In this document: positions 1 through 64,000 of the stretch, piece after piece
Numbering within the stretch: position 1 is the stretch's first letter
Layout: each line of letters starts with the position of its first letter
Assembly (NCBI RefSeq): GCF_014189455.1
Contig: NZ_CP050296.1
Span: forward strand, 1,612,001-1,676,000
DNA length: 64,000 nucleotides
DNA from: Mesorhizobium huakuii
GTDB taxonomy: Bacteria > Pseudomonadota > Alphaproteobacteria > Rhizobiales > Rhizobiaceae
Reading direction: 5' to 3'
Position numbers and translations under genes: made by a program
Notes under the pieces: model-generated
What the model was told of the DNA's origin: nothing
The model's database searches: none
Seen by the model: only the letters and a program-made list of their open reading frames with translations

Positions 1-1176
1 CTACCGCTGTTCCCCTTCTTTGCGCTGGCAGGTGGCATGGCCGGCCTCGGCTATGTCATTCCGATGCGCGCCAACCGCGTCCTCGCCGCGGCCGAGGCGC
101 TGAAGACCCAGGAAAAGGCGACCAAGGCCGAGGAAGAGAAGAACTCGGTCAAGGCCTCGCTCGCCACCGCCGAGATCGAACTCCTGATCGGCAAGCAACT
201 GTCGACCCGGCTCTTGGTGTCGCATCAGGAGCTGGTCTTCCGCATGGGCAAGATGCGCAAGAAATTCGCCCAGCAATACGGCTTCGTCGTGCCGGAAGTG
301 CGCGTCGCCGATGATTTCGCCATCCCGCCGAAGAGCTACCAGATCAAGGTGCATGGCACGGTGGTTGCCGAATATTCGATGCGCGTCGGCGAGATCATGG
401 TGCTGCTCGGCAACCGCGAGGTGCCCGAAATACCCGGCGAAGAGATCCGCGAGCCGGCCTTCGGCATGCGCGCGTATTCCGTCATGGAAACCTTCGCCGA
501 GGATTTGAAACGCGAGAACTACACCTTCGCCGACAACATGTCGGTGCTGCTCACCCATCTTTCCGAGGTGATCCGCAACAACCTGCCGCAACTCCTGTCC
601 TACAAGGACATGAAGGCGCTGCTCGAGCGCCAGGACCAGGAATACCGCAAGCTCGCCGACGAGATCTGCACCACGCACATCTCCTATCCCGGCCTGCAGG
701 CGGTGCTGAAGCTCTTGCTCGCCGAGCGCGTCTCGATCCGCAATCTGCATCTGATCATCGAGGCCATCGCCGAGATCGCACCGCATGTGCGCCGCACCGA
801 GCAGATCGTCGAACATGTCCGCATCCGCATGGCCCAGCAGATCTGTGGCGACCTTTCGGAAGGCGGCGTACTCAAGGTGCTACGCCTCGGCAACCGCTGG
901 GACCTCGCCTTCCACCAGAGCCTCAAGCGCGACGCCAAGGGCGAGGTGCGCGAGTTCGACATCGATCCGCGCCAGCTCGAGGAATTCGGCCAGGACGCCA
1001 CCAAGGCGATCAAGAAATTCCTCGAAGCCGGTGAGCGCTTCGTCCTCGTCACCGCGCCCGACGCCCGCCCCTATGTGCGCATGATCATCGAGCGCCTTTT
1101 CACCACGCTGCCGGTGCTCTCCCATGTCGAAATCGCCAAGGGCGTCGAGATCAGGGTGCTCGGGACCATATCGTGA
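1..1176 (+). CDS. flhA: Flagellar biosynthesis protein FlhA, C-terminal part (5' end cut by window)
   Basis: The frame is open from base 1 and ends at TGA 1174-1176, giving 391 residues of a protein normally near 700, so the N-terminal membrane domain lies outside the window. The first residues ([19 protein letters not shown]) are the end of the last membrane segment. The rest is the cytoplasmic FlhA_C domain, which forms the nonameric ring of the flagellar type III export gate and docks chaperone-substrate complexes. The family is recognised from the order membrane end, charged linker, then a C-terminal domain with ...[22 protein letters not shown], the usual FlhA QKVLQNLLRE-like region. The stop overlaps the GTG start of fliR (GTGA), so the two are translationally coupled. 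Confidence 0.95.
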
Positions 1177-1925
1177 GCGTTCTCTCGCAGAGCGTCGTCA
1201 TCGCGGCGTTCCTCGCCTTCTGCCGCATCGGCGCCTGCTTCATGCTGATGCCGGGCCTGTCCAGCGCCCGCGTGCCGGTGCAGGTCAGGCTGTTCGTGGC
1301 GGTTGCCGCCACCGGCGGCCTGCTCGCCTTCCTGTGGGATCGCATCATTCCCTTCGTCGATCCGCGCCCGCAGATCCTGGTGCCGATGATCATCTCGGAA
1401 CTTCTGGTCGGCGGGCTGATCGGCGCCATGACCAGGCTCTACATGGAAGCGCTGCGCTTCATGGGCTCGGCGATCGCCATGCTGATCGGCTATGGCGGCT
1501 CCGGCGGCCCGGCGATCGAGGAGCCGGAACCGCAGGCGGCGCTCGCCGCCATCATCTCGTTCTCGGCGCTGTTGATGCTGTTCGTCTTCGATTTCGACCA
1601 CGAGATCGTCCGCGCCCTGGTGGCGTCCTACACGGTGGCGCCGGTCAACGTCTTCTTCAACCCGCAGGCCGCACTCGTCGACATCACCGACACCGTGTCG
1701 GATACCTTCTTCCTGGTCATCCGCCTCGGCAGCCCGTTCGTCGCCTATGCCATTCTGGTCAATCTGACGATCGGCTTCGTCAACAAACTGACCCCGCAGA
1801 TCCCGATCTATTTCATCTCCCAGCCCTTCGTCATCGCCGGCGGCATGATCATCTTCTATTTCGCCATCGGCACCATGTTGACGCTCTTCGTCGACGGCTT
1901 CGTCGACCTGACTCTGGCGAGGTAG
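1173..1925 (+). CDS. fliR: Flagellar biosynthetic protein FliR
   Basis: This 250-residue, strongly hydrophobic protein has about six membrane segments and is the usual length for FliR. FliR sits with FliP and FliQ in the core of the flagellar export gate in the basal body. The GTG start at 1173 overlaps the flhA stop, which fixes the start. Recognisable family features are the [21 protein letters not shown]-terminal stretch and the central AFVDFDHEIV-like region. The next gene starts 2 bases after the stop, so the operon continues. Confidence 0.93.
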
Positions 1926-1927
1926 CG

Positions 1928-2311
1928 ATGACCACACGCAAGGACCGCCTGAAGAAACTGGTCAAGGTGCAGGAACAGCTGACGGCGCTGCATGAGACCC
2001 GCCACGCCACCTTCCTCGCGGCGGCAAACGCGGCGGAAGCCGAAGCCAGGGAACTGATCGGCCATTTCGACCAGGACAATTCGCTGTCCGGCCTGTTCCC
2101 CGACCTCTATCACCGCCGCATCGCCCAGGCGGTGGTGCGCCAGGAGAAGAGCCTGGAAAGCGCCAGGCAGGAGGCCGGTCTCATCGCCACGGCAAACGCC
2201 CGCACCAACATGGTCGAACGCGCCTACAAGGACGTGCGCAACCGCGACGAACGCGAACGCTCCGACCGCGAGCGGCTGGATCTGATCGCGCAGAAGCGGA
2301 ACGAGGAGTAG
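1928..2311 (+). CDS. Small charged coiled-coil protein of the flagellar cluster, FliJ-like by position
   Basis: The 127-residue product is highly charged and predicted almost entirely helical, with long heptad-like stretches (about residues 5-60 and 75-127). It begins 2 bases after fliR. Size, charge and place at the end of an export-gate operon resemble FliJ-type general chaperones or stalk proteins, which couple the export ATPase to FlhA. No diagnostic motif is visible, so that role is inference. It could equally be a rhizobial flagellar-locus protein of unknown function. Confidence 0.8.
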   Translation: MTTRKDRLKKLVKVQEQLTALHETRHATFLAAANAAEAEARELIGHFDQDNSLSGLFPDLYHRRIAQAVVRQEKSLESARQEAGLIATANARTNMVERAYKDVRNRDERERSDRERLDLIAQKRNEE

Positions 2312-2427
2312 CGGCGGGAATTCAGGCTATGAACCTCGGTGGGGCATTCTAGGTGAAGTGCCGACCCCGCTGTTGTCTGGCTGCCGATAACTCGAATCCC
2401 GTGCATCGTCTCACCACCCTGTCCAGC

Positions 2428-2910
2428 TTAAGAAATGGACAGGATCTCAAGTTCACGCTGTCCTACATGGACAACATCGCCAACGGTTTTGCCGATCAGC
2501 GCGATCGCAACTGGTGACCCGTGCGATATGGAAGCTTGAGACGGGTTGGCCTCATCCTCGCCGACGATGCGGAAGGTCTGGGTGCGGCCATCATCACGCT
2601 CGAAGGTGACGGTGTGGCCGAAGGCGATCACTTCATTGGACGTCGGCATCGACATAAGCTGGGCCGTACGGACGCGTTCGGCATAATAGCGCATATCCCG
2701 AACCGGAACCGCCGATTGCCGTCGCCTTTCGTTGACATCTCCCAGCATTTTGGCGGCCTCGAGCGCCTGCTGGGCGCGAGCCAACTCATCCATCAGCATC
2801 TTGAAGCCCACCTCCGTAACGAGGTTGATCCGATCGGAGATAGGGCGAGCCGGCAAGATGGTTTCCGATGCGGCCTCGGCACTCTCCTCCTTGGCAAATG
2901 CTACGCTCAA
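2428..2910 (-). CDS. GreA/GreB-family transcript cleavage factor-like protein
   Basis: The 160-residue product has an N-terminal helical part with a Gre-like coiled coil (about residues 25-85) and a C-terminal FKBP-like Gre domain (about 90-160) containing IVGEDEANPSQ, ISHGSPVAIALIGKTVGD and a V-rich end. Gre factors bind the RNA polymerase secondary channel and stimulate cleavage of backtracked RNA; Rnk-type relatives act as polymerase regulators. The TTG start at 2910 is chosen because GGAGG lies about 8 bases upstream; an in-frame ATG at 2964 would add 18 residues without such a site. It runs opposite to the flagellar genes on both sides. Which subfamily it belongs to is not settled. Confidence 0.85.
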   Translation of the reverse strand: MSVAFAKEESAEAASETILPARPISDRINLVTEVGFKMLMDELARAQQALEAAKMLGDVNERRRQSAVPVRDMRYYAERVRTAQLMSMPTSNEVIAFGHTVTFERDDGRTQTFRIVGEDEANPSQASISHGSPVAIALIGKTVGDVVHVGQRELEILSIS

Positions 2911-3185
2911 TGATCGGCCTCCGTGTGGAACATTGTCGGCAATCGGATAACCCACGGCCGACAATAAAGCTGCAAGAATTTAACAGCAGGCTTTGGCAGA
3001 AGCGGAATGTGTAAGGGTCGGCAGTGGCCTGAACACCAGACCGGACCCCTCGGCACATACCCTTGCGGCGCAAAGCGATATCCGATCCCGTCCCGAGCAT
3101 TCCGCCCTCCTCTCCCCCCGCAAGCCTGCCACAAGCTTGTTGAGGCATGGTCTGGCTAAGGAAAACCGGCAAAAGGCGGACTTTC

Positions 3186-3758
3186 TTGGCAATTTCTCCA
3201 CCCAGCGACATCGTTATGGATGTCGCCCGAGCTGCCGATCCGATGGATATCGAGGCTGCCCGCGCCGCGCTGACGAAGCGTGCGGGCGGTGCCGCGGGCA
3301 CGTTCTCGGTCGATACCGCTGCGTCCGTCGATGCCGGCTCGATCCTGTCACGCGCCACGGCTGACAAGGCGGCGGCGACAGCCGATCCGGCCAAGAAATT
3401 CAAGAAGTTCGAAGCGATGGTCCTGCAGACCTTCATCCAGAACATGCTGCCCAAGGACACCGAGGGCGTCTACGGCACGGGTCTTGCCGGCGACATGTGG
3501 AAATCGCAGCTCGCCGAGCGCGTCGCCGACGTCATGGCCGAGCGCGGCGGCATCGGCATCGCCAAGTCGCTGCTCGCCGACCACTATATGGACGGCAAGC
3601 GCAAGGTGCCGATCGGACCGGTCTCGAACGGACCGGAAAAGACCGAGATCGATCAGCAAACCCGTCTGTCCACCTCGCTCGTCCAGGAATTGCAGCGCAA
3701 GGCCGCCAGGTCGATGACCGGCGACGAGACAACCATAAAAACAGACATCAAGATCTAG
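3186..3758 (+). CDS. cheL: Rod-binding protein (FlgJ N-terminal domain type; CheL of rhizobia)
   Basis: The 190-residue protein carries the FlgJ-type rod-binding domain at about residues 60-130 (FEAMVLQTFIQNMLPKD, then GDMWKSQLAERVADVMAERG). It lacks the muramidase domain that enterobacterial FlgJ has at its C-terminus. In rhizobia and Caulobacter such single-domain proteins are named CheL/FlgJ and help assemble the flagellar rod in the periplasm. The TTG start at 3186 gives MAISPPSDIV and has an AAAGGCGG sequence upstream; GTG/ATG alternatives lie at 3147 and 3216. Only 13 bases separate it from the next gene. Confidence 0.85.
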   Translation: MAISPPSDIVMDVARAADPMDIEAARAALTKRAGGAAGTFSVDTAASVDAGSILSRATADKAAATADPAKKFKKFEAMVLQTFIQNMLPKDTEGVYGTGLAGDMWKSQLAERVADVMAERGGIGIAKSLLADHYMDGKRKVPIGPVSNGPEKTEIDQQTRLSTSLVQELQRKAARSMTGDETTIKTDIKI

Positions 3759-3771
3759 ACTGGGAAACGCC

Positions 3772-4197
3772 ATGGCCGACTCTTCCGAATTCACCGCCAA
3801 CCTGCCGGCGCGCGCCACCGCGTCGGAGGCTCCTATACCGTTCGCGCGGCCGGGAAACCTTGCCGCCATCATCGGCCGCATCGAGGAGGTGGTCGAGGAA
3901 GAGACCGCCGGCATCCGCCGCGATACCGGCTACGACCTCAAGGCGTCGAACGCCCGCAAGAGCCGCTATCTCTACGAACTGACCCGCGCCATGAAGGGCG
4001 GCAGCGAAGCCGAGTTCCTCGAACAGCACCGCGAAGGCCTGACCCGGCTACGCCAGAAACTGGCGAAGAACGAGGCGGCGATCCTGGCGCATCTGAGCGC
4101 CGTCAACGAGGTCGCCAGCCTGTTGCGCAGCGCCATCCAGCGCGCCGAAACCGACGGCACCTACTCCGCCGGCGAATTCGGCCGGATGAAGGGTTAG
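3772..4197 (+). CDS. Helical flagellar-locus protein, FlgN-like by size and position
   Basis: This is a 141-residue, soluble, mainly helical protein with an extended Ala/Pro-rich N-terminus (about 1-30) followed by long amphipathic helices. It lies 13 bases after the rod-binding gene and before a small membrane protein, in the same direction. FlgN, the export chaperone of hook-associated proteins, has the same size and all-helical build, and this is the best functional guess, but no diagnostic sequence is visible. The assignment rests on context only. Confidence 0.75.
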   Translation: MADSSEFTANLPARATASEAPIPFARPGNLAAIIGRIEEVVEEETAGIRRDTGYDLKASNARKSRYLYELTRAMKGGSEAEFLEQHREGLTRLRQKLAKNEAAILAHLSAVNEVASLLRSAIQRAETDGTYSAGEFGRMKG

Positions 4198-4226
4198 CGG
4201 GCAATGACGCTGGGCTCGGGCTCTGA

Positions 4227-4760
4227 ATGATCAAGGTCATCGCCATCGCGGTCTGGGTCTGCGCCGCCACGCTCGGCGCGGTGTTCTATTCGTTCCAGGC
4301 CGCCGGCCAAAGCGGCGTCGGCGAGAAACCCAAGCCGATGCTGGGCGGGCTGGATTACGTCAAGACCGACGTCATCTCGGTGCCGCTGATCCGCGACTCC
4401 AAGATCGGTGGCTATTTCCTGGCCAAGCTCGTCTACACCGTCGAGCCGGAACAGATAAAGAAACTGTCGATTCCGGCCGAAGCACTCATCACCGATCAGG
4501 TCTACGGCTACCTCTATTCCAATCCCCAGATCGACTTCACCAAGAAGGCGACGATCGACCTCGATGCCTTCCGCGCCGCGATCCGCGACACCGTCAACGC
4601 CCGCGTCGGCGCAACCCTGGTGCATGAGGTTCTGATCGATCAGGTCAATTTCCTGAGCAAGGACGAGATCCGCGACAACTGGCTGCGCCACCGGCAGGAT
4701 TCCGCCACGGCGCCCGAGACGGCCAAGCCGGCCGAAGCGGATGCGCCGCCTGCCCACTGA
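4227..4760 (+). CDS. Membrane-anchored protein of the flagellar locus, function unknown
   Basis: The 177-residue product has one N-terminal membrane segment or uncleaved signal (residues 3-25, IAIAVWVCAATLGAVFYSF) followed by a periplasmic domain with beta character and a Pro/Ala-rich tail. The topology resembles FliL-like proteins, but the family is not recognised. An 8-codon frame at 4204-4230 overlaps its ATG by ATGA, and no good ribosome site precedes 4227, so coupling to upstream translation is possible. It is the last gene of this flagellar block. Confidence 0.75.
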   Translation: MIKVIAIAVWVCAATLGAVFYSFQAAGQSGVGEKPKPMLGGLDYVKTDVISVPLIRDSKIGGYFLAKLVYTVEPEQIKKLSIPAEALITDQVYGYLYSNPQIDFTKKATIDLDAFRAAIRDTVNARVGATLVHEVLIDQVNFLSKDEIRDNWLRHRQDSATAPETAKPAEADAPPAH

Positions 4761-4819
4761 CCACCGGTGCCCCAGACAGATGCCTGGTGCGGCGATAGGA
4801 ACCAGCCTCCAGGATTCGC

Positions 4820-4850
4820 GTTGACGTAAACGTCAACCCGAAGCTATATG
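4820..4850 (+). promoter_or_regulatory. Candidate promoter overlapped by an 8-2-8 palindromic operator
   Basis: Bases 4820-4837 (GTTGACGTAAACGTCAAC) form a palindrome with perfect 8-base arms around AA. The left arm contains a TTGACG -35-like hexamer (4821-4826), and TATATG (4845-4850) follows after 18 bases. An operator lying within an elongated spacer is typical of MerR-family control. The sequence resembles the published LiuR-type operator pattern, which fits a lipid-related target gene, but naming the regulator is inference. Confidence 0.55.
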
Positions 4851-4940
4851 CGGCAGCGACCGTGATCGCCAGAGATGCCGCAGGGCTTCGGCCGGACCGA
4901 AATGCCCTGCGCGACAGACGCAACCAGACAGGAGAACAGC

Positions 4941-5225
4941 GTGAGCGTTCAGGAGATTGCCGAGAAGATCAAGTCGCGCGTGGCCAGCAGCGGGTTTGAT
5001 CGTTCCGTAAAGTTCGACACCGGTAGCGACGGCGTCATCGTCATCGACGGCGCAACCGTCTCGAACACCGATGCCCCCACCGACTGCACCATCAAGCTCT
5101 CGCTCGACGATCTCGATTCGCTGATCGCTGGCGACCTGAACCCGACCATGGCGTTCATGACCGGCAAGATCAAAGTCGAAGGCGACATGACGGTGGCCAT
5201 GGCGCTCAGCCAGTTGATCGGCTGA
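4941..5225 (+). CDS. SCP2 sterol-binding domain protein
   Basis: The 94-residue protein is a single SCP2 (sterol carrier protein 2) domain, including CTIKLSLDDLDSLIAGDLNP and MAFMTGKIKVEGDMTVAMAL, the conserved hydrophobic-pocket end of the fold. Such stand-alone proteins bind fatty acyl or other lipid ligands in the cytoplasm. GTG at 4941 is chosen because GGAGA precedes it by 6 bases. A promoter with a palindromic operator lies about 100 bases upstream and a hairpin follows at 5279, so it is probably monocistronic and regulated by itself. Confidence 0.9.
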   Translation: MSVQEIAEKIKSRVASSGFDRSVKFDTGSDGVIVIDGATVSNTDAPTDCTIKLSLDDLDSLIAGDLNPTMAFMTGKIKVEGDMTVAMALSQLIG

Positions 5226-5278
5226 CGGCTGTCGCGAGCCGTATGGCGGCTTGTACAGACGAGAAATTAGACAGGACT

Positions 5279-5312
5279 AAAGCGCGCCAGATGATCCATT
5301 TGGGCGCGCTTT
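5279..5312 (+). terminator. Hairpin after the SCP2 gene, possible terminator
   Basis: AAAGCGCGCC (5279-5288) and GGCGCGCTTT (5303-5312) are exact inverted arms separated by 14 bases. The downstream arm ends in TTT only, so termination is plausible but weakly supported. Confidence 0.45.
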
Positions 5313-5487
5313 GGGCCTTGTCGGGACACCGTCTTCAAGACGGCACTTTCGTTCCACGGGCTTCGGCAATCTTGGCACGAAATCTTCATGCGGCAGAGAA
5401 CCGCAAGCCGCTCATACCTTTGATTGTGAAATCAACCATTTAGTCTGACCTCGGCTCCAGAAGAGCGGCAAAGCAGCGAGGTCGGTA

Positions 5488-6326
5488 ATGAATTTCCATA
5501 GTTTTCGAGCAGCGGCGAGGGCGGTTCTGATCGCTGCCCTGGTTTCGGTGACGGCGGCGGCAGCCGCTGACGAACGTGTCCTGATTTCCTACGAGGCCAC
5601 ACCTTCCCTCGGCTTCGACCTGCCAAAACTGAAGACGGCCGGCTACGCTGAACGGGCCGCCTTTTCGGCTGAGGTGCTTGAGAAAATCGTGCCCAAAATT
5701 GTCGCCAGCATAGGCGTCGATCCGGCCGTGATCGAGACGGAAGTCACGCCGGGTGGCTACCTCCTCAAGACCAACGCCTCGCTGCAGACCGAGGCCACGC
5801 TCGACGACGCGACCGCCGATCGTCTGGCCGCCGCCTTCGGCTACATTTTCCACCAGCACAGCGTGCTCGTCTCCCGACTGGACGACAGCAGCGGCAGCAC
5901 CGGCTTCGTCACAGTCCGTTTCCCCAAGGACACGCTCGATTCCACTGTCGCACAGCGGTTCTTTGAAAAGGCCGATGCCACGGAAAAGGCCTGGGCGGCG
6001 GTTACACCGCCTTTGGCGACGAGCAGATATTCCTCAATGTCGTGGACGGCAACGGCAAGCCCTATAGCGGCCTCGACAATGCCGCGTTTCTGGATGGGCT
6101 CAAGCGGACAGCGGCCGCGTTCGGGCCGCCGGCTCCGGAAGTATCGGACTCCGGAACGGCGGCGGCCCGCTTCATCGGCAACGACTGGGACAAGGCCCCC
6201 AGGGGCGAGGACTATTTGGCTCGCCTCGGAGGCGCCGGTTCACCGGCGGTGACCAGCCTGGATGCCGTGGCGACGGAGTACGCCGCGCTGGTTTCAGCCA
6301 GCGCGTTGCACTTCGGCTGGAACTGA
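5488..6326 (+). pseudogene. Secreted protein of unknown function, interrupted by a -1 frameshift
   Basis: The first 170 codons encode a cleavable signal peptide (about residues 1-28, ending AAAAADE) and a mixed alpha/beta domain. Near base 5997 the coding signal leaves this frame and continues in the -1 frame as GGGYTAFGDEQIFLNVVDG to the stop at 6324-6326. Restoring one G to the GGG run in CCTGGGCGG at about 5990-5994 rejoins both halves into about 279 residues. The two parts have normal codon use, so this is either a recent mutation or a sequence error. The family is not recognised. Its last 33 bases overlap the convergent acetyltransferase gene. Confidence 0.7.
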
Positions 6327-6866
6327 CAGCTTGCGGCCGGAAGCCTTCAGCGTCCCGTGCACGCCATCGAGCGCCCCGTCCACCAGCTCCAGCGCCAGCA
6401 GCCGGTGCCGCTCATAGGGGCCTGGCATCGCCAGCCTGCCTGTTTTGTCGGCCGAGAAGCCGAAGCGTCCATAATAGGGCGCATCGCCGACCAGCAGGAT
6501 TGCCGCGTGACCGAGACGTGCCGCCTCGGCGATGGCGTGGCGCATCAGCGCCGAGCCGATGCCGGCATTCTTGAGCGACGGATCGACGGCGAGCGGGCCA
6601 AGCAGCAGCGCTGCCGGACCGCCCTCGCCCAGCCTGACATCCCACAGCCGCACCGTGCCGGCGACACCGCCCGATGCATCGCGCGCGACGAAGGCCAGCC
6701 CTTCCGAGGGCCGACGGCCGCGCCGCAGCTTCTCCGACGATTTTTTCCGCCGCATCGGCCCCATGGCACGATCGAGCAAGGCTTCGCGCGCAGCTATGTC
6801 GGCAACGCTTTCGGCGACCATTGCGAAGGCCGGCGCATGAGCTACGATTTCAACTGACATTTCCAT
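6294..6866 (-). CDS. GNAT-family N-acetyltransferase
   Basis: The 190-residue protein has the GNAT acetyl-CoA-binding core at about residues 90-115 (GPLAVDPSLKNAGIGSALM, matching the Q/RxxGxG/A loop as KNAGIGSA) followed by AILLVGDAPYYGRFGF, as in YhbS-like acetyltransferases. The substrate is unknown. The ATG at 6866 is preferred; a second ATG two codons on is possible. The 3' end overlaps the convergent frameshifted gene by 33 bases, which is unusual and would be shortened if that gene is non-functional. Confidence 0.88.
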   Translation of the reverse strand: MEMSVEIVAHAPAFAMVAESVADIAAREALLDRAMGPMRRKKSSEKLRRGRRPSEGLAFVARDASGGVAGTVRLWDVRLGEGGPAALLLGPLAVDPSLKNAGIGSALMRHAIAEAARLGHAAILLVGDAPYYGRFGFSADKTGRLAMPGPYERHRLLALELVDGALDGVHGTLKASGRKLSVPAEVQRAG

Positions 6867-6964
6867 TTCCACGATCCCTTCACGAGCGGAGATCTGTTCC
6901 ACAAGCGAGCCCGGGCGGGCGACAGGCGCCCACCTGGGATGATCTGACCGGTTCTTTCGAACCG

Positions 6965-8098
6965 TCAGATCACGTAGGATCGGAGAGGCTCGAAGCCGTT
7001 GAACGCGACCGCCGAGTAGGTGGTCGTGTAGGCGCCGGTGCCTTCGATCAGCACCTCGTCGCCGATCGTCAGCGACAGAGGCAGCGGATACGGCGTCTTC
7101 TCGTACATCACGTCGGCCGAATCGCAGGTCGGGCCGGCGAGCACGCAAGGCGCGGTCTCCGAGCCGTCATGGTGGGTAACGATCGGGTAGCGGATCGCCT
7201 CATCCATGGTCTCGGCCAGACCGCCGAACTTGCCGATGTCGAGGAACACCCAGCGCACATTGTCGTTCTCGGCCTTCTTCGAGATCAGCACGACTTCCGA
7301 CTTGATGACGCCGGCATTGCCGACCATGCCACGGCCCGGCTCGATGATGGTTTCCGGAATGGCATTGCCGAAATGCTTGCGCAATGCCGAGAAGATTGCC
7401 TGGCCATAGGCCTGGGCCGCCGGCACATCACGCAAATAGCGCGTCGGGAAACCGCCACCCATATTGACCATCTTCAAGACGATGCCTTCCTCGGCGAGCG
7501 TCGCGAACACCTTCTTGGCGTCGGCCAGCGCACGGTCCCAGGCGGTCAGGTCGGTCTGCTGCGAGCCGACATGGAACGACACGCCATAGGCGTCGAGGCC
7601 AAGGCCCTTGGCATGGCGCAGCACGTCGACAGCCATCGCAGGCACGCAGCCGAACTTGCGCGACAGCGGCCATTCGGCGCCTTCGCCATCGGTCAGCACA
7701 CGGCAGAACACACGCGCGCCGGGAGCGACGCGGGCGATCTTCTCGACCTCTTCGACGCAATCGACCGCGAACAGGCGAATGCCGAGCTGATAGGCGCGTG
7801 CAATGTCACGCTCCTTCTTGATGGTGTTGCCGAAGGAGATGCGGTCCGCGGGCGCACCCGCGTCCATCGCCATCTCGACTTCGGCAACGGAAGCGGTGTC
7901 GAAGGACGAGCCCATCGCAGCAAGGAGGCGCAGGATTTCCGGCGCCGGGTTTGCTTTCACCGCATAGTAGATCTTGGAATCGGGCAACGCCTTCTCGAAG
8001 GCGCGGAAATTGTCGCGCACGACATCGAGGTCGACGACGAGGCAGGGGCCGGACGGACGTCGGGTGGCGAGGAAGTCGAGGATGCGCTGGGTAGCCAT
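6965..8098 (-). CDS. odc: Type III PLP-dependent ornithine/lysine decarboxylase
   Basis: The 377-residue alanine-racemase-fold decarboxylase converts ornithine (and probably lysine) to putrescine (cadaverine), the first step of polyamine synthesis. The PLP lysine is K48 in YYAVKANP, H176 lies in SFHVGSQQ, the phosphate-binding glycines are in EPGRGMVGN (253-261), and the catalytic cysteine is C325 in GPTCDSADV. Length and motifs match the eukaryotic-type ODCs found in rhizobia. The ATG at 8098 follows GGAG. A structured leader of about 250 bases precedes it. The partner enzyme, homospermidine synthase, is encoded about 28 kb away. Substrate preference for ornithine versus lysine cannot be read from sequence by eye. 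Confidence 0.93.
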   Translation of the reverse strand: MATQRILDFLATRRPSGPCLVVDLDVVRDNFRAFEKALPDSKIYYAVKANPAPEILRLLAAMGSSFDTASVAEVEMAMDAGAPADRISFGNTIKKERDIARAYQLGIRLFAVDCVEEVEKIARVAPGARVFCRVLTDGEGAEWPLSRKFGCVPAMAVDVLRHAKGLGLDAYGVSFHVGSQQTDLTAWDRALADAKKVFATLAEEGIVLKMVNMGGGFPTRYLRDVPAAQAYGQAIFSALRKHFGNAIPETIIEPGRGMVGNAGVIKSEVVLISKKAENDNVRWVFLDIGKFGGLAETMDEAIRYPIVTHHDGSETAPCVLAGPTCDSADVMYEKTPYPLPLSLTIGDEVLIEGTGAYTTTYSAVAFNGFEPLRSYVI

Positions 8099-8352
8099 CT
8101 TGTATCTCCAAACACGCCTTTCGGCGCGCACAAGGGTGCGGACGCGGGCTGTCGGCCTCGCGAACACGCGATCAAACAAAGGCGGGACGAAAATTCCATG
8201 GAACCAGCCGGTGGAGACCCCGGAACCATGAAACGCCGTCTCGCGGCGATGAACCTTGGCCTTGCCCGGCTTCGGTCCGCTTTGTCTGCCTTGGCTTGGA
8301 TTGGGAGAACCCCGTTCCGCACTACCGGCAATGAAGGTGTGCCTCTTCAGTA
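8099..8352 (-). promoter_or_regulatory. Structured 5' leader of the decarboxylase gene, candidate speF-type RNA
   Basis: About 250 untranslated bases precede the decarboxylase start on the minus strand. Visible hairpins include CGCCG-CGAGA-CGGCG (from TCATCGCCGCGAGACGGCG, near 8233-8252) and CGCGCC-GAAA-GGCGTG, a GNRA-loop stem ending a few bases before the GGAG ribosome site. A conserved speF RNA motif upstream of alphaproteobacterial ornithine decarboxylase genes is known from comparative genomics. Location and strand match it, but I have not matched the covariance model. No leader-peptide gene was identified. Confidence 0.5.
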
Positions 8353-8641
8353 ACCCCGGTCTTTGGACAACCGGCAGAGAACCAGAAAGGCCCGCACCGT
8401 CGTTGCTTCAAGGTGTCCTCGGGCTGGCGGTTGGCCGCTAGACCGACTGGAGGGGTTGGCTCCAGTTACCTTACCGATTTCCCTCACCATTCGAGGATCG
8501 GCGGACACCCACAGGCACGTGCGACTTTGGGCAAGCGCGATATATGGCTGGTTGCCGTCACAATCAATAAAAATCGTATCCAAGGTTGTAAAATTTCTGG
8601 CATCGAACAATGTTGGGAGGACCGTATCCGGATATCGAACG
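8353..8641. other. Intergenic region between divergent decarboxylase and amidase genes
   Basis: This 289-base stretch presumably holds the promoters of both divergent genes. It contains a comparatively AT-rich segment (about 8560-8610, with TAAAAATCGTATCC and TTGTAAAATTTC). GGGAGG at about 8615 is some 20 bases from the amidase ATG, too far for an ordinary ribosome site. No gene is visible. Confidence 0.5.
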
Positions 8642-9838
8642 ATGACAGGCACGCACGGCCCCTACAACGCCTTCCTCGATCTTCGCCAGATGCCGGTGGC
8701 TCATGCCGAGCTCGGTCCGCTCGCCGGCCTGCGGCTGGCCGTCAAGGACATTTACGACGTTGCCGGCTACCGCACCGGCTGCGGCAATTCTCGGAAATTC
8801 GCCGAAAGCAATGCCGCCTCGCGCACCGCGCCCGCCGTGCAGACGATTCTCGATGCCGGCGCGCGCTTCGCCGGCAAGACGCAGACCGACGAGCTGGCCT
8901 TCGCGCTGTTCGGCCAGAACGCGCATTTTCCGTTTCCCGTGAACCCGGCCGCACCCGACCGTGTCACCGGCGGCTCCTCGTCCGGATCGGCGGCGGCGGT
9001 GGCGGGCAGGCTGGCCGACATCGCCACCGGCTCCGACACCGGCGGCTCGATCCGCGCGCCGGCGAGCTTTTGCGGGCTGATCGGGCTGCGCACCACGCAT
9101 GGCCGCATCTCGCTCGATGGCACGATGAAGCTGGCGCCGAGCTTCGACACGTTCGGCTGGTTCGCCGACGACATCGAGACCTACGAGACGGTCGGCAAAC
9201 TGCTGCTTGGCCGCGACCCGCACCAGCATTCCCTGGACCGCCCGCTATCGCTCCCCTGGCTGGACGAGATGGTCGCCCGCCCGGCGCTTGCCGAATATGC
9301 CGGGATGAAGGGGCTGGCGAGCGCGGTTTTCGGTACGCCGGCGACGTCAACCATGCGCTTCAGCTCTTCCCCTGACGACCTTTACTGGTGCTTTCGCCGG
9401 CTGCAGGCCAGGGAAGCCTGGGGCGTGCATGGCGACTGGATCATCAGCGGCGAGCGCGACCTCGGCCCCGGCGTCCAGGAGCGTTTCGGCTTTGGCCGTG
9501 CCGTCGATGACCGGACAGTGCAGGCCGAGAAAGTGCGGCGGCTGACCTTCCGCGGCGAACTCAACGCCCTGCTCGGCAAGGATGGTTTCCTCGTCCTGCC
9601 GACGGTGCCTGGCCCGGCACCCTATGTCGACTCGACGCCGGAGCAGTTCCAGGCTTATCGCGAGCGGGCGCTGCATCTTCTGTGCCTCGCCGGCCTCTCC
9701 GGCTTTCCACAGATCACCTTGCCCATCGGCTCGGTCGCCGGCGCACCGTTCGGCCTGTCACTGCTTGGCCCTTCCGGCAGCGACATAGCCCTGATACGGC
9801 TCGGCCGAAAACTTCTCGACGCAGCACAAAGGGCCTGA
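8642..9838 (+). CDS. Amidase (amidase-signature family)
   Basis: The 398-residue hydrolase has the Ser-cisSer-Lys triad of the amidase signature family: K35 in LAVKDIYDV, the glycine/serine loop GGSSSGSAAAV at 110-120 with the cis-serine, and nucleophile S136 in GSDTGGSIRAP. It hydrolyses an unknown amide in the cytoplasm. It is shorter than GatA (about 480 residues) and lacks gatB/gatC neighbours, so a catabolic amidase is more likely. The LysR gene starts 4 bases downstream in the same direction, suggesting co-transcription. The ATG at 8642 lacks a clear ribosome site. Confidence 0.9.
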   Translation: MTGTHGPYNAFLDLRQMPVAHAELGPLAGLRLAVKDIYDVAGYRTGCGNSRKFAESNAASRTAPAVQTILDAGARFAGKTQTDELAFALFGQNAHFPFPVNPAAPDRVTGGSSSGSAAAVAGRLADIATGSDTGGSIRAPASFCGLIGLRTTHGRISLDGTMKLAPSFDTFGWFADDIETYETVGKLLLGRDPHQHSLDRPLSLPWLDEMVARPALAEYAGMKGLASAVFGTPATSTMRFSSSPDDLYWCFRRLQAREAWGVHGDWIISGERDLGPGVQERFGFGRAVDDRTVQAEKVRRLTFRGELNALLGKDGFLVLPTVPGPAPYVDSTPEQFQAYRERALHLLCLAGLSGFPQITLPIGSVAGAPFGLSLLGPSGSDIALIRLGRKLLDAAQRA

Positions 9839-9842
9839 ACCC

Positions 9843-10741
9843 ATGGACACACTGACCCGCATGCGCGCCTTCATCGACGTCGTCGAGGCCGAAGGCTTTT
9901 CGGCAGCGGCGCGCAAGATCGGCCGTTCCAAGGCGCTGCTGTCGAAATATGTGCGCGAACTGGAGGACGAACTCGGCGCGCTGCTGCTCAACCGCACGAC
10001 GCGCCAGTTCTCGATGACCGAGGCCGGCCACACCTATTACCGGCGCGCCTCGGAGATCGTGCGCGAGGTCGACAGCCTGGCCGACGCCGTGCGCGAATCC
10101 TCCGGCGACGTGCGCGGCAGGATCAAACTGTCGGCGCCGCGCACTTTCGCTGACGCGCCGATCGGCCAGTCGCTGATCGACTTCGCCAAGCAGCACCCCG
10201 ACATCGTGCTCGACATCCAGCTCGACGATCGCTTCGTCGACCTGGTCGAGGAAGGCTTCGACCTCGCGGTGCGCATATCGCGCCTGGAGAATTCGTCGCT
10301 GATCGCGAGACGCCTGGCGCCGTTTTCGATAAGGCTCTGCGCCTCGCCCGAACTGATCGCCAAGCATGGCATGCCGACGCGGCCGCAGGATCTCGGCCAC
10401 ATGCCCTGCATCGTCGACACCAATGGCCGCGCCTGAACAACTGGGCGTTCAAGGGCGACAACAACGATCAGCTGAGCGTCGCCGTGTCCGGCCCGATCGA
10501 GGTCAACAGCCCGATGGCGGCGCGCGCCGCCGCCTTGTCAGGACTCGGATTTTGCATCCTGCCGGATTTCATTGCCGCGCCCGACCTCAAGAGTGGCCAG
10601 TTGGTGACGGTGCTCGACGACCGCATCCTGTCCGGCGGCGGCATCTTCGCCGTCTACCCGCACCGCCGCTATCTGCCGGCCAAGGTCCGCGTTTTCGTCG
10701 ACTTCCTGGTGCAATGGTTCAGGACGCGTGAGGCCGCTTGA
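9843..10741 (+). pseudogene. LysR-family transcriptional regulator, interrupted by a -1 frameshift
   Basis: The N-terminal frame encodes a typical LysR helix-turn-helix (about residues 1-60, FSAAARKIGRSKALLSKYV) and the first half of the effector domain, ending in a premature TGA at 10434-10436. The rest (NNWAFKGDNNDQLSVAVSG to VDFLVQWFRTREAA) continues in the -1 frame to 10741. Adding one C to CGCGCCTGAAC near 10432 (GCC-CTG) restores a normal LysR of about 299 residues. Both parts keep family sequence, so decay is recent or the base was lost in sequencing. It lies 4 bases after the amidase gene. Confidence 0.85.
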
Positions 10742-10763
10742 CCTGCCTCGGGTTCTTGCCGCG

Positions 10764-10810
10764 TGCGTGTCGTAGTCCCAAAACCGCTGCGCACTTTTGG
10801 GTGACACGCA
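10764..10810. repeat. Short palindromic intergenic repeat (CCCAAAA...TTTTGGG type)
   Basis: TGCGTGTC and GACACGCA form the outer arms, with CCCAAAACCG and CACTTTTGGG inside. The unit is nearly the reverse complement of the element at 63717-63760, showing a dispersed repeat family. It sits between the LysR gene and the DUF1007 gene. Confidence 0.7.
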
Positions 10811-10884
10811 CGGGCGGTCCCAATTTCGCCCCCTTTCTGGTAACCTTCGGTTCCTCTCCAAAGCCAAGGGAATCGCGACCGGGA

Positions 10885-11553
10885 ATGCAACTCAAACGGA
10901 ACGCAATCATACTGGCTTCGGCCTTGGCGGCGACCTTTGCCGGCACCGGACCGGCTTACGTGCATCCGCACGTCTTCGCCGAGGCACGCCTCGACGTGAT
11001 CCTCTCCCCGGATCACCAAAGTGTGAAAGCGCTGCGTCATCTCTGGCGCTTCGACGACCTGTTTTCGAGTACGGTGATGATGGAGTTCGACAAGAACTCC
11101 GACCTGAAGCTTGACGACAAGGAGCTGAAGGAGGTCGCCGACACCGTTCATGCCTCGCTGGCCGAATTCAACTATTTCCAGCTCGTCACGCAGAACGGCA
11201 AGGATGTAACGATGGTGCCGCCGCCACATCTGATGGCCAATTTCGACAACGACCAGCTGATCATCCTGTTCGAGTCCGAGCCCAAGGCGCCGCTCAAGCT
11301 GACCGGCACGATCGACATCGGTGTCTACGATCCGACTTTCTACACGGCGATAGACTTCACCGAGGATTCCAACATCACGGTTACAGGCCTGCCGTCGAAT
11401 TGCACCAGCAAGGTGATCCGTCCGGACCCGGATGAGGCCATCAAGGAAAACCAGAAGACCTTGACGGATGCCTTCTTCAACGACCCGACGGGCACCGACA
11501 TGAGCAAGATCTTTGCCACCAAGCTCGAACTGACCTGTCAGCCAGAAGGATGA
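10885..11553 (+). CDS. DUF1007 family periplasmic protein linked to metal export
   Basis: The 222-residue protein starts with a signal peptide (about residues 1-25, cleavage near AYVHPHV) and continues as a DUF1007 domain (HPHVFAEARLDVIL at the mature N-terminus, LWRFDDLFSSTVM near 55). DUF1007 proteins are annotated as substrate-binding-like and are commonly encoded beside NicO/RcnA nickel-cobalt exporters, as here. The HPH motif at the mature start could bind metal, which is inference. Its stop overlaps the next ATG (ATGA), so both are translated together. No strong ribosome site precedes 10885. Confidence 0.88.
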   Translation: MQLKRNAIILASALAATFAGTGPAYVHPHVFAEARLDVILSPDHQSVKALRHLWRFDDLFSSTVMMEFDKNSDLKLDDKELKEVADTVHASLAEFNYFQLVTQNGKDVTMVPPPHLMANFDNDQLIILFESEPKAPLKLTGTIDIGVYDPTFYTAIDFTEDSNITVTGLPSNCTSKVIRPDPDEAIKENQKTLTDAFFNDPTGTDMSKIFATKLELTCQPEG

Positions 11554-12752
11554 AGCCGGTGACGAAACCGTCCCTGCGTTTGGCATTCGGCCTGTTGGCC
11601 CTCGCCTTTGCCGCGATGCACTTCGCTGATGTCGCGCACGCCCAGAGTTCGCTCGGCATCGGCGTCAATGACGGCATGGCGCCGACCACCGGTCCGTTCG
11701 CCCACATCCTGATGTGGATCAACCTGCGGCAGCAGGAATTCTACCGCGCGCTTGCCACGGCGATGAAGGCAATGCGCCAGGATAACAGCAAGCTCTGGGT
11801 GCTCATCGGCCTGTCCTTCGCCTATGGCATTTTCCATGCCGCCGGCCCCGGCCACGGCAAGGCGGTGATCTCGTCCTACATGGTCGCCAATGAAGTGGCG
11901 CTGCGGCGCGGCGTCCTGTTGTCCTTCGTCTCGGCGCTGTTGCAGGGCCTGACGGCGATCGCGGTCATGCTGCTCGCCTATTTCGTCCTGCGCGGCACCA
12001 CCATCTCGATGACCGACGCGGCCTGGTTCATGGAGATCACGAGCTTTGCCCTCGTCACCCTGTTCGGTGCCTGGCTGCTGTGGCGCAAGCTCGGCCCGTC
12101 CATCCTGCGCCTGTTCGGCATGGCTCCGGCCTACAGCCTGTCGGCAGCGCACGCCGGCCATTCGCACGGTGGCCACTCTCATGCCGGGCATTCCCACGCC
12201 GGCCATTCGCATGCCGCGCACAGCCATTCGGCACATGCCCATTCGCATGCGCTGCAAGTGCACGACGACCACGTGCATGAGCATTCGCACGATCACCACG
12301 ACCACGATCACGGCGCGCACGATCATGCGCATCATGATCACGCGCATCACGATCATGCAGATGGCGAGGTCTGCGAAACCTGCGGCCACTCGCATGCGCC
12401 CGATCCGGCGCTGCTGTCGGGCGACCGCTTCGACTGGCGCACCGCCTGGTCGGCAGTTGCCGCCGTCGGCATCCGCCCCTGCTCGGGCGCGCTCATCGTG
12501 CTGAGCTTCGCGCTGCTCAACGGGCTCTGGCTCGGTGGCCTGCTGTCGGTGCTGGCGATGTCGCTGGGAACCGCGATCACCGTCTCGGCGCTGGCAACGC
12601 TTGCCGTGACCGCCAAGAACTGGGCGGTGTATTTCGCCGGCGACGGCCGCATGGGCAATCGCATCCATTCGATCGTCGAGATCGGCGGCGCCGCCTTCGT
12701 CTTCCTGTTCGGACTGCTGCTGCTGTCGGCGAGTTTGACGGGCAGCGTTTGA
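11550..12752 (+). CDS. Nickel/cobalt efflux protein, NicO/RcnA type
   Basis: The 400-residue membrane protein has an N-terminal signal-like segment, membrane helices with the conserved GIFHAAGPGHGKAVISSY motif (about residues 92-109), a long cytoplasmic or periplasmic loop (about 196-285) composed largely of His repeats (GHSH, HDHDH), a CETCGHSHA segment, and a C-terminal helix pair including GIRPCSGALIVL. These are hallmarks of the NicO family that exports Ni2+ and Co2+. The His-rich loop is exceptionally long and probably binds metal. It is translationally coupled to the DUF1007 gene. Confidence 0.92.
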   Translation: MKPVTKPSLRLAFGLLALAFAAMHFADVAHAQSSLGIGVNDGMAPTTGPFAHILMWINLRQQEFYRALATAMKAMRQDNSKLWVLIGLSFAYGIFHAAGPGHGKAVISSYMVANEVALRRGVLLSFVSALLQGLTAIAVMLLAYFVLRGTTISMTDAAWFMEITSFALVTLFGAWLLWRKLGPSILRLFGMAPAYSLSAAHAGHSHGGHSHAGHSHAGHSHAAHSHSAHAHSHALQVHDDHVHEHSHDHHDHDHGAHDHAHHDHAHHDHADGEVCETCGHSHAPDPALLSGDRFDWRTAWSAVAAVGIRPCSGALIVLSFALLNGLWLGGLLSVLAMSLGTAITVSALATLAVTAKNWAVYFAGDGRMGNRIHSIVEIGGAAFVFLFGLLLLSASLTGSV

Positions 12753-12757
12753 TAGAA

Positions 12758-12777
12758 GCGGGTCAGGCTTGACCCGC
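12758..12777. terminator. Short hairpin between convergent genes
   Basis: GCGGGTCA (12758-12765) and TGACCCGC (12770-12777) are exact arms with a 4-base loop. The hairpin overlaps the stop codon of the convergent dehydrogenase gene. There is no T-run, so terminator function is uncertain. Confidence 0.3.
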
Positions 12778-13746
12778 GATCTTGCCGCCCAGCTCATCCG
12801 CGATATGCGCGCGGATGATCTCGTCAAAGCTCTTCTCGGCGCTGAAGCCGAGTTCTCGTGACCGCCGCGCCTCGAAGCGGGTCGGCCAGCCCTTGACGAT
12901 CGCCCAGATCGTTTCGTCCGGCACCTCGCGGATCAGGCCTGCCGTCTTCGATCCGGCGATGCGCTCCAGCGCCTCGATCTGCTCGCCGACAGTGACGGCG
13001 ACACCGGGCATCGTCAGATTGCGGCGCGGCCCGACGGCAGCACCGTCGATGCCGGCCGCATGGATCAGGAAATTCACCGCTGAGCGCGGGCTGGCATGGG
13101 TGTGCACGACCGAGCGCGGCACCGGCAGGATCGCCTCTTGCCCGCTCAGCGGCTCGCGGATGATGCCGGAGAAGAAGCCGGAGGCCGCCTTGTTCGGCTT
13201 GCCGGGCCGCACGCAGATCGTCGGCAGGCGGATGCCGATGCCGTCGAAGAAGCCGCGCCTGGAATAATCGGCGAGCAACGCCTCGCTCATCTGCTTCTGC
13301 GTGCCGTAGGAGGTCAGCGGCGTCGGATGGAATTCATCGGGGATAACATCCGGGAACGGCGCGCCGAACACCGCGATCGACGAGGTGAAGACGACGCGCG
13401 GCGCAAAGCCCGCCAGGCGGATCGCGTCGAACAGGGCGCGCGTGCCGTCGAGATTGACGCGGTAGCCGAGATCAAAGTTGGCTTCCGCCTCGCCCGACAC
13501 GATGCCGGCGAGATGGAAGACGACGTCGGGGCGCGACGCGACCAGGCTTTCGGCGGCACCTGCCTCGGCAAGGTCGCCGGTATGGGTGCTGATGCTGACG
13601 CCATCCATCGCCGGCGCCTGCGGCGGCACGATGTCGTGCAGATCGAGCGCGGTGATCTTTTCGGCCCGCAACGTGCCGTCCTTTGCCAGCCGGGCGATGA
13701 GTTTGCGGCCGACCATGCCTGCGGCGCCAGTGATCAGAATGCGCAT
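12763..13746 (-). CDS. denD: NAD-dependent epimerase/dehydratase-family enzyme, DenD (D-erythronate dehydrogenase) type
   Basis: The 327-residue extended SDR has the Rossmann motif GAAGMVGRKLIARL at residues 7-20 and an SYGTQK active site (YxxxK, about 143-148). SSIAVFGAPFPDVIPDEFHP, the RPGKPNKAASGF motif and the length match D-erythronate dehydrogenases, which oxidise D-erythronate to 2-oxotetronate in acid-sugar catabolism. The kinase and isomerase partners are not visible here, so the precise substrate is inferred from similarity. A small membrane-protein gene follows upstream on the same strand, 12 bases away. Confidence 0.8.
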   Translation of the reverse strand: MRILITGAAGMVGRKLIARLAKDGTLRAEKITALDLHDIVPPQAPAMDGVSISTHTGDLAEAGAAESLVASRPDVVFHLAGIVSGEAEANFDLGYRVNLDGTRALFDAIRLAGFAPRVVFTSSIAVFGAPFPDVIPDEFHPTPLTSYGTQKQMSEALLADYSRRGFFDGIGIRLPTICVRPGKPNKAASGFFSGIIREPLSGQEAILPVPRSVVHTHASPRSAVNFLIHAAGIDGAAVGPRRNLTMPGVAVTVGEQIEALERIAGSKTAGLIREVPDETIWAIVKGWPTRFEARRSRELGFSAEKSFDEIIRAHIADELGGKIAGQA

Positions 13747-13758
13747 GTCCGAAATCCC

Positions 13759-13971
13759 TTACTTGCCCTGATTTTTGCGCTGGGTGCGCGCGCGCAGCCA
13801 GAACACCAAGAAGAACGCCAGCACGAAGACAACGCCGAAGATGCCGGCCAGCACGGTCGAAAAACTGCCGAGTGCCAGCATCACCGTCGGCAGATAGAAG
13901 GCGGCAATGCCGAACAGCAGCAAGATCCAGACCGCCGCGATGGCCGCATTGCGCGTGTCACGGTCCATCAT
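13759..13971 (-). CDS. Small membrane protein of unknown function
   Basis: The 70-residue product has two hydrophobic segments (about residues 10-32 and 35-60) and a basic C-terminus (RARTQRKNQGK), suggesting a two-pass inner-membrane protein with a cytoplasmic tail. It is encoded 12 bases before the DenD-type gene and may be co-transcribed. The family is not recognised. Confidence 0.7.
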   Translation of the reverse strand: MMDRDTRNAAIAAVWILLLFGIAAFYLPTVMLALGSFSTVLAGIFGVVFVLAFFLVFWLRARTQRKNQGK

Positions 13972-14060
13972 GCCGCACCGAGGCGGCGGTCGTTCGTCGG
14001 GCTGAGTTTCAAAGCTGGAGAACTCCTGAGGCAGGTCCGATCAATGGTCATCAATCGGGC

Positions 14061-15038
14061 CTAGTGATGGTGGCTGTGATGCGCGGCCGCATCGTGCTCA
14101 TGCTGGTGATCGTGGTCGTCACCCTCATCGGCGCATTGGCCGAATTCCGGTTCCACGGTGGCATGGCTGATGCCGTGCTCGCTGGCAAGCCGCTTCTTGA
14201 TGGTGCTGACCGCCTGATGCGCATCGACGCCCTCGTCAAGGCAGGCATGCAGCGTCGCCATGTTGCTTGACCCATCGATCGACCAGACATGCATATGGTG
14301 CACTTCGCGCACGCCCGGGATCGTCGTTTCCAAATCTTTGGCAACCAGGTCCCGATCGAGGCTTGGCGGTACGCCTTCCAGCAGCACATGGGCGGCGGCA
14401 CGCATCAGCGACCAGGCCGTCGACAGGATCAGCAGCGAGACCAGCACCGACAGGATCGGGTCGATCGGCGTCCAGCCGGTTGCCAGGATGACCAGTGCCG
14501 CCACGATCGCCGCCGCCGAGCCGAGCAGGTCGCCCAGCACATGCAGGATGGCGCCGCGCATGTTGAGGCTTTCGCGGTCGCCGCCATGCAGCACCAGGAA
14601 GGAGCCGATATTGACCAGCAGGCCGAGGATCGCCACCACCAGCATCGGCCCACCCAGCACCGGCGCCGGTGTGAGCAGGCGCTCCCACGCCTCGTAGACG
14701 ATCCACAGCGCGATGACGAAGATGGCGATGCCGTTGGTGTAGGCGACCAGGGTCTTGACCCGGCCGAAGCCATAGGTGAGTTGGCCGGTCGCCGGCCGCC
14801 CGGCAAGATGGAAGGCATACCAGGCAAGGCCGAGTGCGATGGCGTCGGCAAGCATGTGGCCGGCATCGGCCAGCAGCGCCAGCGACCCGGTGAAGAGCCC
14901 GCCAAGCGCTTCCGCCACCATGAATCCCGCCGTCAGACAGGCCGCGATCAGCACGCGCTTCTTGTCGGTCGAGCCATGTACGTGACCGGCGCTGCCGTGA
15001 TCATGGCCACTGTGGTCGTGGGAATGGGTATGCGCCAA
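14061..15038 (-). CDS. Cation diffusion facilitator (CDF) metal exporter
   Basis: The 325-residue protein has His-rich ends (SHDHSGHDHGSAGHVHG at 5-21 and HDHQHEHDAAAHHSHHH at the C-terminus), six membrane helices and a cytoplasmic domain (about 215-300). The metal sites of the CDF fold are visible as ADAGHMLADA (HxxxD, helix II) and HVLGDLLGS (HxxxD, helix V), the combination found in zinc exporters (ZitB/CzcD). It expels Zn2+ or related ions by proton antiport. Together with the nearby NicO-type exporter it makes this a metal-efflux region. Confidence 0.93.
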   Translation of the reverse strand: MAHTHSHDHSGHDHGSAGHVHGSTDKKRVLIAACLTAGFMVAEALGGLFTGSLALLADAGHMLADAIALGLAWYAFHLAGRPATGQLTYGFGRVKTLVAYTNGIAIFVIALWIVYEAWERLLTPAPVLGGPMLVVAILGLLVNIGSFLVLHGGDRESLNMRGAILHVLGDLLGSAAAIVAALVILATGWTPIDPILSVLVSLLILSTAWSLMRAAAHVLLEGVPPSLDRDLVAKDLETTIPGVREVHHMHVWSIDGSSNMATLHACLDEGVDAHQAVSTIKKRLASEHGISHATVEPEFGQCADEGDDHDHQHEHDAAAHHSHHH

Positions 15039-15065
15039 ATGGCAAACTCCGTTACGCGCCGAGGC

Positions 15066-15752
15066 TTATGCGCCGAATTCCGCGCGACAATCCTCGAGCC
15101 GTCGCTTCTGCTGGCCGGCGCCGTCGAAATTGGCCGGATCGAGCCACGCTTCATAGGCCTTGCGCAAAGCCGGCCATTCCTTGTCGATGATCGAATACCA
15201 CGCAGTGTCGCGGTTTTCACCCTTGACGATGAGGTGCTGGCGGAAAATGCCCTCGAACTTGAAGCCGAACCGCTCCGCGGCCCGCTTCGACGGCTCGTTG
15301 CGGTTGTTGCACTTCCATTCGTAGCGGCGGTAACCCAATTCGTCGAAGATGTATTTCATGAACAGGAACTGCGCTTCCGTCGCCGCCGGCTTGCGCGAGA
15401 TCAGCGGTCCCCAATAGATGTTGCCGATCTCGATGACGCCGTAAGCAGGATCGATGCGCATCAGCGTCTGTCGTCCGGCGACCTTGCCGCTCGCCTTGTC
15501 GATGATGGCAAAAAACAGCGGATCTTCGCTGGCCTCGACCTTGTCCAGCCAGGGCTGGAAGGCGGCGCGGGTTTCCGGCGGATAATCGGGCAGCCAGGCG
15601 AAGCGGCCGTCGACATCGGACACGGAAGACGCTGCATAGAGCCCATCACCGTGCTTTGCGGCGCTCAGCGGTTCAAGTCTGACATAGCGGCCGTCGATCG
15701 CCTTGCGCTCCGGACGCGGGCGTGGCTGCCAATTCGCGAGATTTTCCGACAC
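15066..15752 (-). CDS. GNAT acetyltransferase, RimJ/RimL-like
   Basis: The 228-residue product contains a GNAT domain (about residues 20-190) with AAEAQFLFMKYIFDELGYRR-type acetyl-CoA region (here ATEAQFLFMKYIFDELGYR) and RAAERFGFKFEGIFRQH, typical of the RimJ/RimL branch that acetylates N-terminal or small-molecule amines. GTG at 15752 is chosen because GGAG lies 7 bases upstream; the open frame extends further but into the divergent promoter region. The substrate is unknown. It is transcribed divergently from the aminotransferase gene 84 bases away. Confidence 0.85.
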   Translation of the reverse strand: MSENLANWQPRPRPERKAIDGRYVRLEPLSAAKHGDGLYAASSVSDVDGRFAWLPDYPPETRAAFQPWLDKVEASEDPLFFAIIDKASGKVAGRQTLMRIDPAYGVIEIGNIYWGPLISRKPAATEAQFLFMKYIFDELGYRRYEWKCNNRNEPSKRAAERFGFKFEGIFRQHLIVKGENRDTAWYSIIDKEWPALRKAYEAWLDPANFDGAGQQKRRLEDCRAEFGA

Positions 15753-15835
15753 CAAACACTCCAATCCGTTTGACTTTTGCAGGCCGACGCTCACAAAAAC
15801 GCAACCCCACAGTAAGAACCACACGGACGGGAAAA

Positions 15836-17020
15836 ATGCTCCACACGATTTCGGCCTTCGACCGTCTCGGCGAGGAAAATGCCTTCGCGGTGCTGGCGCG
15901 GGCGACAGCACTTGCCCAACAGGGCCGCGACATCGTCAATCTCGGCATCGGCCAACCCGACTTCAAGACGCCGCAGCACATTGTCGAGGCGGCGATCAAG
16001 GCGCTGCGTGACGGCCACCACGGCTACACGCCGGCCAACGGGCTGCTGGCAACGCGCGAAGCGGTGGTTCGGCGCACGTTGACCACCACCGGCGTCGAGG
16101 TCTCGCCCGAGACGGTGATGATCCTGCCCGGCGGCAAGCCGACCATGTTCGCGGCGATCCTGATGTTCGGCGAGCCCGGCGCCGAGATCCTTTATCCGGA
16201 CCCCGGCTTTCCCATCTACCGCTCGATGATCGAGTTCACCGGGGCGGCCCCCATTCCGGTGCCGATGCGCGAGGAAAATGGCTTCGCCTTCTCCGCCGAA
16301 GAGACGCTGGCGCTGATCACCCCGAAGACCAGGCTCTTGATCCTCAACTCGCCGGCCAACCCGACCGGCGGCGTCACGCCACGCGCCGAGATCGAGAAGC
16401 TGGTCAAGGGCCTGGAGAAGCACCCTGATGTCGCCATCCTCTCCGACGAAATCTACGACGTCATGACCTATGACGGCGAAACGCATTGCTCGCTGCTCGC
16501 CTACCCCGAAATCCGCGACCGGCTGATCGTCCTCAATGGCTGGTCCAAGACCTGGGCGATGACCGGCTGGCGCATGGGCTGGTCGATCTGGCCGAACGGC
16601 GACAAGGGCGCGCATCTCTATGACAAGGTGCGCAAGCTGGCGGTCAATTGCTGGTCCTGCGTCAACGCGCCGAGCCAGTTCGCCGGCATCGCGGCCATCG
16701 ATGGCCCGCAGGACGACGTCGACACCATGATGCGCGCCTTCGACCGCCGCCGGAAGGTCGTGGTCGAGGGCTTGAACGCTCTGCCCAACATTTCCTGCAT
16801 CACGCCCAAGGGCGCGTTCTACGCCTTCCCCAATGTCTCGAAGACCGGCTGGAAGGCAAAGAAGCTTGCCTCAGCACTGCTCGACGAGGCCGGCGTGGCG
16901 CTGATCGGCGGCCCCGATTTCGGCATTCTCGGCGAAGGCTATGTCAGGCTCTCCTACGCCAACTCCGAGGAAAACATTTTGCGCGCGCTGGAACGGATCG
17001 GGGCGTTCCTGGCCAAATAG
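15836..17020 (+). CDS. Class I/II pyridoxal-phosphate aminotransferase
   Basis: The 394-residue fold-type I aminotransferase has GIGQPDFKTPQH near the N-terminus (substrate entry), NSPANPTGG (about 172-180), the DEIYD motif with the PLP-nitrogen aspartate (about 202-206), and the PLP lysine in NGWSKTWAMTGWRMGW (SK at about 231-232). The C-terminal ends with the conserved arginine in GEGYVRLSYA. It resembles aspartate/aromatic-type aminotransferases of subgroup I. Its exact amino-acid substrate cannot be given. ATG 15836 follows GACGGGAAAA. Confidence 0.92.
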   Translation: MLHTISAFDRLGEENAFAVLARATALAQQGRDIVNLGIGQPDFKTPQHIVEAAIKALRDGHHGYTPANGLLATREAVVRRTLTTTGVEVSPETVMILPGGKPTMFAAILMFGEPGAEILYPDPGFPIYRSMIEFTGAAPIPVPMREENGFAFSAEETLALITPKTRLLILNSPANPTGGVTPRAEIEKLVKGLEKHPDVAILSDEIYDVMTYDGETHCSLLAYPEIRDRLIVLNGWSKTWAMTGWRMGWSIWPNGDKGAHLYDKVRKLAVNCWSCVNAPSQFAGIAAIDGPQDDVDTMMRAFDRRRKVVVEGLNALPNISCITPKGAFYAFPNVSKTGWKAKKLASALLDEAGVALIGGPDFGILGEGYVRLSYANSEENILRALERIGAFLAK

Positions 17021-17127
17021 ACATCAAGGCAGGCCGGAACCTTTCCGGATAATTAGCGGCCAGCCACCATGTCGGTGTCATGATCCGTCGGGAGGCTCGC
17101 GGGCAAGACTGTGCCTCCATGTCGGGG

Positions 17128-17161
17128 CCGGTTACGATCCGGAGATTGGGATCGTAACCGG
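17128..17161. promoter_or_regulatory. Perfect 12-base inverted repeat just before a YCII-related gene
   Basis: CCGGTTACGATC (17128-17139) and GATCGTAACCGG (17150-17161) are exact arms around a 10-base spacer, ending 10 bases before the ATG at 17172. It may be an operator or an RNA hairpin that controls ribosome access; no T-run follows, so it is not an obvious terminator. Confidence 0.6.
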
Positions 17162-17171
17162 GGTGCCCCAG

Positions 17172-17546
17172 ATGTTCTATGCAATCCTTGCCTATCATGT
17201 GGAAGAAGCGATCAAGGCGCTGACGCCGCAGGAAGATGCGGCACTGATGGCCGAGTTGCTCGGGATCACCACCCAGCTTCGTGAGGAAGGCACGCTTGGA
17301 CCGTCCGCGCGTCTGGGGGCGACGCAGAATGCCTTCACCTTGCGCGGCCCTGGCGACGGCGTGATCATCGACGGTCCTTTCGCCGAGACCAAGGAACAGT
17401 TGCTCGGCTTCTATGTCGTCGACTGCGCCACGCGGGACGAGGCCATCGCCATCGCCCGCGACCTTCGCCGCGTCAACCCGACCGCCGTTTACGAGATCAG
17501 GCCTATTCTGCTGTTCAAGCCCGGCGTGCCGCTGGCTGGCAAATGA
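17172..17546 (+). CDS. YCII-related (DGPF domain) protein
   Basis: The 124-residue ferredoxin-like protein contains IIDGPFAETKEQLLGFYVVDC at about residues 64-84, the DGPFAETKE signature of DGPF/YCII-related proteins often encoded with ECF sigma factors; none is present here. The biochemical role of the family is poorly known. A perfect inverted repeat ends 10 bases before its start codon and there is no clear ribosome site, so translation may be structurally controlled. Confidence 0.88.
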   Translation: MFYAILAYHVEEAIKALTPQEDAALMAELLGITTQLREEGTLGPSARLGATQNAFTLRGPGDGVIIDGPFAETKEQLLGFYVVDCATRDEAIAIARDLRRVNPTAVYEIRPILLFKPGVPLAGK

Positions 17547-17579
17547 GCTGGCGGCAATAGCCCTGCCCGCTCCCAGCGC

Positions 17580-18335
17580 TCAGCCGCGCCCCACAAACGG
17601 CATCTTGGTCGCCATCACGGTCATGAACAGCACATTGGCGTCGAGCGGCAGGCTGGCCATGTGGACGACCGCGTCGGCGACGCGCTGGACATCCATCACC
17701 GCTTCGGCGGCGATCGAGCCATTGGCCTGCGGCACGCCGACGGTCATCGGCTGGGCCATGTCGGTCAGCGCGTTGCCGATGTCGATCTGGCCGCAGGCGA
17801 TGTCATAGGGCCGGCCGTCGAGCGCCAGCGTCTTGGTCAGCCCGGTAATGGCATGCTTGGTCGCAGTATAGGGCACCGAGCCCGGGCGCGGCGCATATGC
17901 CGACACCGAGCCGTTGTTGATGATGCGCCCGCCCATCGGCCGCTGCTTGCGCATGGCGCCGAAGGCGGCGCGGGCACACAGGAACGAACCGGTGAGATTG
18001 ACGCCGACGATATCGTTCCAGACCTCGACCGGGATCTCGTCGATCGGCGTCGACTTGTAACCCATGCCGGCATTGTTGAAGAGCAGGTCGACGCGGCCAA
18101 AGGCTTCCGCCACAGTCTCGAACAGATCATCGACCTCGCCGGCCTTGCTGATGTCGCAGGCCACCGCCAATGCCTTGGCCTCGGCCGGACCGGCCTCGGC
18201 GACCGCGGCGTCCAGCACCGATTTGCGGCGGCCGCAGAACACCGTGTTCCAGCCGGCCTTGAGCAGCGCCGTGGCAACGCTCTTGCCGATGCCCGTGCCG
18301 GCGCCGGTGACGATGGCGGTTCTTTCCTCGGTCAT
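17580..18335 (-). CDS. Short-chain dehydrogenase/reductase
   Basis: The 251-residue classical SDR has the cofactor motif TGAGTGIGKS (residues 10-19), NNAG (about 90-93), the catalytic serine in NGSVSAYAP and the YTATKHA motif (YxxxK, about 158-162). A GRR sequence after the second strand (FCGRRKSV) suggests NADP(H) preference. The substrate is unknown. It is convergent with the YCII-related gene. Confidence 0.88.
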   Translation of the reverse strand: MTEERTAIVTGAGTGIGKSVATALLKAGWNTVFCGRRKSVLDAAVAEAGPAEAKALAVACDISKAGEVDDLFETVAEAFGRVDLLFNNAGMGYKSTPIDEIPVEVWNDIVGVNLTGSFLCARAAFGAMRKQRPMGGRIINNGSVSAYAPRPGSVPYTATKHAITGLTKTLALDGRPYDIACGQIDIGNALTDMAQPMTVGVPQANGSIAAEAVMDVQRVADAVVHMASLPLDANVLFMTVMATKMPFVGRG

Positions 18336-18441
18336 GGCAGATATCCTCCGGCAGCGCCGCGCGTGCCCGACTGATTTTCAGGGATTGGCTCGGCAGAAGG
18401 CATCGCAAATGACGGCAGCGATGGCAAGCTTAGCCGCCAGG

Positions 18442-18488
18442 GCATGCCCCAAAAAGTGGAATCCGGTTTTCGGATAGAGCTCCAGCAT
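18442..18488. repeat. Short palindromic intergenic repeat (GCATGCCCC...CATG)
   Basis: The segment begins GCATGCCCCAAAAAGTGG and ends GAGCTCCAGCATG, with AATCCGGTTTTCGGAT in the middle. The AAAAGTGG...CGGTTTT core is shared with the elements at 25724 and 61564. Confidence 0.6.
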
Positions 18489-18496
18489 GGGCCGAC

Positions 18497-18524
18497 AAAA
18501 AGGGCGGTCATTGGCGACCGCCCT
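18497..18524 (-). terminator. Rho-independent terminator for the DUF533 gene
   Basis: On the minus strand a 9-base stem (AGGGCGGTC/GACCGCCCT with a 6-base loop) is followed by TTTTT. It lies about 110 bases downstream of the stop of the minus-strand DUF533 gene. Confidence 0.6.
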
Positions 18525-18635
18525 GATCTGAACCGGGCTTGGGAGGAGGAAAAGCCGATCCGACTGTGTAGAATCATGCGCTTGCTGAGTTAACGAAAGG
18601 TTAACGCGGGAAAGACGGCCTGTCCCGATCTGACC

Positions 18636-19373
18636 CTACCAGCGCGGATTGGGCGAGGTCCCTGCTTTGGCCGGCACCTTGGCCGCCGAAACCGTCGCCT
18701 CGACATGGTCGACCAGCGCGTCCGGCAGGCCAAGCCGGCCGGCAAGCAGGTCGAGATAGCCGCGTTCGGCGCGCGTGTCGGGATCGATGGTGAGGCGCGA
18801 CGCCGTGTAGAGTTCGAGCTTCTGCGCATCGGTCTTGGCCTCCGCCACCAGCGTGTCGAGATCGAGCGGGCTTTCCAGCTCCGCCATCAGGAATTTCTCG
18901 GCATCGGTCCCGATCCCCGCAAGGCTGAGCTTGCCGGCGATCTTCTTGCGCTCCTCGTCGTCGACATGGCCGTCAGCCTTGGCCGCCGAGATCATCGCGC
19001 GAACGAGCGTCAGCGTGAATTCGTCTTCGCCCTGCGGCGCCTGCGACGGATGGAAGGCGGTGTCCTTGGGCGGCGGCAGCAATTCCGGTTCACCAGCGGC
19101 GGGCGCCTGCTCCGGCGGATTGCCGGCCTTATAGTTCTGGTAGGCCTTGTAGGCGAGGCCACCGATCGCGGCCAATCCACCGAGCTTCACCGCGGCACCG
19201 GTCACTTCGCGACCGGCACCTGTTCCAAGCAGCACCGCCGCAAGCGCGCCGGCGGCCAGCGGATTGTCCTTGGCCATCTGCACCGCCTGACCCGCCTTGT
19301 CGCGGACGGTGCCGCTGGTGCCGGGAATTTGCGAGCCGAGCAGATCGTCGAGAAGCTTCTTGGGATCGAACAT
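18636..19373 (-). CDS. DUF533 family protein with TerB-like domain
   Basis: The 245-residue protein opens with MFDPKKLLDDLLG, has a glycine/alanine-rich hydrophobic stretch (about residues 38-78) and a C-terminal helical TerB-like domain (about 115-235) with ISAAKADGHVDDEERKKI, an acidic motif as in tellurite-resistance TerB proteins. DUF533 proteins are widespread in proteobacteria and uncharacterised; membrane association is suggested by the Gly-rich segment. A terminator is found downstream at 18497-18524. Confidence 0.88.
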   Translation of the reverse strand: MFDPKKLLDDLLGSQIPGTSGTVRDKAGQAVQMAKDNPLAAGALAAVLLGTGAGREVTGAAVKLGGLAAIGGLAYKAYQNYKAGNPPEQAPAAGEPELLPPPKDTAFHPSQAPQGEDEFTLTLVRAMISAAKADGHVDDEERKKIAGKLSLAGIGTDAEKFLMAELESPLDLDTLVAEAKTDAQKLELYTASRLTIDPDTRAERGYLDLLAGRLGLPDALVDHVEATVSAAKVPAKAGTSPNPRW

Positions 19374-19491
19374 TCAGTGCCTCCAGCATGTGCCCGGCCG
19401 AACGGGCAGGTTTCGAACGCCGAAGACGTAGGTCCCGAAACTTGACATTGCAATGACAGGACGCCGCTTTGCCGGGGTTCCGTAGCCTGGA

Positions 19492-20421
19492 TCAGGATCC
19501 GATATGCGGCCCCTTGCCCCGCGCTTGCGCAAGCTCGACCTGCCGCTGGCGCTCGGCATAGCGCTGGCGGTCCTCGTCGGTACGGGCGTCAAAACAATGC
19601 GGGCAAGAGACGCCGGCGGCATATTTCGGCGACGCCAGCTCGCCGGGCGTCAGTGGATGGCGACAGGCACGGCACAGTTCCGCATCGCCTTCGGCGAGAC
19701 CGTGCGACACCGAAACCCGCTCGTCGAAGACGAAGCACTCGCCTTGCCACAGGCTTTGCTCGGCCGGGACCTCTTCGAGATATTTGAGGATGCCGCCCTT
19801 GAGGTGGAACACATCCTCGAAGCCGAGCGACCTGACATAGGCGGTCGCCTTTTCGCAGCGAATGCCGCCGGTGCAGAACATCGCCACCTTGCGGCCTTCG
19901 AGCTCAGCCCGGTGCGCTTCCACCCAGGCCGGGAATTCGCGAAAGCTCGCCGTCGCCGGATCGACCGCGCCCTTGAACGTGCCGATCGAGACCTCGTAAG
20001 CGTTGCGCGTGTCGATGACGATCGTATCGGGCTGCGAGATCAGCGCGTTCCAATCCGCAGGCACGACATAGGTGCCGGCGCTCGCCACCGGGTCGATGTC
20101 CCCGACGCCCATGGTGACGATCTCGCGTTTCAGCCGCACCTTCATGCGGTGGAACGGCATGTCCGCGGCTGTGCTGTACTTGACTTCGAGGCCCGCCAGC
20201 CCGTCGATGGCCTCGATATAACAGATCAGCTCGGCGATCGCTGCTTCGCTGCCGGCGACGGTGCCGTTGATGCCTTCATGTGCCAGAAGCAGCGTGCCCT
20301 TGATGCCGCGTCCACAGCAGAAGGCTGCGAGCGGCGCGCGCAATTCGTCAAAGGCATCGAGCCGGGCAAACCGGTAAAGCGCGGCGACGCGGACAGGCTG
20401 GGATGGAGCGGACGGTGTCAT
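19492..20421 (-). CDS. trhO: tRNA uridine(34) hydroxylase TrhO (rhodanese-domain protein)
   Basis: The 309-residue protein has the N-terminal acylphosphatase-like domain (about 10-110, including [16 protein letters not shown]) and a rhodanese domain (about 125-225) with the catalytic loop [12 protein letters not shown] (Cys183), followed by a zinc-ribbon-like tail with CRACRHP and CPHC. TrhO uses oxygen to hydroxylate U34 in tRNA anticodons, a step toward cmo5U/mo5U. Length and motifs match the family throughout. It is divergent from the KDPG aldolase gene. Confidence 0.94.
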
Positions 20422-20613
20422 CGCCAGAGCAACTAGACGCTCATGGCCGCCGATTCAAGGCGGAGCGGGTTTCATCAGCCCGTCACCCTGTTTGATAGTA
20501 ATGGCTGGTATGGTAACCCCGCAACGCGTGACATCGCGACACGCTTGGTTTCGTGGACAGGCAAACACCCGTCTGCTAATCGGTTGAAATCACCCTTAGC
20601 TATGGAGAGACAG

Positions 20614-21252
20614 ATGCCCAGCAAGACCGAAAAACTCCTGTCCCTCCTCAACGGCCAGCCGGTCATTCCGGTGCTGAAGATCACTGATGTCGCCAACGCC
20701 GTGCCGTTGGCCCGCGCCCTGGCGCGCGGCGGCCTGCCGGCGATCGAGATCACGCTGCGGACCGCCGACGCGCTGGAAGCGATCCGGCGCGTTGCGGCCG
20801 AGGTCGAGGAAGCCATTGTCGGCGCCGGCACCATTCTCGACAGCAAGCAGTTCGATGAAGCAGCCAGCGCCGGTTCGCGCTTCATCGTCAGCCCCGGCAT
20901 CACGCGTGAGCTTCTGGCCGCCGCCGCCGACAGCGAGGTTCCGCTGCTGCCCGGCGCCATCACGCCCGGCGAGATCATGGCCGCGCGCGAGGCCGGCCTG
21001 CGCTTCCTGAAATTCTTCCCGGCCGAGCAGTCCGGCGGCATCGCCTCGCTGAAGGCTTTCGCCTCACCGCTGGCCGACGTCAAATTCTGCCCGACCGGCG
21101 GCATCACCGGCAAGAACGCCGCCGAGTATCTCAGCCTGCCCAACGTCATCTGTGTCGGCGGCTCCTGGGTTGCGCCCGACGACATGGTCAAGGCCGGCAA
21201 ATGGGACGAGATCGAAGCGCTCGCACGCGCTGCCAGCCAGCTCCGGAAATAA
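20614..21252 (+). CDS. eda: 2-dehydro-3-deoxy-phosphogluconate (KDPG) aldolase
   Basis: The 212-residue TIM-barrel class I aldolase cleaves KDPG to pyruvate and glyceraldehyde-3-phosphate in the Entner-Doudoroff pathway. E45 in AIEITLRT and Schiff-base K133 in FLKFFPAEQSGG are conserved, and the phosphate site CPTGGIT is present. ATG 20614 is chosen because GGAGAG lies just upstream; an in-frame ATG at 20602 would add four residues. The upstream 190 bases hold the promoter region, with TGGCTGGTATGGTAACC as a possible regulator site. No edd gene is adjacent. Confidence 0.94.
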   Translation: MPSKTEKLLSLLNGQPVIPVLKITDVANAVPLARALARGGLPAIEITLRTADALEAIRRVAAEVEEAIVGAGTILDSKQFDEAASAGSRFIVSPGITRELLAAAADSEVPLLPGAITPGEIMAAREAGLRFLKFFPAEQSGGIASLKAFASPLADVKFCPTGGITGKNAAEYLSLPNVICVGGSWVAPDDMVKAGKWDEIEALARAASQLRK

Positions 21253-21264
21253 TCGGGTCTTCGC

Positions 21265-22014
21265 TCACCAGGGCAACGGACCGTTCTCGTCGAAATAACC
21301 GCCGGTGGGGCCGCCGGCCTTCAGCGTTGCCAGCTGCACGATGACCCCGGCGGCCTGCTGCACGGTGCGGCCGCCTCTGTGCGCATTGAGGTCCGTCGCG
21401 GTGTAGCCGGGTGCGGCGGCGTTGACCATGATGCCGCGCGGCGCAAGCTCCCGGGCGAAGGCAACCGTGATGGCATTGAGCGCTGTTTTCGAACTGCCAT
21501 AGCCCATGACATTGGGCGACTGGCTGTTATCAGCGGCGCGCGCGATCGAGCCGAGAGAGCTGCTGACCATGACGATGCGGGCGGCGGGCGACGCCAGGAG
21601 CAGCGGCAGGAAGGCCTGGGTGACGCGAACCGGGCCGAAGACGTTGACGTCATAAGTGGCCTTCATGTCAGCGATGTTCTCGCGGCTCGGCGGCCGTTCA
21701 TAACGACCGTCGGGTCCGAGCGCGTCGACATAGCCAGGCGCAATGCCGGCATTGTTGACCAGCACGTCGAGGCTGGATAGCCGCGTCGTCAAGCTTCTGG
21801 CCGCGGCCGCCATGCTGTCATCGCTGCTGACGTCGAGCTCGAGCCATTCGACGTCGAGCCCGTCGTTGCGCAACGCCTTTGCCGCGGCCTCCCCGCGCTC
21901 GGCATCGCGGGCACCGAGCCAGACCTTGAACCCTTTTGTTGCCAGCCGGCGAGCGGTTTCAAGGCCGATGCCTTTGTTGGCGCCGGTGACCAGCGCATTC
22001 ATTTTCGTCGTCAT
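21265..22014 (-). CDS. Short-chain dehydrogenase/reductase
   Basis: The 249-residue SDR has TGANKGIGLE (residues 10-19), NNAG (about 89-92), a catalytic serine in MVSSSLGS and YGSSKTA (YxxxK, about 168-172). KGFKVWLGARD after the second strand carries an Arg, as in NADP-dependent members. It resembles carbonyl-reductase-like SDRs. It is transcribed divergently from the AraC-family gene 130 bases away, so that regulator may control it; the substrate is unknown. Confidence 0.88.
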   Translation of the reverse strand: MTTKMNALVTGANKGIGLETARRLATKGFKVWLGARDAERGEAAAKALRNDGLDVEWLELDVSSDDSMAAAARSLTTRLSSLDVLVNNAGIAPGYVDALGPDGRYERPPSRENIADMKATYDVNVFGPVRVTQAFLPLLLASPAARIVMVSSSLGSIARAADNSQSPNVMGYGSSKTALNAITVAFARELAPRGIMVNAAAPGYTATDLNAHRGGRTVQQAAGVIVQLATLKAGGPTGGYFDENGPLPW

Positions 22015-22144
22015 GTCCGTGTCTCCTTCTTGGTGACCTGGATATGACGCGCGCCGGCCAGTTTCGCGCGCCGGATACTCGCGTCCTCTTGCCTAATCCT
22101 CTCAACTGGTTGCGCGGCGCGCATGGATCGGCAATGCTGAAGAC

Positions 22145-23038
22145 ATGGAAGAAGCCTTGCAGGAATTGATCGCCATCGCCGGCCGCCATGCGCATGGGCG
22201 GCGCACCAAAACGGCCATCCCGCGTGTCACCATCGGCCGCAGTGAGGTTGCGACCCCGCCATTGCCCGAGCTTTGCCAACCGACGGCGCTGTTCGTGCTT
22301 CAAGGGACGAAGACAGTGCTGATCGGCGACCGCACGCTGCGCTATGGCGCCGGCAGCTATTTCGTCTATGCGGTGGAGACGCCCGCCACCAGCCAGCTGA
22401 TCGAGGCGAGCAGCGCCTGCCCTTACATGGCCATCGCCTTCGCCCTCGATATCGAACTGATCGCCGGCCTGCTTATCGACCACAAGCCGGTAGTCGACGG
22501 CGACAGCTTCGTGACCAACCGGGCTGATGACGAACTGCTCGATGCCTGGCGCCGCATGCTGCGGCTGCTCGACCGGCCAACCGAGATTCCCGTGCTCGCG
22601 CCCATGCTCGAACGCGAGATCGCATTCCGCCTGCTGCAAGGTCCGCAAGGCGCGAAGCTGCGCCAGCTCGCGCGCGCCGATGGCCGCCTGTCACAGATCC
22701 GCCGCGCCACCGCCTGGATACGATCGCACTACAACGAGCTTATCGATGTGACGGAGCTGGCCGCGCTCGCGCATATGAGCAACGCTTCGTTTCACCGCCA
22801 CTTCAAGGCGGCGACCGCGATGAGCCCGATCCAGTACCAGAAGCAGGTCCGTCTGCTGGAGGCGCGTCATCTGCTGATCGCGGAGCCGGGCAGCGCCGCG
22901 CGTGTCGCCTTTGCCGTCGGCTATGAAAGCGCATCCCAGTTCAGCCGGGAATATGCCCGCCATTTCGGACTGCCGCCGGCGCGTGACGCCGCGCGGCTTC
23001 TGGCCAGGGGCGAAGCCGCCACCCTGGAAATCGACTGA
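22145..23038 (+). CDS. AraC-family transcriptional regulator (AraC_N domain)
   Basis: The 297-residue protein has an N-terminal AraC_N-type sensing domain (about 20-160: ELCQPTALFVLQGTKTVLIG, YGAGSYFVYAVETPA) and a C-terminal pair of helix-turn-helix motifs (about 190-285: VTELAALAHMSNASFHRHFK and AARVAFAVGYESASQFSREY). It probably regulates the divergent SDR gene, the usual arrangement for this group. The stop is followed immediately by half of a palindromic repeat and a hairpin. Confidence 0.92.
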   Translation: MEEALQELIAIAGRHAHGRRTKTAIPRVTIGRSEVATPPLPELCQPTALFVLQGTKTVLIGDRTLRYGAGSYFVYAVETPATSQLIEASSACPYMAIAFALDIELIAGLLIDHKPVVDGDSFVTNRADDELLDAWRRMLRLLDRPTEIPVLAPMLEREIAFRLLQGPQGAKLRQLARADGRLSQIRRATAWIRSHYNELIDVTELAALAHMSNASFHRHFKAATAMSPIQYQKQVRLLEARHLLIAEPGSAARVAFAVGYESASQFSREYARHFGLPPARDAARLLARGEAATLEID

Positions 23039-23060
23039 TGCATATCGCCCAAAAGTGGCT
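23039..23060. repeat. Half copy of a short palindromic repeat
   Basis: TGCATATCGCCCAAAAGTGG directly after the AraC stop matches one arm of the full repeat at 63717-63760 (TGCATGTCGCCCAAAAGTGC). The second arm is missing. Confidence 0.55.
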
Positions 23061-23074
23061 ACACGCTACCAATG

Positions 23075-23107
23075 AAAAGCCCGGCCGACTCTCGCCGACC
23101 GGGCCAA
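23075..23107. terminator. GC-rich hairpin between convergent genes
   Basis: AAAAGCCCGG and CCGGGCC form arms around a loop containing GACTCTCGCCGA. On the minus strand the stem is followed by TTTTC, fitting termination of the small secreted-protein gene ending at 23133. Confidence 0.5.
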
Positions 23108-23132
23108 TTCTCCGGATCCTTTCGGTTCCGGA

Positions 23133-23309
23133 TCAGTGGCAGACCTTGACCTGCTCGGTCACCCGATGATGGTGAACCCAATGCGTGACCAGCCTGGTCC
23201 TGCAATGATGCCGGCCATTCTTGATGATCACGGTTTCGGCTTGCGATGGAGCGATCGCGGCCGATGCTGCAACCAATGCCAGAACGGATGCCAGTAGAAT
23301 CTTCTTCAT
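23133..23309 (-). CDS. Small secreted cationic protein
   Basis: The 58-residue product starts MKKILLASVLALVAASAAI, a clear signal peptide with likely cleavage after SQA, leaving about 33 residues (ETVIIKNGRHHCRTRLVTHW...) rich in His, Arg and two Cys that might form a disulfide. An upstream in-frame ATG at 23336 is less likely because the signal peptide begins at 23309. The family is not recognised; small His/Cys periplasmic proteins of this type are common in rhizobia. Confidence 0.75.
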   Translation of the reverse strand: MKKILLASVLALVAASAAIAPSQAETVIIKNGRHHCRTRLVTHWVHHHRVTEQVKVCH

Positions 23310-23433
23310 GAATATCCCCAGGTTGGAACGTACGCACACTAACCCGGAAATGAGGGAGCCGTTCCGGCTTCACGAGAAGTTCAGCCGCGTGTGATCCGCA
23401 GGATCGCGGCATCGCATCTGCCGTACCCTGAAA

Positions 23434-23467
23434 AGCAAAAAGCCGCGCCGGTTGCCCTGCGCGGCTT
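23434..23467 (-). terminator. Rho-independent terminator of the DUF882 gene
   Basis: On the minus strand AAGCCGCGC and GCGCGGCTT pair around a 10-base loop and are followed by TTTGCTTTT. It lies 21 bases after the DUF882 stop codon. Confidence 0.75.
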
Positions 23468-23488
23468 CTGCTTTATCTGGACAGCCGG

Positions 23489-25441
23489 CTACTTCGTCTG
23501 GAAGCGGGCAACCGACAGGAACTTGACGGCGTTGCCGGTGAAGCGGCTGGGGTCTGGCGCCTGGGCGTCGGTCTGGAAACCGGCCGTATAGACCTCGCTC
23601 GGCGGCGTATGCACGATATTGTAGGCGTAGCCCGGCGCCGTCGTCGCGCTCGAAACGGTGGCGACGTTATCGCCGCTGGTCAGCGCCCAGCGGGCGGCCT
23701 GGGGTGCCGCGGCAACCACCATGGCCCTGGGGCCGGGTTTCTGATCGCGGGCGGTGGCCCTGGCTTCCTTGCGGGTCGTCTTCACACCGGCGCCAATCGC
23801 GGCGGCCGGATCGGAACCCGCCGGACGGGCGGCAACCGCCTGGCGCGGCGACGCGGCATTGACATCAGACGGGTCGTTGAAGGCCGAGCGCGGCTCTTCG
23901 GCCAGCGACGCAACCTTGTATTCGTCGGCATTGCCGACCTGCTTGTACTCGACGGCATTGCCGACCTGGGCGTTGGCCTCGTCGAGCACGGCCTTGACGG
24001 CGTCCGGCTTGGCCGGCTCGGGCCGCGCCGAAGGCAGGACCGAGAACGCATCGGTCGCGGTCTTGCCCTGTTCGGCCGTATCCGCCAGCGCCATCAGCAC
24101 ATCCTTGCTGGGCGGCGGCGCGAGTTCCGCCGGCAGCGTGCGTTCGGGACGCCATGTCGGCACGGGGATGTTGTTGACGGCAACCTGTGCCGGATCGGCC
24201 GCGGCAGCCGCCGTTACCGCCACGGGGTCAGCCTTGCCGAAAGGCATGTTCGCCGGCGCCTGCGCGGTCGCCACGGCCTGTTCGGTGGTCGACGTCGCGT
24301 CCGCCGTGGCGAACGGAACATTCTCAGGCTGCGCGCCGACATCGACCTTCGGCCGCGGTGCGAAATCGGGCAGCGGAATCTCCTTGGCCGGCAGCGCCGC
24401 AATGATCGTTTCCGGCGTATCCTGTTCCGGCTCCGGAGTCTGCTCGTCGGCAATCTGCGGAATGTTGGCGCGCTGCGCCTTCTCCGGCGCGACGATGGCG
24501 ATGCCCGGCAGGTTGCTGCTCTTAGCGGTCGCGGCCGGCTTCAGGCTTCTCGGCTTGGGCGCGGGCTCGGCGGAAGCGGTCTCGACATCGGCGCTGTCGT
24601 CGGCTTCGTCGGAGCCGCCGCCACCGAAGAGAGCAGACAGGAACCCACCCGACTTCTTACCGCCGCCGACACTGGCCATCTCGACATTGGGCGTGCCCGA
24701 ACCCTTGCGTGCCTTGTAGGCGGCCATTGCCTGTTCATAGCCGGGCAGCGGCCGGCCGTCGCTCGGCACATGCAGCGTCTTGCCATTGGGGAACAGGCTG
24801 ACCAGTTCCTGGCGGCTGATGCCGGGCCAATGGCGCACATTGCCGACATCCATATGGACGAAAGGCGAACCGGAGGTCGGATAGTAGCCGACGCCACCGC
24901 CCTGCATCTTGAGGCCGATGTTGCGCAGCTTCTTCAGCGGCACGCCGGGAATATAGAAATCCATCGCCTTGCCGAGCATATGCTGGCTCTTCTCGGCGAC
25001 GCCCCGGCTGCGGCTGCGCAGCATCGAGTTGGTCGCCGGCGAACGGTAACCGCAGACGACCTGGATATAGTCGGTGGCGCCGCTTTCACGATAGGCCTCC
25101 CAGACCAGGTCTAGCAGGCGCGGATCCATCTTGGTCGGCTCGTTGCGGCGCCAGTCACGTAGGATGATGTTGATCTTGCGCAGGCCCTCGGGATCGTAGC
25201 GGCCATTGCGCTTGTACACGATCTCCGCCTTCTCATGCGTGTGGAGGTGGTAGAGCTTCAGCGAACGAACTTCGGCCTGGGCGCCGGTGGCGGCCGCGGC
25301 AACAAAACCAAAAGCGACAATCATCGCTGCCAGCCATCTCGGCCAGACGCTCAAATGATCATGACGCCCGTTTCTGAGTCGTTCGATTCTGTTCAAATCA
25401 AAAGGCCTTGCAGGCTGCCGTTTGTCCCCGGATTTGCCCAA
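23489..25441 (-). CDS. DUF882 (M15-like, YcbK-type) periplasmic protein with long low-complexity tail
   Basis: The 650-residue protein has an N-terminal membrane or signal segment (about residues 33-57, WLAAMIVAFGFVAAAATGAQA), then a DUF882 domain (about 58-225) with VVCGYRSPATNSML, KSQHMLGKAMDFYI and GSPFVHMDVGNVRHW, which contains the SxHxxGxAxD and HxD zinc-ligand pattern of M15/YcbK murein peptidases. The remaining about 400 residues are Ala/Pro-rich and probably disordered. A short near-repeat NAVEYKQVGNADEYKV occurs near 515. It likely acts on peptidoglycan in the periplasm; activity is inferred. Confidence 0.88.
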   Translation of the reverse strand: MGKSGDKRQPARPFDLNRIERLRNGRHDHLSVWPRWLAAMIVAFGFVAAAATGAQAEVRSLKLYHLHTHEKAEIVYKRNGRYDPEGLRKINIILRDWRRNEPTKMDPRLLDLVWEAYRESGATDYIQVVCGYRSPATNSMLRSRSRGVAEKSQHMLGKAMDFYIPGVPLKKLRNIGLKMQGGGVGYYPTSGSPFVHMDVGNVRHWPGISRQELVSLFPNGKTLHVPSDGRPLPGYEQAMAAYKARKGSGTPNVEMASVGGGKKSGGFLSALFGGGGSDEADDSADVETASAEPAPKPRSLKPAATAKSSNLPGIAIVAPEKAQRANIPQIADEQTPEPEQDTPETIIAALPAKEIPLPDFAPRPKVDVGAQPENVPFATADATSTTEQAVATAQAPANMPFGKADPVAVTAAAAADPAQVAVNNIPVPTWRPERTLPAELAPPPSKDVLMALADTAEQGKTATDAFSVLPSARPEPAKPDAVKAVLDEANAQVGNAVEYKQVGNADEYKVASLAEEPRSAFNDPSDVNAASPRQAVAARPAGSDPAAAIGAGVKTTRKEARATARDQKPGPRAMVVAAAPQAARWALTSGDNVATVSSATTAPGYAYNIVHTPPSEVYTAGFQTDAQAPDPSRFTGNAVKFLSVARFQTK

Positions 25442-25723
25442 ACGGATGTGTCGTTTTCACATCCGAATATCGATCCTAATGGTTAATCATCGCTTATTGA
25501 AGCCGAAATGCGGTAACACCATGGCGATATCCCGTCAAAAATTGTTCACAAGACTTCTTGGTAAACCGCTGGTTTAGATCAGGATTCCGGCTTTGGCCGA
25601 ACACGATCTGTTACCGTTAGCCTTAATGCGTGAACAGAGCTGTCCACAGGCTTGCCATATTCCAACCGAAACCCCCGATACAGGGCCAAATCTGGCATTG
25701 CAAGCTGGTCCGGGCCTTGCGGC
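25442..25723. other. Intergenic region upstream of the DUF882 gene
   Basis: This 282-base, comparatively AT-rich stretch must contain the DUF882 promoter on the minus strand. No gene or strong structure was seen before the repeats that begin at 25724. Confidence 0.4.
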
Positions 25724-25764
25724 GGGAGCGTGATCCCGATTTTCGGAAGAGATCAAACGCTCCC
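25724..25764. repeat. Short palindromic repeat (GGGAGCGTGATC...GATCAAACGCTCCC)
   Basis: GGGAGCG-TGATC and GATCAAACGCTCCC pair across CCGATTTTCGGAAGA. It directly abuts the larger repeat that begins at 25765. Confidence 0.6.
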
Positions 25765-25908
25765 AAGGTGTGTTGAGATTCAGGTCAGGCCGAGTCGAAA
25801 ATGGTGGGTTCCGAGAACCGGAGCGGAGCGTACTTGAAGTACGTGAGCACCGGAAGCGCAGGGAACCGCCGTTTGCAGGCCGGCCTCACCTGAATATCAA
25901 CACACCTT
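25765..25908. repeat. Copy A of a 144-170 bp palindromic intergenic element
   Basis: The ends AAGGTGTGTTGAGATTCAGG and (reverse complement) AAGGTGTGTTGATATTCAGG are near-perfect terminal inverted repeats. The centre holds GCGTACTTGAAGTACGTGAGC-like palindromic sequence. Copies B (44116) and C (47314) share the whole length. This copy overlaps the TAA stop of the minus-strand response regulator. Confidence 0.85.
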
Positions 25909-27442
25909 AGGAGGCGAGACGATCGACGCGGCCGGTTTCCGGATCGATACCGTATTCCTTGAGCTTGCGGTAAAGCGTCGAGCGGCCGATGCCGAGGCGG
26001 CGCGCGACTTCGCTCATCTGGCCATTGTAGTGATCGATGGCGAGCTTGATCATCTCGAGTTCGACGTCGGCCAGCGCCCGCACATTGCCGCGTTCGTCGA
26101 GCGCCCGCAGCGTGCCGAATCTGGGCTGGAGCACGGCCGGCCGATCCGGCTCGGCCAGCGGAGCGGTATCGCCGGCTGGGACCTCCTCATCGCGGAGCCC
26201 TGGAGGCGACACAAAATGAGGTGCTGTGTCGTCCGTTTCGAGATTGACGGTGCCTTCCACCTGCGCCCGGATCTGCGGAAAGTCATCGACGTCGAGCACA
26301 TCGCCGTCACACAGCACCGAGGCGCGGAAGACGGCGTTTTCGAGCTGCCTTATGTTGCCGGGCCAGTCATAGGCCTGCAGCACGCCAAGCGCTGCCGCCG
26401 AAATGCCTTGCAGGCGATGGCGCGGATCGGCAGGCGCCACCTTCTCCATGAAATGCGTGACCAGATGCGGAATGTCGTCGCGGCGGTCGCGCAACGGCGG
26501 CACGAAGATCGGGTAGACGTTGAGCCGGTAGAACAGATCCTCGCGGAACTTGCCGTCCTTGACCTGCTGCAGCAGGTTGCGGTGCGTCGCCGAAATCAAC
26601 CTGATGTCGACCCTGACGGTGGCGCGGCCGCCGACCGGATCGACCTCGCCGTCCTGCACGGCGCGCAGCAGCTTGACCTGGACGTCGAGCGGCAGATCAC
26701 CGATCTCGTCCAGAAACAGCGTGCCCGAATGCGCCTCGACGAACTTGCCGGTGTGCTTGTCGGTGGCGCCGGTGAACGAGCCTTTCTCATGGCCGAACAG
26801 GATCGATTCGACCAGATTGTCGGGAATCGCGCCGCAATTGACGGTGACGAAGGGTTTCGAGCGGCGGTCGCCGCTGCCCTGGATGGCGCGCGCCACCAGC
26901 TCCTTGCCGACGCCGGATTCGCCTTCGATCAGGATCGGGATGTTGGATCCGGCCGCTTTCTGGCCGAGGCGGATCACCCTGTCCATGGCCGGACTGTGGG
27001 TGATCATATCCTTGAAGGTCAAAAGGCCGCCGCGCTTGCGCGACGTGCGTTTGACCTCGCCCTCGACCGCCTCGACCTTGAGCGCATTGGCGATCGACGC
27101 CTGCAGCCTGTCGGGTGAAGCCGGCTTGACGACGAAATCGAAGGCACCGTGGCGCATCGCCGACACCACGGTTTCGATGCCACCCTGGGCGGTCTGGACG
27201 ATGACCGGAACGGTGATGTCGCGTTCACGCATCGCCTTCAGCACGCCGATGCCGTCGAGACCGGGCATGACCAGGTCGAGGATGACCACGCAGACGTCGC
27301 GGGCACCAGTCCCGTCAAGCACTTCGAGGCCGGCGGCACCGCCGTCGACGACGATTGCCGTGTGGCCGAACCGCGTCACCGCCGCCTCGAGCAGCCGGCG
27401 CTGCACGGGATCGTCATCGACTATGAGTATGGAACCTGTCAT
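25907..27442 (-). CDS. Sigma-54-dependent response regulator, NtrC family
   Basis: The 511-residue protein has a receiver domain (1-120; phospho-acceptor D56 in ILDLVMPG, K106), an AAA+ domain (about 145-380; Walker A GESGVGKE at 174-181, Walker B LFLDEIGD at 242-249) and a Fis-type DNA-binding helix pair at the C-terminus ([19 protein letters not shown]). The sigma-54 contact loop reads GSFTGA (221-226) rather than the usual GAFTGA. ATG 27442 gives the typical [11 protein letters not shown] start; an in-frame ATG at 27481 is possible. No histidine kinase gene is nearby, so it is an orphan regulator with unknown targets. Its TAA stop lies in a dispersed repeat. Confidence 0.92.
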
Positions 27443-27614
27443 GACTGTCTTGAACTGCCCGCGCTCGAAATCCCCATGGATCATCTTGGCACAGGGTTCT
27501 AAATAAGGTTTCAAAAAACCCGGTGAACGAATTCCTTAGGATTTGACCGGCTTCCCTGTTCCCCCTGATTCTGCTGCTTGATTCTGACCCCATAATTCAC
27601 AGAAGGTATTGTCG

Positions 27615-29483
27615 ATGCGCATGATGTTTGGTCGGCGGCTTGCGGCACCGGCGTCCGGTCAGGGCGCGGCCGAGCTTGGCGATCTGCCGGAATGGAACCT
27701 TGCCGACCTCTATGCCGGCATGGAAGCTCCGGAACTGAAGCGTGACATCGCCAAGGCCGCCGCTGACGCGATCGCTTTCGAGACCCGTTGGAAGGGCACG
27801 CTCGCCGCCGAGGCCGGGCGCGGCGGCGCCGGCCGGCTGGGCGAGGCGCTGGTCGCTTACGAGAGGCTGGAGGAACTGATCGGCCGCATCGTCTCCTATG
27901 CCGGCCTGGTCTATGCCGGCAACACTGCCGATCCGCAGCGCGCCAAGCTCTATGGCGACATCCAGGAGAAGATGACCGACGCCAGTGCACATCTTCTGTT
28001 CTTCGCGCTCGAACTGAACCTGATCGAGGACGCCGCGATCGAAAGTGCGCTGGCCGCCGATTCCGCTTTCGGCCACTACCGGCCCTGGGTGCTCGACCTC
28101 AGAATGGACAAGCCATACCAGCTCGAGGACCGCGTCGAGCAACTTTTCCACGAGAAGTCGATCACCGGACGCGGCGCCTGGAACCGCCTGTTCGACGAGA
28201 CGATGACCGACCTTCGCTTCCACATCGATGGCGAGGAATTGACGCTGGAGCCGGCCCTCAACCGCCTGCAAGATGCCGATGGCGAAGTGCGCCGCCGCGC
28301 CTCCGAAGCCTTAGCCGCGACCTTCCGCAAGAGCCTGCGCACCTTCACGCTAATCACCAACACGCTGGCCAAGGACAAGGAAATTTCCGACCGCTGGCGC
28401 GGCTTCGAGGACATTGCCGATTCCCGCCATCTCGCCAACCGTGTCGAACGCGGCGTGGTCGATGCCCTCGCCACCGCGGTGCGCGAGGCCTATCCGCGGC
28501 TGTCGCATCGCTATTACGCGATGAAGGCGCGCTGGCTCGGCATGGAGGTGATGAACCACTGGGACCGCAACGCACCGCTGCCGGAGACGCCGCAGGCGGT
28601 GATCGGCTGGGATGAGGCCCGGAACACGGTGCTGTCCGCCTATCAGCGCTTCTCGCCCGAGATGGCCGAGATCGCGCGCACCTTCTTCGACCGCAACTGG
28701 ATCGACGCGCCGGTGCGCCCGGGCAAATCGCCCGGCGCCTTTGCCCATCCGACCGTGCCGTCGGCCCACCCCTATGTGCTACTCAACTACATGGGCAAGC
28801 CGCGCGACGTGATGACGCTGGCGCATGAGCTTGGCCACGGCGTGCATCAGGTGCTGGCCGCCGGCCAGGGCGCGCTGATGGCCTCGACGCCGCTGACGCT
28901 GGCCGAGACGGCGTCCGTCTTCGGCGAGATGCTGACCTTCCGCTCGCTGCTGGAGCAAACCACAGACCGACGCGAGCGCAAGGCCATGCTCGCCCAGAAG
29001 GTCGAGGACATGATCAACACGGTGGTCCGCCAGATCGCCTTCTACGAATTCGAGCGCAAGGTGCATGCCGAGCGCCGCAACGGCGAACTGACATCCGACA
29101 GGCTCGGCCAGTTCTGGCTGGAAGTGCAGGCCGAAAGCCTTGGACCTGCGATCAAATTGCGCGAGGGCTACGAAGTGTTCTGGACCTACATCCCGCACTT
29201 CATCCACTCGCCCTTCTACGTCTATGCCTATGCTTTCGGCGACTGCCTGGTGAACTCGCTCTACGCTGTCTACCAGAACGCCGAGCGCGGTTTTCAGGAC
29301 AAGTATTTCGAGATGCTGCGCGCCGGCGGCACCAAGCATCATTCGCAGCTTCTGGCGCCCTTCGGGCTCGACGCTACCGATCCCGCCTTCTGGCAGATCG
29401 GGCTCGGCGTGATCAGTGGCCTGATCGACGAACTGGAATCCCTCGACAGCTTAGATGCCTCTCGCATGGGCAGAACAGTTTAG
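27615..29483 (+). CDS. pepF: M3-family oligoendopeptidase (PepF type)
   Basis: The 622-residue cytoplasmic metallopeptidase hydrolyses oligopeptides. The zinc motif is HELGHGVH at about residues 404-411, followed about 25 residues later by the third ligand region LAETASVFGEML. The N-terminal oligopeptidase F domain (about 110-180) and the C-terminal YVYAYAFGDCLVNSLYAVY are typical. ATG 27615 is chosen with AGAAGG 8-10 bases upstream; a TTG at 27609 is too close to that site. It diverges from the response-regulator gene. Confidence 0.93.
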   Translation: MRMMFGRRLAAPASGQGAAELGDLPEWNLADLYAGMEAPELKRDIAKAAADAIAFETRWKGTLAAEAGRGGAGRLGEALVAYERLEELIGRIVSYAGLVYAGNTADPQRAKLYGDIQEKMTDASAHLLFFALELNLIEDAAIESALAADSAFGHYRPWVLDLRMDKPYQLEDRVEQLFHEKSITGRGAWNRLFDETMTDLRFHIDGEELTLEPALNRLQDADGEVRRRASEALAATFRKSLRTFTLITNTLAKDKEISDRWRGFEDIADSRHLANRVERGVVDALATAVREAYPRLSHRYYAMKARWLGMEVMNHWDRNAPLPETPQAVIGWDEARNTVLSAYQRFSPEMAEIARTFFDRNWIDAPVRPGKSPGAFAHPTVPSAHPYVLLNYMGKPRDVMTLAHELGHGVHQVLAAGQGALMASTPLTLAETASVFGEMLTFRSLLEQTTDRRERKAMLAQKVEDMINTVVRQIAFYEFERKVHAERRNGELTSDRLGQFWLEVQAESLGPAIKLREGYEVFWTYIPHFIHSPFYVYAYAFGDCLVNSLYAVYQNAERGFQDKYFEMLRAGGTKHHSQLLAPFGLDATDPAFWQIGLGVISGLIDELESLDSLDASRMGRTV

Positions 29484-29813
29484 CCGGAATGCATGTTGGG
29501 ATCGCACTATTCTTGCGCTAAATATTTGTTCTTGAAGAACTCTAGGCAGAAGTTTTTCCCATAGCTTTCCACAAGCTCTATGATAGCCTTCGCTCAAGCT
29601 CAGCCGGAGCGCATGCGGATCGGCGAGGGAAAATCTCAGCCGGCCGTGACGCTCAGGCGAACGCGACAACGGCCGTTGGCCTTGGGCAAGCAAAGCCGAT
29701 CGCCGACAGCTCGAACCGAAGCCGGCTGTTCTGCGAACCCGCGGAACCATCATCGAGTAGTCCATCGCCGAAGGTCATGACCCACGGCAGACGGATCTGA
29801 CTGGAGAGAGACA
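29484..29813. other. Intergenic region, 330 bases
   Basis: It contains a 13-base palindrome GTTCTTGAAGAAC at 29528-29540 and, near the end, GGAGAGAG as the ribosome site of the next gene. No gene or other structure was seen. Confidence 0.4.
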
Positions 29814-30607
29814 ATGGGCACTTTTTTCTACGTGGTCCTGGCGTTCCTGGTAGGCGTGTTGGTTGGCTGGTTCATCTGGGGTCGCCTGCGCGGTGAACTC
29901 GACAGTCTGCGCGGCGACCTCGACCGCACCCGCAGCGAGCGCGACAGGCTGCGTGCCGACAGTGACCGGTTGACCGGCGAACTCAGTGCATGCGGCAAGA
30001 CCCGCACCGACCTCGAGCGCCAGTTGCGCGAGGCGCAGGCCTCCACGGGTGGCGGAGCAAAGGCCGCCAGTCAGCCGCCGGCAGCCCTGTTGTCGACGCC
30101 GGCCGCGCCAAGTCCGCTCCGGCGGCAACCAAGGCTACGCCTGCCAAACCCGCCGCGAAGGCAGCGCCGGCGAAAACCACCGCCGCCAAACCCGCCGCGG
30201 CCAAAACCGCCGCGACAAAGGCAGCGGCTCCAGCCAAAACCGCCGCGAGCAAACCAGCGGCCTCCACAGCCTCGGCAGCCAAGAGTTCCGCCGCGCCCAA
30301 GCCGGCAGCCGCCAAGACGGCCGCACCGGCTGCAGCCAAGCCAGCGGCGGGCAAGCCCGACAATCTGCGCCGGCTGATCGGCATCGGCCCGGTCAACGAG
30401 AAACTGCTCAAGGGGCAAGGCGTGACCACCTTCGCCCAGATCGCCGCCTGGACCCCTGCCGACATCGAGCGGATCGAGCACGCCCTGCAATTCGGCGGAC
30501 GCGTCGAGCGTGAGCGCTGGGTCGAACAGGCGAAGCTGCTGGCTGCAGGCAATGAAGCGGAGTTCGCCAAGCAATTTCCGAGCGCGGGAACCTCCAGCAA
30601 CACCTGA
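29814..30607 (+). pseudogene. Membrane-anchored coiled-coil/HhH-domain protein with a -1 frameshift
   Basis: The N-terminal frame encodes a membrane segment (residues 4-22, FFYVVLAFLVGVLVGWFIW) and a coiled coil (about 25-75). Near base 30092 the coding signal moves to the -1 frame and runs through an Ala/Lys/Pro-rich linker (KAAPAKTTAAKPAAAKTAA-like, about 85 residues) to a C-terminal helix-hairpin-helix domain (NLRRLIGIGPVNEKLLKGQG, AQIAAWTPADIERI, RWVEQAKLLAAG). Adding one C in GCAGCCCTG restores a protein of about 264 residues. The end domain resembles the extension found on rhizobial NuoE. Function unknown; the linker is histone-H1-like, suggesting DNA or RNA contact. Confidence 0.8.
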
Positions 30608-30627
30608 ACGGTGAACCAGGACCACAG

Positions 30628-30659
30628 CCGGCGGCGCCATGGCGCCGCCGGTTTGTTTT
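30628..30659 (+). terminator. Strong rho-independent terminator
   Basis: A perfect 24-base palindrome (30628-30651, CCGGCGGCGCC arms) is followed by TTTGTTTT. It ends the transcript of the HhH-domain gene. Confidence 0.8.
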
Positions 30660-30803
30660 GCCGGCAAGGTTGACCCAGAGGTCGGCCCAAAGGTCGGCCC
30701 AAAGGTCGGCTTTGAGGGGCAAGGTGCCGTTCCCTCGATTGCGCGCGGGCGGCCCCCCATATAGAGCGATCAACGGCTTCATTGACCGCAGCACCCGAGT
30801 CCC

Positions 30804-31949
30804 ATGTCCCTGCCCGCCGCAATTTTCCGCAACGACGAAAGCGCGCGCCAGCTGGTTTTCGAGCGGCCGGCCGACATCATCGTGGCGCATGGGGCCCGGG
30901 ATTTCCGGCCGGCGCTGGAGGCAGCGCAGGCCGCGCACGACGCCGGCAAGTGGCTGGCCGGCTATTTCTCCTACGAGGCCGGTTATCTGCTCGAACCGAA
31001 ACTCGTTCCCTTGCTGCCGAAGGGACGTCGCGCGCCGCTCATCTGCCTCGGCGTCTTCGATGCTCCGGCCGAAGAAGCGGTGCCGCCGCGCAATGCAGCG
31101 GCGACCAACGGCCCGATCTTCGATGCAAGGGCAGCCTGGTCGTTCGAGGACTACGAAAAACGCTTCTCGCGACTGCACCAACACATCAGGCAAGGCGATT
31201 GCTACCAGGGCAACCTGACCTTTCCGGTGCAGGCGCAATGGTCCGGCGATCCGCTTGCCGCTTTCGACGCGCTGACCGAGCGCCAACCGGTGAAGTACGG
31301 CGCGCTGGTCGCGCTCGGTGACCCGATCGTGCTGTCGCGCTCGCCCGAACTGTTCTTCGAGATCAATGCCGCGGGGATGATCGAGACGCATCCGATGAAA
31401 GGCACTGCACCGCGCGGCGCGACCAAGGCAGAGGACGAGCGGCAGAAGAATTTCCTGCGCAATGACGAGAAGAACCAAGCCGAGAACCGGATGATCGTCG
31501 ACCTCCTGCGCAACGACATCTCGCTGATCAGCGAGGTCGGCACGCTGGAAGTGCCGGAACTGTTTCGCATCGAGAGCTACCCGACCGTCCACCAGATGGT
31601 GAGCGACGTCAGGGCGAAGCTGCTGCCGGGCCTCACCATCCGCCAGGTCTTTGCCGCGCTGTTTCCCTGCGGCTCGATCACCGGCGCGCCAAAGATCCGC
31701 GCCATGGAGATCCTGCACGATCTGGAGGGCACGCCGCGCGACGTCTATTGCGGCGCCATCGGCTGGATCGCACCCGGCGGCACGATGCGCTTTTCCGTGG
31801 CGATCCGCACCATCTCGCTCTTTGCCAGCGGCGAGGCCGTCTACAATGTCGGCGGCGGCATCGTCTTCGATTCGACGCCTGAGGAGGAGTATCAGGAGTG
31901 TCTGCTCAAAGCCCGCTTCGCGACGGGGACACCGCCGATTTCGAGTTGA
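30804..31949 (+). CDS. pabB: Aminodeoxychorismate synthase component I
   Basis: The 381-residue chorismate-binding enzyme turns chorismate plus ammonia (from PabA) into 4-amino-4-deoxychorismate for folate synthesis. It shows the conserved block THPMKGTAPRG (about 194-204, with the PIKGT-type lysine), the LLRNDISL segment and the C-terminal PCGSITGAPKIRAMEI and AIGWIAPGG. The glutamine-loop region is short, as in stand-alone alphaproteobacterial PabB. The 3' end overlaps the pabC-like gene by 52 bases, so the two are coupled. Confidence 0.94.
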   Translation: MSLPAAIFRNDESARQLVFERPADIIVAHGARDFRPALEAAQAAHDAGKWLAGYFSYEAGYLLEPKLVPLLPKGRRAPLICLGVFDAPAEEAVPPRNAAATNGPIFDARAAWSFEDYEKRFSRLHQHIRQGDCYQGNLTFPVQAQWSGDPLAAFDALTERQPVKYGALVALGDPIVLSRSPELFFEINAAGMIETHPMKGTAPRGATKAEDERQKNFLRNDEKNQAENRMIVDLLRNDISLISEVGTLEVPELFRIESYPTVHQMVSDVRAKLLPGLTIRQVFAALFPCGSITGAPKIRAMEILHDLEGTPRDVYCGAIGWIAPGGTMRFSVAIRTISLFASGEAVYNVGGGIVFDSTPEEEYQECLLKARFATGTPPISS

Positions 31950-32560
31950 TCGAGACCATGCGCTGGCAGCCCGAGACGGGCTTCCTGCGCTTCGATCGTC
32001 ACCTTGCACGCCTCTATGGCTCGGCGGCGGAGCTTGGCTTTGCCTGCGATCCGCAGAGAGTGGGCGCCTTGCTGGGCAAGGCGGTCGATGGCTGTCGAAC
32101 CGCCATGCGCACGCGGCTCGCTTTGGCGCGCAACGGCGAAGCGACGGCCTCGGCACAACCCTACGAACCGCTCGCCGCCGACAAGGTCTGGATATTGCGG
32201 CTGGCGCGGACGCGGCTCGATTCGGGCAATATGCTGCTGCGCCACAAGACCAGCCGGCGCCAGCTCTACACCCATGCCCGTTCCGAATATCTCGTCACCC
32301 AGGCCGACGAGGTGATCCTGGCCAATGAGCGCGGCGAAATCTGCGAAGGCACCATCACCAATATCTTCGCCGATTTCGGCAACGGCGTGCTGGCAACGCC
32401 CCGGCTCGATTGCGGCCTGCTGCCTGGCGTATTGCGCGCCGCGCTTCTGGATGAAGGCCGCGCCCAGGAAGCGATCTACAGGTATGACGATCTGAAGTCG
32501 GCCAAGGCACTCTTTGTCGGCAATTCGCTGCGCGGCCTGATTCCCGCAAGGCTGGTGTGA
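31898..32560 (+). CDS. pabC: Class IV PLP aminotransferase-like protein, probable aminodeoxychorismate lyase
   Basis: The 220-residue fold-type IV protein has the PLP lysine in LLRHKTSRR (about residue 112) and the GEICEGTITNIFADF motif (about 148-162), where the Glu and Thr contact PLP. It follows pabB with a 52-base overlap and its GTG start (31898) is preceded by AGGAGG. Aminodeoxychorismate lyase releases pyruvate to give p-aminobenzoate, and context supports that role. It is shorter than E. coli PabC (269 residues). Confidence 0.88.
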   Translation: MSAQSPLRDGDTADFELIETMRWQPETGFLRFDRHLARLYGSAAELGFACDPQRVGALLGKAVDGCRTAMRTRLALARNGEATASAQPYEPLAADKVWILRLARTRLDSGNMLLRHKTSRRQLYTHARSEYLVTQADEVILANERGEICEGTITNIFADFGNGVLATPRLDCGLLPGVLRAALLDEGRAQEAIYRYDDLKSAKALFVGNSLRGLIPARLV

Positions 32561-32573
32561 CCAGGAGAACGCC

Positions 32574-32861
32574 ATGTTCGTCGTTTCGCTGAATTACAAG
32601 GTGCCTCTGACCGAGATCGACCGCTTGCAGGCGGCGCATATCGAATGGCTGAAGGCCTGCTATGCGGAGGGCGTCTTCATCGCCTCCGGGCCGAAGAAAC
32701 CGCGGACCGGCGGCCTCATAATCGCGCAATGCCCGCGCGAGATCCTCGACGCCAGGCTGGCTGCCGACCCCTTCGCCAAGGCAGGCGCCGCGGACTACGA
32801 AGTCACCGAATTCCTGGCCAGAATGACCGCCACCGGTCTCGACGCTTTCAAGGAAGCATGA
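32574..32861 (+). CDS. YciI family protein
   Basis: The 95-residue protein is a single YCII domain with HIEWLKACYAEGVFIASGPK, containing the conserved histidine that is thought catalytic in the family, and the C-terminal DPFAKAGAADYEVTEF signature. It is 13 bases after pabC and its TGA overlaps the next ATG (ATGA). The biochemical role is unknown; operon membership suggests a link with the N-demethylase-like protein. Confidence 0.9.
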   Translation: MFVVSLNYKVPLTEIDRLQAAHIEWLKACYAEGVFIASGPKKPRTGGLIIAQCPREILDARLAADPFAKAGAADYEVTEFLARMTATGLDAFKEA

Positions 32862-33790
32862 GCTTGGCCAAGGCCCTGCCCACCCACACCCCTTATGATG
32901 GCTCGTCGAAGCTGTTCAACATCGGGCTGAAGCCGCTCGACCCGGCAAACTGGATCGAGGTCGACGGCCATCTGCTGCCCTATCTGGCCGAGAAGCGTCG
33001 ACTCTACGGCGAAATCCCGGAGCGGGTTTTCGTCGAGGAAGATGGCACGCGCGACGCCCAGCGGGAAGTGCTCGACTTGCTCGGCGCGTATCTTCCGGAG
33101 CGATTTCCGGACACCCATCACCGCACCGATGTGGGCATCGAGGTGGTGGGCGCCGCGAACCACCCTGCTTTGCCTCCGGGTCTTGCCGACGCGCCGCTGG
33201 TCGCGGCCTCGCTGCTGGTCCAGGAAGACCTGATCCTGATGCGTCGCGACGACAGCGGCTGGCGGCTGGCCGCCGGTTCGCTGTGCTTTCCCTCGTCCTG
33301 GTCGCTCACCGAAAAGTTCGGCAAGCCGCTGCAGCAGATCCACGAGCCCGTGCCGGGCTTCGGCCCGGGCACGCGTCCCGCCGAATTGATCAACCGCATG
33401 TTCGATGGCCTGCAGGGCCAGGCCGTCGAGCGCTTCAACTGGTCGATCCAGGCCGACAATGCGCTCTACCATCCGCTGTCCAATGTCGAGCGCATCGACC
33501 GAGCCACCAGCCGCCCGACACGCTTCCCCGACGGCGACGTCAGCGCGCACGCCTTCATCCGCGTCGAGCGTCAGACTTTGCGCAAGCTGCCGTCCTCACG
33601 CGACATCCTGTTCACCATCCGCATCCATCTCGACCCGCTCGCCGTGCTGGAGCGGCACCCTGACCGGGCGAAGCTCGCACTGTCCTTTGCTGCCCAACTC
33701 GAAGCGCTCGATCTCGACCAGCTCGACTACAAGGGCCTGACATCGGACCGCGACCGGCTGATCAAACGATTGAAGACAATGGCCGGCTGA
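32858..33790 (+). CDS. DUF3445 protein, heme-dependent oxidative N-demethylase alpha-subunit type
   Basis: The 310-residue protein matches DUF3445, named after heme-dependent oxidative N-demethylase (HODM), a PAS-fold heme enzyme that oxidises dimethylamine to methylamine plus formaldehyde. Recognisable features are WSIQADNALYHP, LIQEDLILMR-like LLVQEDLILMRRD, LCFPSSW and the final FTIRIHLDPLAVL. The usual HODM reductase subunits are not encoded here, so the substrate may differ. It is translationally coupled to the YciI gene in the pab operon. Confidence 0.85.
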   Translation: MSLAKALPTHTPYDGSSKLFNIGLKPLDPANWIEVDGHLLPYLAEKRRLYGEIPERVFVEEDGTRDAQREVLDLLGAYLPERFPDTHHRTDVGIEVVGAANHPALPPGLADAPLVAASLLVQEDLILMRRDDSGWRLAAGSLCFPSSWSLTEKFGKPLQQIHEPVPGFGPGTRPAELINRMFDGLQGQAVERFNWSIQADNALYHPLSNVERIDRATSRPTRFPDGDVSAHAFIRVERQTLRKLPSSRDILFTIRIHLDPLAVLERHPDRAKLALSFAAQLEALDLDQLDYKGLTSDRDRLIKRLKTMAG

Positions 33791-33795
33791 AGCGC

Positions 33796-34674
33796 CTACA
33801 GGCTGCCCGCCAGGAAATCGACGAATGTCCTTGCCCTGACGCTGGCCTTGCGTCCGGCCGGAAACAGCGCCCACAGTTCAACAGGCGGCAGCGCCCAGTC
33901 GACCAGGATCGGCCGCACGGCGCCGCTGCGCAGTTCCGCGTCGAACATCCATTCGGAGCCGACCGTGAAACCGATGCCGGCAAGGACTGCCTCACGTATC
34001 CCTTCGGCGGAAGTCACGCGCAGCCGCCCTTGGCCGGCAAGCGAAACCTCTTCGGCGCCTCGCCGGAACGTCCAGCGATTGGAAGTGCCTGCTCGAACGA
34101 AAAGGATCGCCTCGTGCCGCGACAGCTCATCCGGCGCGACGGGTTCGCCCTCGCGTGCCAGGTAGGAGGGTGCAGCCACCACGAGACGACGGCAAGTGGC
34201 GATCTTGCGCCCGATATGAGCGGGGGCGAAGCTTTCACCCAGACGCAGCATGACATCCACCCCTTCCTCGACGAGGTCGACATTCCTGTCGTCCATCGCC
34301 ACCTCGACGTCGAGCCTTGGGTGAGCGTCCAGGAAGGCTTTCAGCCTCGGCACGACATGCAGGCGGCCGAAGGTTACCGACGTACCGATGCGCAGCAACC
34401 CGGTAAGCGCCGCCGCGGTGCCACGCGCCGCGTTCTCGGCTTCGTCGGCCTCGTCGACCGCGCGCTTGGCGCCTTCATAGAAGCTGAGGCCGGCATCGGT
34501 CGGCGATAGACCTCGGGTGGTGCGCGACAGCAGGCGAACGCCGAGCCGTTCCTCAAGCTGCGCGATGGCCTTCGAAACGGCTGGCTGCCCGACGCGCAAA
34601 TGCCGCGCGGCCGCCGAGAACGAGCCGGTTTCGATGACCCTTATAAAGGTGTTCATCGCCACGAGCCTGTCCAT
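33796..34674 (-). CDS. LysR-family transcriptional regulator
   Basis: The 292-residue protein has a complete LysR winged helix (residues 1-60, FSAAARHLRVGQPAVSKAIAQ) and effector domain (about 90-290). It is transcribed divergently from the SDR gene 121 bases away, so it most likely controls that gene. It ends 5 bases from the DUF3445 stop on the opposite strand, with no room for a terminator. Confidence 0.93.
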   Translation of the reverse strand: MDRLVAMNTFIRVIETGSFSAAARHLRVGQPAVSKAIAQLEERLGVRLLSRTTRGLSPTDAGLSFYEGAKRAVDEADEAENAARGTAAALTGLLRIGTSVTFGRLHVVPRLKAFLDAHPRLDVEVAMDDRNVDLVEEGVDVMLRLGESFAPAHIGRKIATCRRLVVAAPSYLAREGEPVAPDELSRHEAILFVRAGTSNRWTFRRGAEEVSLAGQGRLRVTSAEGIREAVLAGIGFTVGSEWMFDAELRSGAVRPILVDWALPPVELWALFPAGRKASVRARTFVDFLAGSL

Positions 34675-34757
34675 CTATTCCACCTCGGAATTAGTTATAT
34701 GGCGATATTCACTCTACCTGACCCGTTTGGGAATAGCCAATTGGCGGATTGTCATAT

Positions 34758-34783
34758 CCATCCAGCCATTCCATCCAGCCATT
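34758..34783. repeat. Tandem 13-base direct repeat between divergent LysR and SDR genes
   Basis: CCATCCAGCCATT occurs twice without a gap (34758-34770 and 34771-34783), ending 12 bases before the SDR ATG. The position suits a regulatory site. Confidence 0.6.
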
Positions 34784-34795
34784 CGGAGAACCAAA

Positions 34796-35542
34796 ATGGG
34801 CAAGCTCAACAACAAGGTCGCCATCGTCACCGGCGCCGCGCGCGGCATCGGTGCGGGCATCGCCAAGCGGCTGGCGGCGGAAGGCGCCGCCGTCGTCGTC
34901 AACTACGCCACCAGCCACGAGGCCGCCGAACGCACGGTGAAGGAGATCGTCGCCAGCGGCGGCAAGGCGACCGCGGTTCAGGGCGACGTGGCCGAGGCCG
35001 CCGATGTCGAAAAGATGTTCGAGGCGGCAAGGATCGCATTCGGCAAGCCAAGCATTCTGGTCAACAACGCTGCCACGGCAGTCTTCGGCACCTTCGAGGA
35101 AGCGAGCGAGGCGGACTATCGCCGGTTGTTCGACACCAACGTGCTGGGCACCATCCTGACCACCAAGGCGGCGATGCGGCACTTTCCCGAGAGCGGCGGC
35201 AGCATCGTCAACATCGGCACGATCTCGAGCTGGAACCCGGTGCCAAACACCAGCCTCTATTCCGCCAGCAAGGCAGCGATCGACACTCTGACGCTTAGCT
35301 TGTCGAGAGAACTCGGAGCCCGCAACATCCGTGTCAACATCGTGGCGCCTGGCTATACCCATACCGAAATGACCGAGGGCATGGTTGGCACCGATTTCGG
35401 CAATATGCTGATCGCCGGCGTCCCGCTTGGCCAGCGCTTCGGCAAGCCGGATGACATCGCCCCGACAGTGGCCTTCCTCGCCTCGGACGAGGCGGCGTGG
35501 CTGACCGGCGAACGCATCAACGCGTCCGGCGGCGCCCGCTGA
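34796..35542 (+). CDS. Short-chain dehydrogenase/reductase (FabG-like)
   Basis: The 248-residue classical SDR has TGAARGIGAGIA (residues 12-23), NNAA (about 88-91, with Ala replacing the usual Gly), NIGTISS with the catalytic serine, and YSASKAA (YxxxK, about 159-163). NYATSHEAAE after the second strand suggests NADP(H). Similarity is to 3-oxoacyl-ACP reductase-like glucose/other dehydrogenases of unknown substrate. GGAGAACC precedes the ATG. Probably controlled by the divergent LysR protein. Confidence 0.9.
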   Translation: MGKLNNKVAIVTGAARGIGAGIAKRLAAEGAAVVVNYATSHEAAERTVKEIVASGGKATAVQGDVAEAADVEKMFEAARIAFGKPSILVNNAATAVFGTFEEASEADYRRLFDTNVLGTILTTKAAMRHFPESGGSIVNIGTISSWNPVPNTSLYSASKAAIDTLTLSLSRELGARNIRVNIVAPGYTHTEMTEGMVGTDFGNMLIAGVPLGQRFGKPDDIAPTVAFLASDEAAWLTGERINASGGAR

Positions 35543-35730
35543 TACGACGCCGGCTCAACATCAGCCATCGGGCAGGCCGCGGCCTCCCGGTGGCATCAAC
35601 TAGCGCCTCCGACGGAGGGCAGCCCAAGCGTTTTCGCTGCTTTTCCCTTTATTGTGACAATGATCTATGGTTTGTCGCGCGGCGGCCAGGCTGCCGTAGT
35701 GAAGCGTTGTCTGAAGGAGTGCTCGATAAA

Positions 35731-37176
35731 ATGGCGAATGAAAACTGGCCTGTTTACGGTGAGATCACCGGCCCCGTGGTGATGATCGGCTTCGGCTCGA
35801 TCGGACGGGGAACGCTGCCGCTCATCGAACGCCATTTCAAGTTCGACAAGTCGCGCATGACGGTCCTCGACCCACGCGACACCGACCGCAAGCTGCTCGA
35901 CGAGCGCGGCATCGCCTTCGTCCAGGAAGCGGTGACCGAGAAGAACTACAAGAAGCTTCTGACGCCGCTTTTGACCAATGGCGGCGGCCAGGGCTTTTGC
36001 GTCAACCTGTCGGTCGATACCGGCTCGGTGGACCTGATGCGGCTCTGCCGCAAGCTCGGCGTGCTCTATATCGACACCGTCGTCGAGCCGTGGCTCGGCT
36101 TCTATTTCGACGCCAAGGCCGACAATGCCAGCCGCACCAACTATGCGCTGCGCGAGGCGATGATCAAGGAGAAGCACGACAAACCGGGCGGCGCCACCGC
36201 CGTCTCCACCTGCGGCGCCAATCCCGGCATGGTCTCATGGTTCGTCAAGCAGGCGCTGGTCAACCTCGCCACCGATCTCGGCCTCGAGTTCTCGGAGCCC
36301 GCGCAGGAGGACCGCGAGGGCTGGGCGAAGCTGATGAAGAAGGCCGGCGTCAAGGGCATCCATATCGCCGAGCGCGACACCCAGCGCACCAAGAAGCCGA
36401 AGCCGATGGATGTGTTCTGGAACACCTGGTCAGTCGAGGGCTTCATCTCCGAGGGCCTGCAGCCGGCCGAACTCGGCTGGGGCACGCATGAGAAGTGGAT
36501 GCCGAAGAACGCCAAGAAGCACAAGCACGGCTCCAAGGCCGCGATCTATCTGGAACAGCCCGGCGCCAACACGCGCGTGCGCTCGTGGTGCCCGACGCCG
36601 GGCCCGCAATACGGCCTGCTGGTGACGCATAATGAGGCGATCTCGATCGCCGATTTCTTCACCGTGCGCTCCAAGAAGGGCAAGGTGCAATACCGCCCCA
36701 CCTGCCACTATGCCTACCATCCCTGCAACGACGCGATGCTGTCGCTGGACGAGATGTTCGGCGCTGCCGGCAAGCCTCAGCCGGTGCACCACGTGCTCGA
36801 CGAAAATGAACTCGTCGACGGCGTCGACGAGCTTGGCGTCCTGCTCTACGGCCACGACAAGAATGCCTATTGGTACGGCTCGCACCTCTCGCTCGCCGAG
36901 GCGCGCAAGCTGGCGCCCTATCAGAACGCCACCGGTATGCAGGTCACCTCGGCGGTTCTGGCCGGCATGGTCTGGGCTCTGGAAAACCCGGATGCCGGCA
37001 TCGTCGAGGCCGACGAGATGGACTACAAGCGCTGCCTGGAAGTGCAGTCGCCCTATCTCGGACCGGTCGAAGGCCATTACACCGACTGGACGCCGCTCGA
37101 CAGGCGCCCGGGGCTCTTCCCGGAGGACCTCGACCGCAGCGACCCGTGGCAATTCCGCAACATCCTCGTCCGATAG
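35731..37176 (+). CDS. hss: Homospermidine synthase
   Basis: The 481-residue enzyme makes sym-homospermidine from two putrescines with NAD+, the main polyamine of many rhizobia. It has an N-terminal Rossmann motif (VVMIGFGSIGRGTLPLI, residues 16-32), the EPWLGFYFD and STCGANPGMVSWF regions, and the length and sequence typical of alphaproteobacterial Hss, related to saccharopine dehydrogenase. ATG 35731 has AAGGAG about 12 bases upstream. The ornithine decarboxylase in this window supplies its substrate. Confidence 0.95.
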   Translation: MANENWPVYGEITGPVVMIGFGSIGRGTLPLIERHFKFDKSRMTVLDPRDTDRKLLDERGIAFVQEAVTEKNYKKLLTPLLTNGGGQGFCVNLSVDTGSVDLMRLCRKLGVLYIDTVVEPWLGFYFDAKADNASRTNYALREAMIKEKHDKPGGATAVSTCGANPGMVSWFVKQALVNLATDLGLEFSEPAQEDREGWAKLMKKAGVKGIHIAERDTQRTKKPKPMDVFWNTWSVEGFISEGLQPAELGWGTHEKWMPKNAKKHKHGSKAAIYLEQPGANTRVRSWCPTPGPQYGLLVTHNEAISIADFFTVRSKKGKVQYRPTCHYAYHPCNDAMLSLDEMFGAAGKPQPVHHVLDENELVDGVDELGVLLYGHDKNAYWYGSHLSLAEARKLAPYQNATGMQVTSAVLAGMVWALENPDAGIVEADEMDYKRCLEVQSPYLGPVEGHYTDWTPLDRRPGLFPEDLDRSDPWQFRNILVR

Positions 37177-37205
37177 CACCCTGCGCACCATGCGCCATTG
37201 CCTTG

Positions 37206-37230
37206 CAATCGCCCGGAAATCGGGCGATTG
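37206..37230. terminator. Hairpin after homospermidine synthase
   Basis: CAATCGCCCG and CGGGCGATTG pair exactly around GAAAT, 30 bases after the stop. No T-run follows, so it could be a 3'-end stabilising hairpin rather than a terminator. Confidence 0.4.
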
Positions 37231-37358
37231 AAGAGATGCGGCCTGGGGCAGCGCGCGTCTTGCGGGACGTCCGCCCGTTCCAGCACTTTGGACGTTCGCC
37301 TCGTGCCTGCCAAAATCGAAACCGATTTTTGGGCCGATGCGTTTGGAGAGGATTTCAG

Positions 37359-37736
37359 ATGACTATTGCGCGCAAAGTTCTTTCGATGGGCGTGGCGGGT
37401 TCCTTTGCCATGATGCTCGCTGCCTGCACGACCAGCGGTCCTGACCAGCCGCCGATGGCAGCCGCGCCGAAAGGCGTCGAGGGCTCGTGGATCGATGCCA
37501 AGGGCACCGGCCTGTCGACCTTCACCGGTGGAAAGTTCACGACCGTCGCCACCGACACCGGCCAGAAGCTTGCCGACGGCAGCTACACGATGACCGGCGC
37601 CACATCGGTCGAGATCAACGGGACGTCGCTGATCCGCCAGACACCGGTCAGCTTCAACTGCCTGCTGATCTCCACCAGCCAGCTGAACTGCACCAGTTCG
37701 TCCGGCCAGAACTTCGTCCTCACGCGACGCGCCTGA
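37359..37736 (+). CDS. Omp10-like outer-membrane lipoprotein
   Basis: The 125-residue protein has a lipoprotein signal with lipobox MLAAC (Cys at about residue 23) and a mature domain with GVEGSWIDAKGTGLSTFTGG, KLADGSYT and a C-terminal SQLNCTSSSGQNFVLTRRA. This matches the Brucella Omp10 lipoprotein family in length and pattern, including two Cys in the mature part. ATG 37359 follows GGAGAG. A strong terminator follows at 37763, so it is probably monocistronic. The function of Omp10 homologs is unclear. Confidence 0.88.
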   Translation: MTIARKVLSMGVAGSFAMMLAACTTSGPDQPPMAAAPKGVEGSWIDAKGTGLSTFTGGKFTTVATDTGQKLADGSYTMTGATSVEINGTSLIRQTPVSFNCLLISTSQLNCTSSSGQNFVLTRRA

Positions 37737-37762
37737 ACCGGCGAACATCGGACTCATTTGGG

Positions 37763-37791
37763 GACGGCGGCCACAGGCCGCCGTTCTTTTT
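37763..37791 (+). terminator. Rho-independent terminator after the Omp10-like gene
   Basis: ACGGCGGCC and GGCCGCCGT pair around ACA and are followed by TCTTTTT. Confidence 0.85.
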
Positions 37792-37971
37792 GCGCCGGCA
37801 AATCCCCGGTTGTTCACCTGAAAATACCCCCGGTTTTGCCCTTGCAAACACAGCTGGCATTTCCGCTTGCGTCAGCCGGAACGCGATGGGAACATGGTCA
37901 AAACGCTGGCTGTTATATCCCAGTCAAGCACGGGCATTAAACGCCTCTGATCAGCCTACCGGGAGACGAAG

Positions 37972-40059
37972 ATGAAGAAGCTTGCCGCTATTGCCGCCCT
38001 GTCCGTATCGACGCTTGGCCTGTCGGCCGGCGCATCCTTTGCCGACTACACATTGAACATTTTGCATTTCAACGATTGGCACAGCCGCATCGAGGGCAAC
38101 AACAAATACGAGTCGACCTGTTCGGCCGACGAGGAGACCAAGGGCGAATGCATCGGTGGCGCCGGCCGATTGATCGCGGCGATCGCCCAGGAACGCAAGA
38201 AGCTCGAAGGGCAGAACGTGCTGCTGCTCAATGCGGGCGACAGCTTCCAGGGCTCGCTGTTCTACACCACCTACAAGGGCACCGTGGAAGAGGAATTCCT
38301 CAATCAGATGAAACCCGACGCGGTGACGCTCGGCAACCACGAGTTCGACGACGGCGAGAGCGCGCTGGTGCCTTACCTCGACAAGGCGAAGTTCCCGATC
38401 GTCAGTGCCAATGTCGTGCCCAACGACAAGTCCGGCGCAGCCGGCAAGATCAAGCCGTCGATCGTCGTGGAAGTCGGCGGACAGAAGATCGGCATTGTCG
38501 GCGCCGTCACCAACGACACGCCCGAACTCGCTTCACCCGGCCCCAACATCGCCATCGCCGACGACGTCAAGTCGATCACCGCGGAAGTCGAGAAGCTCAA
38601 GGCGCAAGGCGTCAACAAGATCATCGCGGTGACCCATATCGGCTATAACAGGGAGCGCGACATCATCGCCAAGATCTCGGGCATCGACGTCGTCGTCGGC
38701 GGCCACAGCCATACGCTCCTGTCGAACACCGATCCGAAGGCGGCAGGCCCCTACCCGACGATGGTCGACAATCCCGGCGGCTACAAGGTGCCGGTGGTGC
38801 AGGCGGCCTCCTATTCGAAATATCTCGGCGAGTTCAAGGTGGTGTTCGACGACAATGGCGTCGTCAAATCGGCGAGCGGCGACCCGATCTTTCTCGACAA
38901 GTCGATCACGCCGGATCCTGCCGTGCTCGCCCGCATCAAGGAACTCGGCGCGCCGATCGAGGCTCTGAAGAACAAGGAAGTGGCCGAGACCACCGATGTC
39001 ATCGACGGCAGCCGCGAGAATTGCCGCGCCAGGGAATGCGCGATGGGCAACCTCGTCTCCGACGCCATACTCGACCGCGTCAAGGGACAGGGCGTCGAGA
39101 TCGTCATCTCCAATGGCGGCGGCCTGCGCGCCTCGATCGACAAGGGCACCGTCACCATGGGTGAGGTGCTGACCGTGCTGCCGTTCCAGAACACGCTGGC
39201 GACCTTCCAGATTTCCGGCAAGGACCTGGTCGCCGGTCTCGAGGGCGGTCTCAGCCAGATCGAGGACGGCGCCGGCCGCTTCCCGCAAGTCGCCGGCCTG
39301 AAATACGCCTTCGACAAGTCGGTCGCGCCCAATGCCGGCCGCGTCAAGTCGGTCGAGGTGATGGAGAACGGCGCCTGGGCGCCGATCAAGCCCGACAAGG
39401 ACTATCTCGTCGCCACCAACAATTATGTCCGCCAGGGCGGCGACGGCTACAAGGTCTTCGCCGAAAAGGCCAAGAACGCTTACGACTACGGCCCCGGTCT
39501 CGAACAGGTCGTCGCCGACTATCTCGGCGCCCACCGGCCCTACACGCCGAAGCTCGACGGCCGCATCACCGAGATCGCCGCGACTGTCGCGGCGGCCCCC
39601 GCCGCCGAGCCCGCCAAACCGGCCGAACCGGCAAAGCCGGCCGAGACAGCGCCGGCAACCCCGACGCCCGCACCGGCCGAGGCAGCCAAACCGGCTGAAC
39701 CGGCGAAGCCCGCTGAAGCAGCACCTGCACCAGCCGAACCCGCGAAGCCTGCTGAACCGGCAAAGCCCGCCGTGGCAGCACCTGCGCCGGCAGAACCCGC
39801 GAAGCCCGCAGAACCGGCAAAGCCCGCCGAAGCAGCACCTGCACCAGCCGAACCCGCGAAGCCCGCAGAACCGGCAAAGCCCGCTGAAACCGCACCCGCC
39901 ACGGGCAGTCATGTCATCGTCACCGGCGATACCTATTGGGATCTGGCCAAGAAGGCCTATGGCGACGCGACCAAGTGGAAGCTGATCTATGAAGCCAACA
40001 AGGGTCAACGGCCGCATCGGCTTATGCCTGGCGCGACGCTGACCATCCCGGCGAAGTAA
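37972..40059 (+). CDS. Periplasmic 5'-nucleotidase/metallophosphatase with Pro-Ala repeat linker and LysM domain
   Basis: The 695-residue protein has a signal peptide (1-24, cleaved near SFA), a calcineurin-like metallophosphatase domain (about 27-260: HFNDWHSR, LNAGDSFQGS, LGNHEFDDGE, GGHSHT), a 5'-nucleotidase C-terminal domain (about 330-500: SNGGGLRASIDKG), then about 100 residues built from AEPAKPAEPAKP-type units, and a C-terminal LysM domain (about 645-695, VTGDTYWDLAKKAYGDATKW). UshA-type enzymes release phosphate and nucleosides from periplasmic nucleotides or UDP-sugars. LysM should hold it on peptidoglycan. The DNA of the linker is a minisatellite. Confidence 0.93.
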   Translation: MKKLAAIAALSVSTLGLSAGASFADYTLNILHFNDWHSRIEGNNKYESTCSADEETKGECIGGAGRLIAAIAQERKKLEGQNVLLLNAGDSFQGSLFYTTYKGTVEEEFLNQMKPDAVTLGNHEFDDGESALVPYLDKAKFPIVSANVVPNDKSGAAGKIKPSIVVEVGGQKIGIVGAVTNDTPELASPGPNIAIADDVKSITAEVEKLKAQGVNKIIAVTHIGYNRERDIIAKISGIDVVVGGHSHTLLSNTDPKAAGPYPTMVDNPGGYKVPVVQAASYSKYLGEFKVVFDDNGVVKSASGDPIFLDKSITPDPAVLARIKELGAPIEALKNKEVAETTDVIDGSRENCRARECAMGNLVSDAILDRVKGQGVEIVISNGGGLRASIDKGTVTMGEVLTVLPFQNTLATFQISGKDLVAGLEGGLSQIEDGAGRFPQVAGLKYAFDKSVAPNAGRVKSVEVMENGAWAPIKPDKDYLVATNNYVRQGGDGYKVFAEKAKNAYDYGPGLEQVVADYLGAHRPYTPKLDGRITEIAATVAAAPAAEPAKPAEPAKPAETAPATPTPAPAEAAKPAEPAKPAEAAPAPAEPAKPAEPAKPAVAAPAPAEPAKPAEPAKPAEAAPAPAEPAKPAEPAKPAETAPATGSHVIVTGDTYWDLAKKAYGDATKWKLIYEANKGQRPHRLMPGATLTIPAK
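39600..39898 (+). repeat. Minisatellite coding for (AEPAKP)n in the nucleotidase gene
   Basis: Imperfect units built on GCCGAACCCGCGAAGCCCGC and GAACCGGCAAAGCCCGC are repeated across about 300 bases, including a longer unit ending GCAGCACCTGCACCAGC that recurs three to four times. Copy number probably varies between strains. Confidence 0.8.
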
Positions 40060-40083
40060 AGTCACTTCGTCTGTTTCGACATC

Positions 40084-40112
40084 AAGCCCGTCCGGGAAAC
40101 CGGGCGGGCTTT
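40084..40112 (+). terminator. Rho-independent terminator after the nucleotidase gene
   Basis: AAGCCCGTCCGG and CCGGGCGGGCTTT pair around GAAA with one bulge and end in TTT. Confidence 0.75.
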
Positions 40113-40197
40113 GCATTTTCAAGCTAAGGTGCGGCCAGACGTTGCATTGAAAACCGGCGCGCCATCGCTAGTTTCACGCCGTGTCCGGAGAACCCTT

Positions 40198-41262
40198 ATG
40201 ACGCTTTCCACCCCTGTCGATCCCAAAGCCGCGAAGGCCCTCGGCCCACAGCCGGCCGGGCATCCGCCGGTCAAGACCGGCAAGGTCGGCGTCATGCTGG
40301 TCAATCTCGGTACGCCTGACGGCACCGACTTCAAGCCGATGTGGCGGTATCTCAGGGAATTCCTGTCCGATCCGCGCGTCATCGAGCTCAACAGGGCGAT
40401 CTGGTATCCGATCCTCTACGGTCTCGTGCTCACCACGCGGCCGAAGAAGTCGGGCGCCAACTATGCCCGGATCTGGAACCGGGAGAAGAACGAGTCGCCG
40501 CTGCGTACCTACACCCGAGCCCAGAGCGAAAAGCTGGCCGAGGCGTTGCGCGACCTGCCCGATGTCGTCGTCGACTGGGCGATGCGCTACGGCAATCCTT
40601 CGACCGCGAGCGTCGCCGAAAGACTGGTCGCGCAAGGCTGCGACCGCGTTCTTTCGTTCCCTCTCTATCCCCAATATTCGGCGACCACCACGGCAACCGC
40701 CAACGACCAGCTGTTTCGCGCCTTGATGAAGATGCGGGCAGCCCCCGCCATCCGCAGCGTGCCGCCTTACTATGACGAGCCCGTCTATATCGAGGCGCTG
40801 GCGCGTTCGATCGAGCAGAACCTCGCGACGCTGGATTTCGAGCCAGAAGTTGTCATCGCCTCCTACCACGGTATCCCAAAACCCTACTTCGAAAAGGGTG
40901 ACCCCTACCATTGCCACTGCCTCAAGACGACGCGGCTGTTGCGCGACAGGCTCGGCTGGGACGAGAAAAAGCTGATCACCACCTTCCAGTCGCGCTTCGG
41001 CGCGCAGGAATGGCTGCAGCCTTACACCGACCAGACCGTCGAAAAACTGGGCAAGGACGGGGTGAAATCGATCGCCATCGTCAATCCCGGCTTTTCCGTC
41101 GACTGCATCGAGACGCTGGACGAGATTGGCCGCGAAGCGGCCGAGACTTTTCATCACGCCGGCGGCAAGAATTTCGCCCACATCCCATGCCTCAACGACA
41201 GCGCCGAGGGCATGGCGGTGATCGAGGCGATGGTGCGGCGCGAACTGTTAGGTTGGGTCTGA
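40198..41262 (+). CDS. hemH: Ferrochelatase
   Basis: The 354-residue enzyme inserts Fe2+ into protoporphyrin IX, the last step of heme synthesis. It has the N-terminal VMLVNLGTPDGTD start of the family, PLYPQYSATTTA (about 160-171), the active-site histidine in ASYHGIPKPYF (about residue 224) and CHCLKTTRLL. The C-terminal glutamate region NPGFSVDCIETLDEI is present. ATG 40198 follows CCGGAGAAC. Length matches alphaproteobacterial HemH. Confidence 0.95.
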   Translation: MTLSTPVDPKAAKALGPQPAGHPPVKTGKVGVMLVNLGTPDGTDFKPMWRYLREFLSDPRVIELNRAIWYPILYGLVLTTRPKKSGANYARIWNREKNESPLRTYTRAQSEKLAEALRDLPDVVVDWAMRYGNPSTASVAERLVAQGCDRVLSFPLYPQYSATTTATANDQLFRALMKMRAAPAIRSVPPYYDEPVYIEALARSIEQNLATLDFEPEVVIASYHGIPKPYFEKGDPYHCHCLKTTRLLRDRLGWDEKKLITTFQSRFGAQEWLQPYTDQTVEKLGKDGVKSIAIVNPGFSVDCIETLDEIGREAAETFHHAGGKNFAHIPCLNDSAEGMAVIEAMVRRELLGWV

Positions 41263-41315
41263 CACCGGAACAACGGCCACTCCGGGGCGTTGAGGCGCAC
41301 CTTCCGGAGAACTTG

Positions 41316-42527
41316 ATGCCCCGCAAACTCGACCTCAGAACTGGCCGGCCCGTCTGGTCCGCCTATCGCGCCCCTGCCGTGCCGACGGATAGCCTGACCC
41401 GGGACGTCAAGACCGACGTGCTGATCATCGGCATGGGCATCAGCGGCGCCATGATGGCAGAGGCGCTGACAGCGGACGGTCATGCCGTGATCTGCATCGA
41501 CCGGCGCGGGCCGCTGAAAGGCTCGACCGCCGCGACCACGGCGCTGGTGCAATTCGAAATCGACCAGCCGCTTTCAACGCTCTCAAAGATGATCGGCAAG
41601 ACCAAGGCACAGCAGGCCTGGCGACGCTCACGGCTCGCCGTTTCCAACCTGGCTGGCCGGATCGAGGATCTCGCAATCGACTGTCGCCTGCGCCGCACCC
41701 AGTCGCTATATCTGGCCGGCACGGTGCTTGGCCCGTCGGAACTGCGCGATGAAGCCGAAGCGCGGCGGCAGGCAGGCATTGCCGCCACCTATCTGACGCC
41801 GCAGCCGCTAGCGGAGACATTCGGCATCGACCGCGGCGGCGCCATCCTCAGCCACGGCAACATCGCGCTCGACCCGCGCAAGCTGACTGCCGGGTTGCTG
41901 TTGAAGGCGCTGGAGCGCAAGGCACGTTTCTACACGCCCGTCGAAGCGACGGCGATCACGGACAGCACCGACGAGGTGACCGTGGCCACGAAAGACGGCC
42001 CCACCATCACAGCACGGCATGTTGTCCTGGCCACCGGCTACGAACTGGTCGACATCGTGCCGGCCACCGCCCACCGGATCATCTCGACCTGGGCGATCGC
42101 GACACGCCCGCAACCGCGAAAACTCTGGCCGGGTGCTGCGTTTATCTGGGAGGCGTCGGATCCCTATCTCTATATCAGGGCGACGGCCGACGGCAGGGTG
42201 ATCTGCGGCGGTGAGGACGAGGATTTTGTCGACGAGACGCGGCGCGACGAACTGATCCCCGACAAGAGTGCCCGTATTGCCGAAAAACTCGGCCGATTAT
42301 TCCCGCATCTCGACGTCAAGCCTGAGTTCGCCTGGACCGGTTCCTTCGGCACCACGTCCACCGGACTGCCCTATATCGGCGCCATTCCCAGGCACCCGCG
42401 CATTCATGCAGTCATGGGTTACGGTGGCAATGGCATCACCTTCTCGCGTGTCGCTTCCGAAATTATTTCGGCCTCGATAAAAGGACTCGCCGACGCGGAT
42501 GCAGAGATCTTCACTTTCAACCGCTGA
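41316..42527 (+). CDS. FAD-dependent amine oxidase/dehydrogenase (DAO family)
   Basis: The 403-residue protein has an FAD-binding Rossmann motif IIGMGISGAMMAEAL (about residues 37-51) followed by ICIDRRGPLKGSTAATTAL, and a C-terminal FAD contact GYGGNGITFS (about 369-378), the layout of the DadA/glycine-oxidase group. It oxidises an unknown amine or amino acid. CGGAGAACTTG precedes the ATG. It lies 53 bases after hemH in the same direction, so co-transcription is possible but functionally unexplained. Confidence 0.9.
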   Translation: MPRKLDLRTGRPVWSAYRAPAVPTDSLTRDVKTDVLIIGMGISGAMMAEALTADGHAVICIDRRGPLKGSTAATTALVQFEIDQPLSTLSKMIGKTKAQQAWRRSRLAVSNLAGRIEDLAIDCRLRRTQSLYLAGTVLGPSELRDEAEARRQAGIAATYLTPQPLAETFGIDRGGAILSHGNIALDPRKLTAGLLLKALERKARFYTPVEATAITDSTDEVTVATKDGPTITARHVVLATGYELVDIVPATAHRIISTWAIATRPQPRKLWPGAAFIWEASDPYLYIRATADGRVICGGEDEDFVDETRRDELIPDKSARIAEKLGRLFPHLDVKPEFAWTGSFGTTSTGLPYIGAIPRHPRIHAVMGYGGNGITFSRVASEIISASIKGLADADAEIFTFNR

Positions 42528-42648
42528 GTGCAGACCCAGAAACAATCCATCATCACCTGATTGTAACGCATCTGAAACACACTTAAGTCTTTGGTGAAGT
42601 CGGCTGCGCGGGAATGGCTCTCGCGGCCTGCTTCTGAGGGAGAGCCAA

Positions 42649-43599
42649 ATGGATTTCAGTGGTTTCGATATTGCGGTCATTGTTCTTGTCGCGCTTGTCG
42701 TACTGGTGCTTTTCAAAGGCATCAAGACAGTTCCGCAAGGCTACAACTATACGGTCGAACGCTTTGGTCGTTACACCAGGACACTGAGCCCCGGTCTCAA
42801 CATCATTACGCCCTTCGTCGACCGCATCGGCGCCAAGATGAACATGATGGAACAGGTGCTCGACGTTCCGAGCCAGGAGATCATCACCCGCGACAACGCC
42901 ATCGTCGGTGTCGACGGCATCGCCTTCTACCAGATCCTCAATGCGGCACAGGCCGCCTATCAGGTTGCCGGCCTGCAGAACGCCATCCTCAACCTGACGA
43001 TGACCAACATCCGTACCGTGATGGGTTCGATGGACCTCGATGAGCTGTTGTCCAACCGCGACGCCATCAATGAGCGTCTGCTGCGCGTCGTCGACGAGGC
43101 GGCGCATCCGTGGGGCATCAAGATCACCCGCGTCGAGATCAAGGACATCAACCCGCCGGCCAACCTCATCGAATCGATGGGCCGCCAGATGACCGCCGAG
43201 CGCAACAAGCGTGCGCAGATCCTGGCCGCCGAAGGCCTCAAGCAGTCGCAGATCCTCGAAGCCGAGGGCCGCAAGGAAGCCGCCTTCCGCGACGCCGAGG
43301 CACGCGAACGCTCCGCTGAAGCCGAAGCCCGCGCGACCCAGGTGGTGTCGGAAGCGATTTCCAAGGGCGACGTGCAGGCGCTGAACTACTTCGTCGCGCT
43401 GAAATACACCGAAGCGCTTGGCAGGATCGGCACCGCCACCAACAGCAAGATCGTGCTGATGCCCTTCGAGGCGTCGTCGCTGATTGGCTCGCTCGGCGGA
43501 ATTGGCGAGATCGCCAAGGAAGTCTTCCGCAGCGAAGGCACGACCGGTTCGCAGAGGCAGGCCGCCCGCCCGCCAGTCGTGCGTCCGACCGATAATTGA
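42649..43599 (+). CDS. qmcA: SPFH/Band 7 membrane protein, QmcA type
   Basis: The 316-residue protein has one N-terminal membrane segment (residues 5-22, [17 protein letters not shown]), then an SPFH domain (about 25-190; [33 protein letters not shown]) and a long helical part (about 195-260, [22 protein letters not shown]). Such stomatin-like proteins form membrane microdomain oligomers and may assist FtsH protease. The NfeD gene starts 23 bases downstream, the usual partner. GGGAGAGCC is the ribosome site. Confidence 0.94.
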
Positions 43600-43622
43600 A
43601 GTCTCCAACAGATGAGAACACC

Positions 43623-44087
43623 ATGATCGATCGTGTCATTTCCGAACTCGGCCCGTGGAGCTGGATGGTTCTGGGCTTCGTCCTGCTGGTGATGGAAATC
43701 ATCGCGCCCGGCATCTTCATGCTGTGGATCGGCATCGCCGCGCTCATCATCGGCGCGGTGTCACTGCTGATCTGGGATGCGGCTATCTGGACCTGGCAGA
43801 TCCAGGTCCTCGCCTTCCTGGCGCTGTCGCTGGTCTCGGCCTATGTCGGCAAGAGATTGGTCGGCGGACGCCATGATCCGACGGACCAGCCACTGCTCAA
43901 CCGGCGCGGCGCCCAGATGGTCGGCCGCATGGCGACACTTGCCGAACCAATCAAGGACGGTCGCGGCCGCATCAAGCTCGGCGACACGCTGTGGCGCGTC
44001 TCCGGCCCGGACCTGCCGGCCGGCACGCAGGTGCGTGTGACGAGCGCCGCGGATACGGACCTGGAACTGACGGTGGAACGGGTCTGA
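43623..44087 (+). CDS. NfeD-family membrane protein
   Basis: The 154-residue protein has three to four membrane segments (about 12-82) and a C-terminal OB-fold NfeD domain (about 95-154; GRMATLAEPIKDGRGRIKLGDTLWRV). NfeD proteins pair with SPFH proteins, here the gene just upstream, to organise membrane domains. ATG 43623 is chosen over an upstream in-frame ATG at 43596, which would overlap the QmcA end. Copy B of the large repeat follows 28 bases after the stop. Confidence 0.92.
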   Translation: MIDRVISELGPWSWMVLGFVLLVMEIIAPGIFMLWIGIAALIIGAVSLLIWDAAIWTWQIQVLAFLALSLVSAYVGKRLVGGRHDPTDQPLLNRRGAQMVGRMATLAEPIKDGRGRIKLGDTLWRVSGPDLPAGTQVRVTSAADTDLELTVERV

Positions 44088-44115
44088 ATTTTCACAGCAC
44101 ACACTGCACGGCGGC

Positions 44116-44285
44116 GAGGTGTATTGAGATTCAGGTCAGGCCGAGCCGAAAGCGATGGGGTCGCCCTTGCGACGAGCGGAGCGTACTTAAGTACGTGAGC
44201 ACAGTTCTATTGCGACGCAATAGAACGGGGAGGCGCAGAAAGCCGCCGTTCGCAGGCCGGCCTCACCTGAATATCAATGCACCTC
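44116..44285. repeat. Copy B of the palindromic intergenic element, with a nested hairpin
   Basis: The ends GAGGTGTATTGAGATTCAGG and (reverse complement) GAGGTGCATTGATATTCAGG are terminal inverted repeats, and the centre contains GCGTACTTAAGTACGTGAGC. Compared with copies A and C there is an extra segment near 44200-44230 containing GTTCTATTGCG and its reverse complement. The right end overlaps the stop codon of the KpsF gene. Confidence 0.85.
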
Positions 44286-45285
44286 AGGCTGCGCCGATGC
44301 GCAGCAGGTCATGGAAATGCACCACGCCGAGCGGCACATTGTTCCTGGTCACCACCAGCGCGCCGATATTGTGCTCGTTGAGCAGCGCGATCGCCGTGCC
44401 GGCAAGCGTCTGCGGGTCAACCGTCTTGGGCGTGCGGGTCATCACCTCGTCGACGATGACGTCGGCCAGGTGGCGGTGCAGGTTGCGCGCGACATCGCCG
44501 TCAGTGATGATCCCGGCCAATTCGCCATTGGTGTCGACGATCAGCACGCAGCCGACCTTCTTCTGTGACAGCGTCATCACCGCCTCCGGCATCTTGGTGC
44601 CAAGAAGTGCCAGCGGAATCTGGTCGCCGACCCGCATGATCTCGGAGACCAGCGTCAAATTGGCGCCGAGCTGGCCGCCGGGATGGAAGGTGCGGAAATG
44701 GTCCGGCGTGAAGCCGCGCGCCTCGAGCAGCGCGATCGCCAGCGCATCGCCGATGACCAGTTGCAGTAATGTCGATGTCGTCGGCGCCAGGCCGTGCGGG
44801 CAGGCCTCCGGGGTGCGCGGCAAAAGCAGCACGACGTCGGCCGCACGCGCCAGCGCCGATGTCTCCCCAGCGGTTATGGCGATAAGCGGAATGGAGAAGC
44901 GCCTGGAATAGGCGATGATGCCCTTGAGCTCGAGGCTTTCGCCCGACCACGACATGGCGATGATGGCATCGTCCTTGGCGATCATGCCGAGATCGCCATG
45001 GTTGGCCTCAACGGGATGAACGAAGAAAGCCGGTGTGCCGGTCGAAGCCAGCGTCGCCGCGATCTTCGAGCCGATATGGCCGCTTTTGCCGACGCCGGTG
45101 ACGATCAGCCGGCCTTCGATCTTCGAGATCATATCGACGGCCTGCGCGAAAGGCGCGGCCAGTCCGTTCTCGAGCGCTTCGGCCAGGGCGGCGATTCCGG
45201 CCTGCTCGGTTGCCACCGTTCTCAGTGCCGAATCAATCGACGCTTGCCTGTCCAGGGGCTTCTTATCGAGGGATTTCGCGTGCAT
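44284..45285 (-). CDS. kpsF: Arabinose-5-phosphate isomerase, KpsF/GutQ family
   Basis: The 333-residue enzyme interconverts ribulose-5-P and arabinose-5-P, the first step of Kdo synthesis for lipopolysaccharide or capsule. It has an SIS sugar-isomerase domain (about 45-180; VTGVGKSGHIGSKIAATLASTG, HGDLGMIAKDD) and two CBS domains (about 205-333). ATG 45285 is chosen. Its TGA lies within the end of repeat copy B. GalU and the outer-membrane barrel are encoded next to it, consistent with envelope work. Confidence 0.94.
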   Translation of the reverse strand: MHAKSLDKKPLDRQASIDSALRTVATEQAGIAALAEALENGLAAPFAQAVDMISKIEGRLIVTGVGKSGHIGSKIAATLASTGTPAFFVHPVEANHGDLGMIAKDDAIIAMSWSGESLELKGIIAYSRRFSIPLIAITAGETSALARAADVVLLLPRTPEACPHGLAPTTSTLLQLVIGDALAIALLEARGFTPDHFRTFHPGGQLGANLTLVSEIMRVGDQIPLALLGTKMPEAVMTLSQKKVGCVLIVDTNGELAGIITDGDVARNLHRHLADVIVDEVMTRTPKTVDPQTLAGTAIALLNEHNIGALVVTRNNVPLGVVHFHDLLRIGAA

Positions 45286-45493
45286 GGGTGATGCGATTAG
45301 CGCTTTGCCGCCCGCCTGTCCAACAGAAATGGCACTGATGCCCGGACGGTGAAGGCCCCGGGCAGGCCACACGATCCCGCAAACAGCAGCTCTTTAACCG
45401 GGCGAACGATCGCCGCCTCAACCCTCCGTTAACCATCCCCATTTACGGTTCGGTAAGTATGGCGCGCACAGCGCCGCGCAAGCAGTGGTGGCG

Positions 45494-47293
45494 ATGTCCG
45501 GGGCCCAGCCAGAAAAATCAAGAGGACGACAGGGCAAGGCAGTATGCGCCTTGCTGCTGGCGACCAGCATCTTTGCGCTGGCGCGCCCGATGCCGCTCCA
45601 TGCCCAGGAAACGGAGCTGCGCGGCGAGGTTTCCGAATCGGCGATCCTGTCCGACCAGCAGCGCAAGGCAAGGCAGCTCGCCCTTGCCGCCCAGGGCCAG
45701 CAACTGCCGACAAACAGCGCGCAGGACGATACGCCGGCGCGCACCTATTTGCCGGCCAGCGCCGGCGCCGTCCCCGACGACACGGGCACCGATGCCGCCA
45801 CCGGCAGCGTTTTCGATCCACCGCAGGCGACCGACGACACCTCCACCGACACTCCGACGCCGCCCAAGCCTCGCCGCCGCCCATCGATCGCCGGGCAGAA
45901 CGCGACGGATCAGGACAAGACCAAAGCGGGCACCAAGACGGCCGACAAATCGAAAAAGAAGAAAAAAACGACGGCTGCAACCACCGACACCACCGCTTCA
46001 ACGACGGCCTCCACGACGGACGCTGCCAGTACGACCGGCACCGATGAGGAGACGGCCAACCGCCGTGCCCTCACCGTCGACAGCGCCGACAGGCAGAAGC
46101 TCGATCCCGGCACCGAGCGCACCGCTGCCATTGAAGGCCAGAACAAGAAAGCCGAAGAGGATCCGTTCGCGCCCACCGGCGTCAAATGGGGCTCCTTCAT
46201 CATCCGGCCGTCGATCGAACAAGGCCTGACCGCCACCACGAACGGCGATTCGAGCAGTGCCGGGACATCGGCGCTGCTGTCGGAGACAGCGCTTCGCTTT
46301 ACCGCCGTTTCCGACTGGCGCGAAAACTCGGCCACCATCGACGGCTATGGCCTGTTCCGCGAAACCCTGTCGGGCTACCGGGTTCACAATGCGCAGGGCC
46401 GCATCGAAGGCCAGCTCAATGTCGACCTCGACAACGAGCTGCGCGCCATCGCCATGCTCGGCTATGAAGCCGTACCGGAGACGGCGTCATCACCCAATGC
46501 CATTGCCGGCGTCAGCACGCAGCCGCTGCGGCAGACGATCGACGGCAGCCTCGGCGTCGAAAAGCACATCGGCAAGATGCAGTACACGCTGACCGGCGCG
46601 GTCTCGCACGACTTCTATGGCGACGCCGAGCTTTCGGACGGCACCACGCTGTCGCAGAAGGATCAGGACAACACACTTTACACAGCGACATTGCGCACCG
46701 GCTACGAAATCTCCCCGGCCCTCACCCCGTTCACCGAAATCGAGGTCGGCCGCCGGGCCTATGATCAGCGCATCGACAATGAAGGCTTCGAGCGCTCCTC
46801 GACGCGGCTCGGCGCTCGCGCCGGCGTGCAACTCGACATGGGCGAGAAACTGTCGGGTGAATTCTCGGCCGGCTGGCTGCGGGAAGCGATCGATGACAAG
46901 AGCCTGGAGGCGATTTCAGGCGCCACCGTCAACGCCGACCTCAAATGGTCGCCGGAGCGCGGCACCACGATCGGCCTGACCGGCAAGACCACCGTCGAGA
47001 CCACGACCACATCAGGGGAAAGCGGCGACATCCTCTATTCCGGCCGCCTGACCGGTGAACGCCAGATCCGCGCCAATCTTACCGCAAATGCGGCGCTCGG
47101 CCTCGACTGGCGCCACTATGTCGGCATCGATGGCCATGACAGGATCTTGAGCGCCGAGACCGGGCTGACCTGGTGGCTGAACCGCTATGCCGGCCTCACC
47201 ACAAGGGTGAGAACCGAGAAGCTGACCAGCAATCTGCCCGGCCGCGACTACACCGCCAACAGCATCTATCTCGGCCTGAAAGTGCAGCGCTGA
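45494..47293 (+). CDS. Outer-membrane beta-barrel protein (BBP2/PF10082-like)
   Basis: The 599-residue protein has a signal peptide (about 1-38, ending LHAQE), a Thr/Asp/Lys-rich low-complexity region (about 55-215, including KKKKKTTAATTDTTASTTAS), and a C-terminal beta-barrel (about 230-599) with alternating strands and a final YLGLKVQR. This layout matches rhizobial outer membrane beta-barrel proteins of the BBP2_2 family, of unknown transport role. Start codon choice is weak: GTG 45485, GTG 45488 and ATG 45494 are in frame with no good ribosome site. Confidence 0.85.
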   Translation: MSGAQPEKSRGRQGKAVCALLLATSIFALARPMPLHAQETELRGEVSESAILSDQQRKARQLALAAQGQQLPTNSAQDDTPARTYLPASAGAVPDDTGTDAATGSVFDPPQATDDTSTDTPTPPKPRRRPSIAGQNATDQDKTKAGTKTADKSKKKKKTTAATTDTTASTTASTTDAASTTGTDEETANRRALTVDSADRQKLDPGTERTAAIEGQNKKAEEDPFAPTGVKWGSFIIRPSIEQGLTATTNGDSSSAGTSALLSETALRFTAVSDWRENSATIDGYGLFRETLSGYRVHNAQGRIEGQLNVDLDNELRAIAMLGYEAVPETASSPNAIAGVSTQPLRQTIDGSLGVEKHIGKMQYTLTGAVSHDFYGDAELSDGTTLSQKDQDNTLYTATLRTGYEISPALTPFTEIEVGRRAYDQRIDNEGFERSSTRLGARAGVQLDMGEKLSGEFSAGWLREAIDDKSLEAISGATVNADLKWSPERGTTIGLTGKTTVETTTTSGESGDILYSGRLTGERQIRANLTANAALGLDWRHYVGIDGHDRILSAETGLTWWLNRYAGLTTRVRTEKLTSNLPGRDYTANSIYLGLKVQR

Positions 47294-47313
47294 GGTGCTT
47301 GCGCACCAACACC

Positions 47314-47459
47314 AAGGATATGTTGAGATTCAGGTCAGGCCGCGCCGAGAATGGTGGGTTCCGAGAACCGGAGCGGAGCGTACTTAAAGTACGTGAGCAC
47401 CGGAAGCGCAGGAAGCCGGCATTCGCAGGCCGGCCTCACCTGAATATCGGCATATCCTA
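47314..47459. repeat. Copy C of the palindromic intergenic element
   Basis: The ends AAGGATATGTTGAGATTCAGG and (reverse complement) AGGATATGCCGATATTCAGG are terminal inverted repeats. The interior is close to copy A. The terminal bases differ from copy A in both arms together. The galU reading frame runs into this copy. Confidence 0.85.
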
Positions 47460-48363
47460 AAAAAGCCGCGCCGCGGCGCTGTGACGGCTTCATCTCGTCG
47501 AGAAGCGTTCGGATGACACCGGCCATGTTCTCGTTCATGTCGCTGCGCCACAGCGCGAAAGCGACATTGGCCTCGACGAAGCCTTCGGGCGAACCGCAGT
47601 CGAAGGTGCGGCCCTGATAGTGGTAGCCGTAAAAAGCCTGCTGCTTTTCCAGCTTCAGCATCGCGTCGGTGAGCTGGATCTCATTGCCGGCGCCCTTTTC
47701 CTGGCCTTCGAGTATCTTGAAGATCTCGGGCTGCAGGATGTAGCGGCCGTTGATGTAGAGGTTGGAGGGCGCCGTGCCGGTCTTCGGCTTCTCCACCATC
47801 TCGGTGATGCGGAAGCCGTGATGCGTGTCCTCGCCGCGGCCGACAATGCCGTATTTGTGAGCCTCCGCCGGGTCGCATTCCTGCACGGCAATGATGTTGT
47901 TGCCGGTTTCCTCGTAGAGCTCGACCATCGACTTCATGCAGCTCTTTTCCGACTGCATGATCATGTCGGGCAGCAGAAGCGCGAACGGCTCGTCGCCGAC
48001 CAGTTCGCGCGCGCACCAGACGGCATGGCCGAGCCCCATCGGCACCTGCTGGCGGGTGAAGCTGGTCTGGCCCGGCGCCGGCTGCAGCCGCTGCAGCCGG
48101 GCAAGCTGCTCGTCCTTGCCGCGCTGGGCCAGCGTGTCGTAGAGCTCGAACTGGATATCGAAATGATCCTCGATGACCGCCTTGTTGCGGCCGGTCACGA
48201 AGATGAAATGCTCGATACCGGCCTCGCGCGCCTCATCCACCACATACTGGATGACCGGCCGGTCGACGACGGTCAGCATCTCCTTGGGAACAGCCTTGGT
48301 GGCCGGGAGGAACCGCGTGCCGAGACCGGCGACCGGGAAAACTGCTTTGCGAACTCTCTTCAT
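47335..48363 (-). CDS. galU: UTP-glucose-1-phosphate uridylyltransferase with repeat-derived C-terminus
   Basis: The 342-residue enzyme makes UDP-glucose from UTP and glucose-1-P for exopolysaccharide and glucan synthesis. The nucleotide-binding start [20 protein letters not shown] and the conserved [25 protein letters not shown] and [10 protein letters not shown] blocks are intact through about residue 300. The normal end near RRGAAF is followed in frame by 39 codons that lie in repeat copy C ([17 protein letters not shown]...), stopping at TGA 47335-47337. In the other copies the same position gives TAA or TGA at the gene end. The tail is thus probably acquired and may be dispensable. Confidence 0.93.
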
Positions 48364-48575
48364 ACTTTCAATTATCCGTTTGCTGGCCGGCTCCGCAATC
48401 CCCGTCTCGCGACATTTTCACGCCGGAATTGAAGATTACTGGGGCGGGCGAGGGAAACTTCCACCGGTTAAAGCATCGAGGGTGTCTTTTCGTTCCAGGC
48501 GACACCTATGGTAAACTAATTCCTAACCCGGTTCGGCGATGAATGGTCTTTCCTGAGACAGAGAAGGAGGAAAAC

Positions 48576-49799
48576 ATGTCCGTTCGCAATGCCGCAAAAC
48601 GTTTCACCAGCGTCATGACGGCCGCCAGCCTCTCGCTCGCTCTGCTGATGCCCGCCGGACCCGCCTTCGCCGACGCCGGTTTCCGGCAATGGGTCGCCGG
48701 CTTCCGCGCCACTGCCATCGCGGGCGGCGTTTCCGGCGCTGTCTACGACCAGGCTTTCAGGGACATCAAGGAGCCCGATCCGGTGGTGCTGGAAAAGGCG
48801 CGCACGCAGCCCGAATTCACCGCCCCCGCCTGGGATTATTTCGACAACCGCGTCCATGACCAGTCGGTCGCCGTCGGGCAGCAGATGGCGAAGAAGTGGA
48901 AGCCCTGGCTGGACAGGATCGAGGCGCGGTTCGGCGTCGACCGCTATATCCTGCTCGCCATCTGGTCGATGGAATCGAACTATGGCGAGATCCTCAAGCG
49001 CGACGACATCATGCGCAACGTCATCCGTTCGCTGGCCACTTTGGGCTATGGCGACCCGAAGCGGTCCAAATATGCCCGCACCCAGCTGGTCGCGGCCCTG
49101 AAGATCCTGCAGACCGGCGACATCGATGAAAGCCACCTGATGGGCTCCTGGGCCGGCGCCATGGGCCAGACCCAGTTCATCCCCACCAGCTACCAGCACT
49201 ATGCCGTCGACATGGATGGGAATGGCAAGCGCGACATCTGGAATTCCATTCCCGACGCGCTGGCGACATCAGCCAATCTGTTGAAGAAGAACGGCTGGCA
49301 GGCCGGCAAGACCTGGGGTTACGAGGTCACGCTGCCGGCCGGCAAACTGCCCGCCGGATCGAAGACGCTGGCGCAGTGGCAGGCGCTCGGCGTCGTCAGG
49401 GCCAGCGGCAAGCCGTTCAAGACCCTCACCGACAAGGCGACGCTGAAAGTGCCGGACGGCCGTGGCGGGCCAGCTTTCCTGATGGTCAGGAATTTCTCGG
49501 TCATCAAGGCCTACAACAATGCCGACAAATATGCCCTGGCCGTTGGCCTTCTCGCCGACGAGATCGCCGGTGGCAACGGTCTGGTTCAGGACTGGCAGCG
49601 GCCTTTCACCAAGCTCTCCTTCGAGGAAAGGCAGGAGCTGCAGAAGCGGCTTTCACAGCATGGGCTTTATGACGGCAAGTTCGACGGCAAGATCGGTGAC
49701 GGCACGAAGACGGCCATCATGACCTATCAGGCGAAGGTCGGCTTGACCCAGGACGGCTATCCGAGCATGGAAGTGCTCAAATGGCTCAGACAAAAATAG
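48576..49799 (+). CDS. Lytic murein transglycosylase with peptidoglycan-binding domain
   Basis: The 407-residue protein has a signal peptide (about 1-33, cleavage near AFA), an SLT_2/MltB-type lytic transglycosylase domain (about 38-320; catalytic Glu in SMESNYGEI, LMGSWAGAMGQTQFIP) and a PG_binding_1 domain at the C-terminus (about 345-405, LSQHGLYDGKFDGKIGDGT). It cleaves glycan strands in the periplasm. ATG 48576 has GGAGG 6 bases upstream. The DUF459 gene follows 28 bases downstream in the same direction. Confidence 0.94.
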   Translation: MSVRNAAKRFTSVMTAASLSLALLMPAGPAFADAGFRQWVAGFRATAIAGGVSGAVYDQAFRDIKEPDPVVLEKARTQPEFTAPAWDYFDNRVHDQSVAVGQQMAKKWKPWLDRIEARFGVDRYILLAIWSMESNYGEILKRDDIMRNVIRSLATLGYGDPKRSKYARTQLVAALKILQTGDIDESHLMGSWAGAMGQTQFIPTSYQHYAVDMDGNGKRDIWNSIPDALATSANLLKKNGWQAGKTWGYEVTLPAGKLPAGSKTLAQWQALGVVRASGKPFKTLTDKATLKVPDGRGGPAFLMVRNFSVIKAYNNADKYALAVGLLADEIAGGNGLVQDWQRPFTKLSFEERQELQKRLSQHGLYDGKFDGKIGDGTKTAIMTYQAKVGLTQDGYPSMEVLKWLRQK

Positions 49800-49826
49800 A
49801 GCCTGTTATGGACTAGGGAGGAATGT

Positions 49827-51055
49827 TTGGTCTGGGCTAGGCGCATTGGGACGTTCGTTCGTCGCATGCCGGTGCTTGTCCTGGCCATCGCCGTGCTCGC
49901 TATTGCCGTAGCGGGCACATTCCATGTGCCGGCCATGGCGCAGGAGCAGCCGCAGCAAAATCGTGGCTGGTCGTTACGCGATCTTCTATTCCCGCGCCGC
50001 AGCGAACGCGTCGAGCCGCCGCTCGACATTCAGAAGGCAAAGCCGAAGCCTCGCAAACCCCGGGTGCCACGTGCGCCGGTCGAACCACAAGTGCCGATAG
50101 TTGAGAAGGCGCCGGACGCCCGTACTGTCCTGGTGGTCGGCGACTTCATGGCATCCGGTCTCGCCGAAGGCCTGGACACCGCCTTTGCCGACAACCCGGC
50201 CGTCAGGATCGTCGTCCGCTCCAATGGTTCATCCGGCTTTGTGCGCGATGATTTCTACAACTGGCCAGAACAGATCAAAACGCTGATCGAGACCGAGAAA
50301 CCGGCCGCGGTGGTCGTCATGCTGGGCTCCAACGATCGCCAGCAGATGAAAGTGGGGGATGTGCGCGAGCAGCCCCGGTCGGAGAATTGGACCAAGGAAT
50401 ATGAGCGCCGCACCGACGGACTCGGCAAGGCCATCGCCACCGCCAAGGTGCCTTTCCTGTGGGTCGGCATGCCGGCATTCCGGGTGCCGAAGATGACGTC
50501 CGACATGCTGGCCTTCAACGACATCTACCACAAGGCCGCCGAAAGCCATGGCGGCGAATTCGTCGATGTCTGGGATGGCTTCGTCGACGAGAACGGCGCC
50601 TTCATCACCACCGGCCCCGACATGAACGGCCAGCCGGTGCGGCTGCGCGCCGATGACGGCATCAACGTCTCCAAGGCCGGCAAGCGCAAACTCGCCTTCT
50701 ATACCGAAAAGCCGCTGATGAAGATCCTGGGTCTCGCCGCGCCCGGCAGCGTGGCCCCGGCCACAGCACCGGCGGGCGCGCCGGTCGAGGCACCGGCGCC
50801 GGCGGCCGCGCCCATTGTCATCGACCGTACCGTACCGATGCTGCTCAGCGATCCGGCACTCGACGGCGGCACCGAACTGCTCGGCGCCGCCCCGCCGGTA
50901 AAAGCCAATCCGGCTCTCCCTGGGGAAAAACTGGTGATCGAAGGCAAGGCGCCGGAGGCTTCACCCGGACGCGCCGACGATTTCTCCTGGCCACCGAAGA
51001 CCGAGCCGCCGGCGACAGCCGCGCCGCCGACACGACGACGGCGATCACCCCTTAA
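49827..51055 (+). CDS. DUF459 SGNH-hydrolase-like periplasmic protein, probable -1 frameshift near the 3' end
   Basis: A signal or membrane segment (about residues 14-33, PVLVLAIAVLAIAVAGTF) precedes a DUF459/SGNH-like domain (about 85-290: VLVVGDFMASGLAEGL with the first Ser/Asp block, VVMLGSNDRQQMKVG, GFVDENGAFITTGPD). A Pro/Ala-rich tail follows. Near base 51028 the frame should switch by -1 to end as DTTTAITP at TAA 51053-51055; otherwise it runs 1.5 kb antisense through gltD, which is clearly not real. TTG 49827 is chosen because AGGGAGG lies 5 bases upstream. DUF459 proteins are thought to remodel cell-envelope polysaccharide; the role here is inferred. Confidence 0.75.
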
Positions 51056-51086
51056 TCACGCAGAACTCTTGAGACCCTCTCGCAAC

Positions 51087-52541
51087 TCAGCGCGGCAGGA
51101 CGCTCGTCCCCATCAACGCCTCGTCGATCGACCGCGCCGCCTGGCGGCCTTCGCGGATCGCCCAGACAACCAGCGACTGCCCACGGCGCACATCGCCCGC
51201 CGCGTAGAGCCGGTCGACACTGGTCTTGTAGTCGCGGTCATTGGCCTCGACATTCCGGGAGCGGCGGCTGTCGGTGGTGATTTTCATCTCACCCTCAAGT
51301 TCCTTCGCCACGCCGGCTGCGGCCGGCCCGGCAAAGCCGATGGCGATGAAGGCGAGATCGGCGCGGATGACGAATTCGGTGCCGGCGATCGGCTTGCGCT
51401 TCTCGTCGACCTCGCAGCATTTGACGCCGGTCAGCTGGCCGTCTTCGCCGATGAATTCGAGCGTTGCCACCTGGAACTCGCGCTCGGCGCCCTCGGCCTG
51501 CGAGGACGAGGTGCGCATCTTGGTCGCCCAGTAGGGCCAGACGGCGAGCTTGTCTTCCTTTTCCGGCGGCTGCGGGCGGATGTCGAGCTGGGTGACGCGT
51601 ACCGCGCCCTGGCGGAAAGCGGTGCCGACGCAGTCGGAGGCGGTATCGCCGCCGCCGACGACGACGACATGCTGCCCGCCGGCGATGATCGGGTGCGACG
51701 GCCACGCCACCGACTGGATCGGCTCGCCGCCGACGCGGCGGTTCTGCTGCACCAGATAGGGCATGGCGTCATGCACGCCGCCGAGATCGTCTCCCGGAAT
51801 GTTGGCCGCGCGCGGCGTTTCCGAGCCGCCGCAATAGAGCACGGCATCATGTTCGGCGAGCAGTTCGGCGACGGGCTTGTCGACGCCGACATTGACGCCG
51901 CAATGGAAGGTCACGCCCTCGCCCTGCATCTGTTCGATGCGCCGGTCGATATAGTGCTTCTCGATCTTGAAGTCGGGAATGCCGTAGCGCATCAGCCCGC
52001 CCGGGCGGCTCTCGCGCTCGTAGATATGGACGTCATGGCCGGCGCGGCCGAGCTGCTGGGCAGCGGCCATGCCGGCCGGGCCGGAGCCGATGATGGCGAC
52101 CCGCTTGCCGGTCTTCTTCTCCGGCGGATAGGGCCTGATATGGCCGGTCTCATAGGCCTTGTCGGCGATCGCCTGTTCGACCGTCTTGATGGCGACCGGA
52201 ATGTCCTCGAGGTTCAGCGTGCAGGCTTCCTCGCAAGGTGCGGGGCAGATGCGGCCGGTGAACTCCGGGAAATTGTTGGTCGAATGCAGGTTGCGGATCG
52301 CGTTGTCCCAGTCCCTGTTATAGACGAGGTCGTTCCAGTCGGGGATCTGGTTGTGGATCGGGCAGCCTGTCGGCCCGTGACAGAACGGAATGCCGCAATC
52401 CATGCAGCGCGCGGCCTGTTTCTCGACCTCCTTGTCCGACATCGGCAGCGTGAACTCGCGGAAATGCCGGATGCGGTCGGAGGCCGGCTGGTACTTGTGC
52501 ACCTGCCGGTCGATTTCGAGAAAGCCTGTTACCTTGCCCAT
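51087..52541 (-). CDS. gltD: Glutamate synthase small subunit
   Basis: The 484-residue flavoprotein feeds electrons from NADPH to GltB in glutamate synthesis from glutamine and 2-oxoglutarate. It has the N-terminal iron-sulfur cysteines ([16 protein letters not shown] and [12 protein letters not shown]), FAD motif [15 protein letters not shown] (about 150-164) and NADPH motif [13 protein letters not shown] (about 290-302). ATG 52541 is chosen. gltB lies 142 bases upstream on the same strand, the usual operon in reverse gene order (gltB-gltD). Confidence 0.96.
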
Positions 52542-52683
52542 AGTCCAGTTCCTGCTGTCCAGATGGTGCGGTTTTCGCCGCACCCGTTAACCTCTTGAGG
52601 CAGCCATGGCAAGCTTGCGCCCGAGGTCAAACTGTCGATGAAGGGGGCCGGGAAGCCCGGGCTCCCCGGCAATTCTCACAAGT

Positions 52684-57444
<4,761 letters not shown>

Positions 57445-57939
57445 TGTCCTGTCCTCCATTCCAGCCCTTCAGGCGCTGGCCATTCTTAGGTCGCTAATTT
57501 GCCTCGGCAAGCGCTTGGCTCACCCTGATCCTTGCGGCACGTCTTTTCGAAATCCTTGCCGAACCAGGCGGCTTTCCGCATGGTTCGCGTCTGGTATCGT
57601 ACAGGCCAGAGTCTGGCCGTCCACCTGTCGCTCGCAGCAACAGCCGGAGAGGCCAATATGTTACGCCAATCCAGCCTGTTTTGTGCGACAAAATAAGACA
57701 GCACTACTGTCCTAAATTTTTATGGCAGAATTCCCCGACGCACACAAGACCGATTCACAAAAAACTTGGGCTTTCCGCGACAGAAAATTACGTGAAGTTG
57801 AGGGAAAACGTAAGCTTCAGTCGCCAACCCGTTAGCGCTGAGTTGATTGGCTTCAACGGTTTTCCGGCATCTGGCCCCTTGCGGTTGGGACGTGAAACCG
57901 GTCAACTCCCCACCGATTTCCCCCAACACAGGCAGATGC
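57445..57939. other. Intergenic region between gltB and the threonine-aldolase gene
   Basis: These 495 bases must contain the divergent promoters of gltB and the next gene. No gene is visible. It includes a relatively AT-rich part (57690-57800, TAAATTTTTATGG and CAAAAAACTTGGG) and a TTGAGGGAAAACG sequence. No known nitrogen-control site was identified. Confidence 0.4.
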
Positions 57940-58992
57940 ATGTTCTTCGCTTCCGACAATTGGGCAGGCGCCCATCCCAATATCGTTGCCGGCCTGTCGG
58001 CCGCGGCCGGCGGCTTTGCCACCGCCTATGGCGACAGCGCGCTCGACCAGGCGGTCTACCAGCGCTTCAGCGAGATTTTCGAGCGCGAGGTCGCGGTGTT
58101 CTTCGTGGCGACCGGCACCGCCGCCAACTCGCTGTCACTGACCACCTTCAACAAGCCCGGCGGCATCTCCTTTGCCCACCGAGAATCGCATGTCATCGAA
58201 GACGAGTGCGGCGCGCCGGAATATTTTTCCGGCGGCTCGCGCCTGCATGCCGTCGACGGCGCGCTCGGCAAGATCGACCCGCACAATCTGGAGCGGGCCA
58301 TTGGCCGCTTCGCGCCCGAAATCGTCCACTGGGGACGGCCGATGGCGGTCTCGATCACCCAGTCGACCGAGGTTGGCACCATCTACGGCCTGAACGAGAT
58401 CGAGACGATTTCGGCCATCGCCAAACAGCATTCCGTGCCGCTGCACATGGATGGCGCCCGCTTTGCCAATGCGCTGGCGGCGCTCGAAACGACACCGGCC
58501 GAAATGACCTGGAAACGTGGCGTCGACATCCTCTCCTTCGGCGGCACCAAGAATGGCTGCTGGTGCGCCGAGGCGATCGTGCTGTTCGACCTCGACCGCG
58601 CCAAGGAATTGGCCTTCCTGCGCAAGCGTGCCGCTCAGCTGTTTTCCAAGTCGCGCTTCGTCGCGGCGCAGTTCGAAGCCTATTTCAAGGACGGCCAATG
58701 GCTCGACACCGCGCGCCACGCCAACGCCATGGCCGCGCGCCTGGCGGCAGCAATCGAGGATTCGGCCCACGCGACACTGGCCTGGCTGCCGCAAGCCAAC
58801 GAAGTGTTCGCGGTGATCAAGAAGACCGAGGCCGACAGGCTGCAGGCGGCGGGCGCTGCCTTCTACGACTGGCACAAGCCGCACGGCTTTGACGGCCATA
58901 TCGGCGAGAACGAACTGCTCTACCGCTTCGTCACCAGCTTCGCGACGTCAGCCGAGGAAGTTGATCGCTTTGGCCAATTGATCGCCGGATAG
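57940..58992 (+). CDS. Threonine-aldolase-family PLP enzyme
   Basis: The 350-residue fold-type I enzyme of the beta-eliminating lyase family has FFASDNWAGAHPNIV at the start, FVATGTAANSLSL (about 54-66), HMDGARFANALA (about 168-179), and the PLP lysine in DILSFGGTKNGC (about residue 203). It most likely cleaves L-threonine or L-allo-threonine to glycine plus acetaldehyde. A better start than ATG 57940 was not found. A strong terminator follows immediately. Confidence 0.92.
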   Translation: MFFASDNWAGAHPNIVAGLSAAAGGFATAYGDSALDQAVYQRFSEIFEREVAVFFVATGTAANSLSLTTFNKPGGISFAHRESHVIEDECGAPEYFSGGSRLHAVDGALGKIDPHNLERAIGRFAPEIVHWGRPMAVSITQSTEVGTIYGLNEIETISAIAKQHSVPLHMDGARFANALAALETTPAEMTWKRGVDILSFGGTKNGCWCAEAIVLFDLDRAKELAFLRKRAAQLFSKSRFVAAQFEAYFKDGQWLDTARHANAMAARLAAAIEDSAHATLAWLPQANEVFAVIKKTEADRLQAAGAAFYDWHKPHGFDGHIGENELLYRFVTSFATSAEEVDRFGQLIAG

Positions 58993-59012
58993 TCAGCTTT
59001 CCGGACAACAAA

Positions 59013-59038
59013 AAAGCGGCGCCTTTCGGCGCCGCTTT
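59013..59038. terminator. Bidirectional rho-independent terminator
   Basis: AAAGCGGCGCC and GGCGCCGCTTT pair perfectly around TTTC, flanked by AAAA on the left and T on the right, between convergent genes. Confidence 0.85.
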
Positions 59039-59074
59039 CGTCTCGGGAGGAGACGCTTCTATTCCTGGGCTACA

Positions 59075-59542
59075 TTACGCAGCGGTCTTGGCCTCAATCT
59101 GCTTGGCCTTGGCCGGAGCCGAGGTGATCGCGATCTTGCGCGGCTTCAACTCCTCGGGAATGTTGCGCTTGAGGTCGACGAAGAGCAGGCCATTCTTCAG
59201 CGCGGCACCGACGACTTCAACGTGATCGGCAAGCTGGAAGCGGCGCTCGAAGGCCCTGGAGGCAATGCCGCGATAGAGCAGCTCGGAGCCTTCGCCGGTG
59301 CCCTCGTCCTTGCGCTCACCCTTCACGGTCAGCACATTGCGGTGGGCTTCGATCGAGATTTCCTCGTCCGAGAAGCCGGCGACCGCCATCGAAATCCGGT
59401 AGGAATCCTCACCGGTGCGCTCGATATTGTAGGGCGGATAGGTCTGCGCGCCATCGGGCTGCGCCAGCGAATCCAGCATTGTGAAGAGACGGTCGAAGCC
59501 GACGGTCGAGCGATAGAGCGGGGAAAAATCAACGTGACGCAT
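59075..59542 (-). CDS. Small heat-shock protein, Hsp20 family
   Basis: The 155-residue protein has an alpha-crystallin domain (about 38-130; YRISMAVAGFSDEEISIEAH, LKNGLLFVDLKRNIPEE) and a C-terminal PRKIAI extension with an IxI-like motif. Such proteins hold unfolding proteins under heat stress. GGAGAA precedes the ATG, and the leader shows a ROSE-like hairpin with an RpoH-type promoter further upstream. It resembles IbpA-class rhizobial HspA proteins. Confidence 0.94.
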   Translation of the reverse strand: MRHVDFSPLYRSTVGFDRLFTMLDSLAQPDGAQTYPPYNIERTGEDSYRISMAVAGFSDEEISIEAHRNVLTVKGERKDEGTGEGSELLYRGIASRAFERRFQLADHVEVVGAALKNGLLFVDLKRNIPEELKPRKIAITSAPAKAKQIEAKTAA

Positions 59543-59642
59543 GAGGTGTTCTCCTGTTGAGCAACATGGTTTGCGTATGGCCGGTGCGAAACCCGTAAGC
59601 GGCGTTTCGGCAGGACCAGCGGCCCCAACATTGGCGACCGCA
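59543..59642 (-). promoter_or_regulatory. ROSE-like RNA thermometer in the Hsp20 leader
   Basis: On the minus strand the leader ends TGTTGCTCAACAGGAGAACACC before ATG. UUGCU pairs with AGGAG of the ribosome site across a CAAC loop, with a central G-G opposition, exactly the arrangement of the ROSE element. An upstream hairpin (GGTTTCG...CGCAAACC) is also visible. Rhizobial hsp20 genes are known to use ROSE. Confidence 0.65.
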
Positions 59643-59648
59643 ACCCAC

Positions 59649-59677
59649 ATCTGGGGAGCGCCGGAAGGCATTTCAAG
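59649..59677 (-). promoter_or_regulatory. RpoH-type promoter for the Hsp20 gene
   Basis: On the minus strand CTTGAAA (59671-59677) and CCCCAGAT (59649-59656) are separated by 14 bases, fitting the alphaproteobacterial heat-shock sigma pattern. The start of transcription would lie near 59642, giving a leader of about 100 bases. Confidence 0.6.
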
Positions 59678-60023
59678 ATTTCGCCGTATGGCAAAAAGCG
59701 AAGCGCCCTGCCCTTGATGAACGGCAGATGAACCGTCGCTTCGGCGCCCGTTCAGGCAGCCGCCGCTAAAGTGACGTCAAGATCAAGGATTGGCGGCGCC
59801 GGAATTTACAGAGGCGCCGCAACGAGGCCGAACCGGGTGTTAACGTCCCTTCCTCCCGGATCGACAGAGGCCGGAAGCACGCCTTCGAGCGGCTTCCGGC
59901 CTTCCCCGTCGCAGTCCTGGCACAACCCGGATTTGCTTTGCTTTTGATGCGTTGGCGTCTATCACCTTGACGAGGCCAGCCGCGACAGGCTGGCACCTGA
60001 AGACGCCGAGCACAAAGCGCCGC
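59678..60023. other. Intergenic region with an unexplained hairpin
   Basis: The 346 bases hold an 11-base inverted repeat, AGGCCGGAAGC (59868-59878) and GCTTCCGGCCT (59892-59902), with a 13-base spacer and no T-run. No gene is visible. It presumably includes the promoter of the hydrolase gene. Confidence 0.4.
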
Positions 60024-61001
60024 ATGACGGACCTTTTCGACGACACGCCGCTTTTCCACGATACCGAGGGCAATCCGCGACCGGAAAACGCCACCGGCGG
60101 CTTCTTCGTCACGCGCGATCGCAAGAAGATCCGCTACGGCCTGTTCGCGGCGGTGACGCGTCCGATGCGGGGCACGGTGGTGCTGCTGTCCGGCCGCAAC
60201 GAGTGCATCGAGAAATATTTCGAAACCATCCGCGACCTTGCCGCCCGGGGTTTTGGCGTCGCCACGCTCGACTGGCGTGGCCAGGGCGATTCCGACCGGC
60301 TGATCCGCGATCGCCAGCGCGGCTATGTCCGCTCCTTCCGCGACTATACGGCCGATCTGGAGCAGTTTTTCGAGGAGATCGTGCTGCCCGATTGCCGCGG
60401 GCCGTATTACATCCTCGCCCATTCCGCAGGCGCAGTGATCGCGCTGCTTGCTGCGCCGTCGATGGTGAACCGCGTGCGCCGCATGGTGCTGATCGCGCCG
60501 TTCCTGACACTCCCCGACCTGCCGGTCTCGATCACGACGGTCCGCCGCATCTGTTCGATTTTCTGCGCTCTGGGCCTTGGCCGGCTCTATGCCGCCTGGG
60601 GTCCACGTCCCAGACACACGCTGCCTTTCGAGGCTAACAAGGTGACGTCGGATCCGCAGCGCTATCGCCGCAATACGCGCATCTATGAGGAGCACCCGCG
60701 AATGGCGCTTGGCGGCCCGACGATCCGCTGGCTGCAGGCAGCGGCGAAGGCGTCGGAAGCGGTCAGCGATCCAGACTTCATGGCAAGGATCCAGGTGCCG
60801 CTGCTGGTCGTCGCGGCCGGCGCCGACCAGGTCGTCTCGACCAGGGCGGTGGAAGCCTACGCCAGAAGTCTGAGGCTCGGTTCCCTGCTGATGATCGACG
60901 GCTCCAAGCATGAAATCCTGCAGGAAGTCGACCTCTACCGCGAACAATTCCTCGCCGCCTTCGACGCCTTCATCCCCGGCTCCGACGATCCGACGGCCTG
61001 A
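60024..61001 (+). CDS. Alpha/beta-hydrolase, monoacylglycerol-lipase/lysophospholipase type
   Basis: The 325-residue cytoplasmic hydrolase of the Hydrolase_4 (PldB) group has VVLLSGRNECIEKYFE (oxyanion region, about 52-67), DWRGQGDSDR (about 84-93), and a nucleophile elbow AHSAGA (about 133-138), where GxSxG is replaced by AHSAGA. The Asp (VVAAGADQVVST, about 280) and His (DGSKHEIL, about 300) complete the triad. It hydrolyses an unknown ester, probably a lysophospholipid. Confidence 0.9.
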   Translation: MTDLFDDTPLFHDTEGNPRPENATGGFFVTRDRKKIRYGLFAAVTRPMRGTVVLLSGRNECIEKYFETIRDLAARGFGVATLDWRGQGDSDRLIRDRQRGYVRSFRDYTADLEQFFEEIVLPDCRGPYYILAHSAGAVIALLAAPSMVNRVRRMVLIAPFLTLPDLPVSITTVRRICSIFCALGLGRLYAAWGPRPRHTLPFEANKVTSDPQRYRRNTRIYEEHPRMALGGPTIRWLQAAAKASEAVSDPDFMARIQVPLLVVAAGADQVVSTRAVEAYARSLRLGSLLMIDGSKHEILQEVDLYREQFLAAFDAFIPGSDDPTA

Positions 61002-61166
61002 CCGGCGCCGCGGTTCCTTCACAGGCCGGCATAGCTGACACACCGTTGTCAGGATGATCGATCGGCCGCGCCCCGCGGCACGCAAAGCGCTAAAGATTCT
61101 GACAGCCCGCGCTGCCCCGGAATGCTCATCTTAATGCGTCGAATTGAACGCCATGGAGATGAAATC

Positions 61167-61322
61167 ATGACCGAGAAAACCTGCGCCGCCTGCGATTGCC
61201 AGCTCGACGCCAACCCGATCCGCGTCAAGGTCGGCGGCAAGACCGTCGAGGTCTGCTGCGAGGAATGCGCGAAGGCGCTGAACGAGGCCGGCGCCTCGGC
61301 GGCCGGCGCGAGCGAGGATTGA
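61167..61322 (+). CDS. Small Cys-rich putative metal-binding protein
   Basis: The 51-residue product MTEKTCAACDCQL...VEVCCEECAKAL contains CxxCxC and CCxxC pairs about 30 residues apart, like a TRASH/YHS-type metal-binding module. ATG 61167 is chosen because GGAGATG lies 9 bases upstream; in-frame starts at 61122 and 61134 have no site. The DUF1127 gene begins 3 bases after the stop, so both are co-translated. The bound metal is unknown. Confidence 0.75.
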   Translation: MTEKTCAACDCQLDANPIRVKVGGKTVEVCCEECAKALNEAGASAAGASED

Positions 61323-61325
61323 GCC

Positions 61326-61562
61326 ATGCGCACCGATCACGCAGCGGCACAACGCCCGGCTGGCCAGGTCCCGGCGCCGCCGGTCCGCACCGAAACCATC
61401 CCGCAGGCCTTGCACACCCAATGCATCGCGGCAGCGAAATGGATCGCCCGCCAGATGGAGAAACGCCGAAGCCGGCTTGCCTTGCTGGAAATGACCGACG
61501 AACAGCTCAAGGACATCGGTCTGTCGCGCGGCCAGGCCTATTCGGAGTTCAGGCGGCGCTAA
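61326..61562 (+). CDS. DUF1127 family protein
   Basis: The 78-residue protein has an extended N-terminus and the C-terminal DUF1127 motif (about 43-78: RRSRLALLEMTDEQLKDIGLSRGQAYSEFRR). Short DUF1127 proteins of rhizobia and Agrobacterium are involved in RNA turnover and phosphate/carbon physiology; the function of this longer form is unknown. It follows the Cys-rich gene by 3 bases. Confidence 0.9.
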   Translation: MRTDHAAAQRPAGQVPAPPVRTETIPQALHTQCIAAAKWIARQMEKRRSRLALLEMTDEQLKDIGLSRGQAYSEFRRR

Positions 61563-61563
61563 A

Positions 61564-61607
61564 GCAATTCCGGGAAAAGTGGGAAGCGGTTTTCCCACGG
61601 GAATTGC
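61564..61607. repeat. Short palindromic repeat (GCAATTCC...GGAATTGC)
   Basis: GCAATTCCGGGAAAAGTGGG and CCCACGGGAATTGC are inverted arms around AAGCGGTTTT. The GGGAAAAGTGG...CGGTTTT core matches the related units at 18442 and 25724. Confidence 0.7.
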
Positions 61608-61781
61608 GTCAAAACAAAAAGCAGGAGCAGTTCGCCGATTCCATGAAACGGCGAACTGCTTCTGTGGGATTGAGAGGCGCTTGCCGAGAAGTCTCCTGAC
61701 AGGATTGGGCAGGCCGCTTGCGTAAACTGACCGTCGTCATTCCGGAATCGTTTTCCGGTACGAGGGAAGAGCACAACGGCT

Positions 61782-62612
61782 ATGTCGCAATTCACGGTTC
61801 ATCCGCTTCTGGACACCGGCACGGTCAGAGTGCGGGATGTCCTCTGCAGCGGCGAATGCCGGCATAGGAGCGATGAAGAGTGCACGGCGGCGACGCATCT
61901 GGTGTTTCCCTATCGCGGCGTCTTCGTGCGCCATGTCGGCCGCAATGACGCGGTCGCTGAAGCCAATCAGCTGCTGTTCTTCAATGAGGCCGAGCCTTAC
62001 CAGGTCAGCCATCCCGTCGAGGGCGGCGATGCCTGCCTCGACCTCGTCATCGAGGAAGGCCAATTGCGGGAACTGGCGCCGAAGGAGCAGCTGCGCTTTG
62101 GCGGCGTCCTGGCGTTTCGTCGCCAGCGCCGGCGCATCGATCCGCGCGCGCAGGCACTGGTGGCGCTGCTGCGCCACAGCCTGCGCCGCAACGTTGCGGA
62201 AACGCTGGAGGCCGAGACCCTGGCGCTGACACTGGTGCGGCGCTCGCTCGGCGAGCGTACCTCGCATGTCGCCGGGGCCAGCCCCGGACGGCAGAAGCTG
62301 GTCGACCGCGCCAAGCTCGTCCTGGCGTCGGACCTGTCGCGGCGCTGGACGCTGGCCGAGATTGCCGCCGAGGTCGGCGTTTCACCGGTTTATCTGACGC
62401 AGATGTTCCAGCAGGTCGAGGCCATGCCGCTCTATCGCTACCATCTGCGCCTGCGGCTGGCGCGCGCGCTCGACCTGCTCGGCCGCTACGACAATTTGAC
62501 CACGCTCGGCATGGATCTCGGCTTCTCCAGCCACAGCCATTTCAGTGCGTCGTTCAGGCAGGTCTACGGACGCACGCCGGCGGAGTTCCAGCGCTCGATC
62601 AAGCTGCGTTAG
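61782..62612 (+). CDS. AraC-family transcriptional regulator
   Basis: The 276-residue protein has a cupin-like N-terminal part (about 5-120: LVFPYRGVFVRHVG, ANQLLFFNEAEPYQVSHPV) and a C-terminal HTH_18 domain (about 165-272: WTLAEIAAEVGVSPVYLTQMF, LGMDLGFSSHSHFSASFRQ). No divergent or adjacent enzyme gene suggests a target, so its regulon is unknown. GAGGGAAGAGC precedes the ATG at some distance. Confidence 0.92.
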   Translation: MSQFTVHPLLDTGTVRVRDVLCSGECRHRSDEECTAATHLVFPYRGVFVRHVGRNDAVAEANQLLFFNEAEPYQVSHPVEGGDACLDLVIEEGQLRELAPKEQLRFGGVLAFRRQRRRIDPRAQALVALLRHSLRRNVAETLEAETLALTLVRRSLGERTSHVAGASPGRQKLVDRAKLVLASDLSRRWTLAEIAAEVGVSPVYLTQMFQQVEAMPLYRYHLRLRLARALDLLGRYDNLTTLGMDLGFSSHSHFSASFRQVYGRTPAEFQRSIKLR

Positions 62613-62637
62613 TGCGGTTCAAGCAAGCGCAGCGATA

Positions 62638-63426
62638 TCAGCCGCGCAAAGCCGCCATGGCGGCCGCATGCAACTCCGGTGTTGCCGCCGCCAGCACATC
62701 GCCGCCCTTTTCCGCCGGTCCGCCATCGAAGGTGGTGACGACGCCGCCGGCCTTCTCGATGATCGGGATCAGCGCCACGATATCGTAGGGCTTCAGGCCC
62801 GGATCGGCGACGATGTCGACGCTTCCCGATGCGATCATGGCGAAGGCATAGCAATCGGCACCGTAGCGGGCGAGTTGAACCTGCTTCTCGAACGCGTCAT
62901 AGCGGGTGCGTGCTTCGCCCTTGTACAGCGCCGGCGTCGTGGTGAACAGCGTGGCATCCGCCAGGCTGGTCGTCTTGCGGGTCGAAAGCCTGCGCGGGCC
63001 GCCCGGCCCCTCATAGTGCGAGCCCGAGGCGTTGGCGTAGAACAGTTCGCCGGTGAAGGGCTGCGCCATCATGCCGGCGACCGCGTCGCCGTCGACCGTC
63101 AGCCCGACCAGCGTCCCCCACACCGGCAGGCCGGAGATGAAGGCGCGCGTGCCGTCGATCGGATCGATCACCCAGACATGCCGGCTGGAGATGTTCTCGC
63201 TGCCGTGCTCCTCGCCGAGAATGCCATGGTCGGGATACTGCGCCGATATCAGCGCCCGGATGGCGCGTTCCGCCTCGCGGTCGGCTTCGGTGACCGGGTC
63301 GAAACTGCCCTTTTCCTTGTTGGCCACGGCACCCTGGGCGCGAAAGCGCGGCAAGGTCTCGGCCGCTGCCGCGTGCGCGATACGGCGCATGAAATCGATG
63401 CTGATATCCAACTGATTCTCCCGCAT
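62638..63426 (-). CDS. Inositol-monophosphatase-family phosphatase, histidinol-phosphatase (HisN)-like
   Basis: The 262-residue Mg2+/Li+-sensitive phosphatase has GEEHGSE (about 65-71), the metal-site motif WVIDPIDGTRAF (about 79-90) and GLKPYDIVALIPIIEKAGG (about 207-225). The family includes SuhB/IMPase and HisN; the sequence and gene neighbourhood in rhizobia favour HisN (histidine synthesis). ATG 63426 is chosen over a TTG at 63468. An MmgR-like sRNA is encoded divergently just upstream, as described for suhB loci. Confidence 0.88.
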   Translation of the reverse strand: MRENQLDISIDFMRRIAHAAAAETLPRFRAQGAVANKEKGSFDPVTEADREAERAIRALISAQYPDHGILGEEHGSENISSRHVWVIDPIDGTRAFISGLPVWGTLVGLTVDGDAVAGMMAQPFTGELFYANASGSHYEGPGGPRRLSTRKTTSLADATLFTTTPALYKGEARTRYDAFEKQVQLARYGADCYAFAMIASGSVDIVADPGLKPYDIVALIPIIEKAGGVVTTFDGGPAEKGGDVLAAATPELHAAAMAALRG

Positions 63427-63581
63427 TGCCGAGTGCCCAACTGGGCTCTGCCGACACTTTCCCGCCAAAACAAGCCTGTTTATCGATTTATTCGTCGCGA
63501 CAGCTGTTGCCCAAATGTCACATGAATGTCATCGAAACGCAATTTCCACATCACTCTGAATTAAAAAAGCCTGAAGGTCGC
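63427..63581. other. Promoter-containing region between HisN-like and sRNA genes
   Basis: The 155-base, AT-rich stretch lies between divergent transcripts and contains TCACATGAATGTCATCG. No gene is visible. Confidence 0.4.
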
Positions 63582-63609
63582 TTGACATTTGTGCACCGCA
63601 CAATACCCT
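63582..63609 (+). promoter_or_regulatory. Sigma-70-type promoter for the sRNA
   Basis: TTGACA (63582-63587) and TACCCT (63604-63609) are separated by 16 bases. Transcription should start near 63616. Confidence 0.65.
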
Positions 63610-63615
63610 CAATCT

Positions 63616-63700
63616 CGGACAGGTTTTCCTGTCCATGCCCTCCTTGGGCGTTTCCTCCCTAGACTTCGACCGTATCGTGCAAACGATGCGGTCTTTTTTT
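63616..63700 (+). ncRNA. mmgR: MmgR/suhB-motif (alpha-r8) type trans-acting sRNA
   Basis: A promoter at 63582-63609 is followed by a hairpin GGACAGG-TTTT-CCTGTCC, an unpaired CCTCCTTGGGCG and TTTCCTCCCTAG segment, and a terminator hairpin (GACCGTATCGT/ACGATGCGGTC, loop GCAA) with a seven-T run at 63694-63700. The size of about 85 nt, the UUUCCUCCC single-stranded motif and a location beside an inositol-monophosphatase-family gene match the conserved suhB RNA family known in Sinorhizobium as MmgR, which affects polyhydroxybutyrate accumulation. Family assignment is from recalled motifs, not a model search. Confidence 0.75.
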
Positions 63701-63716
63701 ACGCCGCGATTTCCAA

Positions 63717-63760
63717 TGCATGTCGCCCAAAAGTGCTTAGCGGTTCTGGGGCGACGACAT
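63717..63760. repeat. Short palindromic repeat (TGCATGTCGCCC...GACGACATCC)
   Basis: TGCATGTCGCCCAAAAGTGC and its near-inverse CGGTTCTGGGGCGACGACAT form a palindromic unit also seen reversed at 10764-10810 and as a half copy at 23039. Confidence 0.65.
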
Positions 63761-63781
63761 CCATGAAAACAAGACCCGATT

Positions 63782-64000
63782 TCACTCCGCCGCCAACGGC
63801 AGGTCGATGAAATGATGGTCGGGCATTGCCATCAGATCCGCTGAAAATCGCGTCAGATCGTCGGCCAGCGCGTCGAAGCCGGCGACCTTCTCGAATGTCC
63901 GTTCGTTCATGTAGAGCCCGCGATTGACCTCGATCTGCAGCGCATGCAGATGGCGCGCCGGGCGGCCGTAATGTTCGGTGATGAAGCCGCCGGCATAAGG
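63782..64000 (-). CDS. N-formylglutamate amidohydrolase, C-terminal part (5' end outside window)
   Basis: The minus-strand frame enters at 64000 and stops at TGA 63782-63784, giving 73 residues (PYAGGFITEHYGRPARHLHA, LQIEVNRGLYMNE, then ADLMAMPDHHF). PYxGG and the Q(I/V)E(V/I)NR motif are typical of the N-formylglutamate amidohydrolase family (histidine degradation or related), about 270-290 residues in full. The 5' part lies beyond the window. Confidence 0.85.
   Translation of the reverse strand, partial: PYAGGFITEHYGRPARHLHALQIEVNRGLYMNERTFEKVAGFDALADDLTRFSADLMAMPDHHFIDLPLAAE

Follow-up and report, generated by a model that had tools for sequence, protein, structure and literature searches.

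The window, a stretch of 64,000 nucleotides of the Mesorhizobium huakuii genome, carries three copies (A, B and C) of a palindromic repeat, each adjoining a minus-strand gene. The gene families concerned are the sigma-54 response regulators, the KpsF/GutQ-family isomerases and GalU, and the features of the three sites are listed below by coordinates, strand and description.

25764..25765, +: target dinucleotide to the left of copy A, at present CA and read as a decayed duplicated TA under an inferred TA rule
25765..25908, folding strand +: copy A, overlapping the stop codon of a sigma-54-type response regulator gene
25907-25909, -: TAA stop codon of the response regulator gene, its last two bases inside copy A
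25908..25909, +: target dinucleotide TA to the right of copy A, which supplies the first two bases of the TAA stop on the - strand
44087 (stop), +: NfeD-domain gene, convergent to the KpsF/GutQ-family gene near copy B
44116..44285, folding strand +: copy B, which contains an additional inner hairpin GTTCTATTGC..GCAATAGAAC
44284-44286, -: TGA stop codon of the KpsF/GutQ-family gene, its last two bases inside copy B
47293 (stop), +: beta-barrel porin domain gene, convergent to galU near copy C
47315..47458, folding strand +: copy C, at the end of galU (- strand)
47335..47456, -: segment of copy C through which the galU frame reads, 41 residues past the end in relatives
47335-48363, -: galU frame, its end shifted relative to relatives, with 41 extra residues from copy C

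An initial annotation had described this element as a three-copy repeat at the 3' ends of minus-strand genes. The positions of the three copies were corroborated both by reading the coordinates and by a covariance model trained on 71 rows (named copies from outside the window), which placed copy C at 47315-47458. Across the 64 kb the model scored copy A at 167 bits, copy C at 161.8 and copy B at 76.2, the best strand being + throughout; scores of 38-68 bits on the - strand arise because the copies are palindromes. Nothing notable was found in the window beyond these three, the next match scoring 12.8 bits (E 0.34). Since 50 blastn matches to the element were identified in the same genome (G000, 8.45 Mb; E <= 1e-3), the three-copy repeat is not a product of chance.

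Closer examination refined other parts of the annotation. The shared ends and central palindrome are present, with a centre in copy B one base shorter than the pattern given, and the shared end motif is only a section of a far longer inverted repeat. The terminal bases of both arms do change together in the three copies. Placement at minus-strand stop codons holds for copies A and B and fails for copy C, where the galU frame runs through to 47335; in the seven relatives giving a reading (eight tried), this frame ends at ...RGAAF. A search of Rfam returned no match to the element at the gathering score, nor any up to E 10 for 25700-25980, and membership in a known Rfam family was rejected. Elsewhere in the window, Rfam matches at 8228-8532 (-) and 63630-63707 (+) corresponded to the ar45 sRNA, speF leader and suhB/mmgR.

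Architecture and distribution of the element family

Read in the direction of the adjoining gene, a typical copy starts with the stop codon (TRR), about six variable bases, YYGATATTCAGGTGA(G/T)GCCGGCCTGC and an inner stem, continues through hairpin modules around a CGTAC...GTACG centre, and closes with GGCCTGACCTGAATCTCRR and a second arm that is complementary to the first and also to the final two bases of the stop codon. Full forms span ~124-257 bases between the inner motifs (122 named copies among the matches listed), and are short and without a transposase gene. Their terminal inverted repeats, comprising the outer stem and inner arms (helix 1), are paired in 94.0% of cells. The inner modules vary in mosaic fashion among copies, some of which possess extra GTTCTACTGC...GCAGTAGAAC or CCGGCCTTCGCCGG hairpins, and recurring short forms resemble deletions between CGGCCTG direct repeats. 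Among the 18 named copies (matches listed) that have no normal left arm, we found no longer, gene-bearing form: one has its left motif 464 bases away, eight are short internal-deletion forms, and some lie at locus ends. A second repeat type was also observed at three loci (L025, L028 and L030), with the same CGTAC-centred core between other outer arms (TGTTTCGAAATTC...); this common core with different arms indicates that cores and arms have been exchanged.

The genome containing the window yielded 23 two-arm copies among the 30 loci fetched. At E <= 1e-10, the element was identified in 69 of 73 Mesorhizobium genomes and in 2 of 48 other genomes of the order, while 35 of 72,556 plasmid records matched, other Alphaproteobacteria included and at least 14 of them Sphingobium. 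The covariance model recovered all 18 loci supplied from other genera. At the end of cysH, which 73 genomes carry, the element or a remnant was present in all 30 of the Mesorhizobium genomes inspected, and the copy sits within a row of codirectional genes. Likewise, Aminobacter has a copy at the end of an annotated electron-transfer-flavoprotein beta gene, and so do unannotated Rhizobium and Ensifer plasmids at a gene end recognized by similarity, with arms that differ yet remain paired (loci L408, L430 and L431).

Stop codons and probable insertion at TA

Named genomes were scanned with an 18-base internal pattern that disregards the ends, giving at least 119 stretches and at least 122 distinct copies; 104 of the 122 named copies among the matches listed have both arms, and the counts that follow refer to these listed copies. 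With stop codons called by a codon-position heuristic rather than from annotation, 73/104 copies have an open-frame stop 8-16 bases away from the left motif and 12 have one at that distance from the right motif (both ends in 7, neither in 26). The stop codon is thus fused at the left end in these 73 copies, and distinct gene ends (n=65) divide into 53 left, 11 right and 1 mixed. The left fused stops comprise 41 TAG, 21 TAA and 11 TGA, so that 62/73 contain TA, against a background of 111/292 TAA or TAG among predicted stops in 400 kb of the same genome. The 150 bases past the element hold 2.7 TA on average (42 listed copies), and a random pick among gene-end TAs would therefore not give such fusion. 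Where the stop lies at -11 (42 listed copies), 8 copies have TA on the far side and 13 have TG, which implies that under an insertion model most far-side TAs must have decayed. A converging gene lies within 300 bases in 69/104 copies, and none was found by this test in 35.

In another genome (L144, G023), the stop codon of the kpsF-family gene is occupied by a short hairpin starting TAGAGCGGTTCG. This hairpin may represent a second miniature element at the site, and suggests that elements of this kind use stop codons as landing places in general.

We compared 13 sites of the M. huakuii genome with five relatives, of which 59 of 61 matches were fetched and read. The comparison of orthologous loci for target-site duplication, called for at the outset, gave one clean case (L009), in which TA flanks both sides of the filled site and a single TA is present in the empty relative G066; other sites were at most compatible. 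L010 is a compatible case with TG on the far side, and its host gene is followed, beyond the element, by a terminator-like hairpin of its own, in common with the empty sites. At the response regulator site, also compatible, one filled relative has TA on both sides, and TAG occurs at the same place in two element-free relatives whose downstream DNA is only partly alike. Comparison of filled and empty states at L013 and L014 gave no clear reading of a TA duplication, and the L013 relatives may hold remnants of the element. At the L015 site, genome G039 (L285) has two outer arms joined only, AAGGCGCCTT, where others have the full element; this is either a deletion footprint or an older palindrome.

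Plasmids of other genera provided further cases. On a Shinella plasmid the element lies exactly between the TAG stops of two convergent genes, and on another Shinella plasmid two convergent genes overlap in CTAG, with differing neighbours, so that it is not a strict empty site. Copies from Sphingobium and Shinella have TA on both sides. These observations fit insertion at TA with TA duplication, and together with the filled and empty sites and the copies on plasmids of other orders they uphold the earlier proposal of a miniature mobile element with a target at gene ends.

As for a mobilizing enzyme, 30 IS630-type loci (from G000, G004 and a Sphingobium plasmid) were inspected; 18 had TA-flanked inverted repeats, none of which matched the ends of the element. 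The IS630-type elements of G000 (L433-L462) end in TA-GAGCGGTTCGC, and two groups of them begin GAGCGG, with which the ends of the short hairpin at L144 agree. Tenzen and Ohtsubo reportedly dealt with IS630 and CTAG in 1991. The Y1 (RAYT) transposase domain PF01797 gave 0 matches in G000, with positive controls in 5/14 genomes, and a REP/RAYT system was accordingly rejected for this genome.

The folding strand and its orientation

The strand antisense to the left gene had the lower predicted folding energy in 101/104 listed copies, with a mean gain of ~10 kcal/mol. For covariation, 72 short forms from the listed copies were reduced to 71 by exclusion of a palindromic duplicate of L193, and the structure was paired in 94.9% of cells, compared with 30-38% only for slid structures. 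Covariation on the folded strand, as anticipated from the three window copies, is supported: 23/55 pairs change on both sides (242 cells), against 14.7 pairs and 69.9 cells in shuffles, with 0/500 shuffles reaching either value, although these shuffles ignore relatedness and related copies are weighted equally in the energy, strand and covariation counts.

Mispairs were also distributed unequally between the strands. Cells of the + strand included 289 G.U, 40 A.C and 159 other mispairs; three pairs contribute 144 of the 289 G.U, and the inner stems without these give 55 G.U and 18 A.C. Arm mispairs on the gene-sense strand were 69 A.C and 16 G.U, and the rows of a further strand comparison were limited to 77 short forms. 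The cysH orthologs (21 of 30, nine being left out as deleted, long or without a right motif) gave 65 G.U and 18 A.C, partly through shared ancestry. From other genera, 16/17 rows fold better on the same strand, several of them coming from two Sphingobium plasmids. At L403, where the element has the reverse orientation to its gene, the asymmetry is nonetheless present, which indicates that it belongs to the element. Strand-biased mutation, or selection against lagging-strand hairpins, is therefore an unlikely source of the G.U asymmetry, given that it follows the element at this one reversed site. The asymmetry does not distinguish RNA from single-stranded DNA.

These features bear on three alternative explanations. 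It had been suggested that the repeat forms an RNA structure at the 3' end of the adjoining minus-strand gene, under selection in the sense transcript as a terminator or mRNA stabiliser; the exact position and biased orientation to the gene are consistent with this, as are the persistence of the cysH copy or remnant within its codirectional row and the fact that both strands of copies A, B and C fold better than shuffles (z -7.1 to -9.8). However, the gene-sense strand is the one that folds worse and favours A.C over G.U mispairs, while the strand that keeps G.U pairs is +, antisense to the gene. Furthermore, no terminator-like pattern (a G+C-rich stem followed by a T run) was found inside the three copies, and an intrinsic terminator was rejected on this ground; three weak 5-pair hits fall outside the copies or on their edges, including one that immediately precedes the element at the galU end. 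We consider a role in the sense transcript quite improbable.

A second alternative is that the host keeps the + strand RNA, either as the 3' region of the convergent gene or as an antisense or small RNA into the abutted gene. Strand asymmetry and covariation agree with this, as do the 69 copies near a converging gene, the long retention at cysH, and the filling of the same gene end in Aminobacter and in Rhizobium and Ensifer plasmids. Weak promoter-like matches also occur on the folding strand of copies A and C (25773-25802 and 47323-47352, +), consisting of TTGAGA, 18 bases, and GAAAAT or GAGAAT (9/12 positions). Conversely, 35 of the listed copies have no converging gene, the Rfam search gave no match, and the asymmetry kept at the reversed L403 is the element's own and may serve mobility only. 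Such an RNA is a serious possibility that we nevertheless judge to be less than probable.

Paired arms might also arise with no selection on the fold, through template switching within the palindrome or through separate insertions of subfamilies with different terminal repeats. This would accommodate the swapped inner modules of mosaic copies, the recurrent internal deletions between CGGCCTG repeats, and the arms that are almost wholly different between species at one orthologous gene end. Neither process, however, predicts the excess of G.U over A.C seen in the inner stems and among the cysH orthologs, and we regard this explanation as unlikely.

Replication direction was derived for G000 and G004 from the polarity of GGGNAGGG, which we take to be KOPS, and from GC skew, with 20 samples per genome, a few of which ran opposite to the majority. 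With classes assigned by hand, the folding strand was the lagging-sense strand in 23/25 classed matches in G000 and 37/39 in G004. Of the 27 matches in G000, those not classed were a second match within one copy and a match on the replichore boundary; of the 45 in G004, a second match and five close to the unclear terminus were set aside, and a G004 match at 3.65 Mb falls between the samples that set the boundary. One chromosome half holds 22 of the 25 + 1 boundary matches as + copies in G000 (G000:C1), and one half holds 32/39 in G004 (G004:C1). A one-strand majority is also evident, prior to any replication mapping, in G027 (5 and 14) and G033 (3 and 17), and G021 has 3 and 1. Many of these sites are probably inherited, so the replication-oriented copies are not independent events.

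By analogy with IS200/IS605, these biases could reflect single-stranded DNA transposition linked to the replication fork, as suggested by the lagging-sense orientation in both genomes and by the single orientation to the stop codon at 53 of the 65 gene ends among listed copies. Yet the genome containing the window has no Y1 transposase domain, and the TA duplication at L009 is not something that IS200/IS605 insertion is known to produce. In addition, the active strand of IS608 is the lagging-strand template, and the folding strand here is its complement, the opposite strand. We therefore consider this route very improbable.

Proposed origin and comparison with known repeats

The reading that we favour, and hold to be probable, is of a non-autonomous, mosaic, palindromic MITE-like transposable element that would insert at TA with duplication and restore stop codons, with a conserved folding strand. 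Where the TA forms the first two letters of TAA or TAG, the stop would be rebuilt because the element starts with A or G, leaving the gene unharmed. Exact fusion to stop codons may thus reflect harmless landing, perhaps together with a preference for CTAG/YTAR targets. One folding strand (+ in the window and antisense to the abutted gene in most copies) keeps Watson-Crick or G.U pairs despite sequence change; the transposase would presumably act in trans, perhaps from the IS630/Tc1 kind, and the folded form, whether RNA or single-stranded DNA, would be important to the spread of the element and perhaps to the host where copies have long been retained. What is observed is the fusion to stop codons, the biased orientation, the covariation and the asymmetry between strands, together with a clean TA duplication at one site. 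The TA target is symmetric and by itself gives no account of the orientation bias. A host role for the element is possible.

More tentatively, and with considerable doubt, we suggest that the element spreads as, or is kept for, one folded strand (RNA or single-stranded DNA), with insertion, coordinated with the replication fork and in a single orientation, into the stop codons of genes on the leading strand. Dozens of genes per genome would then carry a seamless antisense hairpin, some of them genus-wide, and that of the electron-transfer-flavoprotein beta gene in three genera.

The MITE-like reading illustrates how a mobile element can settle where a compact genome pays almost nothing, namely at a stop codon that it restores, and joins within one element three biases usually studied apart: stop-codon position, gene orientation and replication orientation. 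Transcription of the folding strand, if it occurs, would mean that dozens of genes in each genome have a common hairpin opposite their 3' ends. With its many orthologous sites, filled and empty, the family lends itself to testing how a selfish sequence is tolerated, and perhaps put to use, where genes end.

A partial search of the literature, with subscription papers mostly outside it, returned no description of this element. The best-supported assignment is to the TA-inserting kind of miniature element already known in bacteria, and the nearest known kinds, set by their descriptions, are the ERIC, RUP and Correia elements, RIME and the A/B/C motifs, and the Br-REPs. The Rhizobium-specific intergenic mosaic elements (RIME) and A/B/C motifs of Sinorhizobium meliloti are likewise mosaic, palindromic, intergenic rhizobial repeats in the parts of the sources available (PMC2573895, PMC2873474), compared here by description, and some S. 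meliloti repeat regions are reported there to be transcribed. No S. meliloti occurs among the plasmid matches listed (25 of 35 records). Br-REP1 and Br-REP2 of Bradyrhizobium are palindromic repeats too, found where the 3' regions of convergent genes overlap and reported to give rise to small RNAs on both strands (PMC5082802); their printed consensus is unlike the element by eye, and the available part of that description mentions no stop-codon fusion. MITEPsy1 of Pseudomonas syringae, a 100-nt MITE according to the accessible portion of its report (PMC3189936), inserts at CTAG or YTAA, a TA-containing target as here, but differs in duplicating 4 nt, in having 18-nt terminal repeats of one sequence, and in its assignment to IS5 with a question mark.

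As far as the available part of their description extends (PMC2229807), ERIC/IRU/RU-1, RUP and Correia/NEMIS resemble the element as non-coding, imperfect palindromes of 100-170 bp with TA termini, target duplication and many intergenic sites, and ERIC affects mRNA in a manner dependent on orientation. Compared with these, the present element occurs in other hosts and is distinguished by fusion to stop codons, preference for one end, swappable inner hairpins, outer arms that vary yet stay paired, and one conserved folding strand.
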